Origin: Pseudomonadota bacterium
GTDB taxonomy: Bacteria > Pseudomonadota > Gammaproteobacteria > Burkholderiales > Thiobacillaceae
Length of the DNA: 64,000 nt
Direction: 5' to 3'
Assembly (NCBI GenBank): GCA_021802945.1
Contig: JAJZRE010000001.1
Location: forward strand, 1 to 64,000
Position 1 is the stretch's first letter. The number at the start of each line of letters is the position of its first letter. Below are positions 1-64,000 of this stretch, in pieces. Under the pieces are notes generated by a model, which did no database searches, was not told the DNA's origin, and saw nothing but the letters and a program-made list of their open reading frames with translations. The position numbers were made by a program, and so were the translations under genes.

Positions 1-2
1 CC

Positions 3-1363
<1,361 letters not shown>

Positions 1364-1367
<4 letters not shown>

Positions 1368-1957
1368 GGCGACGACTCCACCAGCGCCACCGGCGGCGCG
1401 TGCTCGCGGCAGATCCGCCGCACCTCCGGGCTGGACAGCTTTTCCTGCATCAGCGCGCAGAAATAGCTGCGCGGCCCCAGCCGCTGGTTGTGGCGGCAGG
1501 TCGCGCACACGCCGAAACTGCGTTTTCCGCTCTGCGCCTGCACCTGCGCCAGCACCTGCCGCAGCACCACCATCGCCGACGTCACCCGCGCCGGACTGGC
1601 GGTCTGCACGATGTCGCGCCAGGCGCTTCCGGCGCTCAGCGTCTTCAGCAGCGTGGTGCCGCCCTCGGTCAGGATGATCCGCACCACCCGGCCGTCACGG
1701 GGATCGGCATAGCGCGAGATCAGGCGGCGGCGGGCCAGCACCAATACCGTCTGCGACACCGTGCCCTTGGTCAGCCCGAGGTATTCGGTGAGCGCCTGGG
1801 GGGTGTTGCTGAAGCGATTGGCCTGGTTGAGATAGAACAGCACCTGCAGATGCACCGGCTGCAGCCCCTGCGCCGCCCCCGCCTGCCGCAAATCGGCCCG
1901 GGTCAGCAGCGACAGCCGCTCGACCAGGTCGAACAGGGTGAGCGCCTGGCTTTTCAA
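1364..1957 (-). CDS. MarR-family winged-helix transcriptional regulator
   Basis: 197 aa with a MarR-like wHTH ([45 protein letters not shown]). Confidence 0.85.
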
Positions 1958-1964
1958 GTGTTTT

Positions 1965-2273
1965 TCAGAAACGGACCATGACGCCGCCCTGCGCGGCGAT
2001 CAGCGCGGCCAGCTTGTCGTAGAGCGGCTCGCCGCTCTTGGTGTCGAACCAGCCGGCATCCATCGGCTTGAAGTGGAAGCCGCCCGAACGCGCGGCCACC
2101 CAGATTTCGCGTGCGACGCCGTGGCGGTTGATGATGATCTTGCTGCCGTCGTCGAACTCGACCTCGATGATGCCGTCGGCCGGCGTCTCGAAATCCAGGT
2201 CGGCGTCTTCCAGCGCCTGTTCGATGCGGGCCAGGGTGGTGCCGGCGGCCTGGTTGAATTCAATTTCAGTCAT
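1965..2273 (-). CDS. cyaY: iron-sulfur cluster assembly protein CyaY (frataxin)
   Basis: 102 aa MTEIEFNQAAGTTLARIEQALEDADLDFETPADGIIEVEFDDGSKIIINRHGVAREIWVAARSGGFHF; internal ATG at 2273 of a longer artefactual ORF. Confidence 0.95.
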   Translation of the reverse strand: MTEIEFNQAAGTTLARIEQALEDADLDFETPADGIIEVEFDDGSKIIINRHGVAREIWVAARSGGFHFKPMDAGWFDTKSGEPLYDKLAALIAAQGGVMVRF

Positions 2274-2298
2274 GATGTCCCGTGCTAACATTTCGCGC

Positions 2299-2430
2299 AT
2301 GAAACTGCGCACCTTGCATATATATATAGTGTCCCTGCTGCTGTGCGGGCTCGGTCTGACGGCCTGCGGCTCCAAGGGTGACCTGTATCTTCCCGAAAAT
2401 CCCCCCGCACCGCAACGGACGCCCAATTGA
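2299..2430 (+). CDS. lptM: small LptM/YifL-type lipoprotein
   Basis: 43 aa MKLRTLHIYIVSLLLCGLGLTACGSKGDLYLPENPPAPQRTPN; lipobox LTAC-GSKGDLYLP; immediately upstream of lysA, the usual position. Confidence 0.9.
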   Translation: MKLRTLHIYIVSLLLCGLGLTACGSKGDLYLPENPPAPQRTPN

Positions 2431-3671
2431 ATACCCTGAACCGCATCGACGGCCGCCTCCATCTTGAGGACGTGGCGCTCGACACGCTTGCCGAACGTTT
2501 CGGCACGCCGCTCTACGTCTATTCGCGCGCCGCACTCGAAAGCGCCTACCGGGCCTACGCCGACGCCTTCGCCGCAACGCCTCACCTGATCTGCTACGCG
2601 GTCAAGGCCAACTCCAGCCTGGCGATCCTCAACCTGTTCGCCCGGCTGGGTACGGGCTTCGACATCGTCTCGGGCGGCGAGCTTGCCCGCGTGCTGGCTG
2701 CCGGCGGCGACCCCGGCAAGGTGGTTTTCTCCGGCGTCGGCAAGACCGCGGACGAGATGCGCGCCGCGCTCGATGCCGGCATCCTCTGCTTCAACGTCGA
2801 ATCGGTCAGCGAGCTGCATCGCCTGAACCGTGTGGCCGGGGAAATGGGCAAGGTGGCGCCGGTGTCGTTCCGCGTCAACCCCGACGTCGACCCCAGGACG
2901 CATCCCTACATCTCCACCGGGCTCAAGGAAAACAAGTTCGGCGTGCCGATCGCCGACGCGCCCGCGCTGTACCGCCTGGCCGCCAGCCTGCCAAACCTCG
3001 CCATCACCGGCATCGACTGCCACATCGGCTCGCAGCTGACCGACCTGTCGCCGCTGGCGGATGCCGCCGACCGCGTGCTGGCGCTGGTCGACGCGCTGGC
3101 AGCCGAAGGCATCGTCTTGCATCACATCGACCTCGGCGGCGGGGTCGGTATCCGCTACCGCGACGAGACCCCGCCCGACCTCGCCGCCTACGGCCGCGTG
3201 CTGGCGGCGCGCTTTGCCGGCCGCCGCGAGAAGCTGCTGCTCGAACCAGGCCGCTCGCTGGTCGGCAACGCCGGCCTGCTGCTCACCCGGGTCGAGTACC
3301 TGAAGCCGGGCGAGGACAGGAATTTCGCCATCGTCGACGCCGCGATGAACGACCTGATGCGCCCGGCACTGTACGAGGCGTACCACGAAATCGTCGCCGT
3401 CGACGAGCGCAAGGCCCCGGCCAAACGTTACGATGTCGTGGGTCCGATCTGCGAGACCGGCGATTTTCTTGGCTTTGCGCGCGATCTCGCGATCGAGGAA
3501 GGCGACCTTCTGGCGCTGCTTTCGGCCGGCGCCTACGGCATGAGCATGGCATCGAACTACAATTCCCGTGCTCGGGCAGCAGAAGTACTGATCGACAAGA
3601 ACAAAATCCATCTCATCCGGGAGCGCGAATCACAGGACCGCATGATGGCCGGAGAACGGCTTGCTGACTGA
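2427..3671 (+). CDS. lysA: diaminopimelate decarboxylase
   Basis: 414 aa PLP-dependent decarboxylase (YAVKANSSLAIL, GGGVGIRYRDE, CETGDFLG, GAYGMSMASNYNSR). Confidence 0.97.
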   Translation: MNTLNRIDGRLHLEDVALDTLAERFGTPLYVYSRAALESAYRAYADAFAATPHLICYAVKANSSLAILNLFARLGTGFDIVSGGELARVLAAGGDPGKVVFSGVGKTADEMRAALDAGILCFNVESVSELHRLNRVAGEMGKVAPVSFRVNPDVDPRTHPYISTGLKENKFGVPIADAPALYRLAASLPNLAITGIDCHIGSQLTDLSPLADAADRVLALVDALAAEGIVLHHIDLGGGVGIRYRDETPPDLAAYGRVLAARFAGRREKLLLEPGRSLVGNAGLLLTRVEYLKPGEDRNFAIVDAAMNDLMRPALYEAYHEIVAVDERKAPAKRYDVVGPICETGDFLGFARDLAIEEGDLLALLSAGAYGMSMASNYNSRARAAEVLIDKNKIHLIRERESQDRMMAGERLAD

Positions 3672-3786
3672 GTTCTGCCGGATCGACGAATGCGTCGACC
3701 TGTCACGTTTTTAGTATCGCCCCGATACATTTTGCTTGACCGCGACAATTTTCATCGGATTATTCAGGCCCGGGCTTGACTATCCG

Positions 3787-3814
3787 TTGAACACCCGGGA
3801 AAAGTAACTAGAAT
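3787..3814 (+). promoter_or_regulatory. candidate sigma-70 promoter (TTGAAC-N16-TAGAAT) for the histone H1-like gene
   Basis: Direct reading of -35 TTGAAC (3787-3792) and -10 TAGAAT (3809-3814), about 160 nt upstream of the start codon. Confidence 0.5.
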
Positions 3815-3972
3815 GAGGCTCACCAAGCGGAGCCTCGGTATCGCCCGTGTTTAGCGGGTTTCGGGCAAGTCGGTCGCCTGTCGGTACCACGCTTTGGAAG
3901 TGCAAACTTTGACTGCACGTGGCTTCAAGCTGTAGTGATAAGTGAATGTGTTCAACTTCTAAGGAGTGACAG

Positions 3973-4611
3973 ATGGCAACAGTGAAGAAACCCGCCGCCA
4001 AGCCGGCAGCCAAGAAGGCAGCAGCCAAACCCGCTGCCAAACCCGCAGCCAAGAAGGCGGTCGCCGCCAAGAAACCGGCAGCCAAGAAGCCGGTCGCCAA
4101 GAAGGCGGTCGCCGCCAAGAAACCGGCAGCCAAGAAACCGGTCGCCAAGAAGGCAGTCGCCGCCAAGAAACCGGCAGCCAAGAAACCGGTCGCCAAGAAG
4201 GCAGTCGCCGCCAAGAAACCGGCAGCCAAGAAACCGGTCGCCAAGAAGGCAGTCGCCGCCAAGAAACCGGCAGCCAAGAAACCGGTCGCCAAGAAGGCAG
4301 TCGCCGCCAAGAAACCGGCAGCCAAGAAGCCGGTCGCCAAGAAGGCAGTCGCCGCCAAGAAACCGGCAGCCAAGAAGCCGGTCGCCAAGAAGGCAGTCGC
4401 CGCCAAGAAACCGGCAGCCAAGAAGCCGGTCGCCAAGAAAGCCGCTGCCAAGCCCGCGGCGAAGAAGCCGGCAGCGAAGCCGGTGGCCAAGAAAGCGGCT
4501 CCTGCCAAGAAGCCTGTAGCGAAAAAGGCGGCTCCTGCCGCCAAACCCGCGCCGGCTCCTGCGCCTGCCCCCGCACCGGCGGTACCGGTCATCAAGCCTT
4601 TCGGGCTCTAA
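3973..4611 (+). CDS. histone H1-like/AlgP-like lysine-alanine-proline-rich protein
   Basis: 212 aa of [14 protein letters not shown] repeats; RBS 'aaggag' upstream; followed by a terminator. Confidence 0.88.
4059..4442 (+). repeat. eight tandem 48-nt (16-aa) near-identical coding repeats
   Basis: gtcgccgccaagaaaccggcagccaagaa[a/g]ccggtcgccaagaaggc[a/g] repeated 8 times, encoding [16 protein letters not shown]. Confidence 0.95.
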
Positions 4612-4636
4612 CAGGTCGGGCACTGCCCAATCTGAA

Positions 4637-4661
4637 ACGGGGGCTTGTCCCCCGTTTTTTT
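4637..4661 (+). terminator. Rho-independent terminator after the histone H1-like gene
   Basis: ACGGGGG-cttgt-CCCCCGT followed by T7. Confidence 0.85.
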
Positions 4662-5358
4662 ATTGGCCGCGGGAGAAGCTGCCCGCCGCATTCACGCCCC
4701 GGCCTTTCCGGGCATCGTCGGCGCGCCTCCTGCCCGCCTTCGCGGGCTTGACGGCGCCAAATGGCCACAGCGTCTGCAGGGCGCCCAGCCGCCACGGCAG
4801 GCGCATGATCAGCAGAAGCGTTAGCACCGCCCCGAATATCAGGGGCTGCGTCACGTCTTTCTTGACCAGCCACAGATAGTGGATCACCCCCAACAGGGCA
4901 ATCGGGTAGATCAGGCGATGCAACTGCTGCCAGCGGCGGCCGAGCCGACGCATCATGCGGTGATTCGAAGTCACGGCAAGCGGAATGAGCAACACGAAGG
5001 CAGCGAAGCCGACCGTGATGAAGGGACGTTTGACGATGTCCTTGCCGATGCCCGCCAGATCGAAGAACTGATCAAGCCAGATGTAAGTCGTGAAGTGCAG
5101 GCAGGCATAAAAAAAGGCGAACAGCCCCAGCATGCGCCGGTAACGGATGAGTCCGGCACGCCCGGTCAGCCGCCGCAGGGGCGTGACCGCCAGCGTCACC
5201 AGCAGCCCGACGAGCGTCCAGGTGCCGGTGGAGCGGGTGATGAACTCGATCGGATTCGCCCCCAGGCCGCCGCTGGCGCCGAGAGCAACCAGCCGCGCGA
5301 GCGGCAGCAGGCATGCGGCAAACAGCCAGAGTTTCGGGTTGCGCAGAACCCTGCCCAT
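4660..5358 (-). CDS. msrQ: MsrQ, heme-binding membrane subunit of MsrPQ (YedZ)
   Basis: [23 protein letters not shown]...; ferric-reductase-like TM domain with LHFTTYIWLDQ and LHRLIYPIALLGVIHYLWLVKKD; adjacent to msrP. Confidence 0.93.
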   Translation of the reverse strand: MGRVLRNPKLWLFAACLLPLARLVALGASGGLGANPIEFITRSTGTWTLVGLLVTLAVTPLRRLTGRAGLIRYRRMLGLFAFFYACLHFTTYIWLDQFFDLAGIGKDIVKRPFITVGFAAFVLLIPLAVTSNHRMMRRLGRRWQQLHRLIYPIALLGVIHYLWLVKKDVTQPLIFGAVLTLLLIMRLPWRLGALQTLWPFGAVKPAKAGRRRADDARKGRGVNAAGSFSRGQ

Positions 5359-6296
5359 CAGAAGAACCTCTGCAGATCCATGCCCCGATACAACTGCGCA
5401 ACCTGCGGACCATAGCCGTTGAACATGAGGGTGTCGCGCTTGAAGAAGTCGCCGATGCGGCGCTCCTTGGCCTGGCTCCAGCGGGGATGGTCGACGTGCG
5501 GATTGACGTTGGAGTAGAAGCCGTATTCCTGCGGCGCCGCGCGCATCCATGTCGTCAGAGGCGGCTTCTCGACGAAGCGGATCCTGACGATGGACTTGGC
5601 GCTCTTGAATCCATACTTCCAGGGCACCACCAGCCGGATGGGCGCGCCATTCTGGTTGGGCAGCACTTCGCCGTAGAGGCCGACTGCCAGTATCGTCAGC
5701 GGGTGCATCGCCTCGTCCAGCCGCAGCCCCTCGACATACGGCCAGTCGAGCACGCGCGAAAGCTGCCCGGGCATCTGGCTGGGGTCGTACAAGGTCACGA
5801 ACTCGACGTATTTCGCGTTGCCCGTAGGCGCAACGCGGCGAATGAGCTCACTCAAGGGGAACCCCACCCACGGAATCACCATCGACCAGCCCTCGACGCA
5901 GCGCATCCGGTAGACGCGCTCCTCCAGCGGCGCAAGCTTCAGCAGCGTGTCGATGTCGTAGACGCCCGGCCTGCCCACCTCGCCCTCGACCGCCACCGTC
6001 CACGGACGGGTTTTCAGCCCGCCCGCATTGGCTGCCGGATCGCTCTTGCCGGTGCCGAATTCATAGAAATTGTTGTAGCTCGTCACCGCCTTGTAGGGGG
6101 TTTTCTCCTCGTTCAGCACATAGGCGCTGCGGCGCACGCCGGCGAGCCGGACGCCCGCCCGAGCATCCGGCGCAACCCCCAGGGCCGCGCCGGCAGCCAG
6201 CGCACCCACGCCCTGCATGAAACGGCGGCGTTCACGGTAAATCCCGGGCGGGGTGATTTCGGACGGGAGAATGTCGCCAGATCGATGTATCGGCAT
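5358..6296 (-). CDS. msrP: MsrP, molybdopterin-dependent methionine sulfoxide reductase catalytic subunit (YedY)
   Basis: Tat-like [67 protein letters not shown]. Confidence 0.95.
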
Positions 6297-6636
6297 GATG
6301 GAATCCTGTCGGTTTTGAGGGCATATCGAGACAGTCGGAACAGGCCGTGCAACCTTACACGACTCATCAACAAAATCGACCCGGCCATGCCGCTTTTGTT
6401 TCACCGGGAACATCGACGGCATCGCCCCCTTGCCGATCAGCCCCGTTCATTTGATCCCGGAAATTGACGAACTCGCCATCCGCCCTGACGAAGCTTCGTC
6501 AGAACGGGGCAGGCCTGTTTTCATCAAGCCGTCAAACCCCCTTGGTTTAATGCGGTTTTCAAGGCCATGCGGCAATGCGGGAGACTGGCATGAACCCTGC
6601 TCGTGTCCTGACACAGCAAGACGAGGAGATAAAGAG

Positions 6637-6903
6637 ATGATCGAACTGGAACCGGGCAATGCATTGGACATCGCCCTGAAGGAGGATGCGTACGGCCGCG
6701 ACCGCGTCGTCGTCACCCTTCAGGCGCACGGATGCGAACTCAATCTCACCCCGCATCAGGCTCGCGTACTGGCAACCGAACTGATCATGGCCGTGAATCG
6801 CGCTGAAGTACGTGGCAACCTGAGGCACAGCCAGAACATGGTGCGCGGCACGCAGCCCGCCGAACGGAAGCGCGGCTTGATCAACCAGGCTTTTGCCAAA
6901 TAG
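6637..6903 (+). CDS. hypothetical protein, 88 aa
   Basis: MIELEPGNALDIALKEDAYGRDRVVVTLQAHGCELNLTPHQARVLATELIMAVNRAEV...; good RBS (gaggag) and own ATG; family not recognised. Confidence 0.65.
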   Translation: MIELEPGNALDIALKEDAYGRDRVVVTLQAHGCELNLTPHQARVLATELIMAVNRAEVRGNLRHSQNMVRGTQPAERKRGLINQAFAK

Positions 6904-6911
6904 ATTTCAGG

Positions 6912-7050
6912 CCAGTCGGCTTCGACTGGACCTGGGTAGCAGGCCGCCGGGCTGAACTACCCGACAATCCGCCTCCACATTGTCGGAGGCCCGCCATCCA
7001 TGATAGGGTGGCACTAGGCGCGACGGTTCGTCCTCGCGCCTTTTTATTTT
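6912..7050 (+). ncRNA. structured RNA region ending in an intrinsic terminator (sRNA or structured 3'UTR)
   Basis: Successive inverted repeats CCAGTCG/CGACTGG, GGGTAG/CTACCC, CCGACAAT/ATTGTCGG (loop ccgcctccac), GGCGCGA/TCGCGCC followed by TTTTTATTTT. Confidence 0.35.
7017..7050 (+). terminator. Rho-independent terminator
   Basis: Perfect 7-bp stem GGCGCGA...TCGCGCC followed by TTTTTATTTT. Confidence 0.75.
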
Positions 7051-7096
7051 ATGTCCCCCGATGGGGCATTTTCATTATCTTGTTGCGGGAACCAGC

Positions 7097-7471
7097 ATGG
7101 CTGTCATCGAACTCACCAAGGACAATTTCGAAACCACCATCAACGGCAACGACGTCGTCGTCGTCGACTTCTGGGCGCCCTGGTGCGGTCCCTGCCGCGG
7201 GTTTGCGCCGATTTTCGAAGCCGCGGCCGAGAAGCACGCCAATATCGTGTTCGCCAAGGTCAACACCGAGGTCGAGCAGGAACTCGCCGGCTACTTCCAG
7301 ATCCGCTCCATCCCCACCCTGATGGTCTTCCGCGAGCAGGTCATCCTCTATTCGGAGGCTGGCTCGCTGCCCGCCAACGCGCTGGACTCGCTGATCGAGC
7401 AGGTGATGGGACTGGACATGGCTCAGGTCCACAAGGACATCGCCGAACAGCAGGGCCAGGGTCAGGCCTGA
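7097..7471 (+). CDS. thioredoxin family protein
   Basis: MAVIELTKDNFETTI...VVVDFWAPWCGPCRGFAPIFE with the WCGPC active site and SIPTLMVF. Confidence 0.94.
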   Translation: MAVIELTKDNFETTINGNDVVVVDFWAPWCGPCRGFAPIFEAAAEKHANIVFAKVNTEVEQELAGYFQIRSIPTLMVFREQVILYSEAGSLPANALDSLIEQVMGLDMAQVHKDIAEQQGQGQA

Positions 7472-7472
7472 T

Positions 7473-8123
7473 CTACGGCCTCGCACCAGACAACAGCTGC
7501 CGCAGCAGCGGCAGCGTGATCGGTCGCCGCGTTTCCAGGCTGAACCGGTCCAGCGCCTCCAGCACCCGCAGCAGGCTCTGCATGTCGCGCGCGGTGTGAT
7601 TCAGCAGATAGTCGGCCACCTGGGGCTCCAGCCGGAAGCCCAGGCTCTCCGCATGCTGGCTCAAAGCGGCCCGCTTTTCGGCATCGTTCAGGCCGTGCAG
7701 TTGGAACACCAGGCCCCAGCCCAGCCGGGTCTTCAGTTCCGGCATCAGCGGCAGGTCCGCCGGCGCCACATTTCCCGCCGCCAGCCACAGTCCACCCGCC
7801 TCGCGCACCCGGTTGAAGGCTGCAAACCCGGCATGCTGCTGCGCGTCGTTCCAGGTTTCCACCTGATCAGCAATCACCGCCTGCGCGGCCTGCTGCCCGG
7901 TGAAGTCGACCGTCATCCCGCGCGCCCGGCATGCATGTGCCCACGCAGCCAGCAGATAACTTTTGCCGCTGCCCGGCGCGCCCCACACGTAGACCATGCG
8001 CTCGCTCGCCGTGCCGTCGAGCATGGCCTGCAACTGCGCCATCAGTTCGACATTGCGCCCCGCCACGAAGCGGGCGAGTTCAGGCTGGGCGGGCGGCCGG
8101 ATATCCAGGAGGAGTTGCTGCAT
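7473..8123 (-). CDS. hda: DnaA regulatory inactivator Hda
   Basis: MQQLLLDIRPPAQPELARFVAGRNVELMAQL...VWGAPGSGKSYLLAAW; DnaA-like AAA+ without a DNA-binding domain IV; the longer ORF upstream is artefactual. Confidence 0.9.
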   Translation of the reverse strand: MQQLLLDIRPPAQPELARFVAGRNVELMAQLQAMLDGTASERMVYVWGAPGSGKSYLLAAWAHACRARGMTVDFTGQQAAQAVIADQVETWNDAQQHAGFAAFNRVREAGGLWLAAGNVAPADLPLMPELKTRLGWGLVFQLHGLNDAEKRAALSQHAESLGFRLEPQVADYLLNHTARDMQSLLRVLEALDRFSLETRRPITLPLLRQLLSGARP

Positions 8124-8246
8124 GGGGCGCAAGGATAAGCCATAAGCCCGGGCCCACTCCAGAAAAACCCGGGGTACGCCATGTGAAAACGCCTGACGCG
8201 CGCGGCTATACTTGGCGTTTATGCCCTTGATGCCCGAGTCACTCCG

Positions 8247-9311
8247 ATGAGCCTGGTTTTCCCCGTTCCCGTCAAACCCGTGATCCAACCGCCGCCCATG
8301 GTGGAGGAGGTACTCACCGACGATGAACGCGCCGAACTGAAAGCGCGCATCAAGCGTTTGATGAAGGAACAGGACGCGGTGCTGGTCGCGCACTACTACA
8401 CCTCGGCCGACCTGCAGGACCTGGCCGAGGAAACCGGCGGCTGCGTGTCGGATTCGCTGGAGATGGCGCGCTTCGGCCACGCCCATCCGGCGAAGACGCT
8501 GATCGTCGCCGGGGTCAGGTTCATGGGCGAAACCGCCAAGATCCTCAACCCGGAAAAGCGCGTCATCATGCCCGACCTGGGCGCCGACTGCTCGCTCGAC
8601 CTGGCGTGCCCGGCGGACGACTTCGCCGCCTTCTGCGACGCCCATCCAGACCGGCTCTCGGTGGTCTACGCCAACACCAGCGCGGCGGTGAAGGCGCGCG
8701 CCGACTGGGTTGTCACCTCCGGCATTGCCGCCAGGATCGTCAAATACCTGCACCAGCAGGGCCACAAGCTCCTGTGGGCGCCGGACCGGCACCTGGGCGA
8801 GTACGTGCGACGCATCAGCGGCGCCGACATGATCCTGTGGCAGGGCTCGTGCGTGGTGCACGAGGCGTTCAAGGCCGAGGCGCTGAAGAAGCTGCGCGCC
8901 GAGCACCCCAATGCCGCGGTGCTGGTGCACCCCGAGTCGCCCGAGTCGGTGATCGCGCTGGCCGACGTCGTCGGTTCGACCACCCAGCTGATCGAGGCGG
9001 TGCGCACCCTGCCCAACCCCGAGTTCATCGTCGCCACCGACAACGGCATCTTCCACAAGATGCATGCCGCCGCCGCCGGCAAGATCCTGCTGGAAGCGCC
9101 GACCGCCGGCGAGGGCGCGACCTGCCAATCCTGCGCCCATTGCCCGTGGATGGCGATGAACGGCCTGAGGAAGCTCGCCGCCGTGCTGGAACGGGGCGGC
9201 AACGAAATCCATATCGAGGAATCCATCCGCGTCCGCGCCCGGCTGTCGATCCAGAAAATGCTGGATTTCGCCGCGGCCGAGAAGGCCGGAACCATTCAAC
9301 TGGGCGACTGA
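8247..9311 (+). CDS. nadA: quinolinate synthase
   Basis: 354 aa; [60 protein letters not shown]. Confidence 0.97.
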
Positions 9312-9321
9312 GCAGACCGTC

Positions 9322-10254
9322 ATGGCCGGAGCCAGCCTGCTCGCCCTGATCGACGACATCAGCACCATCCTTGATGATGTGTCGGTGCTGACCCAGGTTG
9401 CCGCCAGGAAAACCACGGGCGTGCTCGGCGACGACCTGGCGCTGAATGCCCAGCAGGTCGCCGGGGTGAAGGCCGCGCGCGAGCTTCCGGTGGTGTGGGC
9501 GGTATTCAAGGGCTCGCTCAGGAACAAGCTGATTCTCGTTCCCGCCGCGCTCGCCATCAGCGCGCTGGCACCGTGGGCGATCACGCCCTTGCTGATGCTG
9601 GGCGGCGCCTTCCTGTGCTATGAAGGCGTCGAGAAGCTGGCGCACGCATTCCTCCACCGCGAGGAAGCCGCGGCCCACCGTACCGAACTCGCCGAGGCAC
9701 TGGTCGACCCGACGGTCGACCTGGTGGCGCTGGAACAGGAGAAGATCAAGGGCGCGATCCGCACCGATTTCATCCTGTCGGCCGAAATCATCGTCATCAC
9801 GCTCGGTACGGTCGCCGCCGCCCCGTTAGGAATGCAGGTCGCGGTGCTGGCCGGCATCGCCCTCCTGATGACCATCGGGGTGTACGGCCTGGTCGCGGGC
9901 ATCGTCAAGCTCGACGACGGCGGCCTCTACCTCAGCCGGCGAGCCGGCGACGGCGTCGCGCGCCTGCAGCGCGGCCTCGGACGCGGCATTCTGCGCGCCG
10001 CGCCCTATCTGATGAAAGCCCTGTCGGTCGTCGGCACCGCGGCGATGTTTCTCGTCGGCGGCGGCATCCTGGTCCACGGCACGCCGGGCGCGCACGATCT
10101 CGTCCACCGCATCACCCATGCGGCGGAGGCTTTGCCGACCCTCGGCGGCATGCTGGCCACGCTCGCGCCGCTGTTCATCGATGCGCTGGGAGGCATCGTC
10201 GCGGGCGCCCTGATTCTGGGCGGCCTGACAGCAGCCCGACGCCTGTTCCGCTAA
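9322..10254 (+). CDS. DUF808 family (YedI-like) inner membrane protein
   Basis: 310 aa; MAGASLLALIDDISTILDDVSVLTQVAARKTTGVLGDDLALNAQQV is characteristic of DUF808. Confidence 0.92.
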   Translation: MAGASLLALIDDISTILDDVSVLTQVAARKTTGVLGDDLALNAQQVAGVKAARELPVVWAVFKGSLRNKLILVPAALAISALAPWAITPLLMLGGAFLCYEGVEKLAHAFLHREEAAAHRTELAEALVDPTVDLVALEQEKIKGAIRTDFILSAEIIVITLGTVAAAPLGMQVAVLAGIALLMTIGVYGLVAGIVKLDDGGLYLSRRAGDGVARLQRGLGRGILRAAPYLMKALSVVGTAAMFLVGGGILVHGTPGAHDLVHRITHAAEALPTLGGMLATLAPLFIDALGGIVAGALILGGLTAARRLFR

Positions 10255-10265
10255 TCCGGCCTGCT

Positions 10266-11115
10266 TATTTCTGGTAGGGCTGGATCAGCTTGCGCACCGG
10301 ATCGTAGTCCCGGTCGTCGACGACAGCGAAGCCGTCGTAGGCACGATCGAATGCTTCCAGGGTGGCGCTGCCGTCAGGGGTGGTTTTTTCAGGGCCAACA
10401 ATGCGTCGCGCAGCTTGTTGCGCACGGCCACGGGCATGCGCGGATTCACGGCAAAGATATAGGACGGCAAGGGGGGCGTGCTGCCGATCACGACGATGCC
10501 CTGGTTCCTGAAATCGTCGGCGACGGAGTCTTTCAGAATGCCGCCGTCGAAATTCCCTGCCAGCACCGCCTTGGCGATATTGTCGTAATGCTTGAGATAG
10601 GCGAAGCGTGAGAAGTCGGTCATCTTCACACCCATCGACTCGACGGATGCCCTTTGCAGCAAGGCCTTTTCATCGCCAAAGGCAAAGCGCTTGCCCTTGA
10701 GTTCTGCCGGGGTGGCGATGCCGGAACCGGCCTTTACGCCAATGACCAGCGAAAAATACGGACGCCCCTGGATGGTGGGCGCAACCAGCGGGATCACCCC
10801 GTATTTCTTGTGCGCCTCGATGTAGGCCACGGGCGTGAGGTAGGCAATCTGGGTCTGGCCCGTGCCCAGTTCTTCCACGGCGGAGCCCAGATTGGGAGAT
10901 GGCCGGAAGCGAATGTTGAGATCGGTGCTCAGCGCAAGATAGTTTGTCAGCGCGCTCATGCGCTTGATCATCTCGACCGGGATATCCATGGCCACCGAGC
11001 CCATGGATACCGTGCCGGTAGGCGCATGCGGACTCGGCGCAGCCCGGGCAGGTGCAAGCAGCACACCCGCCAGCACGGTGGTCAGCAGGGGCTGAAGCAG
11101 TTTTCTCGTATTCAT
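10266..11115 (-). pseudogene. PhnD-like phosphate/phosphonate-type periplasmic binding protein, frame disrupted near the C-terminus
   Basis: Good N-terminus (SMGSVAMDIPVEMIKRM...FAFGDEKALLQRASVESMGVK). After AAAAAA (T6 at 10384-10389) the annotated frame gives KPPLTAAPPWKHSIVPTT...; the alternative frame gives KTTPDGSATLEAFDRAYDGFAVVDDRDYDPVRKLIQPYQK and then stop (TAA, 10266-10268). Confidence 0.7.
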
Positions 11116-12397
11116 GATGTCATTCGTTCCTGGGCATGGGGGACTTCGAGAAACAGGCTGCAGCAGTCGCGCCCGCCGTTCTTTGCCTGGTAGAGGGCCT
11201 TGTCGGCGGCGTAATAGAGCGCCTGCGGCGCTTTCATGGAATGGTTGTACTGCGCGATCCCGACGCTGAGGCTGATGTTCAGGTGGGTCCCTTCGTATTC
11301 GAACGGGTGTGCCCGCACACTTTCCAGAAAAATCTCGACGAACATTCTGGCCTGCTCGCTATTCGTGTGATACAGCACGATAGCGAATTCGTCCCCACCG
11401 AGGCGCGCCGGCAAATCGGATTTGCGGACGTGCAGGCGCATCAGGGTGGCGATATCGCGCAGCACCGCATCGCCCGCGCCGTGGCCATGGCTGTCGTTGA
11501 TCCGCTTGAAGTGGTCGATATCGAACAGCACCAGCGTGATCTCTTCCGCATAGCGCTCGGACTGATGAAACATCCGCGACAGGGTTTCGTCGAATTTGCG
11601 GCGATTGGGCAACTCGGTCAGCCAGTCGGTCGTCGCCATGGTGCTGAGCAGGTCGAGCGCTTGCTCGAGTTCCCGGGTTCGCCCCCCAACTGAACGTTCT
11701 TCTCCCGCAACTCCTGGTTGGCAAAGTCGATCTTGCTGCGCAGCTTTTCGTGATAACTGGCCAGCGACTTGTTCATGGTATTGAATACCGACACCAGCCG
11801 CCCGATCTCGTCCCTGCTCTTCACTTCCAGATCGCGGGCGACGAACGAGCCGCCCTTTTCAGCGGCTTCTTCCATGGCCGTCGTCAGCTTGCTGATCGGC
11901 GAGACAATGCCCCTCGCGGTAAAGAAATAGACGATCAGCCCGAGACTCGCGCCAAAAATGATCTGTTCGGCAACAATCCGCCAATAGAGCGCGTCGAGTG
12001 CCTTTTCCAGCGCATCGGTCGAAATATCGACGGTCACGCCGCCGATATTCCGGCCGTTGAAAACGATGGGCGCCTCGAAGCGCTTGTAGGTTCCGCCTTC
12101 ATTCCCGTGAGCCTGGGTCATCACGCGACCGTTCTGGTTGCGGATGACGACGCGGATCACATTGGCCTGCCGCGCAACATTGGCGGCGAGGATTTCCAGG
12201 TTGCCATAATCGTATCCGGCAACCAGGGACGCAGCGCCGGAGGCGGTGGCATTGGCCACGCTCTGACCCGACTTGCCGATCAGTTCGCTGAGCGAGCCAC
12301 GCTCGTTCTGGACGCGAACCACGCTGATCGCGGCCGACGTGATCAGCACGCCTGTCATGACATAGCCGATAAGTTTGCTGCTCAAACCAACCTGCAA
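11112..12397 (-). pseudogene. HAMP-domain membrane sensor/GGDEF diguanylate cyclase split by a frameshift
   Basis: ORF 11618..12397 (TM, sensor, HAMP, coiled coil ...FANQELREKNVQLGG) and ORF 11112..11639 (TDWLTELPNRRKF...ARLGGDEFAIV) join as ...NVQLGGRTRELEQALDLLSTMATTDWLTELPNRRKF if one G is added to the G6 tract at 11682-11687. Confidence 0.75.
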
Positions 12398-12619
12398 CTC
12401 GACCTCCTGGACATGGGCCGCACGGTCAATCTTCCACGGTTATACGTAGTATCGGAGCTTCCCACGGGAACTGTAGGCGCACAGCCGCGGCGTGCTGTCC
12501 CGAAGCGGCGACTGCCCGGGCAAGGCTGGCCGCCCGAAATGCAGCCATATCCCGTAAAATGTCGTCTTTGAAGCAGATCGATTCGGCCCCGCCCCGGCGA
12601 CGCCCGAGCCCAACCCAGC

Positions 12620-15600
12620 ATGACCGCACGCCTGCGCGAGATTCCCTACAACTACACCTCGTTTTCCGACCGCGAAATCGTCATCCGCCTGCTCGGCGCC
12701 GATGCATGGCACGTACTCAACACCCTGCGCGGCGAACGCCGGACGGGGCGCTCGGCGCGCATGCTGTTCGAAGTGCTGGGCGATATCTGGGTGGTGCGGC
12801 GCAACCCCTACCTGGAAGACGACCTGCTCGACAATCCCAAGCGGCGGCAGATGCTGGTCGACGCCTTGCGGCATCGCCTCCACGAGATCGAGGTGCGGCG
12901 GCAGGGCAACGAGCTGGTCGGACAGCTGCTGGCGGCGGCGGAACGGGCGGTGCGCGAATTCGAGGCCTGGTTCGCCGACACCGCCAGCCTGCGCGCGCGC
13001 ATCCTGCGCCGCCTGGGGGGCGTCACCCGGCGCGACAACATCGCGTTCGACGGCCTGGCGCGCGTCTCGCACGTCACCGATGCGACCGACTGGCGCGTGG
13101 AATACCCCTTCGTGGTGCTGACCCCGGACACCGAAGCCGAGATGGCCGCGCTGGTGGCCGGGCTGATCGAACTGGGGCTGACCATCATCCCGCGCGGCGG
13201 CGGCACCGGCTACACCGGCGGCGCGGTGCCGCTCACGGATCGTGCCGCGGTCGTCAACACCGAAAAGCTCGAAGCGATGAGCGCGGTCGAGATGCTGCAC
13301 CTGCCGGGCTGCGAATTCGAGGTTCCCACCATCCATTGTGGCGCCGGCGTGGTGACCAAGCGGGTGATGGACGCGGCCGACGCCGCCGGTCTGGTGTTCG
13401 CGGTCGACCCGACCTCGGCCGACGCCTCGACCATCGGCGGCAACGTATCGATGAACGCGGGCGGCAAAAAGGCCGTGCTGTGGGGCACCGCGCTGGACAA
13501 CCTGGTGTCGTGGAAGATGGTCACGCCGGACGCCGACTGGATCGAAGTGAGCCGCCTCAACCACAACCTCGGCAAGATCCACGATGTGGCCGCGGCCACC
13601 TTCGAAGTTCGCCGCTTTGCCGCCGACGGCAAGACGCCCAAAGGCTCGCCGGAAATTCTCACCATCCCCGGCAGCCGCTTTCGCAAGACGGGGCTGGGCA
13701 AGGACGTCACCGACAAGTTCCTCGCCGGCCTGCCCGGCATCCAGAAGGAGGGCTGCGACGGCCTCATCACCTCGGCGCGCTTCGTCCTCCACCGGCTGCC
13801 CGAACACACCCGCACCGTCTGTCTGGAATTCTTCGGTACGGCACGCGACGCCACCCCGGCGATCGTCGAAATCAAGGACTACTGCGACGCCCACCCCGAG
13901 GTCCTGCTGGCCGGCCTGGAGCACCTCGACGCCCGCTACGTCAAGGCGGTCGGCTATGCGACCAAGGCGCCGCGCGCCGCGCGCCCGAACATGGTGCTGC
14001 TGATCGACGTGGTGTCGGACAACGAAGTGGCCGTCGGCGAAGCCGCGTCGAAGATCGTCCAGCTCGCCAACATGCGCGGGGGCGAAGGCTTCATCGCGGT
14101 GTCGGCGGAGACGCGCAAGAAATTCTGGCTCGACCGCGCCCGCACAGCGGCCATCGCGGCGCACACCAACGCGTTCAAGATCAACGAGGACGTGGTGATT
14201 CCGCTGCCGCGCCTGGGCGACTACACCGACGGCATCGAGCGCATCAACATCGAACTGTCGATCGCCAACAAGCTGCGGCTGCTCGATGCGCTGGCCGCGT
14301 TCTTTGCCGCGCCGCTGCCCCTGCTGGAGGACGACGATACCGTCGCCGATCCGGCGCAGGTGGCGGAAAAGCAGGCCCAGGCGCGCACCCTGATCGCCGC
14401 CGCGCAGGCCCGCTGGGCCGGCTACCTGACCAACCTCGATGCGCCGCACGAGAACGGAACGATCTTCACCGCGCTGCGCGACAAGCACCTCCGCGTGTCA
14501 TGGAAGCGCGAGGTGCGGCGCGAACTGCACCAGTTGTTCATCGGCCGCGAATACACCCCGGTGCTCGAGTCCTGCGACCGCATCCACGGCGAGATTCTGA
14601 AAAGCCGCGTGTTCGTGGCGTTGCACATGCACGCCGGCGACGGCAACGTGCACACCAACATTCCGGTCAACTCCGATGACTATGCGATGCTGCAGTCCGC
14701 CAACGCCGCGGTCGCCCGCATCATGAAACTGGCCACCGACCTCGGCGGGGTGATCTCGGGCGAGCACGGCATCGGGCTGACCAAGCTGGAATTCCTCGAC
14801 GAGGCGACCATCGCGACCTTCGCCGACTACAAGCAGAAGGTCGACCCTGCGCATCGCTTCAACAAGGGCAAGCTGCTGCCCGGCGCCGACCTGCGCAATG
14901 CCTACACGCCGTCGTTCAGCCTGCTGGAGGCCGAGTCGATCATCCTCGAAGCCTCCGAAACCGGCGCGATCGCCGATTCGATCAAGGACTGCCTGCGCTG
15001 CGGCAAGTGCAAGCCGGTGTGCAACACGCACATTCCGCGCGCCAACCTGCTCTACTCGCCGCGCAACAAGATCCTCGCCACCTCGCTGCTGATCGAGGCC
15101 TTCCTGTACGAGGAACAGACGCGGCGCGGCGTGTCGCTGAAGCACTTCGACGAATTCGGCGATGTCGCCGACCACTGCACCGTCTGCCACAAGTGCAAGA
15201 ATCCCTGCCCGGTCGACATCGACTTCGGCGACGTCTCGATCGCCATGCGCAACATGCTGCGCAAGCAGGGCAAGAAGAAATTCAACCCCGGCACCTGGGC
15301 GTCGATGGCCTTCCTCAACGCGACCGACCCCGCCACCATCAAGGCGCTGCGGAAACCGCTGATCGAATGGGGCTACGCCAGCCAGCGGTTCGGTCACCAG
15401 TTGTTCAAGCGCATGGGCCTGATCCAGGCGCAGACCCAACACCCCCCAGCCACGCTGGGCCGGCCGAAGCCTGTCGCGCAGGTGATTCACCTGGTCAACA
15501 AACCGATGCCGGGCGGGCTGCCGAAGAAGACCTCGCGCGCGCTGCTCGGGCTGGAAGATCCGTCGATCGTCCCCATCCTGCGCAATCCGGCCAAGCTGTC

Positions 15601-16390
15601 CGACGACTCCGATGCGGTGTTCTATTTTCCGGGCTGCGGCTCGGAACGGCTGTTTTCCCAGATCGGGCTCGCCACCCAGGCCATGCTGTTCGAACTCGGC
15701 GCCCAGACCGTGCTGCCGCCGGGCTACCTCTGTTGCGGCTATCCGCAAACCGCGGGCGGCCAGGCCGACAAGGGCGAGGCGATCACCGCGGCCAACCGCG
15801 TGCTGTTCCACCGCGTCGCCAACACGCTCAACTACCTCGACATCAAGACGGTGATCGTGTCATGCGGCACCTGCATGGACCAGCTGCTGAAATACGAATT
15901 CGGGAAGATCTTCCCCGGCTGCCGCCTGCTCGACATCCACGAATACCTCATGGAAAAAGGCGTCAGGCTCGACAACGTGCGCGGCGAGCAATACCTCTTC
16001 CACGACCCCTGCCACACGCCGATGAAGACCCACGCGCCGATGAAGGTCGCCAACACGCTGCTGGGCGGCGGCGTGCGCCTTTCGGACCGCTGCTGCGGCG
16101 AGTCCGGGACGCTTGCCGTCAGCCGGCCCGACATCTCGACGCAGATCCGCTTCCGCAAGGAAGAGGAAATCCGCTCCGGCGTCGCCGCCGTCGCCAAAGA
16201 CAATCAGCCGGTCAAGCTGCTCACCAGCTGTCCCTCCTGCCTGCAGGGGCTGGCGCGCTACAGCGACGACACCGGCACCGAGCCGGACTACATCGTGATC
16301 GAACTCGCCAAGAAGCTGCTGGGCGAGAACTGGATGGCGAGCTACCTCGCGCGCGTGGGGAACGGCGGCATCGAGCGGGTACTGCTGTGA
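12620..16390 (+). CDS. large FAD/FMN-binding oxidoreductase (DUF3683 + FAD_binding_4/FAD-oxidase C + 2x[4Fe-4S] + CCG domains), D-lactate/glycolate dehydrogenase-like
   Basis: 1256 aa; [83 protein letters not shown]...CCGESG. Confidence 0.93.
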
Positions 16391-16812
16391 GCTGTCCCCT
16401 GTGCGACACCCCGGGCGGTACGCCGCTGTGGCAGGACGATCTCTGCCGCGTCGTGCGCGCCGACGAACCGGATTACCCCGGCTTTCTGCGCGTCATCCTG
16501 AACGCCCACGTCAAGGAAATGACCGACCTGGCTGCCGCCGACCAGCAGGCCTTGATGGGCGCGGTGCTGGCGGCCGAAGCGGCATTGCGCGAGGTGCTGG
16601 GGCCGGACAAGATCAACCTCGCCTCGCTCGGCAACATGGTGCCGCATGTGCACTGGCACGTGATCCCGCGGTTTGCGGACGACCCGCACTTTCCCAATCC
16701 GGTCTGGGGCGCCAGACGGCGCAGCACGCCGCACGCCGCGTCCGCCGATCTGGATGCGCAGCTTGCGGCCGCTCTCAGCCGACGGCTTGGCCGCGCCCGG
16801 GAAACGGAATGA
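16387..16812 (+). CDS. HIT family protein
   Basis: GTG start overlapping the previous stop (GTGA); [11 protein letters not shown]...[14 protein letters not shown] with the HxHxHxx HIT motif. Confidence 0.92.
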
Positions 16813-18127
16813 CGGCGGCGCCCGGTTGTACGCTGGCCTGCTGCATGCGCTGGGCCGGGAAGATGGCCGCAAAGGTGCTGCCCTTGCCGGGAATCGACTG
16901 GATTTCCAGCCGCGCGCCGTGGCGGGTGAGGACATGCTTGACGATGGCAAGCCCCAGCCCGGTGCCCCCGGTTTCGCGCGAGCGGCTGCGATCGACCCGG
17001 TAGAAGCGCTCGGTCAGGCGCGGGATATGCTCTGCGGCGATGCCTTCACCGGTGTCGGTGACGGCAAACACGCCTTCACCGGCGCGCTCGCGCCATACGA
17101 GGGTGATCTCGCCGCCTTCCGGCGTGTAGCGCACCGCGTTCGACACCAGGTTGCCGAGCGCGCTGCGGATTTCCTGCAGGCTGCCTTTCAGCCCGGCGGC
17201 GCTTTCCAGTTGCAGGTTGACCCGGTGCCGCCCGCGGCTCAGCGACTCGGCCTCCGCTTTCAGCGCCCGCGCCAGTTCGGGGACGTCGACGGGCTCGTCC
17301 TTGAGGGCATGGTCGGCGCTCTCCAGCCGTGACAGGATCAGCAAATCGTCCAGGAGATGCTGCATGCGGCGGGTGTGGTCCAGCATCAGGTCGAAATAAT
17401 GGCGGGTCTCGGCGGCAGGCAGGTCGTTCGCATCGGCCAGGGTTTCGACGAAACCGCCGACCACCGTCAGGGGCGTGCGCAGTTCGTGCGAGACATTGGC
17501 GATGAAGTCGCGGCGCATCGCATCGACGCGTTCGAGGTCGGTGATGTCGCGGGCGACCAGCAGCTTTTGCGACTCGCCGAACGGCACGAGCTGCAGGGAC
17601 AGGGTGAGCTCGCGATTGACCGGCGACTTGCAGACCAGGCGCCGCGAATAATCGGCGGCGTCAAGAAAGTCCAGGAACTGTGCCTGACGCAGCAGGTAAC
17701 GGATGAACTGGCCACGATCGCGCTCGCAGTCCAGCCCCATGTATTTGCGGGAGGCAGGATTGCACCATTCGATCTGTTCGCTGCCGTTGAGGATGACCAT
17801 GCCGTCGGGCACGGCCATCGCGGCATGTTCGAACTGTTCGAGCGCGGAGGTGAGCTGGCCGCGGCTGGCTTTCTGGCGCTTCTGGAGTTTTTGCAGCCGG
17901 TAGAAGATGTCGCCCCAGGTGCCGGTGGCGTCGGGCGGCTCGACTTCGTCCGGGTTCTCCAGCCAGCGCGCCAGGCGGAATTCCTGCCACAGGCGGCGCA
18001 GCATGACGAAGGCCTGGACGCCGGCCAGAAATCCCAGCGCAGCCACCCAGCCGGAGCCCGCCCACAGAATCAGCGCCACCAGCAATACGCTGGCCAGCAC
18101 ACTGAGCGGACGCCACCAGAAACCCAT
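16775..18127 (-). CDS. phoR: phosphate regulon sensor histidine kinase PhoR
   Basis: 450 aa; N-terminal TM, PAS, FIANVSHELRTPLTVVGGFVETL, GTGLGLAIVKHVLTRHGA; adjacent to phoB. Confidence 0.93.
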   Translation of the reverse strand: MGFWWRPLSVLASVLLVALILWAGSGWVAALGFLAGVQAFVMLRRLWQEFRLARWLENPDEVEPPDATGTWGDIFYRLQKLQKRQKASRGQLTSALEQFEHAAMAVPDGMVILNGSEQIEWCNPASRKYMGLDCERDRGQFIRYLLRQAQFLDFLDAADYSRRLVCKSPVNRELTLSLQLVPFGESQKLLVARDITDLERVDAMRRDFIANVSHELRTPLTVVGGFVETLADANDLPAAETRHYFDLMLDHTRRMQHLLDDLLILSRLESADHALKDEPVDVPELARALKAEAESLSRGRHRVNLQLESAAGLKGSLQEIRSALGNLVSNAVRYTPEGGEITLVWRERAGEGVFAVTDTGEGIAAEHIPRLTERFYRVDRSRSRETGGTGLGLAIVKHVLTRHGARLEIQSIPGKGSTFAAIFPAQRMQQASVQPGAAVIPFPGRGQAVG

Positions 18128-18157
18128 GCTTATCTGCCCAAAAACCCGGTGAACGGA

Positions 18158-18850
18158 TTATCCCACGTCGGCCGAAAAGCGGTAACCCGATCCGCGCACG
18201 GTCTGGATCAGGTCGGCATGGCCGGACGGCTCCAGCGCCAGGCGCAGGCGGCGGATGTGGACGTCGACCGTGCGCTCCTCGACGAACACGTCGTCGCCCC
18301 ATACCTGGTCGAGCAACTGGGTGCGCGAGTAGACCCGCTCGGGGTGGGTCATGAAGAAGTGCAGCAGACGGAACTCGGTCGGACCCAGTTCCAGGGCCTG
18401 CCCTTTGCCCTGCACGCGGTGGCTGACGGGGTCGAGCCTGAGGCCGTTGATTTCCACCGGCTCGTCGGTCATCTGCGGCGCGCGGCGGCGCAGGACGGCC
18501 TTGATGCGCGACACCAGTTCGCGCGGCGAGAACGGCTTGGTGATGTAGTCGTCGGCGCCGGTATCCAGCCCCAGCACCTTGTCGCGTTCCTCGCCGCGCG
18601 CGGTCAGCATGATGATGGGGATCGGCTGGTAGCGCTCGTCGCTGCGCAGACGCTTGCACAGGTCGATGCCCGACATGCCGGGCAGCATCCAGTCGAGCAG
18701 GATGACGTCGGGCAGGGTGTTCTTGAGGAATTTCAGCGCGTGTTCGGCGTCGCTGGCGGCGGTGACCTGATGGCCGGCCTGCGCCAGATTGAATTTCAGC
18801 AGCTCCTGAATTCCGGGTTCGTCCTCGACCAGCAAGATATTGGCAGCCAT
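18158..18850 (-). CDS. phoB: phosphate regulon response regulator PhoB
   Basis: 230 aa; receiver plus winged helix ([53 protein letters not shown]). Confidence 0.94.
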
Positions 18851-18988
18851 GTTGATTCCAGCCTTGATTGAATGTTGGCCATCCTATGACAGCAGTATGA
18901 CTGATTTATGACACCCGCGCCCCCCACAAAACCCGCGCCAGCCTGCGCGCTGGTAGAATTCCCGGCTGATTCGCTCATCCCCTCTGCC

Positions 18989-19723
18989 ATGGATAAAATC
19001 ACCCATTTCGGCTACAAGCAGGTCGCCGAATCCGAAAAGGCCGCCAAGGTGGCCGAGGTCTTCCATTCCGTCGCCGCGCAGTACGACGTCATGAACGACC
19101 TCATGTCGGCCGGCCTGCACCGGTTGTGGAAGCGCTTTGCCGTGGCGCAGGCGGGCCTGCGACCCGGGATGCGCGTGCTCGACGTCGCCGGCGGCACCGC
19201 CGACCTGACGCGCCTGTTTTTGAAGGAAGTCGGCGACACCGGCACCGTGCTGCTCACCGACATCAACTTCTCCATGCTGCGCGAAGGCCGCGACCGCATG
19301 CTGAACGAGGGCAGGACGCCGCCCACGGTGCAGTGCGACGGCGAGCGGCTGCCGTTTCCCGATAATTATTTCGATTGTGTGTCGGTGGCCTTCGGCCTCC
19401 GCAACATGACCCACAAGGACCAGGCGCTGGCCGAGATGAACCGCGTGCTGAAACCCGGCGGGCGCCTGCTGGTGCTGGAGTTCTCCAAGGTGTGGAAGCC
19501 GCTGGAGCCCGCCTACGACCTGTATTCCTTCAAGCTGCTGCCGCTGATGGGCAAGCTTGTCGCCAAGGACGCCGACAGCTACCAGTATCTGGCCGAGTCG
19601 ATCCGCATGCACCCCGGCCAGGAAGAGCTCAAGGCAATGATGGAAACGGCCGGTTTCGCCAAGGTGGGCTACCACAACCTGACCGCCGGCGTCGTCGCGC
19701 TGCACAAGGGCTTCAAGGTTTGA
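18989..19723 (+). CDS. ubiE: bifunctional demethylmenaquinone methyltransferase/2-methoxy-6-polyprenyl-1,4-benzoquinol methylase
   Basis: [50 protein letters not shown]... Confidence 0.97.
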
Positions 19724-20298
19724 TCGCTGAAGGTCTCATCGAGCGCAGCCTCAACCACCTGCTGCGCCAGTCGCCCGGCGCGGCCGAGGCGCTGGTCCGG
19801 CACGCCGGCGCGGGCGTGCGCTTCGAGCTGACGCTCGCCCGATTCGATTTCCGCATCGCCGACGACGGCTGTTTCTCCGAGGCCGTGGTGGAGGCCCCCG
19901 ACGCCATCATCCGCCCGACTGCCGCACTCGTCGCCCGCCTGCCCTTCTTCGGCCGCGATGCGCTGCGCCAGGCCGATTTCAGCGGCGACCCCGCGCTGCT
20001 CGCCACGCTCGATCGCGTGTTCAAGCAATTGAACTGGGATGTCGAAGCCGACCTCGCGCCATGGGTTGGCGACATCGCCGCGCACCGCCTGCATGCCTTC
20101 GGGCACGATGCCCTCGCCGGCGCCTCGCGCGTCTTCTCCGCGCTCGGCCACAACGCCGGCGAATACATGGTCGAGGAGGCCGGCATGATGGCGCGCCATG
20201 TCGACGTGACGCGCTTCAACCGCGAGGTTGACGCGCTGGCCGACGATGCGGCAAGGCTGGAAGCCCGCCTGCGACGATTGGAGACAGGCGACGCATGA
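19720..20298 (+). CDS. ubiJ: ubiquinone biosynthesis accessory factor UbiJ (SCP2 domain)
   Basis: Frame open from TTG 19720, overlapping the ubiE stop; SCP2-like N-terminus, C-terminal coiled coil ([27 protein letters not shown]); between ubiE and ubiB. Confidence 0.88.
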
Positions 20299-21839
20299 AG
20301 CTGCTGCGCCTCGTCCGCATCCTCACCGTCGGCCTGCGCTTCGGCCTGGAGGAATTCTTTCTCGGCCACGAGCGGGTGCGGCCGCTGCGCTGGCTGGTGC
20401 GCGTCACCCTTTTCTGGCGCCCCCTGACCGAGCCGCGCGGGGTGCGCCTGCGACGCGCGCTGGAGGCACTGGGCCCGATCTTCGTCAAGTTCGGACAGAT
20501 GCTCTCGACCCGGCGCGACCTGGTGCCACTCGACATCGCCGACGAGCTCGCCCAGCTGCAGGACCGGGTGCCGCCGTTTCCCTCGAACGAGGCCATCGCC
20601 ACGCTGGAATCAGCGTACAGGAAACCGCTGGCCGAGGTATTCGCCGAATTCGACGCCACGCCGGTCGCCTCGGCCTCGGTCGCGCAGGTGCATTTCGCCC
20701 GCCTGCACTCGCCCCCTTCAGGGGGTGACGGCACGCCCGTCGCGGTCAAGGTGCTGCGGCCCGGCATCGCGCCGGTGATCGCGCACGACGTGTCGCTGCT
20801 CTATGCCGCCGCCGGCCTGGTGGAGAAGCTGTTCGCCGACGGCAGGCGGCTGCGGCCGCGCGAGGTCGTGGCGGAGTTCGAAAAGCATCTGGGTGACGAA
20901 CTCGACCTGATGCGCGAAGCCGCCAACTGCTCGCAGCTGCGGCGCAACTTCAAGGATTCGCCGCTGCTGCTGGTGCCCGAGGTGTACTGGGACTACTGCG
21001 GCCGCGACGTCATGGTGATGGACCGCATGGACGGCATCCCGGTGAGCCAGATCGAGCGCCTGCGCGAATCCGGCGTCGACATTCCGAAACTCGCCGCCAC
21101 CGGGGTGGAAATCTTCTTCACCCAGGTGTTCCGCGACGGCTTCTTCCACGCCGACATGCACCCCGGCAACATCCTGGTGCGCCCCGGCTCCGAGCAGTAC
21201 ATCGCGCTCGACTTCGGCATCATGGGCACGCTGACCGAGGTCGACAAGCAGTACCTCGCGCGCAACTTCCTCGCCTTCTTCCGCCGCGACTACAAGGGCG
21301 TGGCGCTGGCCCACCTGGAATCCGGCTGGGTGCCGGCCGACACCCGCATCGACGAACTCGAGGCCGCGGTGCGCGCCGTATGCGAGCCGGTGTTCGACCG
21401 CCCGCTGAAGGACATTTCCTTCGGCCGCGTGCTGCTGCAGCTGTTCCAGGCCTCGCGCCGCTTCAACGTGGAAATCCAGCCGCAGCTGGTGCTGCTGCAG
21501 AAGACGCTGCTCAACATCGAGGGCCTCGGGCGCCAGCTCGATCCCGAACTCGACCTGTGGAAGACCGCCAAGCCCTTCCTCGAACGCTGGATGAACGAGC
21601 AGGTCGGCTGGCGCGCACTGGTGAAAAACCTGCAGACCGAAGCGCCCAAATGGGCCGCGCTGCTGCCGCAGCTGCCGCGGCTGGCGCATCACGCCCTGAA
21701 CGAAAACCGGCTCGCCCAGCTGGAAGCCGGACTGACCTTGTTGTTGCGCCAGCAACATACGCGCAACCGCTGGCTGGGCCTCATGGCCGGCCTGTTGGCG
21801 GCGATTGCGGCCGGGACCTTCATTCTGATTTTCCGCTAG
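20295..21839 (+). CDS. ubiB: ubiquinone biosynthesis protein kinase-like UbiB
   Basis: 514 aa ABC1/ADCK family: [46 protein letters not shown], two C-terminal TM segments. Confidence 0.97.
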
Positions 21840-21848
21840 GGACGCCCC

Positions 21849-23285
21849 ATGCTGATCGGTTTTGTCATCCTCTACCTGCTCATCTCCATCGGCGTCGGCA
21901 TGTACGCCGCCACGCGCGTCCACAATTCCCGCGATTACGTCGTGGCGGGGCGCCATCTTCCGATCTATATCGTTACCGCCACGGTCTTCGCCACCTGGTT
22001 CGGCTCGGAAACCGTCCTTGGCATCCCCGCCACTTTCCTCAAGGAAGGCCTGCACGGCATCGTTTCCGATCCCTTCGGCTCTTCGATGTGCCTGATCCTG
22101 GTGGGGCTGTTTTTCGCCCGCAAGCTCTACCGGATGAACCTCCTCACCATTACCGACTACTACCGCAAGCGCTACGGCCGCAAGGTGGAGGTCATCACCG
22201 GCGTGGCCATCATCCTTTCCTACCTGGGCTGGGTGTCGGCCCAGATGACGGCCCTCGGCCTGGTCTTCAACATCCTGTCCCAGGGCGTCATCACGCAAAC
22301 CCAGGGCACCCTGATCGGCGCCGCCATCGTGCTGCTCTACACGCTTTACGGCGGGATGTGGTCGGTGGCGCTGACCGATTTCTTCCAGATGACCATCATC
22401 ATCGTCGGCCTGCTGTATATCCTGTATGTGGCGTCGGACATGGCGGGCGGGCTCGGGCATGTGGTCCAGCACGCCGCACAGAAGGGCCGGTTCAACTTCT
22501 GGCCGGAAGCCAACGCCCGCGACGTGATCGCCTTCATCGCCGCCTGGATCACCATGATGTTCGGCTCCATCCCCCAGCAGGACGTGTTCCAGCGGGTAAT
22601 GTCCGCCAAGAGCGAAAACGTCGCGGTCGCCGGCTCGGTCTTGGGCGGCAGTTTCTACTTCTTCTTCGCCTTCGTGCCGCTCACCATCGCCTATTCGGCC
22701 ACGCTGATCGATCCCAATCTCGTGTCCGGCCTGCTGGACAAGGATTCGCAGATGATCCTGCCTCAGCTCATCCTCAACCACATGCCCGTGTTCGCCCAGA
22801 TCATGTTCTTCGGCGCCCTGCTCTCCGCCATCATGAGCACGGCCTCGGGCACCCTGCTGGCGCCTTCCGTCACCTTCTCCGAAAACATCATCAAGCCCTA
22901 CCTGCCGCACCACAACGACAAGACCCTGCTGCTCACCATGCGCATCGTGGTGGTGGGCTTCGCCGCCATCGTCACGCTGTTTTCGCTGTACTCCGACGCC
23001 TCCATTTACCAGATGGTGGAGAATGCCTACAAGGTCACGCTCGTGGTCGCCTTCGTTCCGCTGGTTTCGGGCCTGTACTGGCAGCGCGCCAACAAGCAGG
23101 GGGCGTATCTCTCGATCGCCCTGGGTCTCGCGGCCTGGCTTCCCATGGAAGTCTGGCTGCCGGAAGGCACGGCGTTGCTGCCGCCGCAGTTCGCAGGGTT
23201 CCTGGCCAGCATGGCGGGCATGATCCTGGGTTCGCTGGCGCCGCAGCTTCTCGGCGGCCGGCGGCATCTCCGGAAACACGCCTAG
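21849..23285 (+). CDS. sodium:solute symporter family (SSS) transporter
   Basis: 478 aa polytopic protein; SRDYVVAGRHLPIYIVTATVFATWFGSETVLGIPATF, GGMWSVALTDFFQMTIIIVGL. Confidence 0.92.
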   Translation: MLIGFVILYLLISIGVGMYAATRVHNSRDYVVAGRHLPIYIVTATVFATWFGSETVLGIPATFLKEGLHGIVSDPFGSSMCLILVGLFFARKLYRMNLLTITDYYRKRYGRKVEVITGVAIILSYLGWVSAQMTALGLVFNILSQGVITQTQGTLIGAAIVLLYTLYGGMWSVALTDFFQMTIIIVGLLYILYVASDMAGGLGHVVQHAAQKGRFNFWPEANARDVIAFIAAWITMMFGSIPQQDVFQRVMSAKSENVAVAGSVLGGSFYFFFAFVPLTIAYSATLIDPNLVSGLLDKDSQMILPQLILNHMPVFAQIMFFGALLSAIMSTASGTLLAPSVTFSENIIKPYLPHHNDKTLLLTMRIVVVGFAAIVTLFSLYSDASIYQMVENAYKVTLVVAFVPLVSGLYWQRANKQGAYLSIALGLAAWLPMEVWLPEGTALLPPQFAGFLASMAGMILGSLAPQLLGGRRHLRKHA

Positions 23286-23627
23286 CCTCCACGGCTTGAC
23301 AACCCGGCCGCAACCCGGCGGGCGATCGCTGCGCGTTTGCAGGAATCCATTCGAAGCGTGCCAATAAAGCGGGCGTCGATCTTATTGGCCTGCCAGGTCT
23401 GGGATATCAACGAAATTCGCCACGAAGGAGGCAGCCAACCACCTCCAATAGCAGGCATGGTTGCGAGCGTGACCGGAGCTGTTGACGACAGCACGGCAGC
23501 ACAACCCCACAAGACGTCGATTTTTTTTACACCCACGAGTGGCTTTGTACTTGCTACCCCATTGTGTTCTCCCGGAAAAATACATAACACATTGTAGTTA
23601 AATGTATTTCTTACAATTCAATTTTTC

Positions 23628-23645
23628 TGGCACGGACGCTGCTTT
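23628..23645 (+). promoter_or_regulatory. candidate sigma-54 (-24/-12) promoter upstream of a PEP-CTERM gene
   Basis: TGGCACGgacgCTGCTTT compared with consensus TGGCACG-N4-TTGCW; 60 nt upstream of the ATG. Confidence 0.6.
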
Positions 23646-23704
23646 ATTTCATTCAGACAGATAGGGACGTCTTTACATCAGAACCAACCAAGGAGATTAA
23701 TAAA

Positions 23705-24553
23705 ATGAAAGCCGACAAGAATATCTTGGTAGCGGGCATCCTGAGCTTGGGCCTGTTGGCCTTTGCAACAGGCGCACAGGCCAGCGCGATTCACGATTCA
23801 TCGCTATTCACCACCGTCCTGCCGGCCAACGATGACGGCTCGACGGGGCTGATCAATCTGGGCTTCACGGCCAACATCAACGGGACGGATTACACCCAGA
23901 CCTACGTCAACAACAACGGCAACGTCACCTTCGACGACTCCCTGGGGACCTACACGCCCTCGGCCATCAGCAGCGGTGCCTTCGGTCCGATCATCGCGCC
24001 GTTCTTCGCCGACGTGGACACCCGGGCTTCGGGTTCGCTTCCCGTGAGCTACGGCAGCGCGACGCTGGGCGGGTTCAACGTTTTCGGCGTCAACTACATC
24101 CACGTCGGGGTGTATCGTTCGCAGCCCATCTTCAACGACTTTCAGATGATCCTGACGGACCGCTCCGATACGGGCGCCGGCAACTTCGACATCCAGTTCA
24201 ACTATGACACCATCGTGTGGGAATCGGGCACTGCGAGCGGCGCGCCTTCAGGCGGCCTGTGCAACGACCCGACCAACTACCCGAACTGCGTATCGGCTCT
24301 GGTGGGTTACTGGACCAGCGCCAGCTCGAATGCCACGCTGCCCGGCTCGCTGGTGCACGGCGCGCTGGTTGATGGCGGTCCGAACGCGCTGATCAGCCAC
24401 TCGCTGAATTCCAACATCCTTGGCCAGTACAACTTCCAAGTGCGCAACGGCCGGGTCGTCCCGCCCAACCCGGTTCCCGAGCCCGCCTCCCTCGCCCTGC
24501 TGGGCATTGGCCTGGCTGGCCTGGGCGTCATGCGCCGCCGCAAGACGGTCTGA
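23705..24553 (+). CDS. PEP-CTERM sorting domain protein with nidogen-like (NIDO) extracellular domain
   Basis: Signal peptide; INGTDYTQTYVNNNGNVTFDDSLGTYTPSAI...IIAPFFADVDTR is NIDO-like; C-terminus NPVPEPASLALLGIGLAGLGVMRRRKTV. Confidence 0.92.
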   Translation: MKADKNILVAGILSLGLLAFATGAQASAIHDSSLFTTVLPANDDGSTGLINLGFTANINGTDYTQTYVNNNGNVTFDDSLGTYTPSAISSGAFGPIIAPFFADVDTRASGSLPVSYGSATLGGFNVFGVNYIHVGVYRSQPIFNDFQMILTDRSDTGAGNFDIQFNYDTIVWESGTASGAPSGGLCNDPTNYPNCVSALVGYWTSASSNATLPGSLVHGALVDGGPNALISHSLNSNILGQYNFQVRNGRVVPPNPVPEPASLALLGIGLAGLGVMRRRKTV

Positions 24554-24568
24554 TTCCTTACAAGGCAA

Positions 24569-24599
24569 CAAAAAGCCGGCGTTCCGCGCCGGCTTTTTG
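24569..24599. terminator. bidirectional Rho-independent terminator
   Basis: aaaaaGCCGGCG-ttcc-GCGCCGGCtttttg between convergent genes. Confidence 0.85.
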
Positions 24600-24617
24600 T
24601 TGCCCGCACATTTCAGT

Positions 24618-26249
24618 TCAGCGCAGGTAGCCTTCGTGCTCCAGCTTGAGCAGGATCTGCTGCACCGCCTCTTCGATCCCCAGGCTGGTGGTATCGATCG
24701 CCAGTTCCGGCCTCTCGGGCACTTCATAAGGATCGGACACGCCGGTGAATTCTGGAATCAAGCCTGCGCGCGCCTTGGCGTACAGCCCCTTGCGGTCGCG
24801 CGATTCGCAGGTCTCGATCGGCGTGGCGACGTGAATCTCGACAAAGCCGCCAACCGCCTCGATCATCCTGCGCACGTCGCGCCGGGTCTCGCGATACGGC
24901 GCAATGGGCGCGCAGATGGCGATCCCGCGGTTCTTGGTGATTTCGGACGCGACGAAGCCGATGCGGCGCACGTTGATGTCGCGGTGGGCCTTGGTGAAGC
25001 CGAGCTCGGATGAGAGGTGGCGGCGCACGATGTCGCCGTCGAGCAGGGTCACGCAACGTCCGCCCATTTCCATCAGACGCGCGGCCAGCGAACGCGCCAG
25101 GGTGGACTTCCCCGCGCCGGACAGACCGGTGAAAAATACGGTGAAGCCCTGGCGTTCGCGCGGCGGGCTCTGCCGGTGCAGTTCCGCGATCACTTCGGGA
25201 AAGCTGAACCAGTCCGGGATTTTCAGCCCGCCCTGCATGCGGCGCCGGAATTCCTCGCCGCTCAGCGTGAGCAGCCGCGCGCCCGCGGGGGCTTCGGCTT
25301 CGGGCAGGTATTCGGCGCGGTCTTCCACGTACACCATGCGCGGGTAGGCGATCAGCCGCACGCCCATTTTCCCGGCCAGTTCCGTCACGGGCAGATCGGC
25401 ACGCGGCTGTGCGAGGTCTTCCCCCCGCCGGCAGTCCCCGTCCGGCTGGTGTTCGCCGCCCGCGATGAGCAGGCTGCAGCCATAGTTGCGTGCGACGATG
25501 GCCCGCAGCAGCAGCGCACGGGCGCTCGCTTCGCGCGGGGGGGCAGGCAGCAGCGACAACTGGGTGCTGGCGGCCGGGAAGCGTTCACGGATGGCGAGGA
25601 AACTCCGCACCAGGCCAAAATAACCGGGCGCCTCGGTAATATCCCCGCCCACCTGCGGATGCAGCAGCAGGTTGGCCTCGTTTTCGATTGCGCTCTTCAG
25701 GCAGAACTCGAATTGCGCACGGTGCATCGGCTGGCGCGCCTGCCAGGCGACCACGCGCCGCCAGCCGCGCCGCGCAAACAGTGCGCGCAGTTCGGCCGGG
25801 GTGGCGCGCAGACTGGCGAAATCCGGGTGCGGCGGCAGCGCGACGCCCTCGACGGCGCCACCCAGATGCCCGACGCCGTCCCTCTCCCACACATCGTTGA
25901 CGGTCAGCACGGCGAGCATGAAACCCTCGCCGTCACGCAGCGCCACCCGGTCGCCGGATTTCAGGCCGGCCGTGGCCTTGGGGTTGCTGGTGAGCGTGAC
26001 CGGGAGCGGCCAGAACGTGCCGTCGTCGAGTTGCCGGTCCGTCGCGACCCGCTCGCATTGCGCGCGCGTCATGAAGCCGGTGAGCGGCGAGTAGGCGCCG
26101 CTCATCAGCATTTCGAGTTCGCACTGCTGACGCCAGCCGAGGTCGAGCGAAGGCAGGCCCAGGGCTTCCCGCTTGAGTTCGGCGCCTTTCCCGGGGTCGA
26201 TCAGGTTGACGAGGGTGCCGCCATAGGGCGCGATCAGTTGATTCACCAT
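24618..26249 (-). CDS. two-domain APS kinase with N-terminal ATP-sulfurylase-like domain (sulfurylase motifs degenerate)
   Basis: 543 aa; C-terminal CysC (FFTGLSGAGKSTLARSLAARLMEMGGRCVTLLDGDIVRRHLSSELGF); N-terminal Sat-like domain with QARQPMHRAQ in place of QxRNPxHRAH. Confidence 0.92.
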   Translation of the reverse strand: MVNQLIAPYGGTLVNLIDPGKGAELKREALGLPSLDLGWRQQCELEMLMSGAYSPLTGFMTRAQCERVATDRQLDDGTFWPLPVTLTSNPKATAGLKSGDRVALRDGEGFMLAVLTVNDVWERDGVGHLGGAVEGVALPPHPDFASLRATPAELRALFARRGWRRVVAWQARQPMHRAQFEFCLKSAIENEANLLLHPQVGGDITEAPGYFGLVRSFLAIRERFPAASTQLSLLPAPPREASARALLLRAIVARNYGCSLLIAGGEHQPDGDCRRGEDLAQPRADLPVTELAGKMGVRLIAYPRMVYVEDRAEYLPEAEAPAGARLLTLSGEEFRRRMQGGLKIPDWFSFPEVIAELHRQSPPRERQGFTVFFTGLSGAGKSTLARSLAARLMEMGGRCVTLLDGDIVRRHLSSELGFTKAHRDINVRRIGFVASEITKNRGIAICAPIAPYRETRRDVRRMIEAVGGFVEIHVATPIETCESRDRKGLYAKARAGLIPEFTGVSDPYEVPERPELAIDTTSLGIEEAVQQILLKLEHEGYLR

Positions 26250-27209
26250 TCAGCTCCGGGTAAAGACCGCAAAAAACGTAGCAATAAACCGGCCAAGTTC
26301 GGACTCCGGCAGATGATTGATGCCGGCCGCCCCCTTGCGCCCGCCCCCGCTGTCGAACTGGCTGCACAACGCGTCCGCACCGGATTTGGCCGCCAGCGGC
26401 GCGCGCACGCTGACGACATAGCCGCCTTCGGGTTTGGCGGTGAGCACCGCATGCGCCTGCGTGGGGGCGTCAACGGCCAGCTGGTTGCCGAACACGCCGG
26501 AAATCCGCCGCGCCCATTTTTCGGCAGGAAGCATGAAGACGCGCCCGGCGGCGCGCACCTCCATTGCATCCAAAGCCATCGCGCGCGCCATGTCCTCCCG
26601 ATAGCCCGATTTCAGGGTTCGATAGGCGGCAGACTCGGCGATGAACGCGAAGGGATCGGCATACGGACGCATCTGGCGATACAGTTCGGCCGGGTCGTAG
26701 AACAGGTCGTCGAGCGTCTCGCCGTAGCCGTTGTAATTCAGGCATTCACCCAGCGACTGCAGCTGCGCCAGCTGATCAGGGGACAGCTTGAGGGGCGCGG
26801 CGGCCTGTCGTGCAGAATCGGCGAGGTTGTCGCCGAACGCTGCCGCGACCGCCCATTTCAGCTGGCTGCCCTGCAAATACTGGTTCACCAGCAGGCTGGT
26901 GCAGACATTGGCATCGGTATCGATGTGCGGCTCGAAATTCGGATGTTCGGGAATATCGCCAGGCTGGTGATGATCGAAGTAGCGGATATGGGCACCCGCG
27001 GCGAGCAGCGCATCCAGCGCCCGGCGGTTCTTCGACAGGGCGATGTCGAGCACGGTGATGCGGTCGCCCGCCCGGGCCCTGACCCGTTCAAGCAGGCTGA
27101 TCTCGCGCTTGGGCCCGGTCACCAGTTCGGAATCGGCGGGCTCGGCCAGGCGCAGCTGGTGCAGCGCGCAGAGGCCGTCCGCGTCGCCGTTGAAAACGTC
27201 ATACAGCAA
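26250..27209 (-). CDS. DHH/DHHA1 family phosphoesterase
   Basis: MLYDVFNGDADGLCALHQLRL, IRYFDHHQPGDIPEHPNF, C-terminal FDSGGGRKGAAGINHL. Confidence 0.85.
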   Translation of the reverse strand: MLYDVFNGDADGLCALHQLRLAEPADSELVTGPKREISLLERVRARAGDRITVLDIALSKNRRALDALLAAGAHIRYFDHHQPGDIPEHPNFEPHIDTDANVCTSLLVNQYLQGSQLKWAVAAAFGDNLADSARQAAAPLKLSPDQLAQLQSLGECLNYNGYGETLDDLFYDPAELYRQMRPYADPFAFIAESAAYRTLKSGYREDMARAMALDAMEVRAAGRVFMLPAEKWARRISGVFGNQLAVDAPTQAHAVLTAKPEGGYVVSVRAPLAAKSGADALCSQFDSGGGRKGAAGINHLPESELGRFIATFFAVFTRS

Positions 27210-27226
27210 CTTGATTGTCTCCCTTT

Positions 27227-30200
27227 TCAGCTTTGTATCACAACTTCACGCCCTGTCGGGCCCGATCGAGGCCGCTTCGACTTCCGTCGATGCGACAAGG
27301 CCTGGCCGCCCGAAACCAGGGCAATCTCCAACAGCAGGAAGAACAGAAAATCCAGCCGCGGCTCGTCGATGAGCGAATCGATCAACCCCACGATGAGAAA
27401 GGACGACAGCGAAACAAGCAAGGTCAGCGCCATGGCATCGCGACCGGCGCGCCTCAGCAGCGTCAACCCGGCGATCGCCAGCACCGCGACAAACGCGCTC
27501 AGCCCGAGCCAGCCCTGCTCGAACAGGACATGGACGAACAGGTTCTTGGCATGCCACGCGAGATGGCTGTCGGTGGAGAAGAACCATCCCTGCATGCCCT
27601 TCGAAAAATCGCCGTTGCGGACAAGGTCGCGCCCTGTTTCGTCGAGCAGGGCGACATTGTCCACGTCGACCAGGGTGGCGCTGTCCGGATTGAACAGCGT
27701 GAGCTTGACGGGACGTTGAAGCCGGCTGCCCGGCGGGCCGAACCCGTCCGCGCGCACGGGAATGTCCTGATGGTGCCATTGGGCGTCGCCACCGGAAAGC
27801 TTGAGGGTATTCCACGCACAGGTGAACGAATACAGCAACGCCTTTTCGCATACGGGAACCGTCAAGGCTGCCGACTTCGAGGCGGTCCGCGCATCCAGCA
27901 GGAGGCGGTAGGTGTGCCCCGGCTTGACGGGCACCACCTGCTCGAAATACAGCGTTTCGCCGCCGCCCAGACGCAGGAACACGTTGTCGCCTTGTTTCAC
28001 GAACGCGTAGGTGGCCGGCCGCGACGGCGCCGATGAATACCAGTAGAACGACGCCGGGAACGTACCCGATCCGGCGCCCAGCACGGGATTCCCGGCCTGC
28101 GACAGGATCGCGAGTGCGTCCCGCCAGTGCGCGATGCGGGTGTCCGCGTCAGCCTGGGTCGTGGCCAGCCGCGCCTGGCTGAACTTGCCGCTGATGATCG
28201 GCCAGGCCACCAGGCTGGCTGCGACGACGCCGCCCAGCAGAAAAAGAAGGCCCGCCATGCCCTGCCTGCGCGTTTTGCCGGTCAGCAGGCCAAACCCCGC
28301 CGGGGTGAGCAGCGTCGCCAGCACAAACGCAGCCTGCCCGCCGCGCGAAAACGTCACCATGACGCCATAGGCCGCCAGCGCGTACAAACCGCCTGCCAGC
28401 AGCATGGCCGAGGCGCGGCGGCGCGGCCACGCCCACAACCAGACGAAAGGCGCCGCCAGAACCAGATACGCCTCGATCGAGGCGCCGCCAATGTGCATGC
28501 CCGGAAACGAGCCGGTGATACGGTAGTCGGTATCGAAGTTCCACAGCCCGGAAAAGGTCGCCCTTTCCCAGAGCACGTACAGCAGCTCGAACGCCAGCCC
28601 GAGCGTCATGCCCCAGGCCAGCCGCGCGGTGAAGCGGCTTTCGCTCTTGTGCCATTCGGCCTTGACCAGCGGAAGGAAGGCCAGCGCAAACGCGAAGCCC
28701 TTGACGGCGTGCAGGGCATTGTAGGGGCTGGTGTAATGGGTGAAGGCATTGAAATCCAGCGGCGCCAGCGGCAGCAAACCGGATACCAGGCTGATCAGGA
28801 CCGAACCGGTGTAGATCGCCAACGGCAGCCGTCCCGGCCAGACCATCGCGGGCTTGTCCCGTTCCCGCGAATAGGCGATCGCCAGGGTCAACAGAAGCAG
28901 CGTGTCGAACTCGCTCCAGAACAGGCGCCCGCTCAGATAAGAGAAATCGAGCAGCGGAAGGGCGGCGGGGACGACGATCAGCCAGCTGCCCGGCCAGCGC
29001 CAGCAGACGGCGGCAAGCACGAGCAGCAACAGCAGCGGCAGCCCGCCCAGAGGGTAGCCCACGACACTCGCCCCTGCCGCAAGCAGCAGCCCGAGGGTGA
29101 TCAGCCGGGTGGCGGGCACGGTGCTTCGTGCTTTCGCCTTCTCGGGTTCCTCCGGCGTGGCCGGCTCCGGTTCGGGGGCCAAGCCGCCAGCATGCCGAAC
29201 CGGCCGCGGCTGCCCCGCCGGGAACACGCGGGCCAGCAGCGCATGGCACAAGCCTGCCGCGGCCGCCGCAATCAGCACATTGGTCGGATCGGGATGCTGC
29301 CCCGGCACGAACAGCTTGCCCGCCTCGATCATCAGGGCGGCAAGCGCGCCCAGCAGCGTCGACAGCCCGCCCCCACCGGCGCGACGCCAGCCCCCTGCGT
29401 GCCAAAGCCACACGCCTGCGCCCAGGGGCGCGTAAAGACCGAACTGGTAGAGCAGGCTCACCAGCGCCACCGTCTCGGTCGTGTAGTAATGGTAATAGAA
29501 AGGGATGAAGCGGATGCCGGCCAGGCGGGAGAGCGCCACGTCGGCGCGCGTCCAGGGCGCGGCGAACCAGTGGTTGAGCCAGGCGAGGCCGACAGCATAA
29601 GGCAGCACCGCCAGCAGCAGTCCGGCACGCACCCAGGGACGCATGCGCCGGCCATCCCAGTGCGCCCACAGCGCCGGCAGCGCGGCACCCAGCACCACGC
29701 CCGCGGCGCGGGACATCACCGACGCCCCCTGACTGATGCCGGACGCGATGCACAGTTGCAGCAACTCGATCGACAGCCCAAGCACGATACCGATGCCGGC
29801 CGCCGCGGCCGGGGACGGCCGTCCCGGCCGGCTCGCCCACAGCAGGCCGAACGGGACGGCCGCGAGCATCTCCGGAACCAGTCTGGCCCAGCAGCCCAGG
29901 CCACAGCTTCCGGCGAATAGCCAGCCCGCCTTGTCGGGGGTCAGGCGCGCACGCCACTCGTCCGCGCCCAACAGAAAGTCATAGGGAAACAGGCTCAGGA
30001 ACAGGTAGAGCAGCGCATAGCCCAGCAGGCCCGCCCGCATCCCCCGGGCTCCGCCCTGCGCAAAGCGATGCCACAGGCTAGTCAGCCGGCCTCCACCCCG
30101 AATCCAAAGCAGCATCCCCAGCGCGCCGCCGACCCATTCCGCATACAGATCGTTGAGTGAAACCGTGCGCGGCGGAAAATACTGCTGGACGAACTCGATC

Positions 30201-30526
30201 GAGAGGGCAATCACGGCCACCAGCAGGCCGGTCAGGACAGTGCCCCCCGCCTTGGCACGTGGCGATCCGGCGCGTCCGGCCCATACCCCCGTCAGCAGAT
30301 AGCCAAGGGGAATATAGAGAATCAGATTGGCCACCCAGTCGGCGCGCGAACCGACGCCCAGCCTGAGAAACGGTATCGCACGGAACCGGGCGAGCGCCTG
30401 GTCCCACGGCAGAGGGTGGAAATCGAACGGCACCAGGCTGCCGTAAATGACGAACGTGGCGTAGGCGAGCGCCACCAGCCCCAACAACCCACGTGAACGG
30501 CCGGGCGTTTCCACGACACCGCTCAT
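27227..30526 (-). CDS. multi-domain membrane protein: three VanZ-like modules fused to an O-antigen ligase/Wzy-like domain carrying an inserted carbohydrate-binding-like region
   Basis: 1099 aa; VanZ-like VIYGSLVPFDFHPLPW...NLILYIPLGYLL...SIEFVQQYFPPRTVSLNDLYAEWVGGALG; Wzy-like RIAHWRDALAIL...NPVLGAGSGTFPASF...HAKNLFVHVLFEQGWLGL separated by a non-TM segment. Confidence 0.85.
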   Translation of the reverse strand: MSGVVETPGRSRGLLGLVALAYATFVIYGSLVPFDFHPLPWDQALARFRAIPFLRLGVGSRADWVANLILYIPLGYLLTGVWAGRAGSPRAKAGGTVLTGLLVAVIALSIEFVQQYFPPRTVSLNDLYAEWVGGALGMLLWIRGGGRLTSLWHRFAQGGARGMRAGLLGYALLYLFLSLFPYDFLLGADEWRARLTPDKAGWLFAGSCGLGCWARLVPEMLAAVPFGLLWASRPGRPSPAAAAGIGIVLGLSIELLQLCIASGISQGASVMSRAAGVVLGAALPALWAHWDGRRMRPWVRAGLLLAVLPYAVGLAWLNHWFAAPWTRADVALSRLAGIRFIPFYYHYYTTETVALVSLLYQFGLYAPLGAGVWLWHAGGWRRAGGGGLSTLLGALAALMIEAGKLFVPGQHPDPTNVLIAAAAAGLCHALLARVFPAGQPRPVRHAGGLAPEPEPATPEEPEKAKARSTVPATRLITLGLLLAAGASVVGYPLGGLPLLLLLVLAAVCWRWPGSWLIVVPAALPLLDFSYLSGRLFWSEFDTLLLLTLAIAYSRERDKPAMVWPGRLPLAIYTGSVLISLVSGLLPLAPLDFNAFTHYTSPYNALHAVKGFAFALAFLPLVKAEWHKSESRFTARLAWGMTLGLAFELLYVLWERATFSGLWNFDTDYRITGSFPGMHIGGASIEAYLVLAAPFVWLWAWPRRRASAMLLAGGLYALAAYGVMVTFSRGGQAAFVLATLLTPAGFGLLTGKTRRQGMAGLLFLLGGVVAASLVAWPIISGKFSQARLATTQADADTRIAHWRDALAILSQAGNPVLGAGSGTFPASFYWYSSAPSRPATYAFVKQGDNVFLRLGGGETLYFEQVVPVKPGHTYRLLLDARTASKSAALTVPVCEKALLYSFTCAWNTLKLSGGDAQWHHQDIPVRADGFGPPGSRLQRPVKLTLFNPDSATLVDVDNVALLDETGRDLVRNGDFSKGMQGWFFSTDSHLAWHAKNLFVHVLFEQGWLGLSAFVAVLAIAGLTLLRRAGRDAMALTLLVSLSSFLIVGLIDSLIDEPRLDFLFFLLLEIALVSGGQALSHRRKSKRPRSGPTGREVVIQS

Positions 30527-30909
30527 GGCCAGGATGCCTCCGGCATGAGCATCCCGGCGCGGGGAACGCGCGCGCCGGGAGACCGCGCCGCCCGTCCGTC
30601 CGGACAGGCGGCCAACTTGCGCGGAAGACTTTGCGGCATGCGGCGTATCCGCGCACGCCGCACCGGCAGACGGACGCCTGATTCCGGTCCGGAGACATGT
30701 CGCCGATCAGCGCAATAGGCCAGCGTGACGGCGCGAGCGCCCTGTCCAGCGCGGCCGGACAGAAGGCGCAAGGACAGGCCTTGCCGGCAATCGCCCGGCC
30801 GGAGACGGCTCAAGAACACCTGGCAATCCCGTTCCCCCACACGGGAATCCGTTGCGGCCGCCGTTCCCGTCAGCAAGCAAAGCCATGCTGTGCAGGCGGC
30901 CAGCCGCAT
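30523..30909 (-). CDS. hypothetical secreted protein, 128 aa
   Basis: Signal-peptide-like MRLAACTAWLCLLTGTAAA; start abuts the aroK stop and the stop overlaps the downstream ATG (ATGA). Confidence 0.45.
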   Translation of the reverse strand: MRLAACTAWLCLLTGTAAATDSRVGERDCQVFLSRLRPGDCRQGLSLRLLSGRAGQGARAVTLAYCADRRHVSGPESGVRLPVRRARIRRMPQSLPRKLAACPDGRAARSPGARVPRAGMLMPEASWP

Positions 30910-31461
30910 TCAGTCCGCCGTGTCGTGCAGCGGCAGGCCGCTTCTCAGCAGATCCAGTTTGCCGTAGAGCACGCGGGTCATGCCTGCCACGCTCTGCCGT
31001 CCGGTATCCACCACGATGTCGGCCACTTCGCGATACAGCGGGTCACGCTGCCTGAACAACTCCCGCAGCTTCGCGAGCGGGTTCCCGGTTTGCAGCAAGG
31101 GGCGATTGCGATCGTGCCGGGTGCGTTCATACAAATGCTCCGGGGTGCCGCGCAAATAAATCACCACGCCGTTCTTCTTCAACTTGTCACGGTTGGCCGC
31201 CGACAGCACCGCCCCTCCGCCCGTGGCCAGCACGATGCCGGACAAGGCCGTCAGGCCGGCAATGGCCGCTTCCTCGCGCTTGCGGAAACCCGCCTCGCCT
31301 TCGATCTCGAAGATGACCGGAATCTTGACGCCGGTGCGCGCCTCGATCTCGTGGTCCGAATCGTAGAAAACGCACCCATAATGCCTGGCCAGCAGCCGCC
31401 CCACGGTGGTCTTGCCGGCACCCATCAGCCCGACGAGGTAAAGGTTGTCTCGCTTGCTCAT
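30910..31461 (-). CDS. aroK: shikimate kinase
   Basis: NLYLVGLMGAGKTTVGRLLARHYGCVFYDSDHEIEARTGVKIPVIFEIEGEAGFRKREE, LATGGGAVL. Confidence 0.96.
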   Translation of the reverse strand: MSKRDNLYLVGLMGAGKTTVGRLLARHYGCVFYDSDHEIEARTGVKIPVIFEIEGEAGFRKREEAAIAGLTALSGIVLATGGGAVLSAANRDKLKKNGVVIYLRGTPEHLYERTRHDRNRPLLQTGNPLAKLRELFRQRDPLYREVADIVVDTGRQSVAGMTRVLYGKLDLLRSGLPLHDTAD

Positions 31462-31531
31462 GGCGCCATTCTAATGGAGTGCAGCCCGATCGACAGCGGC
31501 GCGTCGGCGCGCGCATGGCAGAAAGCCCGGA

Positions 31532-31562
31532 CAAAAAAAGCGCGGGACCTGCCCGCGCTTTG
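31532..31562 (-). terminator. Rho-independent terminator after pilQ
   Basis: aaaaaaaGCGCGGG-acctg-CCCGCGCttt; poly-T on the minus strand. Confidence 0.8.
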
Positions 31563-31576
31563 AAGACTAGCCGAGA

Positions 31577-33817
31577 TCAGCGGACCGACAGGCGATCGTC
31601 GAGGATGCGCGGCGTGATGAAAATAATGAGTTCGGTCTTGCTGTTCGACTTGGTGGTGGTCTTGAACAGATTCCCGAAAACCGGCACATCGCCCAGGAAC
31701 GGCACCTTGTTCACATTGGTGCTCTCGTCGCCGTCGAAGATGCCGCCCAGAACCAGGGTCTCGCCGTTGTTCACCCGCACCTGGGTCTTGATCCGCTTGG
31801 TATTGATCGCGGGATTCCCCTGAACAGACGCAAGATCGTTCACAGCGTCCTTCTGCACTTCGACGGTAAGGACGATCGAGTCGTTGTTCAGGATCTGCGG
31901 GTCGACCAGCAGACAGAGGAAAGCATCCTTGAAGGTAACCGTGGCTGGCGAATTGGCCGTACCCGGCGTGATATACGGGATCTGCGTGCCGTTGAGAATC
32001 ACCGCCGGCTTCTGGTTGGTCGTCATCACGCGCGGGTTGGAAATCACCTTGCCGCGGTTGTCCGCTTCCAGGGCACGCAACTCCAGGCTCAACAGGTTGC
32101 CATTGGCGAGGTTCAGCAGGGACAGCGCCAGATTGCCCGCGCCCGTCACGCCTGGCAAAGCCTGTCCCGTACCGGAAGCGGGGAACCCGGCAACAGGCGT
32201 GGTAGCGGGGGTAGTGGCCGTATTCCCGCCGATCTGGTATTTGTCGCCACCAAGCCGCGCGAGATTGTTGATCGCCTGGAATCCCAAGCGCGCGCCCAAG
32301 TCGCGGCTCCAGCCGTCGGTGGCCACGACGACCCGCGCCTCGATCATGACCTGACGTGCGGGCACATCCAGGCGGGCGAGCAGTTCGCGAATCTCCTGAA
32401 TCTTGCGCGCCGTATCGGTAATGATGAGCGTATTGGTCTTCAGTTCGTACGTTGCACGGCCCCGCTTGGTGAGGATTTTCTGGTCATTGCTGCCTTGCTG
32501 GCCCTGCTGCGTGGCCTGCACAGCCTGCACGGCCGTACCGGTCAGACCCTGGGCCTGCGCCGAGCAGTTCACCGCCTCGCCGCTCGTTCCGTTGAGGGAA
32601 GTCCCGGACGTGCCGTACAACATGGATTTCGCCTCATCCGCCCGCATGTAGTTGAGCTGGATGTACTCGGTCGTCAGGGGCTCCAGGTCGGCCACTGCGT
32701 TCTTGGCCTCGAACTCCAGCTTTTCCTTGGCCATCAGCTCGTCCTTGGGCGCAATCCAGATGACGTTGCCGTTCTGCCGCTTGTCGAGGCCCTTGGTCTG
32801 CAGGATGAGGTCGAGCGCCTGGTCCCACGGCACGTCTTTCAGACGCAGGGTAAGGTTGCCCGTCACGGTGTCGCTGGCGACAATGTTGAGTCCGGTGAAA
32901 TCGGCGATGACCTGCAGCACCGAGCGCACCTCGACATTCTGGAAATTGAGCGAAAGCTTCTCGCCGTTGTACTTCACCTTGCCGTCAGCAGTCTTCTTCT
33001 GAGCGTCGTCGCTCGGCTTGACTTCGACGATGAAGCTGTTGTCCGTCTGGTAGGCGGAATACTCCCAACCCCCCTTGGGCTGGATCACCATGCGCGTATT
33101 GTCGCCCAGCGTATAGGTTTCGACGGTCTGCACCGGGGTGCCGAAATCGGCCACATCCAGACGGCGCTGCAGGGCCTTGGGCAGTTCGGTGCCGATGAAG
33201 TCGACGACCACGCCGTTGGACTGCTGGCGGATGTTGATGCCCGCCTGCGCGTCGGACAGGGTGGTCACGATGCGTGCCTCGCCCGCCGAGCCGCGCCGGA
33301 AATCGACATCGCGGATCGTGTGGCGCGCGCCGCCGGGCGCCGCCTCGGAGAACCGCGGGCTGGCATTCACTGGTGCCGTTCCGGCCCCGACATCGCCGAG
33401 GGCGATCAACAGCGCTTTGCCGTCGATGGTGGCATCGTATTCAACCGATTTGTTCAGATTGAGAACCAGGCGAGTACGCGTCCCGGCCTGCACCACATTC
33501 ACGCTCGACAGCGGGCCGAGGTTGGCCTCGACCGTGTTGCGGCCCATGGCGTTGCCCGTATCAGGCAGGTCGAGCGCGATGCGCGGCGGGTTACCGACCG
33601 TGAAACCGGCAGGCGTCGCGGTCAAGGCCTTCTTGAGATTGACGCGCACCACAACCTTGCCGCCGGGCAGCGTCGTGGTTTCCACGCTTTGCACCGCATT
33701 ACCGGTAGGCGGCGCGTCGGCCGCGCGCGCCGCGAACGGCAGCACCAAACCTGTGAATAGGATGACCCCGAACAGATGACGGATCATTTTCTGGGCAATT
33801 TTCGGCAATGCGTTCAT
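31577..33817 (-). CDS. pilQ: type IV pilus secretin PilQ
   Basis: 746 aa; two AMIN-like domains, LSLNFQNVEVRSVLQVIADFTGLNIVASDTV, secretin domain to KTELIIFITPRIL. Confidence 0.97.
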   Translation of the reverse strand: MNALPKIAQKMIRHLFGVILFTGLVLPFAARAADAPPTGNAVQSVETTTLPGGKVVVRVNLKKALTATPAGFTVGNPPRIALDLPDTGNAMGRNTVEANLGPLSSVNVVQAGTRTRLVLNLNKSVEYDATIDGKALLIALGDVGAGTAPVNASPRFSEAAPGGARHTIRDVDFRRGSAGEARIVTTLSDAQAGINIRQQSNGVVVDFIGTELPKALQRRLDVADFGTPVQTVETYTLGDNTRMVIQPKGGWEYSAYQTDNSFIVEVKPSDDAQKKTADGKVKYNGEKLSLNFQNVEVRSVLQVIADFTGLNIVASDTVTGNLTLRLKDVPWDQALDLILQTKGLDKRQNGNVIWIAPKDELMAKEKLEFEAKNAVADLEPLTTEYIQLNYMRADEAKSMLYGTSGTSLNGTSGEAVNCSAQAQGLTGTAVQAVQATQQGQQGSNDQKILTKRGRATYELKTNTLIITDTARKIQEIRELLARLDVPARQVMIEARVVVATDGWSRDLGARLGFQAINNLARLGGDKYQIGGNTATTPATTPVAGFPASGTGQALPGVTGAGNLALSLLNLANGNLLSLELRALEADNRGKVISNPRVMTTNQKPAVILNGTQIPYITPGTANSPATVTFKDAFLCLLVDPQILNNDSIVLTVEVQKDAVNDLASVQGNPAINTKRIKTQVRVNNGETLVLGGIFDGDESTNVNKVPFLGDVPVFGNLFKTTTKSNSKTELIIFITPRILDDRLSVR

Positions 33818-33847
33818 GTCAGCCTCTTTGATATTCAGTACTACAAA

Positions 33848-34345
33848 TCATTCCTGCAAATTCAGGGTGCTGGTGCGCTCGGACCAATCTCCGGCGCTGT
33901 CCTGGACAGTTTCACGCAACGTCACTTCGCTATCGGTGATCCGCGTGATGAGGCCGAAATTCTGACCCATGTAATTGCCCTTCTTGACGTGGTAGATCGC
34001 GTTGTCCGGCGTCTTGATCACGGCCTGGATCACGCCCTTCTGCGACAGCACGCCCACCATCTTCAGCGTTTCCAGCGAGAACGCTTCCAGGGGCTCCTTC
34101 GGGCGGGTGAGATCGGGCTGCATGCCCCCCCCCCCGCCGGTCGTGAGTTTTCTCGGCTTGAAGGGATCGGGCAGATCGAAGGCGCTGTAGCTGAATGGCT
34201 CGTAGGCCTTGACCTCGGGCAGCGGGTCGATTTTTCCCTGCATGTCCTTGCCGGTCTCGGCGACGAATCGGTGGAGATCATCCATGTCACCGCTGCCGCA
34301 GCCGCTCAGGCCGGTGACGATCAATACGATGGCCAGGCGCTTCAT
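33848..34345 (-). CDS. pilP: type IV pilus inner-membrane lipoprotein PilP
   Basis: 165 aa lipoprotein (LSGCGSG); DLPDPFKPRKL...LKMVGVLSQKG...YHVKKGNYMGQNFGLI; between pilO and pilQ. Confidence 0.96.
   Translation of the reverse strand: MKRLAIVLIVTGLSGCGSGDMDDLHRFVAETGKDMQGKIDPLPEVKAYEPFSYSAFDLPDPFKPRKLTTGGGGGMQPDLTRPKEPLEAFSLETLKMVGVLSQKGVIQAVIKTPDNAIYHVKKGNYMGQNFGLITRITDSEVTLRETVQDSAGDWSERTSTLNLQE
34125..34135 (-). repeat. 11-nt mononucleotide tract (C11 on +, G11 on the coding strand) inside pilP
   Basis: catgcccccccccccgccgg; encodes Gly5 (TTGGGGGMQPD). Confidence 0.97.
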
Positions 34346-34962
34346 TTCTTTTGCTCCTTGGCTTTTTGTTTCCGGGCGATGACTTCATCATCGTCCAGAT
34401 AGCGGTAGGTTTTGACGATGGCATCCATGTTCAGCGAACCATCCTTGGCCGGCTCCATGGAAATGTCCTGCAAGGTCACGATGCGCGGCAGCTTGGACAC
34501 GTCGCTGACGAAGGCGGCAATGTCATGGTAGCCACCGGTCACTTTGACGTGGATGGGTGTTTCGGCATAAAACTCGGACACGGTTTCGGCTTCCGGCTTG
34601 AACAGATCGAATTGCAAGCCGCGGCCGAGTCCCGCCTGGTTGACGTCCGTGATCAGCGCGTCCATTTCCTGCTTGTTCGGCAACTGCTTCAACAACGCAC
34701 CGAACGCCTGACCAATGTCGGCCAGCTGCTTCTTGTAGGCATCGAGATTGATGGCCTGGTTCTTCTTGGTGGTGAACACGCTGCGCAATTCGGTTTCCTT
34801 CTGTCTGGCTGCGTTGAGCGTGTCCATCCCGCCGCGCCAGTCGAACCACCAGCCCGCCAGCACGATTGCCACACTCAAGATTGCAAGTGCAGCCACCTTG
34901 GTCGGCAACGGCCAGTCGGCCAGTGTCCTCAGATCGAGTTTATTGAGTTCGTCCAGGGTCAT
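34342..34962 (-). CDS. pilO: type IV pilus assembly protein PilO
   Basis: 206 aa, one TM, ELRSVFTTKKNQAINLDAYKKQL...LLKQLPNKQEMDALITDVNQAGLGRGLQF. Confidence 0.96.
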   Translation of the reverse strand: MTLDELNKLDLRTLADWPLPTKVAALAILSVAIVLAGWWFDWRGGMDTLNAARQKETELRSVFTTKKNQAINLDAYKKQLADIGQAFGALLKQLPNKQEMDALITDVNQAGLGRGLQFDLFKPEAETVSEFYAETPIHVKVTGGYHDIAAFVSDVSKLPRIVTLQDISMEPAKDGSLNMDAIVKTYRYLDDDEVIARKQKAKEQKK

Positions 34963-35537
34963 GCCTTGCCCCCCTTTTCATTCGCGCTGCCCGTTTGCTG
35001 GTGCGTCTGCTTGACGGTCAGCACAAATTCGTTGGCGCGCAGATTGTTCACGGTGGCGGCCTTGATTTCGACCAGGCTGGCCGATTCAAACCAGGGCGAC
35101 CCGTCCAGATTTCGCATCAGGGTGGAGACGCGCGCACTCGACTGGGTGTAGCCACTGATCGTGACGACATCACCCACTTGCTTGAAGGACTTGAGATAGA
35201 GCCCGTCGGGCAACAGGCGAATCATCTGGTCAAACAGGTGGACGACTTCGGTACGGTTGGACTGCAGCGTCTCGACGATCCGTTTGCGATCCAGGAGCGC
35301 CTGGGTCTGTTCGCGGATTTTCTTGATTTCGCCGATCTGGCTGTCGAGTTTGGCGATTTCCTGTTCCAGGTAAGCATTGCGCGCTTCCTGGGTCGACTGC
35401 CGCGCGGCAATCACGCTATGCCCGAGGACGACGACAAGAACGCCTGCCGCGACGGCAATGCCGAGCAGAACATTGAACTGGCGTCGGCGTGCCGCACGCG
35501 CAAGCTCGCGGTGGGGGAGGAGGTTAATGCGGATCAT
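34959..35537 (-). CDS. pilN: type IV pilus assembly protein PilN
   Basis: 192 aa; MIRINLLPHRELARAARRRQFNVLLGIAVAAG... Confidence 0.96.
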   Translation of the reverse strand: MIRINLLPHRELARAARRRQFNVLLGIAVAAGVLVVVLGHSVIAARQSTQEARNAYLEQEIAKLDSQIGEIKKIREQTQALLDRKRIVETLQSNRTEVVHLFDQMIRLLPDGLYLKSFKQVGDVVTISGYTQSSARVSTLMRNLDGSPWFESASLVEIKAATVNNLRANEFVLTVKQTHQQTGSANEKGGKA

Positions 35538-36622
35538 TGTGGGTCAAACCTCCGCATGGCAAGGCCGCAAGCGACGAATAGGGAAGGCGCGTCGACGGTC
35601 AGTGCCTGGGGCCGGATTTTGGGGCCGACTGCCATGTTGGCAAACGGATTGACGACCATCGTCGGCGTGCCGGTGCGCTGGGCGACGACCTCATCGATAC
35701 CGGGGATCATGGCCCCGCCGCCAGCCAGCAGGATCTGGTCGACCTTGCGGTACTGGGTGGAGGTGGTGAACAACTGCAGGGCGCGGCCGATTTCCATCGC
35801 CAGCGTTTCGCTGTAGGGCTGCAGCACTTCCATGTCATAACTCTCGGGCAACGTACCCTTGCGCTTGGCGTTTTCGGCCTCTTCGCTGGTCATCCCGTAG
35901 CGGCGCGAGATTTCGTTGTTGAGCTGGTTGCCGCCGAAACCGTGTTCGCGCAGGTAGACCGACTCGTTGTCGTTGAGGATGTTGATGTGCATGTTCTGCG
36001 CACCCACGTCGATGATCGCCACGGTCTGGCCGGCGCCGCTGTTCGGCAGCAGATGGGCGATCTGCTCGTAGGCGGTTTGCGTGGCATAGGATTCGACGTC
36101 CATGATCAGCGCCTTGAGGCCGGCCGCCTCGACGGCCGCCACCCTGTCCTCGACCTTCTCCTTGCGCGCGGCGGCAAGCAGGATCTGCACGTCGTCGGGG
36201 TTGCCAGGCGAGGGCCCGAGCGCCTGAAAGTCCAGATTCACTTCATCGAGCGAGAAAGGGATGACCTGATTCGCCTCGGCCTCCACCTGATTTTCCAGGT
36301 CGATGCCCTTGAGGCTGGCGGGTGCGAGGATCTTTTTGGTGATGACGGCCGACGACGGCAACGCCAGGGCAACGTTCTTGATCCGCGTCCCCAGATTCTT
36401 CCAGGCGGTGCGCAAGGCATCCGCCACCTGATCGAGGTTGGCGATATTGCCGTCCGTCACGGCATCCTTGGGCAGGGGCTCGATGACATAGCGCTCCACT
36501 CGCAGCATGCCTTTCCCGGCATCGGACAACTCCACCAGCTTGACCGCGGTCGTGCTGATGTCGAGTCCCAGGATGGGCAGACTCTTGGCGGACAGCCAGT
36601 CCAGATTGATAGTCAGGTGCAA
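35534..36622 (-). CDS. pilM: type IV pilus assembly ATPase-fold protein PilM
   Basis: 362 aa; PILGLDISTTAVKLVELS...QTVAIIDVGAQNMHINILNDNESVYLREHGFGGNQL. Confidence 0.96.
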   Translation of the reverse strand: MHLTINLDWLSAKSLPILGLDISTTAVKLVELSDAGKGMLRVERYVIEPLPKDAVTDGNIANLDQVADALRTAWKNLGTRIKNVALALPSSAVITKKILAPASLKGIDLENQVEAEANQVIPFSLDEVNLDFQALGPSPGNPDDVQILLAAARKEKVEDRVAAVEAAGLKALIMDVESYATQTAYEQIAHLLPNSGAGQTVAIIDVGAQNMHINILNDNESVYLREHGFGGNQLNNEISRRYGMTSEEAENAKRKGTLPESYDMEVLQPYSETLAMEIGRALQLFTTSTQYRKVDQILLAGGGAMIPGIDEVVAQRTGTPTMVVNPFANMAVGPKIRPQALTVDAPSLFVACGLAMRRFDPQ

Positions 36623-36983
36623 GAGTTTTCCTTTACACTTCTGTGTGTTGGAGCTTTTTCTTATTGTTTTTTTTAGATGCTAGCAACAACACACGGTTTT
36701 TAACAGTTTTTTTCTTGCGACAGCCTTGAAGTTGAACACCTGTGTCCAATTTCCAACACCACTAACGCCTATAATCGTCGGAAACTTTAGGCACCCCATC
36801 CCACATTTGGCCGATACCGCCCGGGAACGTGACAGCCAAGTACACTGCGCGAAAGCGCGGCGAGCACATGCGTCCAAGGGACAGCGCGGTTTCGAGACGG
36901 CCCGCTGACCTGGTCCCGTGTGGCGGGAAGGGCGTTTGATGTGGATGTTGCGGACTCACGACGTCTTCGATATAAGGAACCGG

Positions 36984-39356
36984 ATGTTTTCAAAATGGTG
37001 GCATTACGCACTGGCCTTGATTGTCAGCCTCGGCGTCGTCGGCACGGCGCTGGCCGGATTGGCGGCGGCATTGATCTACCCGAATCTGCCGCCGATCGAG
37101 GCGCTGACAAACTACAAGCCCAAGCTGCCGTTGCGGGTATACACCGCTGACGGCGCCCTGATCGGCGAATTCGGGGAGGAACGCCGTGCCTTCATCCCGA
37201 TCGAAAAAGTCCCGCTCTACATGAAACAGGCGATCATCGCCGCCGAGGACGAGCGCTTCTACGAGCATGGCGGGGTGGACACGCTGGGCGTGCTGCGCGC
37301 CGCGGTTGCGAACCTCGTATCCGGCGGCGCCAAGGAAGGCGCCTCGACCATCACCATGCAGGTGGCACGCAATTTCTTTCTGTCGAACGAGAAGACGCTG
37401 ACCCGCAAGCTGTCCGAAGCCATGCTCGCGATCAAGATCGAGCACAGCCTGTCGAAAGACAAGATTCTCGAGCTGTATCTCAACCAGATCTATCTCGGGC
37501 AGCGTGCCTACGGCTTCGAGGCCGCCGCGCGCACCTACTTCGGCAAGCCGATGCGCGAATTGTCGCTGGCCGAATTCGCGATGCTGGCCGGCTTGCCGAA
37601 GGCGCCGTCGCGCTATAACCCGGTGGCCAACTTTCCGCGCGCCAAGGCGCGCCAGGAATACGTCCTGGGCCGGATGCGCGCGCTCAAATTCATCGACCAG
37701 GCAGCCTGGCAGGCGGCCGTCAAACAGAAACTGGTGATTCGCCAGGCGCGGCAGCAGACCGATGTTTCGGCCGACTATGCGGCCGAAATGGTGCGCCAGG
37801 CCCTGTTCGAGAAATACGGCGAATCCATCTACAGCTCGGGCTACAAGGCCGTCACCACGCTGCGCCGCGCCCAGCAGGCCGCCGCCGACCGCGCGGTATG
37901 GCAGGGCATCGCCGACTACGACCAGCGCCACGGCTATCGCGGACCGGAAAAGGAGATCAAGCTACCGGCCGACAAGGCGCAACGCGAAGAGGCTATCGAC
38001 AGCGCACTGGAGGACCTCGCCCCGGTCAGCGACATGCTGCCCGCCGTGGTCGTCAGCGCCAGCCCCAGGCTGATCCGTGCCCAGCTGGATGACGGCACGG
38101 TGGTCGACATTTCGGGCGCCTCGCTCAAATGGGTGGCCAACTGGGCCGCCGGAAAGAAAGGCCGGAACCTGGCTCCCGGTGCGGTGGTTCGCGTGCAGGC
38201 GACAGGCAAACCGCAGCAATGGCGACTGGCGCAGCTTCCCGAGGTTGAAGCCGCGCTGGTTGCCCTCAACCCCAATGACGGGGCCATCACCGCACTGGTC
38301 GGCGGGTTCGACTTCAACCGCAACAAATTCAACCGCGTGACGCAGGCCTGGCGGCAGCCGGGATCGAGCTTCAAGCCATTCATCTACTCCGCCGCGCTGG
38401 AAAAAGGCTATACGCCGGCCACCATGATCGACAACATGCCGCTGACCCTGAGCGCCGAGGAGGCCGGCGGCACCGCCTGGGAACCCCAGAACTACGATGG
38501 CGACACCAGCGGCCCGGTGCGCATGCGTACCGCGCTGACCAAATCGCTCAACCTGGTGTCGGTGCGCATCCTGCAGGGGATCGGCCCGGGCTACGCCCGT
38601 GACTATATCCGCCGGTTCGGGTTCGACCCGGCCCGTCATCCGCCCTATCTCACCATGGCACTGGGCGCAGGCAGCGTCACCCCGCTCCAGCTGGCCGCGG
38701 CCTACGGCGTCTTCGCCAACGGCGGCTTCAGCGTCAAGCCCTATCTGATCGACAAGGTCTACGACAAGGATGGCCGGCTGCTGATGGAGGCCAAGCCGCA
38801 GATAGCCGGGGCAAGCGCTCCGCGCGTGATCGATCCGCGCAACGCCTGGCTGATGACGAGCATGATGCAGGACGTGGTGCGCTACGGGACCGGCGCGCGC
38901 GCCGCCCAGCTCGGACGCAGCGACATCGCCGGCAAGACCGGCACGACCAACGACGCACGCGACACCTGGTTCGCCGGCTATACGCCCGACCTGGTGGCCA
39001 TCGCCTGGATGGGATACGACCAGCCGCGCTCGCTCGGCCGGCGCGAAACCGGCGCGCAATCCGCCCTGCCGATCTGGATGGGTTTCATGGGCACGGCGCT
39101 GAAAGGCGTACCGCAAAAGGACTGGACCATGCCCGGCGGCATCATCAGCGTGAAAATCAACCCGGATACCGGCGCCCGGCTGCCGGATTCAGCGATAGGC
39201 GAATTTCTCGGAAATATTCTGGGCACCGATTCAAGCGGCATGGTTGAGCACTTCTACCAGGAATTCCCGCCCCCCGACGCGCCGTCCCCGGGATGGGATA
39301 CAGGTACCGATACGCCCGCAGACCCCGCGACCGCCCTGCCCGGAACGCCACAGTGA
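36984..39356 (+). CDS. mrcA: penicillin-binding protein 1A
   Basis: Transglycosylase (AIIAAEDERFYEHGGVD, GASTITMQVARNFFLS) and transpeptidase (QPGSSFKPFIYSAALEKG, SDIAGKTGTTNDARDTWFAGYTP); divergent from pilM. Confidence 0.97.
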   Translation: MFSKWWHYALALIVSLGVVGTALAGLAAALIYPNLPPIEALTNYKPKLPLRVYTADGALIGEFGEERRAFIPIEKVPLYMKQAIIAAEDERFYEHGGVDTLGVLRAAVANLVSGGAKEGASTITMQVARNFFLSNEKTLTRKLSEAMLAIKIEHSLSKDKILELYLNQIYLGQRAYGFEAAARTYFGKPMRELSLAEFAMLAGLPKAPSRYNPVANFPRAKARQEYVLGRMRALKFIDQAAWQAAVKQKLVIRQARQQTDVSADYAAEMVRQALFEKYGESIYSSGYKAVTTLRRAQQAAADRAVWQGIADYDQRHGYRGPEKEIKLPADKAQREEAIDSALEDLAPVSDMLPAVVVSASPRLIRAQLDDGTVVDISGASLKWVANWAAGKKGRNLAPGAVVRVQATGKPQQWRLAQLPEVEAALVALNPNDGAITALVGGFDFNRNKFNRVTQAWRQPGSSFKPFIYSAALEKGYTPATMIDNMPLTLSAEEAGGTAWEPQNYDGDTSGPVRMRTALTKSLNLVSVRILQGIGPGYARDYIRRFGFDPARHPPYLTMALGAGSVTPLQLAAAYGVFANGGFSVKPYLIDKVYDKDGRLLMEAKPQIAGASAPRVIDPRNAWLMTSMMQDVVRYGTGARAAQLGRSDIAGKTGTTNDARDTWFAGYTPDLVAIAWMGYDQPRSLGRRETGAQSALPIWMGFMGTALKGVPQKDWTMPGGIISVKINPDTGARLPDSAIGEFLGNILGTDSSGMVEHFYQEFPPPDAPSPGWDTGTDTPADPATALPGTPQ

Positions 39357-39928
39357 AACACCAGGACATGCGTCGTCGAATCGCCCATGCCGCGGCGCGC
39401 ATGCTGGCCGAGGATGGCAGCCTCGATTACGGCAGCGCCAAGCGCAAGGCGGCACGCCAGCTCGGCGCCCCCGACAGCGGCAACCTGCCGGACAACCAGC
39501 AGGTCGAGGACGCGCTGCGCAGCTACCAGGCGATCTACCAGACCGACGAGACACGGGCGCATCTGGCGCTGCTGCGGCACACGGCCATCGAATACATGGA
39601 GCAGCTTGCGGAGTTCGACCCGCACCTGACCGGCTCCGTGCTCAACGGTACGGCCGGGCCGCATGCCGACATCAATCTGCAACTCTTTACCGACCACCAG
39701 AAGGATGTCGAATTTCTGCTGATGCGCCTGCCTTCGGCCTACCAGGCCGGCGAGCATCGGGCTTCGGATGCCGCGGGGCGGATCTATCCCCGCTTCATGA
39801 TCGACGACCCGCGCGCACGGGTCGACCTGGTCGTGTATCCCGCGTCCGAATTGCGCAACATGAAGCGCCTCCAGGCCGATGGCAGCCCGCGGCGGCTGCG
39901 CCTGCCCCAGGTCAGGACCCTCATTTGA
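39353..39928 (+). CDS. conserved hypothetical, possibly nucleotidyltransferase-like
   Basis: GTG start overlapping the mrcA stop (GTGA); MRRRIAHAAARMLAEDGSLDYGSAKRKAARQLG...GTAGPHADINLQLFTD...RVDLVVYP. Confidence 0.75.
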   Translation: MKHQDMRRRIAHAAARMLAEDGSLDYGSAKRKAARQLGAPDSGNLPDNQQVEDALRSYQAIYQTDETRAHLALLRHTAIEYMEQLAEFDPHLTGSVLNGTAGPHADINLQLFTDHQKDVEFLLMRLPSAYQAGEHRASDAAGRIYPRFMIDDPRARVDLVVYPASELRNMKRLQADGSPRRLRLPQVRTLI

Positions 39929-39955
39929 GCATTTCATTTCCGTTGCTGCCCGCTC

Positions 39956-39971
39956 TGGCATGGAAGATGCT
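39956..39971 (+). promoter_or_regulatory. possible sigma-54 promoter upstream of the EPS sugar transferase gene
   Basis: TGGCATGgaagATGCT compared with TGGCACG-N4-TTGCW; 37 nt before the start codon. Confidence 0.35.
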
Positions 39972-40007
39972 GACCACACACTCCATGGTTCCCATGAGTG
40001 AACGGCC

Positions 40008-41402
40008 GTGATTCGATTTTTTCGGCACTACGTGCCGCTGAATTTTTTGCTGCTGGTATTGATCGAGATGCTGATCCTCGGCGGCTCGATCTTTGCCGGC
40101 GTCGGCGCGCGTTTCCTCGACAGCAGCATCATTCCGGCCGAATTTGGCCCCCTGCTGCCCAAGGCCCTGACCTTCGCCATCGTCATGCTGGGGCTGATGA
40201 CCGCAAGCGGCCTGTATGACCTCGAATGGCAGGGAGGGGTCCGCGCCCTGCTCCAGCGGCTGGGCCTGAGTTTCGGCCTGGGGCTGGTGACAATGAGCCT
40301 GCTGTTTTATTTGTTTCCCGCCTTGCTGGTTGGGCGGGGTGCCTTCCTGCTTTCGTTCGGCCTGGCACTGCTGGGCATTCTGCTCAGCCGCGTCCTGTTC
40401 ATCCGCTGGGCACGCGCAGGGGCGCTCAAAACCCGCGCCCTGGTGATCGGCACCGGCAGCCGCGCCGCGCATATCGAAGCCATGCTGGAGAAGCGCTCCC
40501 GCGCCAGCAATGTCCAGGTCATCGGATACCTGCCGATGGGCGGCAGTCATCATTTCATCGACCATGCCCGTATTCTCGACACCGAGGAACCGCTGCCCGA
40601 ACTGGCGCGTCGCCTGCAAATCAGTGAAATCATTCTGGCCGTGCGCGACCGCCGCGGCGGCGGCCTGCCGGTGCAGGATCTGCTCAAGTGCAAGCTGTAC
40701 GGCATTCGCATCCTGGAACTGTCCAGCTTCTTCGAGCGCGAAAACGGCCATCTGCAGCTCGACTCGATGAACGCCAGCTGGATGATCCTGTCCGAGGGCT
40801 TTCACCAGGGCATGCTGCGCGACACCGCGAAACGCCTGTTCGACCTGCTGGTGAGCTCCGCGATGCTGGTTGTCTGCCTGCCGGTCATGGCACTTGCCGC
40901 CCTGCTGATAAAACTGGAAAGTCCCGGCCCCGTGCTCTACCGCCAGGAACGCGTCGGCCAGGGCGGCCGCAATTTCACCATCCTCAAGTTCCGCAGCATG
41001 TGCGTCGACGCCGAAAAGGACGGCAAGCCACGCTGGGCCGTGCAAAACGACAGCCGCGTGACGCTCACCGGGCGCTTCATCCGGCGCACCCGCATCGACG
41101 AACTGCCGCAGATCTTCAATGTGTTCTTCGGCGACATGAGCTTTGTCGGCCCGCGCCCCGAACGCCCCTATTTCGTGCAGGACCTGACCCAGAAAATCCC
41201 CTATTACGGCGTGCGCCACACCGTCAAGCCCGGCATCACCGGCTGGGCGCAGGTGCGCTACCCTTATGGCGCGAGCGACGAGGACGCCATGCACAAGCTG
41301 CAATACGATCTGTACTACGTCAAGAACCACAGCCTGTTTCTCGATCTGATGATCCTGTTCCAGACCGCACAAGTCGTGCTGTGGGGAAAGGGCGTGCGCT
41401 GA
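40008..41402 (+). CDS. TIGR03013-type XrtA/PEP-CTERM-system undecaprenyl-phosphate sugar transferase
   Basis: 464 aa; C-terminal bacterial sugar transferase (KRLFDLLVSSAMLVVCLPVMALAALLIKLESPGPVLYRQERVGQGGRNFTILKFRSM...RIDELPQIFNVFFGDMSFVGPRPERP); upstream of prsKRT. Confidence 0.92.
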   Translation: MIRFFRHYVPLNFLLLVLIEMLILGGSIFAGVGARFLDSSIIPAEFGPLLPKALTFAIVMLGLMTASGLYDLEWQGGVRALLQRLGLSFGLGLVTMSLLFYLFPALLVGRGAFLLSFGLALLGILLSRVLFIRWARAGALKTRALVIGTGSRAAHIEAMLEKRSRASNVQVIGYLPMGGSHHFIDHARILDTEEPLPELARRLQISEIILAVRDRRGGGLPVQDLLKCKLYGIRILELSSFFERENGHLQLDSMNASWMILSEGFHQGMLRDTAKRLFDLLVSSAMLVVCLPVMALAALLIKLESPGPVLYRQERVGQGGRNFTILKFRSMCVDAEKDGKPRWAVQNDSRVTLTGRFIRRTRIDELPQIFNVFFGDMSFVGPRPERPYFVQDLTQKIPYYGVRHTVKPGITGWAQVRYPYGASDEDAMHKLQYDLYYVKNHSLFLDLMILFQTAQVVLWGKGVR

Positions 41403-41427
41403 CCGCGTACGCGCCCTGCAGCCGACC

Positions 41428-43508
41428 ATGCCCGACACCCTGCTCCTCCTGGCCGCCGTCGGTTATGGACTGACGGCCCTCGCCTACCTCGGCCTGTCCG
41501 GCCTGATCGTCGCCAGCTGGCGACGGCGGCCGCAGGGCCGCCTGCTGGTGCTGGCCACCGGCCTCACCGCCGTCTGGGGCGGGGGCTCGGTGCTCGCCGC
41601 CTGGGGATGGCTGCCGCCCCGTCTGGAACTGGCAGCCGAGATTGCACGCAACGGAGCGTGGCTGGCGCTTCTGCTCTACATCCTGCATCTGCGTCTGCCG
41701 GCCGGCGCCGTCCTGCCGGCTCCGCTGCGCTTCATTCGACTTCTGAGCGGCCTGCTCGTCGGCGGCCTTCTGCTTTCCAGCTTCTACCCCTTCATCGCCC
41801 CGAACCAGCCCGTGCTGGCCCGGTGGGCGGGCAATCTGGGCCTGGTGCTGCTGACCGTCATGGGCCTGGTGCTCACCGAGCAGGTGTACCGCAGCACCCG
41901 CCCCGAAGATCGCTGGGCGATCAAATTCCTTTGTCTGGGGCTGGGCGGCCTTTACGCCTACGATTTCTATCTCTACGCCAATGCCGCGCTGTTCAACGTG
42001 ATGGATGCCCAGGTGTGGGCCGCACGCGGCTACGTGGCGGCCCTGGTGACGCCGCTGATCGCCGTTTCCGCGGCCCGCAATCCGGAATGGGCCGCGCCGG
42101 TCGGGCTGTCTCGCAGCATGGCTTTCCACACCGCCAGCCTGCTGGGTGCGGGCATCTATTTGTTGCTGATGGCAGGCGCGGGCTACTACCTGCGCCTGTT
42201 CGGCGGCGAATGGGGCGACGTGGTGCAAACCGTATTCATCTTCGCCGCCGCCATGCTGCTGGTGCTGCTGATGTTTTCCGGCACCCTGCGCGCCCGGCTG
42301 CGCGTATTCCTGTCCAAGCATTTTTTCAGCTACCGCTACGATTACCGCGAGGAGTGGCTCAACTTCACCCGCACGCTCACCGAGGGGCAGTCCGGCGAGC
42401 AGTTGTGCGAGCGCGCGGTCGAGGCGCTGGCCCGGCTGCTCGAAAGCCCCGGCGGCGCCCTGTGGATGCGCGAGGGCAACGCCGGCTACCAGCGTGCCAG
42501 CCACTGGAACTGGGCCGACCTCGACGGCACCGAACCGGCTGACTCTGCCTTCATCCAGTGGCTCGCCAGCAAGCAATGGGTGGTCGATCTGGACGAAATG
42601 AAAACCCGCGGCGACCTCTATGGCGACCTGGATACCCCCACCTGGCTTCAGAATGCCGACGACGCCTGGCTGGTGGTGCCGCTGATGCTGCACGACGAGC
42701 TGCTCGGCTTCGTGGTGCTGAAGCACTCGCTCGGCAATGTCACCTTCAACTGGGAAGTCAGCGACCTGCTCAAGGTGGCGGCGCGGCAGGCGGCGGCGCA
42801 TCTGGCGCAGATGCGCGCCTCCAACCAGCTCATCGTGGCGCGCCAGTTCGAGTCGTTCAACCGCACCACCACCTTCGTCATCCACGACCTGAAAAACCTC
42901 GTCGCCCAGTTGTCCCTGCTGCTGGCCAATGCCGAAAAGCACAAGCACAACCCCGAGTTCCAGGCCGACATGCTGGACACGGTGGAAAGCGCCGTCACCC
43001 GCATGAACAAGGTGCTGGCGCAACTGCGCCGCGGCAGCGATGCGGCGCAGGCGCAGTCGGTGTCGCTGGCCGACATCCTGACCGACGCCGTTGCCAGCAA
43101 GCACGCATTCAAGCTGCGTCCCGCACTGGAACTGCCGCCTGCGGATCTGCGCGTGCGCGCCGAGCGCGAGCGTCTCACCCGCGCCATCGGCCATCTGCTG
43201 CAGAACGCGCTGGAGGCCACACCGCCGACCGGCCAGGTCACCCTGCGCGCGTTCGGGGAAGCCGGCCAGGCGATCATCGAAATCAGCGACACCGGGATCG
43301 GCATGGATGACGAATTCATCCGCACCCGGCTGTTTCAGCCGTTCGATTCGACCAAGGGCGCGGGCATGGGCATCGGCGCCTATGAGTGCCGCGAAACCCT
43401 GCACGCCCTCGGTGGCACAATCGAGGTGGACAGCACGCCGGGAAGCGGCACCCGCTTCCGCCTCGGGCTGCCGCTGGACAATAATGCCTATGCCGGAGGG
43501 GACGCTGC

Positions 43509-43512
<4 letters not shown>
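41428..43512 (+). CDS. prsK: XrtA/PEP-CTERM system histidine kinase PrsK
   Basis: 694 aa; multi-TM N-terminus, GAF-like region, HATPase (TTFVIHDLKNLVAQLSLLLANAEKH, GAGMGIGAYECRETLHALGG). Confidence 0.92.
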
Positions 43513-44861
<1,349 letters not shown>

Positions 44862-44898
44862 CCACAACAACAAACCGATTCACAGGAATGGAGCACAG

Positions 44899-47667
44899 AT
44901 GAAACGTCCTCGCCTTCACCGCGGCACCGTCATCGCCGCCGCCTTGATCCTGTCCCTGACGGGATGCGGACAATCCCCGGAGCAGCATTTCCGGAAGGCA
45001 CGGGAACTCGTGCGGAAACCCGATTACAAGGCCGCGGTGATCGAACTCAAGACGGTCCTTCAGGCGCAGCCCGACAATCGGGAGGCGCGCCTGCTGCTGG
45101 GCGAGGTGTACATCAAGAAAGAAGCCTATCCGGATGCCGAGAGCGAACTGGGCAAAGCACGCGCCGCCGGGGCGCCGGATGAGCGGGTCCTTCCGGCCCT
45201 GGCCAAAGTCTATGTGAGGATGGGTGAGCCCCGGAAAGCGCTCGACCTGGGCACGCCCGCGACCATACGGAGCCCCGGCGCCCTTGCCCTCCTGTATGCG
45301 GCCAGGGCGGAAGCGCAGCTGTACCTGGGCAGGCGGACAGAGGCGGAGCAGTCCATCGAGACTGCCAGACAAGCCGACCCCAGGCAGCCGGAGCTGCTGC
45401 TGACCCAGGCAAAGCTGGCGCTCTCGGACAAGCGGAAAGATCAGGCCCTGGCGCTGATCGATACCGCCCTGCGGCAGGACCCCAAGTCTACCGAGGCGCT
45501 CTATTTCAAGGCGGCCGCGCTCGAGTCGGATGACAAGCCGGACGACGCCATCAAGATCTACCAGCAAATACTGGCGAACGATCCGTCCCAGTTTCGCGCC
45601 GACCTGGCCATCGCCGGCGTGCAGTTCAAGAAGGGGGACATCGCCGCCGCCGACAAGGCCATCCAGGCGGCCGAGAAGATTGCAGGGAAAGCGCCCATGG
45701 TCAGGTATGCCCGAGGCACGCTGGAGCTTCAGCGCGGCAACCTGGACAAGGCAAGCAGCGCATTTCTGGATGTCCTGCGCGTCGCACCCGATCACCCGCC
45801 GTCGATGCTTGCCTATGCCATCGCCAGCTACGGCCAGGGCCACTACGAGCAGAGCATCGACTACGCGGGAAAGGTGCTGGGCGCCGCGCCCGGCAATCTG
45901 ATCGCCGCCAAGGTCCTCGCCGGCAGCCAACTCAAGACAGGCGACATCAAGGGCGCACTCAATACCCTCACCCCCTTGCTGCCCAGGTACCCCAATGATG
46001 CCAGGCTGATGGCCCTGACCGGCGAAGCCTACCTCCAGTCCAAGGATTACAACCAGGCCATGAACTACCTGGACAAGGCCGCGGCACTGGACCCGAGGAA
46101 CGCCGCCATCAAGGCCCGCCAGGCGGCCGGACATCTGGCGTCCGGAGAAACCGATGAAGCCCTGGCCGACCTGGAGGCCGCGACCAGCCTGAGCGACAAG
46201 CCGGGCCAGGCCGACCTGGCCTTGATCATGGTGCATTTGAACCGCAAGGAATACGACCCGGCGTTGCAGGCCATCGCCGCCCTCGAGAAAAAACTGCCCG
46301 ACAATCCGGTCACCTACAATCTCCGGGCTGCCGCGCTGCTGGGAAAGCAGGACCGGAGCGGCGCGCGCAAGGCCCTGGAGCAGGCGCTGGCCATCCAGCC
46401 CACGTTTGTCCCGGCAGCGATCAACCTGGCCCGTCTCGACCTGGCGGACAAGAACCCGGATGCCGCCCGCAAGCGCTTCGAGGCCATCCTCGAGAAGGAC
46501 AAGAACAATGCCCAGGCGATGCTGGCCCTGGCCGACCTTGCCGCTACGCAGAAGCAGGAAAGCGTGTATGTCGGCTGGCTGGAAAAGGCGAGCAAGGCCC
46601 AGCCGTCGGACCTCCTCCCCAAACAGCGCCTGGCTCAGTATTACCTCGGCAAGAAGGACAACAACAAGGCGCTGGCCGTGGCCAGGGCGGCGGTTACCGC
46701 CAACCCGGAGAGCCCGGATGCCCTCGGTCTTTTAGGGGCGACCCAGGCCGGGGCGGGCGACCTCAAAGGCGCCATCGAAACCTTCACACGCCTGACGGAA
46801 AAGGCCGGAAACGCCCCGGATGCCTATCTGCGCCTGGCCATGGCCCAGGCGGCCGACAAGCAGATCGAGGCCGCTCGCACATCCCTCAAGCGTGCGCTGC
46901 AAATCAAGCCGGACCATATCCCGTCCCAGGATGCCCTGTTGCGGCTGGAACTCGCTGAAAAAAATCCGGATGCCGCCCTGCGCATCGCCCGCCAGATCCA
47001 GGCGCTACAGCCCAAGTCGTCACTGGGTTTCGACCGCGAGGCCGACATCCTGCTGTCCGAGAAGCACGCGCCCCAGGCCATCAAGGCCTATGAGGACGCG
47101 TTGAACCGAGGCGCCGGACCCAGTACGCTGATCAAGCTGTATCGCGCCTTGATTCTGACGGGGGATGCCAGACGCGCCGACCAGCGCCTTACGAACTGGA
47201 TCCAGTCCCATCCGAACGACCTCAGCGTACGTTTTTTCGCAGCCGGGCAATACATGCTTGCCAAGCGCAATCGCGAAGCGATCACCCTTTACGAGGACAT
47301 TCTGCGCAAGTCGCCCAACAATGTGGTTGCGCTCAACAATCTGGCCGCCCTCTACCAGCTGGAAAAGGACAAGCGCGCCCTGCCCACCGCCGAGCAGGCG
47401 CTTAAACTGGACCCGCAACACCCCGGGATTCAGGACACGCTCGGATGGATCCTGGTGGACCAGGGGCAGTTGGCGCGTGCGCTGGAACTTCTGAAATCAG
47501 CCGCGAGCGCGCTGCCCAAGGAGGGCACCGTGCGCTACCACTACGCCGTGGCCCTCGCCAGATCGGGCAAGAAAGCGGAGGCCAGGAGAGAACTGGACGC
47601 TGCGCTCGCCGCTCCCCGGAAATTCCCCGAAATCGACGAGGCGAAAGCGCTGATCAAGTCCCTCTGA
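44899..47667 (+). CDS. prsT: XrtA/PEP-CTERM system TPR-repeat lipoprotein PrsT
   Basis: 922 aa; lipobox LSLTGCGQSPEQHF..KARELVRKPDYKAAVIELKTVLQAQPDNREARLLLGEVY and many TPRs. Confidence 0.94.
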   Translation: MKRPRLHRGTVIAAALILSLTGCGQSPEQHFRKARELVRKPDYKAAVIELKTVLQAQPDNREARLLLGEVYIKKEAYPDAESELGKARAAGAPDERVLPALAKVYVRMGEPRKALDLGTPATIRSPGALALLYAARAEAQLYLGRRTEAEQSIETARQADPRQPELLLTQAKLALSDKRKDQALALIDTALRQDPKSTEALYFKAAALESDDKPDDAIKIYQQILANDPSQFRADLAIAGVQFKKGDIAAADKAIQAAEKIAGKAPMVRYARGTLELQRGNLDKASSAFLDVLRVAPDHPPSMLAYAIASYGQGHYEQSIDYAGKVLGAAPGNLIAAKVLAGSQLKTGDIKGALNTLTPLLPRYPNDARLMALTGEAYLQSKDYNQAMNYLDKAAALDPRNAAIKARQAAGHLASGETDEALADLEAATSLSDKPGQADLALIMVHLNRKEYDPALQAIAALEKKLPDNPVTYNLRAAALLGKQDRSGARKALEQALAIQPTFVPAAINLARLDLADKNPDAARKRFEAILEKDKNNAQAMLALADLAATQKQESVYVGWLEKASKAQPSDLLPKQRLAQYYLGKKDNNKALAVARAAVTANPESPDALGLLGATQAGAGDLKGAIETFTRLTEKAGNAPDAYLRLAMAQAADKQIEAARTSLKRALQIKPDHIPSQDALLRLELAEKNPDAALRIARQIQALQPKSSLGFDREADILLSEKHAPQAIKAYEDALNRGAGPSTLIKLYRALILTGDARRADQRLTNWIQSHPNDLSVRFFAAGQYMLAKRNREAITLYEDILRKSPNNVVALNNLAALYQLEKDKRALPTAEQALKLDPQHPGIQDTLGWILVDQGQLARALELLKSAASALPKEGTVRYHYAVALARSGKKAEARRELDAALAAPRKFPEIDEAKALIKSL

Positions 47668-47931
47668 GCATGCCAGGGCAGGATTCAGGGATCGCGGACG
47701 GTGGCCGGACCCTGAACACAGGCCGGGATCGAGTCTGGTCTGTCACCGTGCCTTTTCAGGGTCCGGCGACCAGGCCAGGGAAGGGACATGCGCAGTCCCG
47801 GCTGTCCTCCCTTCTCCAGCCGCACCGAAGCTGGCTGCTGTTGCCGTGCGAAACGCCCGATGCCTCTGCCGAGTCGCCCGCATCCACGTCGCCAGCCCGG
47901 ACATGGCGTCAGATGCGATACCCCGTCTCAT

Positions 47932-47957
47932 AAAAAAGGGCATCCCGCGGATGCCCC
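47932..47957 (-). terminator. Rho-independent terminator
   Basis: aaaaaaGGGCATCC-cgc-GGATGCCC; poly-T on the minus strand, downstream of the PEP-CTERM gene. Confidence 0.8.
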
Positions 47958-47979
47958 TTGCTCATTGAAGGCCGGCCAA

Positions 47980-49101
47980 TCAGGTGCGCAGGCAACGCCG
48001 CCGCTGACCACGCAGGACACCGGCAGCCGCCAGAAGCGCCAATCCCATCAGGGACAACGTTCCCGGCTCGGGCACCTGATGGCGCACATTGCCCGCCATG
48101 ATAAAGATGTCGTCATAGCCCCCATCGTTACAAAATGTGCCGCCGAATGTGCCTGTCGGCGCGAAGCAGCCAATCTTGAGTTGAGCGGAAAGGACGTCGT
48201 AGCCCATGGCGATGTACGTTTCCAGATTCTCGTCCAGCTCCGGAATGTAGGAGATCCACTCCGCCTTGTTGGTGCCGAGATTGTTGGAAAGATGCGTGTA
48301 GCCGGCCGGGCACGTGGTCTGAGGCGCGAACAGCGGCTCGAATGTGCCATCAGGCTTGACGCAGATATCGCCTGCTATATAAGTCATGTCCGCAGGGCTC
48401 ACACTGGTCGGCGTCACCCCGTCGAAGGTCTTGGCGGTATCAAACGAATACACCGCCGAGGCCGGCTTGATGCCGTTACTCAGGGTGAGTTCGAAATTGA
48501 TCGGGGCAAGGTTTCCGTCGGCATCCCGCAGGGTGACCATGGCCCAGACCATCGTCGCCTGGCCGGTTCCGCCGGTTTCGTTGAAGTCATAGCCAATGAG
48601 CATGTTCTGCCGGGTGCCGCCGAGGGTCAGTGCACCTGTCAGCGCATCCAGGCTGATGTCCCAGGCCCTGGTGGAATCCCAGAGGTAGGGCGCGGGTCCG
48701 GTTGGCCCATTGATCGGCTCCGGCGCCGTCGAGGTCTCGAAGCTGCCGTTGTTCGGAATGTCATATCCTTGGTCAATCTGGGTGCTGAAGTCCGTGTTGA
48801 CCGGGATCTGTCCGCCTGCACCGGTGCCGACCACGACCATCGTCTTCAGAGAACCCTGGTCTGACTGAATGACATAGCCCGTGGGGGCCGGAGTCTGGTA
48901 TTGCGGGCTGCCGATGTTCGCCAGGTAATTGAGGAACGTGGTCGAGCAGCTGACGAAATCGCCCTCGGCCATGCAGGCCGCGTTGTTCATGATGTCGAAG
49001 CTGGGCGGGTTGTACTGATAGATATCCGCCCGGCTCGCCCCGGAGGCGAGGGCCAGCGCCGAGCCCATCAGGAAAAGGGACCCAATGGATTTCGCTTGCA
49101 T
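47980..49101 (-). CDS. PEP-CTERM sorting domain protein
   Basis: 373 aa; signal peptide; C-terminus HQVPEPGTLSLMGLALLAAAGVLRGQRRRCLRT. Confidence 0.92.
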   Translation of the reverse strand: MQAKSIGSLFLMGSALALASGASRADIYQYNPPSFDIMNNAACMAEGDFVSCSTTFLNYLANIGSPQYQTPAPTGYVIQSDQGSLKTMVVVGTGAGGQIPVNTDFSTQIDQGYDIPNNGSFETSTAPEPINGPTGPAPYLWDSTRAWDISLDALTGALTLGGTRQNMLIGYDFNETGGTGQATMVWAMVTLRDADGNLAPINFELTLSNGIKPASAVYSFDTAKTFDGVTPTSVSPADMTYIAGDICVKPDGTFEPLFAPQTTCPAGYTHLSNNLGTNKAEWISYIPELDENLETYIAMGYDVLSAQLKIGCFAPTGTFGGTFCNDGGYDDIFIMAGNVRHQVPEPGTLSLMGLALLAAAGVLRGQRRRCLRT

Positions 49102-49157
49102 AACTCACCTCTACTTTCGGGACGACAATGACATTGCGTCATCCGCACCGATCAAGC

Positions 49158-49174
49158 AGCAAGTGGCGTGCCGG
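49158..49174 (-). promoter_or_regulatory. candidate sigma-54 promoter for the PEP-CTERM gene at 47980..49101
   Basis: Minus strand CCGGCACGccacTTGCT compared with TGGCACG-N4-TTGCW; 57 nt upstream of the ATG. Confidence 0.65.
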
Positions 49175-49225
49175 AAAATAAAGTTCATGATTAACAACAG
49201 CTTGAAAACACCCAGCTTGATAAAC

Positions 49226-49241
49226 GTAAGAATTTCCGACA
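49226..49241 (-). promoter_or_regulatory. candidate PEP-CTERM-box-like upstream element
   Basis: Gene-sense TGTCGGAAATTCTTAC, near match to TGTCGGATAACTTTAC at 56080-56095 upstream of another PEP-CTERM gene. Confidence 0.5.
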
Positions 49242-49438
49242 TGCAGGAGCGTCCGCACGGCGCAAATCGATTGCCGGCGGCCGCGAAAACAGGCTATGCT
49301 TCGACGCGGCCTCCGCTGTCCTGAGCGCCCTTCAGGACAGTATTCACGTCATGCGACGGGCCCGCAGCCACACGAATTCTTCGCTCTGATGCCGGACGCG
49401 TTCTGCGGCAAAGCGTTACTCTGCGGTTTCTGCGCCCC

Positions 49439-50689
49439 ATGCAACAGAGAGTCACCGTCATTCTGAACACTGCCCGGACAGATTTCCGCCTCGCCCTGCG
49501 CAACATCCTGCGTCAGCGGCGGCGCAGCCTGATTGCCCTGGCGGCCATCGGTTTCGGCGTCACGGCCATGATGCTGGCGGCGGGCTACATCGAATGGATT
49601 TTCTGGGCCAACCGGGAAGAGGTGGCGGTCAAGCAATACGGCCACATCCAGATTTCGAAGCCGGGTTATCACGCGGCGGGCAAGTCCGATCCCCTCGCCT
49701 ATCTGCTGCCCGACGACCGGGCGGCAATCCAGGCAATCGAGCATGCGCCCGGCGTCGAGGCCGTGGCACAGAGGCTCGATTTCAGCGGCCTCGTCAGCCA
49801 TGGCGACAGCACCCTGTCCTTCCTCGGCCTCGGCATCGACCCGGCCAGCGATCCGGCCATGCGCAACATCATCATCGAGTCGGGTCGGCCGCTCGATGCG
49901 CACGATCCCAAAGGCATTCTCATGGGTGCCGGCCTCGCCGCCAACCTGGGTGTAAAAAAAGGCGACACCATCGTGTTGCTGTCGAACGCATCGGGCGGCG
50001 GCCTGCGCGCGGTCGAAGGCCACGTGCGCGGACTGGTCTCGATCACGGTCAAGGCCTACAACGATTCCATGCTCTACGTGCCCATCGCCACGGCGCGCGA
50101 ACTCCTGCACGTCCAGGGTTCCCATCTGTGGATCGCGATGCTGCGCAAGACGGACATGACCGACGACACCGTGGCCCGGCTCAAGCGAATCGGGGCACTG
50201 GACAAGCTGGAGATCGTGCCCTGGGACCAGCTGGCGGATTTCTATCACAAGACCGTCGCGCTGTTTTCCCGCCAGATCGGCGTCGTCAGGCTGATCATCG
50301 CCAGCATCATCGTGCTCAGCATCAGCAACACCATGACCATGAGCGTCATGGAGCGCACGGTTGAAATCGGCACCGCCATGGCGCTCGGCATCCGCCGCAA
50401 GCGCATCCTCGCGCAGTTTCTGATGGAGGGCGGGCTGCTGGGCGCCCTTGGCGGCGGGCTGGGCGTCGTCGTCGGTTACCTGCTGGCCACGCTCATCTCC
50501 ATGGTGGGCATCCCCATGCCCGCGGGGCCCGGCATGGCGCACGGATTCATCGCCACCATCATGGTCACCCCCGGCATCGCACTCCAGGCGTTCGTGCTGG
50601 CCATAATCACGACCCTGCTGGCCAGCATCTACCCCGCCTGGCGCGCCTCGCGGCTGGTCATCGTCGACGCGCTGCGCCACAACCGCTGA
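49439..50689 (+). CDS. LolC/E-MacB-like (FtsX family) ABC transporter permease
   Basis: 416 aa; DFRLALRNILRQRRRSLIALAAIGFG..., C-terminal TMs SISNTMTMSVMERTVEIGTAMALGIRRKRILAQFLMEGG. Confidence 0.9.
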   Translation: MQQRVTVILNTARTDFRLALRNILRQRRRSLIALAAIGFGVTAMMLAAGYIEWIFWANREEVAVKQYGHIQISKPGYHAAGKSDPLAYLLPDDRAAIQAIEHAPGVEAVAQRLDFSGLVSHGDSTLSFLGLGIDPASDPAMRNIIIESGRPLDAHDPKGILMGAGLAANLGVKKGDTIVLLSNASGGGLRAVEGHVRGLVSITVKAYNDSMLYVPIATARELLHVQGSHLWIAMLRKTDMTDDTVARLKRIGALDKLEIVPWDQLADFYHKTVALFSRQIGVVRLIIASIIVLSISNTMTMSVMERTVEIGTAMALGIRRKRILAQFLMEGGLLGALGGGLGVVVGYLLATLISMVGIPMPAGPGMAHGFIATIMVTPGIALQAFVLAIITTLLASIYPAWRASRLVIVDALRHNR

Positions 50690-50701
50690 GGAAACGGCCC
50701 G

Positions 50702-51913
50702 ATGTGGAAACTCGCATTCCGGAATGTCCTGCGCCACAAGGCCCGCACCGGCATGACCTTGCTGGCCATTGTCGCCGGCGTGGTCGGGCTCATGCTCAGC
50801 GGCGGCTTCGTGCAGGACATCTTCACCCAGCTGGGCGAAGCCCTGATCCACTCGCAGTCCGGACATCTGCAGCTTGCCCGCACCGGTTATTTCGAACGCG
50901 GCGCACGCAGCCCTGAAAAATACCTCATCCGGAATGCCGATCAGATCAGCGCCCGCATCGCCGCCGTGCCCGGCGTGGACGACGTCATGGGCCGGCTCTA
51001 TTTCGCGGGGCTCATCAATAACGGCCATAGCGACCAGCCCATCGTCGGCGAGGGGATCGAACCGGCGCGCGAGGCGAAACTCGGCAGCAGCATGACCATC
51101 ACGGCCGGCCGCAAGCTGGAAAAGGGCGACGCCTATGGAATGCTGCTAGGACAGGATCTGGCGCGCGCGCTCAAGCTCAAGCCGGGGGACTGGGCCAATC
51201 TGGTGATCAACACCCCCGATGGTGCGCTCAACAGCCTGGAATTCCAGGTGGTCGGCACGTTCCAGACGTTCTCCAAGGACTACGATGCCCGCGCGCTCCG
51301 CATTCCGCTGGCCGCCGCCCAGGAGTTGCTGGCCACCCGGGGCATCAACACGCTGGTCGTCGCCCTGAAGCACACCGCCGACACGCAGCGGGTCGCCGAC
51401 GTCCTCTCGGGCCGGTTCCGCGCGGACCATCTGGAAGTCAAAACCTGGCTGGAGCTCAACGACTTCTACGCCAAGACGGTGGAAATGTACGATGCGCAGT
51501 TCGGCGTGTTGCGTCTGATCATCCTGCTCATGGTGCTGCTGAGTGTCGCCAACAGCGTGAACATGAGCGTGTTCGAGCGTGTCGGGGAATTCGGCACCAT
51601 GATGGCGCTGGGCAACCGCGGCCGGCGCGTCTTCACATTGATCGTCATGGAAAACGCCATGATCGGCGTGGCCGGGGCCGTGCTTGGCGTTGTCGCGGGG
51701 AGTCTTCTCGCCCTGGCCGTGTCGGCCGTCGGCATTCCCATGCCGCCGCCGCCCAATGCGGACCTCGGCTACGTGGCGCACATCCGCATCGTGCCCGCCA
51801 TCATGGCCAGCGCCTTCCTCGTGGGCGTCGTCGCCACGGTAGCGGCCGCCATCCTGCCCGCCCGCAAGGTTGCACGCATTCCGGTCGTCGACGCCCTGCG
51901 CCAGAGCATCTGA
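50702..51913 (+). CDS. LolC/E-MacB-like (FtsX family) ABC transporter permease
   Basis: 403 aa; MWKLAFRNVLRHKARTGMTLLAIVAGVVGLML..., VANSVNMSVFERVGEFGTMMALGNRGRRVFTLIVMENAM. Confidence 0.9.
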   Translation: MWKLAFRNVLRHKARTGMTLLAIVAGVVGLMLSGGFVQDIFTQLGEALIHSQSGHLQLARTGYFERGARSPEKYLIRNADQISARIAAVPGVDDVMGRLYFAGLINNGHSDQPIVGEGIEPAREAKLGSSMTITAGRKLEKGDAYGMLLGQDLARALKLKPGDWANLVINTPDGALNSLEFQVVGTFQTFSKDYDARALRIPLAAAQELLATRGINTLVVALKHTADTQRVADVLSGRFRADHLEVKTWLELNDFYAKTVEMYDAQFGVLRLIILLMVLLSVANSVNMSVFERVGEFGTMMALGNRGRRVFTLIVMENAMIGVAGAVLGVVAGSLLALAVSAVGIPMPPPPNADLGYVAHIRIVPAIMASAFLVGVVATVAAAILPARKVARIPVVDALRQSI

Positions 51914-51937
51914 GCCGGGGCCGGTGCAGGCGCGCCG

Positions 51938-53509
51938 TCAGAAATCGCGGCGCACTTCCACGTAGCCCCGGTCCTGGTTGTCGTACTGCCCGAACAATCC
52001 GTCCGGCGGGCCGCCGAACATGTCCACGCCGAATGTCAGCTTCCAGTCCCGCCGGAACCCCCAGCTGGCCTTGGGACGCAGCATCCAGTCGCTGCGGTTG
52101 AGGCTGTGCACCAGCAGCGCCTCGGCTTCCCAGTTGCCGGAGAACGTGTGGTTCACCAGCAGGGACAGGCCGTTCTCCGCCCGGTCCGGAACGATGCCGG
52201 CCGCATGGTCGAAGAAATAGCGCTGGAACAGTTGCGTGTTCACCCGGGTATCGCTGGTCAGGTTGAAGTCCAGCCCCACCACCCAGTCGAGATTGTTCTG
52301 CACGACCACCCCATCCGCATCCGTCAGGTCGGTGCGCAGGTTGTAGCGCCGGCCATCCGTATAGACGGCCTCGGCCTTGAGCACGAAGTCACGGAAATCC
52401 TTCGCCAGCGTGCCCCCCACCTGCCAGATCCGGTCGTGACGGGGGGTGAAGGTGTTCGGCCCGGTGCGGTAGAAGGTGGGGGCGCTGTTCATGCTGCTGT
52501 AATAGAAGCCGGACAGGTCCCAGCCGCTGGCCAGGGTGGAGACGCGCGCGCCGAAATTGGTGTGTCCCAGGCTGGCATCGGGTTTCTCTTCACCCAGGAT
52601 GGTCGGCGCGATCGCCGGCGGGTAGGGGTAGAAATCGGCGCCTGAGCCCGGCTGCAGAAAATTTCTCGGTTTGCCGATTTCGTCGTAGCCGGGGAAGGGA
52701 ATCCAGACCACCTCGGCGTGAAAATCGTTCTTGAAGTATTCGGCGCGGGCGGCCCATTGAGGAATGCGCACCGTCTGGAAATCCGGCAGGACGAATTCGC
52801 GCAGGTCCTTGGCCGACACGACATCGGCGAAGAACAGGCCCACCATTTCGCCCCACACGATTTGTTGCCGGCCGACCCGCCAGTCCACGTCGCCGGTGGA
52901 AAAATCCAGATAGGTCTCGCGGAACTGGAAATCGAGGCGCTGATCATCCCGTACCTGCTTCTGGTAGAAGTCCGTCAGGTCATACACGGCGTTGTAGTCC
53001 ACGCGCCCGCTCAGCTTCCAGCGCACGCCCTGGCCGAAACGGCCCTGCGTGCCCAGTTCCAGGCGGCCCAGCACCTTGGACCAGTGCGCGGGATCGGCGT
53101 AGGTCCGGGCGAACCCGGTCTGGAAGAATCCGCGCAGCGGAAAGGCCGGTTGCGCATCCGCCCCGGCCTTCTGATCGCCTTTCGCGGGCACGTCATCGGC
53201 GAACAGGGCGTCCCGCGTCGCGGGCAAGGCCGCATCGGGTTGTGCCTGATGCGGCTTGTCCGCGGCAGGCTCCAGCGCGAACAGGTCATCCTTCGAGGCC
53301 GGCGCGGCCTCCTGTTTGGCAGGCTTCGCCGGCTCGGGCGCCACCCCGAAAAGCGCATCCCGCGACAGGGGCATGTCGCCCGCCTCGTCGGCCACGACGA
53401 TCCGCCCGCTTGCCTCCGCATTGCCCAGCCAGTCACCGCTCGCGGCGTCCCCCATCAAGGGAATGCCGATCACCAGGGTCCCCAGTGCCCCCGCCAGTCG
53501 GTACGTCAT
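51938..53509 (-). CDS. DUF1302-like predicted outer-membrane beta-barrel protein
   Basis: 523 aa; RETYLDFSTGDVDWRVGRQQIVWGEMVGLFFADVVSAKDLREFVLPDF is typical of DUF1302; C-terminal aromatic YVEVRRDF. Confidence 0.82.
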   Translation of the reverse strand: MTYRLAGALGTLVIGIPLMGDAASGDWLGNAEASGRIVVADEAGDMPLSRDALFGVAPEPAKPAKQEAAPASKDDLFALEPAADKPHQAQPDAALPATRDALFADDVPAKGDQKAGADAQPAFPLRGFFQTGFARTYADPAHWSKVLGRLELGTQGRFGQGVRWKLSGRVDYNAVYDLTDFYQKQVRDDQRLDFQFRETYLDFSTGDVDWRVGRQQIVWGEMVGLFFADVVSAKDLREFVLPDFQTVRIPQWAARAEYFKNDFHAEVVWIPFPGYDEIGKPRNFLQPGSGADFYPYPPAIAPTILGEEKPDASLGHTNFGARVSTLASGWDLSGFYYSSMNSAPTFYRTGPNTFTPRHDRIWQVGGTLAKDFRDFVLKAEAVYTDGRRYNLRTDLTDADGVVVQNNLDWVVGLDFNLTSDTRVNTQLFQRYFFDHAAGIVPDRAENGLSLLVNHTFSGNWEAEALLVHSLNRSDWMLRPKASWGFRRDWKLTFGVDMFGGPPDGLFGQYDNQDRGYVEVRRDF

Positions 53510-54258
53510 GTCGCCCCCTCCCGTCTTTTATGTGTGTTCTTTCCCGTCCTGACCTGCTGCCAGTGTTCATCCACCTTCATCGCCAGCCTGGCCAGGTGCC
53601 CATCCTCGATGCGCACCAGGCGGTCCGCCATGGCCATCACGTGGCGGTCGTGGGTGGAGAAGATGAACGTCGTGCCGAATTCGCGATTGATCCGCTTCAT
53701 CAGATCCAGGATGCTTTTCCCCGTCTTGCTGTCGAGGTTGGCGGTCGGTTCGTCGGCCAGCACGATGCGCGGGTTGATGGCCAGCGCCCGCGCGATGGCC
53801 ACCCGCTGCCGCTGGCCGCCGCTCAGCTGATTCGGCGTGTGGTGGGCATATTTTTCCAGCCCCACCACGGAGAGATAGCGCTTCACCCGCTCGCCGCGTT
53901 CGTCCTTGCCCACTTCGGACAATTGCAGCAGCGGATATTCCACGTTTTCCGCAGCCGTCAGCACCGGAAACAGGTTGAAGGTCTGAAAGATGAAGCCCGT
54001 GGTGCGCGCCCGCAGGTCCGCGAGCGCATCGCCCGAAAGCCCCGTGACCTCCCTGTCGTCGATGAACACCTGGCCCCGGGTGGGGGTGTCGATGCAGCCG
54101 ATGATGTTGAGCAGGGTCGTCTTGCCGCTGCCGGACGGGCCGGCGATGGCCAGAAACACGCCCTCCTCGAAAGCGAGTGTAATATCGTGCAGCGCGACCA
54201 CGGTCTGGTCGCCCAGGCGGTATTTCTTGGTCACGCCCTCGACGCGCACGAGGCTCAC
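53506..54258 (-). CDS. LolD/MacB-like ABC transporter ATP-binding protein
   Basis: GTG start; SLVRVEGVTKKYRLGDQTVVALHDITLAFEEGVFLAIAGPSGSGKTTLLNIIGC, LSGGQRQRVAIARALAINPRIVLADEPTANLDSKTG. Confidence 0.94.
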   Translation of the reverse strand: MSLVRVEGVTKKYRLGDQTVVALHDITLAFEEGVFLAIAGPSGSGKTTLLNIIGCIDTPTRGQVFIDDREVTGLSGDALADLRARTTGFIFQTFNLFPVLTAAENVEYPLLQLSEVGKDERGERVKRYLSVVGLEKYAHHTPNQLSGGQRQRVAIARALAINPRIVLADEPTANLDSKTGKSILDLMKRINREFGTTFIFSTHDRHVMAMADRLVRIEDGHLARLAMKVDEHWQQVRTGKNTHKRREGAT

Positions 54259-54294
54259 GACCCGCCCCCCTCGCGGGGCCGAAACAATGGATGG

Positions 54295-55074
54295 ATGAGC
54301 GACATGATGACCCTTTCCTTTTTTCGCACCCGACTGATCCTGACCCAGGTGGCCCTGGCATTGGCCTGCTCGCCCGCCCTGGCCCAACAGCCCGATGACG
54401 GCGGGATCGCACGCAGCATCCTGGAAAAGTCGGATGCAATCCGTTTCCCGGCGGAAGGCTTCCAGGTCGACATCGACATCGCCAGCACCGCCCCCGGTCA
54501 GGCGCCCGAGACGCGCAAGTATCGCGTCCTCTCCAAGGGCAACGAAAACACCGTGGTGATGATACTTGAACCCGCGTCGGAGCGGGGCCAGATCATGCTC
54601 ATGAAGGGGCGCGACCTGTGGGTGTTCATGCCCGATGTCTCCCAGCCCATCCGCCTCGGGCTGGCCCAGCGGCTGACCGGCGAAGTCGCCAACGGCGACC
54701 TCGCCCGCTCGAACTTCAGCGGGGACTACACGCCGACGCTATTGCGCAGCGAACGGGTGAACGGCGAGGACCACTACGTGCTCGAACTGCGGGCGGTCGA
54801 CCGGGGCGTCACCTATCACCGCGTCCTGCTGTGGGTGAACAAGTCCAACTACCGCCCCCTCAAGGCCGAGTTCTATTCGCTCTCCAACCGCCTGATGAAA
54901 ACCTGCACCTACGAGAACTTCCGCGACATGGCCGGCAAGCGCCGCCCCACCCGGCTGGTCATGGAAGACGCCCTGCGACCCGGCGAACAGTCGGTGCTGG
55001 AATACGGGCAGATGAAACTGCGCGACCTGCCGGACAAGGTCTTTTCCAAGGACTATTTGAAAAAACTGCAGTAG
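54295..55074 (+). CDS. LolA-like outer membrane lipoprotein-sorting protein
   Basis: Signal peptide (LILTQVALALACSPALA); TAPGQAPETRKYRVLSKGNENTVVMILEPASERGQIMLMKGRDLWVFMPDVSQPIRLGLAQRLTGEVANGDLARSNFSGDYTP. Confidence 0.88.
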   Translation: MSDMMTLSFFRTRLILTQVALALACSPALAQQPDDGGIARSILEKSDAIRFPAEGFQVDIDIASTAPGQAPETRKYRVLSKGNENTVVMILEPASERGQIMLMKGRDLWVFMPDVSQPIRLGLAQRLTGEVANGDLARSNFSGDYTPTLLRSERVNGEDHYVLELRAVDRGVTYHRVLLWVNKSNYRPLKAEFYSLSNRLMKTCTYENFRDMAGKRRPTRLVMEDALRPGEQSVLEYGQMKLRDLPDKVFSKDYLKKLQ

Positions 55075-55087
55075 CCGGGCGCACCAA

Positions 55088-55116
55088 GAAAAAACCCCGG
55101 ACCAGGCCGGGGTTTC
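55088..55116. terminator. bidirectional Rho-independent terminator
   Basis: aaaaaACCCCGG-accagg-CCGGGGTttct between convergent genes. Confidence 0.8.
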
Positions 55117-55132
55117 TGGGAACAGCTTTCTA

Positions 55133-55942
55133 TCAGGCCTTGCGGCGCAGGCCCATCCCCATGCCGAGCAGGCCGATGCCCAGAAGGGCGATGGTGCCGG
55201 GTTCGGGCACGGCGAACACCGCGCTGATGTCCCCCGTAATATTGGTGTAATCTCCCGGCCCCGGAACAGTGGGGAAGCGATCGAAGTCCCCGTTCGTTTC
55301 GACAAGCATGTGGAAGGGGCGCGGCTGGATGAAGTAAAGATCACCATTCTGGGTGCCGGCGGTCGCGCCATTCTGATCGCCGGTGGTCAGGGTGAAGTCG
55401 TCGAACCACAGGTCGAAGGCGCCGGGCGTGCCGACGATACCTTTTCCGTGGATCAGGTTGGTGGCGAAAGCGATCTTGTAGTCGTCGGCAGTGGTCCCGC
55501 CAAGGGCTACGGCTCCAGTGCCGGTAGCGGGCACGCCAAAGGTGGTATCTTGACCGGGGTCAATATACAAATCGAAGGCACCCGTCGTTCCATTGAAGCC
55601 GGTGGGCGTGAGGTTGCCGCTGGAAGTAAAGACGGCGTACATCCCGTAACCAGCAGTACCGAAACTGCCAAGTTGGGTGGTCAATGCAGTCCCGCCATCG
55701 TTCTTGAGGTAGGCGGTCCAGTTTGCATAGCCAGTGGTATCGAAAGTGCCATCGCCGTTGACTGTAAGCGTTTCGTTGTAAGCACCCGTAATTTTATCGG
55801 CCTCGAAGATGTTGGCTGTCGCACCGGGCACACTGCCCTCATCGACGGTAAATTCATTGAAAATGCCCACAGCAGAGGCCGAGGCGCTGACGAGCCCAAG
55901 GGTGGAGGCCATGGCCAGCGAAAGCAGCGTCTTTTTCATCAT
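55133..55942 (-). CDS. PEP-CTERM protein resembling flocculation-associated PepA
   Basis: MMKKTLLSLAMASTLGLVSASASA...FTVDEGSVPGATANIFEADKITGAYNETLTVNGDGTFDTTGY...DLYIDPGQDTTFGVP...VPEPGTIALLGIGLLGMGMGLRRKA. Confidence 0.85.
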   Translation of the reverse strand: MMKKTLLSLAMASTLGLVSASASAVGIFNEFTVDEGSVPGATANIFEADKITGAYNETLTVNGDGTFDTTGYANWTAYLKNDGGTALTTQLGSFGTAGYGMYAVFTSSGNLTPTGFNGTTGAFDLYIDPGQDTTFGVPATGTGAVALGGTTADDYKIAFATNLIHGKGIVGTPGAFDLWFDDFTLTTGDQNGATAGTQNGDLYFIQPRPFHMLVETNGDFDRFPTVPGPGDYTNITGDISAVFAVPEPGTIALLGIGLLGMGMGLRRKA

Positions 55943-55999
55943 AATTCTCCTAAATGGATGACTCGAATCACACGGCCTGATCAGCCTCGACGGATATAA

Positions 56000-56015
56000 A
56001 GCACGCACTGTGCCA
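56000..56015 (-). promoter_or_regulatory. candidate sigma-54 promoter for the PepA-like gene
   Basis: Minus strand TGGCACagtgcgTGCT compared with TGGCAC-N5-TTGCW; 57 nt upstream of the ATG. Confidence 0.65.
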
Positions 56016-56079
56016 CGAACAGAAACCCGTTTATTATCAATATATTGAAAAACACCGCGTCCTCTAGCCGGCTGGATGT

Positions 56080-56095
56080 GTAAAGTTATCCGACA
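56080..56095 (-). promoter_or_regulatory. candidate PEP-CTERM-box-like upstream element
   Basis: Gene-sense TGTCGGATAACTTTAC; shares TGTCGGA...TTAC with the element at 49226-49241. Confidence 0.5.
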
Positions 56096-56248
56096 TCCAG
56101 ACCCGCTCCGTTCCGCCCCCTCTCCAGCCGATTCGGCTTGACGACGCATGGCCCTGCCGGCCCGGATGCCTGTTGCGGGGTGACGCCGGCGGGCGGCGAG
56201 TGCTATAAAGGCCTGGCCATGGCGGCCCGAAATTCCTGTGGGGGAAAA

Positions 56249-56932
56249 ATGACTGATGGACAGATGCCTTCCGGCAAATCACGCGACGAAATCGCCGAGG
56301 CCTACAAGTCCGAGCCCTGGTGGTACGACCTGCGCGGCTTCTTCATCCTGACCTTCGCCTACAACAGCACGCTGGGCGCCCAGCTGCGCTTCTTCGGCCC
56401 CCACTACGGCGCCGAGCACCTCGAGGTGGCCTGCGGCACCGGCACCCTGCTGGAACTGATCCTGCGCTGGCGCAAGTGGAAGAAGCTGCCGCGCGTGCAT
56501 ATCGTCGGCATCGACTACGCGGAATCGATGCTGGCGGGGGCCCGGCACCGCTTTGCCGGCAACCCGGACATCGAGCTCAAGCACGCCGACGCCGCGGCGC
56601 TGCCTTTTCCGGACGCCCGCTTCGACACCGCCAACATCGCCAATTCGGTGCACTGCTTCCCGGATGTGGATGGCGCCTTCCGGGACATCCTGCGGGTCCT
56701 GAAGCCGGGCGGCACGCTGGCCGCCAATGTCCTGCTCTACCCGCGCGGCCCCTGGCCGCTGAAGGGCATCGCCGGGCGCATCAACCGCTGGGGCATCCGG
56801 AAAGGCATTCTCTACACGCCCTACCAGCAGGACGACATCCGGAACCGCCTGGTCGCGGCCGGCTATGAGGTAATGTCGGAAGACGTGGCGGGCAACTGTT
56901 ACAACGTCCTGGCCCGCAAGCCGGCGGGGTGA
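56249..56932 (+). CDS. class I SAM-dependent methyltransferase
   Basis: EHLEVACGTGTLLELILRW...VHIVGIDYAESMLAGARHRF...DARFDTANIANSVHCFPDVDGAFRDILRVLKPGGTL. Confidence 0.9.
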   Translation: MTDGQMPSGKSRDEIAEAYKSEPWWYDLRGFFILTFAYNSTLGAQLRFFGPHYGAEHLEVACGTGTLLELILRWRKWKKLPRVHIVGIDYAESMLAGARHRFAGNPDIELKHADAAALPFPDARFDTANIANSVHCFPDVDGAFRDILRVLKPGGTLAANVLLYPRGPWPLKGIAGRINRWGIRKGILYTPYQQDDIRNRLVAAGYEVMSEDVAGNCYNVLARKPAG

Positions 56933-56954
56933 ACGAGGCGGGACCTTGACCCGC

Positions 56955-57809
56955 TCAAATGCCCAGCTGACGCCTGGCAAGGGCGATGGCGAGTTGGTTG
57001 ATGGGGTTGCGGTTGCCGCCCGGGCGCCAGGTATGGGCCAGCCGGTTGCGGTAGCCGTCGAACTGGATGCCATGCGGCGCGGCCCAGACCTTGCCGCGGC
57101 CGAGCAGGATCTTGAGCGCCTCGCTGGCCGCCACGCCGGCGCACAGCTGGCAGGCGATGATGGTCGAAGGGCCCTTCCCGGCTTTCAGGTCGACCCGGCT
57201 CTTGTCCGCGAGGTAATGCCGGTGCAGCAGCGCAGGAGCGAGGCCGACGAGGAAACGCACGGCTTTTTCCAGTTCGGGCCGGCCCGCCACCTGGAAATAA
57301 TCCTCGAAGCTCATCCCCCCCGGCATGAAGTTCAGCAGGGCGGCGCTCATGCCGAGGGGGGCGACGGTCACCGCAGGGATGCGGTGCTCCGCACAGTATT
57401 TGAAAACCTGCTCGCGGGCGTCGAAGGCGAAGAAATCGAGGCCGTCGACGTAGAGATCGACGTCGCGGAAGAAATCCGCCAGGTTCTCCGCGTTCACCCC
57501 CCCGGGGAAGACGCGGATCTCCGCGTCCGGATTGATGTCCCGCGCCATGCCGGCCAGAACCTCGACCTTCGGCCGGCCCAGGGTGGACAGGCTGGCGCCG
57601 GCCTGGCGGTTGAAGTTGGCCAGCTCGAACGTGTCGAGATCGGCGATGTAAAATTTTTCGACACCGAGGCGGGCCAGGGTCAGCAGATGGAAACCACCCA
57701 CGCCGCCCATGCCGGCGATGGCAATCCGCTTTTGCCGCAGGCTTTGCTGCTCGTCATGGGTCAGCCAACCGATATTCCTTGAGAACGCGGTTTCGTAGCT
57801 AAACATCAT
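56955..57809 (-). CDS. ThiF/MoeB/HesA-family E1-like adenylating enzyme
   Basis: IAIAGMGGVGGFHLLTLARLGVEKFYIADLDTFELANFNRQAGASLSTLGRPKVEVLAGMARDINPDAEI (GxGGxG, D..E..NxNRQ, RPK). Confidence 0.92.
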   Translation of the reverse strand: MMFSYETAFSRNIGWLTHDEQQSLRQKRIAIAGMGGVGGFHLLTLARLGVEKFYIADLDTFELANFNRQAGASLSTLGRPKVEVLAGMARDINPDAEIRVFPGGVNAENLADFFRDVDLYVDGLDFFAFDAREQVFKYCAEHRIPAVTVAPLGMSAALLNFMPGGMSFEDYFQVAGRPELEKAVRFLVGLAPALLHRHYLADKSRVDLKAGKGPSTIIACQLCAGVAASEALKILLGRGKVWAAPHGIQFDGYRNRLAHTWRPGGNRNPINQLAIALARRQLGI

Positions 57810-57828
57810 TGTTGGTGCCGTGGCGGCC

Positions 57829-58623
57829 TTATTCGCCGCGGTTCAGGCGATTGGTGATACCCATCTCGTCGGTGCGGGTAAAGAAGAAAGGGTAAAGCGA
57901 GCGCACCCCGGCTACCGAATCCGCCTTGCCGCCCAGCAAGTCTATCTGCTGGTCGACGTACTCGAGTTCCAGCCGCAAAAGCACCGCCGGCGCGTTCACC
58001 CGTGCGCACAGGCGCTCCGGCCCGAACTCCTCGAACCCCAGCATGCGCTTGTAAAAGGCCACATGCCGCGGATTCACCTCGATCACCACGTCGGTATAGC
58101 CTTGCATGACCCGGCCATAGATGTAGGCGATATGGAACAGCGAGGCCAGCACGCGCTTCGATCCATGGGTCTGGTCCACCGCCAGCTTGGTCAATTCGCA
58201 GACCTTGCGGCCCGCCGCCCGCAGGCTGTCGATTTCGTCCTTGTAAAGTTCTTCGGCCAACAAGGGATTGTTCGAATCCATCCCCAGCGTCAGCGTACCA
58301 ATGACCCTGTCCTCCTGGAAGGCCATCAGCGTGATGCGTGCCGGGTCCTTCTGGAAGTCGCTGGCCTCGTAGCCGCGGCTGGCATATTTGCGCTGCACCA
58401 GCATGCTGGCGGAACTTACCCGCTCGTTGGAATGGGCCAGCCGGATCTTGAAAACCTGCTGTTCGACCTTCTCGTCCTGCGGATTCGCAACAGCCTGCTG
58501 CTCCGGCAAGGCAAGTTCCTTGAGCCGGTAAGGGGAGATGGCGACAATGGTCTTGTCCCACTCGTCCGGCTGCTGACGGCGCGTCTTGAAGCCGGAAAAC
58601 AATTTAGGCGTATCGGCTGGCAT
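57829..58623 (-). CDS. FeeM-like N-acyl amino acid synthase / PEP-CTERM-exosortase-associated acyltransferase
   Basis: Acyltransferase-fold sequence: FKIRLAHSNERVSSASMLVQRKYASRGYE, RVIGTLTLGMDSNNPLLAEELYKDEIDSLRAAGRKVCELTKLAVD, VIEVNPRHVAFYKRMLGFEEFGPERLCARVNAPAVLL. Confidence 0.78.
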   Translation of the reverse strand: MPADTPKLFSGFKTRRQQPDEWDKTIVAISPYRLKELALPEQQAVANPQDEKVEQQVFKIRLAHSNERVSSASMLVQRKYASRGYEASDFQKDPARITLMAFQEDRVIGTLTLGMDSNNPLLAEELYKDEIDSLRAAGRKVCELTKLAVDQTHGSKRVLASLFHIAYIYGRVMQGYTDVVIEVNPRHVAFYKRMLGFEEFGPERLCARVNAPAVLLRLELEYVDQQIDLLGGKADSVAGVRSLYPFFFTRTDEMGITNRLNRGE

Positions 58624-58729
58624 GCTTTGGGTCGAAAGGATTGTAGGCGCTAGGCACCGGCATTTCGTTCGCTTGCTCCTTGTTTCCGATTTCGGCAACT
58701 GAATGGCATAACTTGATGCACGGGCCGCA

Positions 58730-59794
<1,065 letters not shown>

Positions 59795-59822
59795 CTACAA
59801 GCGGACGGTCTCCGTATCGTCT

Positions 59823-59905
59823 CCCGCTTCTCCTCCCTGAGCGGGATGCCTTAATCCCCTTAAGGCATTTTTAGCCCCGACCCCTCCCTTGGTCGGGGCT
59901 TTTTT
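59823..59905 (+). ncRNA. candidate sRNA 3' region: three consecutive hairpins with C-rich loops, the last two followed by T-tracts
   Basis: CCCGCT-tctcctccctg-AGCGGG; ATGCCTTAA-tcccc-TTAAGGCATtttt; GCCCCGACC-cctccctt-GGTCGGGGCtttttt. T-tracts on the + strand while both flanking genes are on -. Confidence 0.5.
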
Positions 59906-59942
59906 ATTGGACAGCTTGATGGGCAGCGCCGGCCCGCCGAGG

Positions 59943-60569
59943 CTATCCGGCATCCTGAGGATGCGCCTGCCCGGCCCGGGCAAGCCAGCCTTCGACCACG
60001 GCCGCGGCTTCTTCGGTGCCCAGTCGCGAGAGGCTTGAAAACAGCTGCACCGTGACGTGCTCCAACGCTGCGAGTTCCTGCTTGACGCGGCGCAGCGTCA
60101 GCGCCTTCTCGCTGTTGGACAGCTTGTCGGCTTTTGACAACAGAATATGCACCGGCTTGCCGGTAGGGGTAAACCAGTCGAGCATCTGCCTGTCCAGCGG
60201 CGTGAGCGGATGGCGTGCATCCATGATCAGCACCATGCCCGCCAGCGCCTCGCGTTCCTGCAGGTAGCGCGACAGCAGGCCTTCCCACTTCGCCTTCACC
60301 TCTGGCGGAACTTTTGCGTAGCCATAGCCCGGCAGGTCGACCAGAAAAGTGCCGGCATCCAGTTCGAAAAAATTGATAAGCTGTGTCCGTCCCGGCGTCT
60401 TGGACGTAAACGCCAGGCGATTTTTACGCGTCAACAGATTGATTGCACTCGACTTTCCAGCATTGGAACGCCCGGCGAACGCGATTTCGGCGCGGCTGCT
60501 GGGCAAATCGCGCAACTGGGCGACCGAGGTATGGAATTGGGCGCGATTGAGCACGGGCTTGGCAGTCAT
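59943..60569 (-). CDS. engB: ribosome biogenesis GTP-binding protein YihA/YsxC
   Basis: [61 protein letters not shown]. Confidence 0.96.
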
Positions 60570-60623
60570 ATTAGTTGCCGCTAAACTACCCGTTTTCCCA
60601 AGTTTTGCAAGCTTCAGGAGCTT

Positions 60624-61253
60624 TTGATGAAACTCGTCGTCTCTCTGGTCGCCGCCCTGGCCGCCACCTCCGCTTTTGCCAACGAACCCGCAGCTGCCCC
60701 GGCCAGCAAAGGCGATCCCAAGGCGGCAGAAAGCATCGTCAACCAGGTCTGTGCGGGCTGCCACGCGGTAGACGGCAACAGCACCGTTGCGGCCAACCCC
60801 AAGCTGGCCGGCCTGAATGCGGAATACATCGACAAGCAGCTCAACGACTTCAAGTCGGGAGCCCGCAAGAATGCGGTGATGGGCGGCATCGTCGCCAGCC
60901 TCAGCCCGCAGGACATGCTGAACCTCGCGGCCTACTTCAGCGCCCAGCAGCCGAAGCCGGGCACGTCCAAGGATCAGGAACTTGCGTTGCAAGGCCAGAA
61001 GATCTTCCGCGGCGGCGTCCAGGGTGCCGGCGTGCCGGCGTGTGCCTCCTGCCACGGCCCGCAGGGCAAGGGCATTCCCGTCCAGTTCCCGCGCCTGGCC
61101 GGACAACACAGCGACTACATCTACGCCCAGCTGAACAATTTCCGTCTCGGCGCGCGCGCAAATGATGGCGCAAAGATGATGCGCACCATCGCCGCGAAAA
61201 TGACGGATGCTGACATGAAGGCTGTGGCCGCTTATATTCAGGGCTTGCGTTAG
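60624..61253 (+). CDS. diheme cytochrome c4
   Basis: Signal peptide; CAGCH and CASCH heme motifs; [50 protein letters not shown]. Confidence 0.93.
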
Positions 61254-61255
61254 CG

Positions 61256-61369
61256 CGTGGTTGTTGCCGATTTATCGGCTTTACAACCACGGCCTGCCCC
61301 TTGCGGGTAGAGCGTGGTTGTTGACGCTTCAGCGGCTTTACAACCACGGCCTGCCCCTTGCGGGTAAAC
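61256..61369 (+). repeat. tandem duplicate of a 57-nt hairpin-forming element
   Basis: CGTGGTTGTTGCCGATTTATCGGCTTTACAACCACGGCCTGCCCCTTGCGGGTAGAG and CGTGGTTGTTGACGCTTCAGCGGCTTTACAACCACGGCCTGCCCCTTGCGGGTAAAC; outer stem CGTGGTTGT/ACAACCACG in both. Confidence 0.92.
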
Positions 61370-61394
61370 TTATCCGGCTTGCCTGAGTCGATGA

Positions 61395-61420
61395 AAGGGT
61401 GACGCAAGTCACCCTTTTTT
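61395..61420 (+). terminator. Rho-independent terminator
   Basis: AAGGGTGAC-gcaa-GTCACCCTT followed by a T-tract. Confidence 0.85.
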
Positions 61421-61452
61421 AATTGTGCCCTACAGGGTATTGCGCCCACCTC

Positions 61453-63465
61453 ATGAATCCCACGCCGCCTTCCTTCGGAAAATCCGTGTTCGAGTTGCTG
61501 AGCTCGATGCGCTTCGCAATCAGCCTGCTGTCCATTCTCGCGGTCGCCTCGATCATCGGGACCGTGCTGAAGCAGGCCGAGCCCTACAACAACTACGTCA
61601 TCCAGTTCGGCCCGTTCTGGTTCGAGGCGTTTGAAAAACTGGGGCTGTACGACGTCTATCACGCCGCCTGGTTTCTGGTCATCCTGACCTTCCTGGTCGT
61701 TTCCACCAGCGTCTGCATCTATCGCAACGCGCCGAACTTCGCGCGCGAAATGAAGAGCTTTCGCGAGCACGTCAGCGAACAGTCGCTGAACGCGTTCAAG
61801 CACAGGCACGAAGCGAACACGACCCAGCCGCCCGAAGCGCTCGCCGCCAGCGCGCAACGCTATCTCGAAGGCCAGGGCTACAAGGTGAAAAACCTGCCGC
61901 GCGAGGAGGGCGTCTTGCTCGCCGCCAAGGCCGGCAGCTGGAACCGTCTCGGTTATTTCCTGGCGCACTCGGCCATCGTGCTGATCTGCATCGGCGGCCT
62001 GATGGACGGCAACCTGATCTTCAAGGTGCAGCAGCTGCTCGGTTACAAAAAGATCGAGACGCGCGACATCCCGCAAAGCCAGGTGCCGGCGATTTCGCGC
62101 CTGTCGCCGTCCAACCCGTCGTTTCGCGGCAGCGTGCAGATTCCGGAAGGCTCCAGCGCCGACGTGGTTTTCCTGAACGTGGCCGACGGCTACCTGGTAC
62201 AGGACCTGCCCTTCACCGTGGGGCTGAAGCAATTCCGCATCGAGCACTACACGACGGGGCAGCCCAAGAATTTCGAGAGCGACATCGAGATATTCGACCG
62301 CGCGGGCAAGAAAATCCGTGAAGCGACAATCGCGGTCAACCACCCGCTGATCCAGGACGGCATCGCGATCTACCAGGCCAGCTTCGCCGATGGCGGCACC
62401 CGCCTGAGCCTGCGCGGCTGGAACCTGTTCGCGCCCACTGCGTCCTCCTTCCCCATCGAAGGCACCGTGCACCAGAACGCCACGCTCACCAGCGCGGCCG
62501 GTGATTCCACACTGGAATTCATCGATTTCCGCCCCTTCAACATCGAGGACATGGGCGGCGACGCTGCTCCGGCCCGCGACACCATGAGCGTGCTCGGCGG
62601 CAGCTCGGTCGGCGACAAGAAGCATCTGCGCAATGTCGGCCCCAGCTTCCAGTACAAGCTGCGCGATTCGCGCGGCCAGGCACGCGAGTTCAGCAATTAC
62701 ATGCTGCCGCTGGAACTCGACGGCCGCTGGTACATGATGTCGGGCGTGCGCGACGCGCCGAACGAAGCCTTCCGCTACATGCGGATGCCGCTCGATGCCG
62801 ATGGCAATCTCGAAACGTTCATGCGGCTGCGCGGCGCGCTGCTGGATCCGGCATTGCGGCCCGAAATCGCCGCCAATTTCGCGCACCAGGCGCTGCCGCA
62901 AAATGCCTGGGGCACCGAAATCGAGGGCAAGCTGACCAACAGTGCGGAGCAGGTCCTGGCATTGTTCGCCAAGGGCGGATTTCAGACCCTGGGGCAGTTC
63001 ATCGAAACGAAAGTGCCGGCGGCCGAACGCGAAAAGGCGGCAGGCACCTATCTGCGCATCCTTGAATTGACCGCGTTTGAAGCCCTGAAAATCGCCGACC
63101 GCCAGGCGAATCTGCCCCCGCCCAAGGTCGACGATGCAACCGGCTGGCTGGTGCGCGACACGCTCAACAGCGTGAGCGACATGTTCGTCTACGGTGCACC
63201 GATTTACCTGCAACTGATGCACTACGACGAAGTGAAGGCGAGCGGTCTGCAGCTCACCCGCTCGCCCGGCAAGAAAGTGGTCTATTTTGGTTCGCTTTTG
63301 CTGACGCTCGGCGTATTCTTCATGCTCTTTGTCCGCGAACGCCGGGTTTGGCTCCTGATCAAACCGGGCCGTGCGCTGCTGGCGATGTCGTCAGCCAAGC
63401 ACACCATCGATTTCGAGAAAGAATTCACCCAACACGCGCAGGCGCTGGACTCGCTTGCCAAGTAA
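61453..63465 (+). CDS. resB: cytochrome c biogenesis protein ResB
   Basis: MNPTPPSFGKSVFELLSSMRFAISLLSILAVASIIGTVLKQAEPYNNYVIQFGPFWFEAFEKLGLYDVYHAAWFLVILTFLVVSTSVCIYR. Confidence 0.95.
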   Translation: MNPTPPSFGKSVFELLSSMRFAISLLSILAVASIIGTVLKQAEPYNNYVIQFGPFWFEAFEKLGLYDVYHAAWFLVILTFLVVSTSVCIYRNAPNFAREMKSFREHVSEQSLNAFKHRHEANTTQPPEALAASAQRYLEGQGYKVKNLPREEGVLLAAKAGSWNRLGYFLAHSAIVLICIGGLMDGNLIFKVQQLLGYKKIETRDIPQSQVPAISRLSPSNPSFRGSVQIPEGSSADVVFLNVADGYLVQDLPFTVGLKQFRIEHYTTGQPKNFESDIEIFDRAGKKIREATIAVNHPLIQDGIAIYQASFADGGTRLSLRGWNLFAPTASSFPIEGTVHQNATLTSAAGDSTLEFIDFRPFNIEDMGGDAAPARDTMSVLGGSSVGDKKHLRNVGPSFQYKLRDSRGQAREFSNYMLPLELDGRWYMMSGVRDAPNEAFRYMRMPLDADGNLETFMRLRGALLDPALRPEIAANFAHQALPQNAWGTEIEGKLTNSAEQVLALFAKGGFQTLGQFIETKVPAAEREKAAGTYLRILELTAFEALKIADRQANLPPPKVDDATGWLVRDTLNSVSDMFVYGAPIYLQLMHYDEVKASGLQLTRSPGKKVVYFGSLLLTLGVFFMLFVRERRVWLLIKPGRALLAMSSAKHTIDFEKEFTQHAQALDSLAK

Positions 63466-63480
63466 TCCGGAGGTCTCATC

Positions 63481-64000
63481 ATGGAACTTGCCCTGAATCA
63501 ACCTGCCCCGCTGCTGAAGCGCCTGTCGTGGTTCGACTGGCTCTTCGCCGTCATTGTCGCGACGGGCGGGCTGTTTGCCCTGTCGCGCTTCGGCGAATTC
63601 ATGGACATTTATGAAAAAGGCATCCTGCTGACGGCCATTCCGGCGCTGGCGGTGTTCGGCTGGTTCTGGAAGCCGTTCCGCACGCTCTTCATCGTGGTCG
63701 GCGCGGTCAGCCTGTTCGCCATCAGCCAGTACCACGGCGACCTGGCGCGCATGGATGAGGCCTTCTTCCTCAAATACCTGATTGCCAGCCAGGCGGCCAT
63801 CATGTGGATGTGCGCCCTGTTCGGGCTCGCCACCCTGACCTACTGGGCGGGTCTGCTGTCGCGCTCCGAATTCACGATGAAAACGGCCAGCGCGATGACC
63901 TGGTCCGCCGTGGCGATGGGCTTCATCGGCCTGATGGTGCGCTGGTACGAGTCCTATCTGATCGGCAGCGACGTCGGCCATATCCCGGTATCCAACCTGT
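63481..64000 (+). CDS. ccsB: cytochrome c biogenesis protein CcsB/ResC (3' end outside window)
   Basis: MELALNQPAPLLKRLSWFDWLFAVIVATGGLFALSRFGEFMDIYEKGILLTAIPALAVFGWFWKPFRTLFI...; directly after resB, open to the window end. Confidence 0.9.
   Translation, partial: MELALNQPAPLLKRLSWFDWLFAVIVATGGLFALSRFGEFMDIYEKGILLTAIPALAVFGWFWKPFRTLFIVVGAVSLFAISQYHGDLARMDEAFFLKYLIASQAAIMWMCALFGLATLTYWAGLLSRSEFTMKTASAMTWSAVAMGFIGLMVRWYESYLIGSDVGHIPVSNL

Follow-up and report, generated by a model that had tools for sequence, protein, structure and literature searches.

What is encoded on the plus strand between hemB and engB, two genes that both lie on the minus strand? The window, meaning the whole 64 kb stretch of DNA that was analysed, carries at this place three consecutive hairpins with C-rich loops. 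The original prediction read them as an independent small RNA (sRNA) whose loops could pair with Shine-Dalgarno (SD) sequences, and it assigned the RNA to no family. Three questions follow from this: which RNA it is, what might switch it on, and what it might do in the cell.

A family can in fact be named. With cmscan, positions 59820-59907 match the Rfam family RF02837, "anti-hemB", over the full model (1-81) at 76 bits, far over the cut-off of 49.5 (E = 5e-16), and this is the only Rfam match within the window. The likeness to CcsR/cuckoo RNAs that had been suggested is unsupported and unneeded: those RNAs are stem-loops with a CCUCCUCCC motif in alphaproteobacterial tandem clusters, and no CcsR family is among the weak Rfam matches. 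A covariance-model search of relatives, which had been proposed as a check, found RF02837 over the cut-off in 190 of 299 sampled Burkholderiales genomes. The carriers include Thiobacillus, Burkholderia, Paraburkholderia, Pandoraea, Methylovorus and Noviherbaspirillum, and in the Thiobacillus loci hairpins 2 and 3 are nearly letter-identical to those of the window, which makes a Thiobacillus-like source organism probable. Three Burkholderiales genomes hold four to six matches each, one of them on two contigs, which suggests an expansion of the family.

The Burkholderia cenocepacia homologue, ncS04, is a proven transcript of 105 nt, with a mapped start, a 3' end determined by RACE and a Northern signal (PMC5688073), which upholds the idea of an independent plus-strand sRNA with C-rich anti-SD loops. 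It did not change significantly over seven conditions (PMC5688073), and its binding by Hfq is reported there at second hand, from Ramos et al. 2013. Expression of an anti-hemB-type RNA is established, then, in Burkholderia, a genus other than that of the window, for which the transcript is a predicted one. Judged by its sequence and predicted fold, the window RNA is genuine: it is a small regulatory RNA, of the trans-acting type, and belongs to the catalogued anti-hemB family.

The stems and loops of the three hairpins at 59823-59905 were checked in the sequence and are as first described (Table 1). The hairpins stand where they had been placed; the extent was slightly short, with a start now predicted near 59803. 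Likewise the sRNA with its C-rich loops stands as a feature, and a further conserved hairpin at the 5' end and a promoter had been missed. The plus orientation is borne out by the two minus-strand neighbours and by an intrinsic-terminator scan, in which the sole terminator-like site in 59700-60000 is on the plus strand.

Table 1. Features of the anti-hemB locus, in positions of the window
Feature	Position	Strand	Basis and remarks
hemB ORF	58730..59767	-	ORF list; sRNA divergent; true start may be ORF-internal
-35 box GGAACT, sigma-E/RpoE (ECF) type	59768..59773	+	family-wide motif
-10 box TCTCT (family consensus TCTNA)	59792..59796	+	19 bases after GAAC
anti-hemB sRNA, predicted transcript of about 103 nt	59803..59905	+	RF02837 match; 5' end inferred from promoter
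5' hairpin GGACGGU/AUCGUCU	59803..59822	+	outside the Rfam model and the original prediction; 93.2% of cells paired
Hairpin 1	59823..59845	+	stem CCCGCU/AGCGGG, loop UCUCCUCCCUG; 99.6% of cells paired
Hairpin 1 loop UCUCCUCCCUG	59829..59839	+	Shine-Dalgarno-complementary
Hairpin 2	59846..59868	+	stem AUGCCUUAA/UUAAGGCAU, loop UCCCC, then UUUUU; 93.6% paired; two-sided changes in 7/8 pairs
Hairpin 3 stem-loop	59873-59900	+	stem AGCCCCGACC/GGUCGGGGCU, loop CCUCCCUU; two-sided changes in 6/7 pairs
Hairpin 3 with T-tract, intrinsic terminator	59873..59905	+	terminator scan
engB	59943..60569	-	ORF list; convergent with sRNA

Conservation was evaluated over about 190 genomic loci overall, with 107 Burkholderiales loci extended upstream as far as the predicted start. 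The structure was read from 47 sequences that had been aligned by sequence alone. In the resulting four-helix structure 95.1% of cells are paired, against 86.4% in shuffles, a percentage somewhat favoured by reading the structure from the alignment's own members, which does not explain the covariation. Two-sided changes occur in 21 of 28 pairs (9.7 in shuffles), and the covariation score is 0.306, where shuffles give 0.144 and sliding the structure by 1-3 columns gives no more than 0.078; none of 500 shuffles reached the observed value of any of these measures. All seven pairs of the 5' hairpin covary, and the 5' part folds with at least four pairs in 104 of 107 loci, against 53 (maximum 65) when shuffled. 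Hairpin 1 is nearly invariant, its stem and its loop CCUCCCUG both being constrained in sequence; CUCC in this loop is invariant in the alignment, and most of CCUCCCUGAG is conserved at 90% or more. The hairpins are conserved between species, as the covariation over 47 sequences bears out, and this covariation, the Rfam E value and a folding z of -3.2 for a 131-nt stretch place them beyond chance.

About 50 nt ahead of hairpin 1, on the sRNA strand and at a fixed spacing, the Burkholderiales loci carry GGAACTT-N16/17-TCTNA, the promoter consensus for ECF sigma factors of the sigma-E/AlgU type. GAAC falls within -85 to -15 in 95 of 107 loci (shuffled mean 31). The strict two-box motif is present in 72 of the 107, where dinucleotide shuffles give a mean of 0.68 (maximum 4) and the reverse strand gives 1; the loci are not independent trials, given the kinship of the genomes, though dozens of families are covered. 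Of 94 scorable loci, 93 have a GAAC-to-TC spacing of 18 or 19, a count slightly favoured by the small preference for 18/19 with which the -10 was picked. Conservation falls on GAAC in the -35 box and TC in the -10 box, with nearly random bases around and between the boxes.

Several observations count against this promoter as a sigma-E promoter. In the window the -35 box and the spacing fit, and the -10 sequence TCTCT is degenerate against the consensus. The strict motif is missing from about one third of the Burkholderiales loci, and a named sample rich in Burkholderiaceae has it in only 32 of 119. Genome-wide, the motif alone is not predictive, as a search of the whole source genome with the sigma-E consensus gave 11 matches, against 17 for a control pattern.

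The factor itself is encoded in the source genome: rpoE was found there (TIGR02939, 314.6 bits) and over the cut-off in 29 of 30 other genomes, and an hfq gene is present in the source genome as well. Of 30 genomes, 23 have the box GAACT[TA]-N15-17-GTC[TA] ahead of rpoE, where shuffles give 0.03, by a post-hoc pattern that was fixed after inspection and run with shuffle and reverse-strand controls. An earlier pattern that required a final A in the -10 had given 2 of 30; the boxes present end in GTCTNT, and that of the source genome is GTGAACTTTTCC..GCTCACA at -88. A box ahead of rpoE is expected from sigma-E autoregulation. Altogether this suggests that sigma-E, the factor of the cell-envelope stress response, turns on the anti-hemB sRNA.

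The same RNA could instead be driven constitutively by sigma-70, tuning translation by SD pairing with no link to envelope stress, in which case GGAACTT would be some other element. Burkholderia lends itself to this explanation, because ncS04 was unchanged in the conditions tested in B. cenocepacia and because Burkholderia loci have an extended -10-like sequence, TGGTATAT(C/G)AT, and no GGAACTT box. Burkholderia sensu stricto has lost the -35 box and carries a TGGTATATGAT-like element in its place; Paraburkholderia and Pandoraea have intermediate GAAACTT...TCATA forms. The unchanged level of ncS04 also weighs against control by sigma-E, although it comes from a genus without the box, and this lack is itself consistent with a constitutive ncS04. 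The -10 of several families, CTATCTT or CTATCAT, would be compatible with sigma-70. On the other side, GAAC and TC are conserved among neighbouring bases that are nearly random, the boxes recur far beyond Burkholderiales and ahead of rpoE, and no sigma-70-like promoter was found in the region of the sRNA in the window. We consider sigma-70 control of the window RNA unlikely.

Homologues in two families, f18 (five loci) and f49 (three loci), are mostly without a sigma-E-type box. The members of f18 have a different upstream sequence in common, TGTCTTGGACATA, and promoter replacement may thus have happened repeatedly.

Does the association with this promoter hold outside Burkholderiales? Of 274 genomes sampled from the class, 124 gave RF02837 matches with E <= 0.001, a number that includes chance matches, since 3 of 14 control genomes also match; 14 of the sampled genomes and none of the controls exceed the cut-off. 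The best 80 non-Burkholderiales loci were then chosen by the RNA model only. The GAAC-N-TC promoter, in a pattern slightly different from the Burkholderiales one, is present in 66 of these 80, where shuffles give 3.3 and the reverse strand gives 3; its most stringent form is present in 44, against 0.07 in shuffles. engB lies within 1.3 kb in 54 and is immediately downstream and convergent in 46, polA adjoins 47, and 35 have both genes: in 31 polA is upstream and co-directional with engB downstream and convergent, and in 4 more both genes are in the opposite orientation. The motif CCUCCCU (CCTCCCT) occurs in 59, and at least three C-runs in 79. The loci had been selected without regard to neighbourhood or promoter, and both therefore confirm that even the weak matches are largely real relatives. 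The window copy has kept engB and has hemB where these loci have polA. The comparison over all loci suggests that the anti-hemB sRNA belongs to one locus that encodes C-rich-loop RNAs in many proteobacteria. In several of the non-Burkholderiales genomes, RF02837-like RNAs stand in tandem, two to four in a row, about 150-330 bp from start to start.

Within Burkholderiales, hemB is upstream and divergent in 80 of 108 loci and engB downstream and convergent in 78, and the placing seen in the window, between engB and hemB and divergent from hemB, is repeated in 73. In another 16 loci engB is upstream on the same strand as the sRNA and hemB was not found; judged by these loci, the linkage of the sRNA to engB outlives the change in gene order. 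Such neighbourhoods bear on whether the element acts in cis, as an antisense or divergent RNA controlling hemB or as a terminator of engB read-through. The family name suggests control of hemB, which the sRNA adjoins, and a read-through mRNA from engB to hemB would be fully complementary to it. Yet the sRNA is divergent from hemB and does not overlap the hemB ORF, and its T-tracts serve the plus strand only. Structure and promoter persist in the 16 loci that are co-directional downstream of engB, and also in the best 80 non-Burkholderiales loci, none of which has hemB beside it. Control of hemB in cis was rejected on the orientation and on the absence of hemB as a neighbour in other orders, and we regard a cis-acting element of either kind as very unlikely.

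The explanation that we hold to be probable is that of a four-hairpin RF02837 sRNA of about 103 nt, transcribed by RpoE, whose anti-SD loops block G-rich ribosome-binding sites under envelope stress. Envelope stress would free RpoE (sigma-E), the RpoE polymerase would start transcription at about 59803, and the last hairpin would end the transcript at about 59905. The C-rich loops, chiefly CCUCCCUG of hairpin 1 aided by loops 2 and 3, would pair with G-rich SD sequences, probably with the help of Hfq. Ribosome binding would be blocked, and a share of the cell's proteins, with envelope proteins as the most plausible ones, would be turned down. There are precedents for such pairing: the C-rich loops of the Xanthomonas RNA sX13 act on G-rich RBS motifs (PMC3771888), and in Bordetella RIL-seq showed pairing in vivo between SD-like motifs and the C/T-rich seeds of CT_433 and CT_521 (PMC12235514). 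As sX13 works without Hfq (PMC3771888), a need for Hfq may not be a general trait.

Targets of loop 1 were sought with CAGGGAGG, the complement of 8 nt in it. This sequence stands ahead of an ATG nine times in the source genome, and one of the nine is a FadL-type outer-membrane protein: the SD sequence of this FadL/OmpP1-type gene (contig C16, 20790-20806) is perfectly complementary to the loop, and the sister species has only AGGGAG. This pairing is not conserved, as the FadL genes of 20 related genomes show only ordinary SD sequences. The same search in 15 other genomes returned mostly unrelated or spurious ORFs and no conserved target. Target prediction with the anti-SD loop, as originally proposed, thus gave nine matches in the source genome and none conserved in relatives, which counts against the explanation given above.

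Titration of a protein or of ribosomal RNA by the C-rich loops, in place of pairing with many mRNAs, seems highly improbable. Hairpin 1 hardly varies in either stem or loop, beyond the need of a simple anti-SD seed, but an invariant anti-SD is expected anyway because SD sequences do not change, and related C-rich-loop RNAs pair with SD-like motifs.

As judged by its match to the model, the window RNA is a new member of a known, catalogued family, RF02837. In the open-access literature (subscription journals lay mostly outside the search, and priority is uncertain) we found no description for anti-hemB of the sigma-E promoter, the 5' hairpin or the polA/engB link. The family has had no function assigned so far, and the sigma-E promoter gives it a testable one. 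No widely conserved sRNA comparable to MicA/RybB was known for the envelope-stress arm of betaproteobacteria. CT_532 of Bordetella, which has been proposed as a MicA homologue, was weighed as a counterpart and rejected, as it is RpoE-independent and at a different locus.

Among known systems, ncS04/RF02837 is like the window RNA in sequence, three-hairpin structure, length (105 nt measured, 103 predicted) and place between engB and hemB. It differs in that the window copy and most of the order have a sigma-E-type box and Burkholderia sensu stricto does not, and the Rfam model omits the 5' hairpin. The double-hairpin toxic sRNAs of RF02278 share CU-rich anti-SD loops and a terminator but have two hairpins and another locus, and their model gives the window RNA 27 bits against a cut-off of 50; the alphaproteobacterial ar14 model gives 28.5 against 58.8. 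The source genome has an RF02278 "Betaproteobacteria toxic small RNA" of its own (51.2 bits; locus L002, 1501-1568, minus strand, which is contig C69 at about 11776-11852), with a CU-rich anti-SD and a sigma-70-like TTGACA...GATTAT upstream. A second RF02837 match in this genome, 25.6 bits on contig C69, is this same RNA and was rejected as a paralogue.

ErsA of Pseudomonas aeruginosa lies at the polA-engB locus (PMC8575079), as the non-Burkholderiales homologues do. It has a sigma-22/AlgU-dependent promoter, is linked to Hfq and represses the porin OprD. It differs in its 132 nt and its U-rich unstructured domain, and its likeness to anti-hemB is one of locus and reported properties; in the sole CrcZ-positive genome no such RNA was found beside engB.

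Spot 42 (spf) of E. coli has the gene order polA-spf-yihA(engB), with the engB convergence of the non-Burkholderiales homologues and a similar terminator. It is without the C-rich loop 1, its known regulation is by cAMP-CRP, and its model RF00021 gives the window RNA 13.8 bits against 80.

sX13 (RF02232) has three stem-loops with C-rich loops and lies downstream of polA; through these loops it represses mRNAs that carry a G-rich motif close to the start codon or in the ribosome-binding site (PMC3771888). It differs in being independent of Hfq and in that an engB neighbour is not reported, and RF02232 scores 24.3 bits on the window RNA against a gathering score of 50. Its authors pointed out that Spot 42 and alpha-r7 share this locus, and raised the question of whether RNAs of this kind occur there in further bacteria (PMC3771888). 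The question of C-rich-loop sRNAs at the polA locus elsewhere is now answered by dozens of cases, most of them with a sigma-E-type promoter. The polA/engB link proposes a common origin for RNAs that now stand under separate names. We would give an even chance to the view that anti-hemB, ErsA, sX13 and the newly found RNAs descend from one ancestral sigma-E-driven anti-SD sRNA at polA/engB, across much of the gamma- and betaproteobacteria, with Spot 42 perhaps an offshoot rewired to catabolite control and Burkholderia a lineage in which the RNA came under a constitutive promoter.
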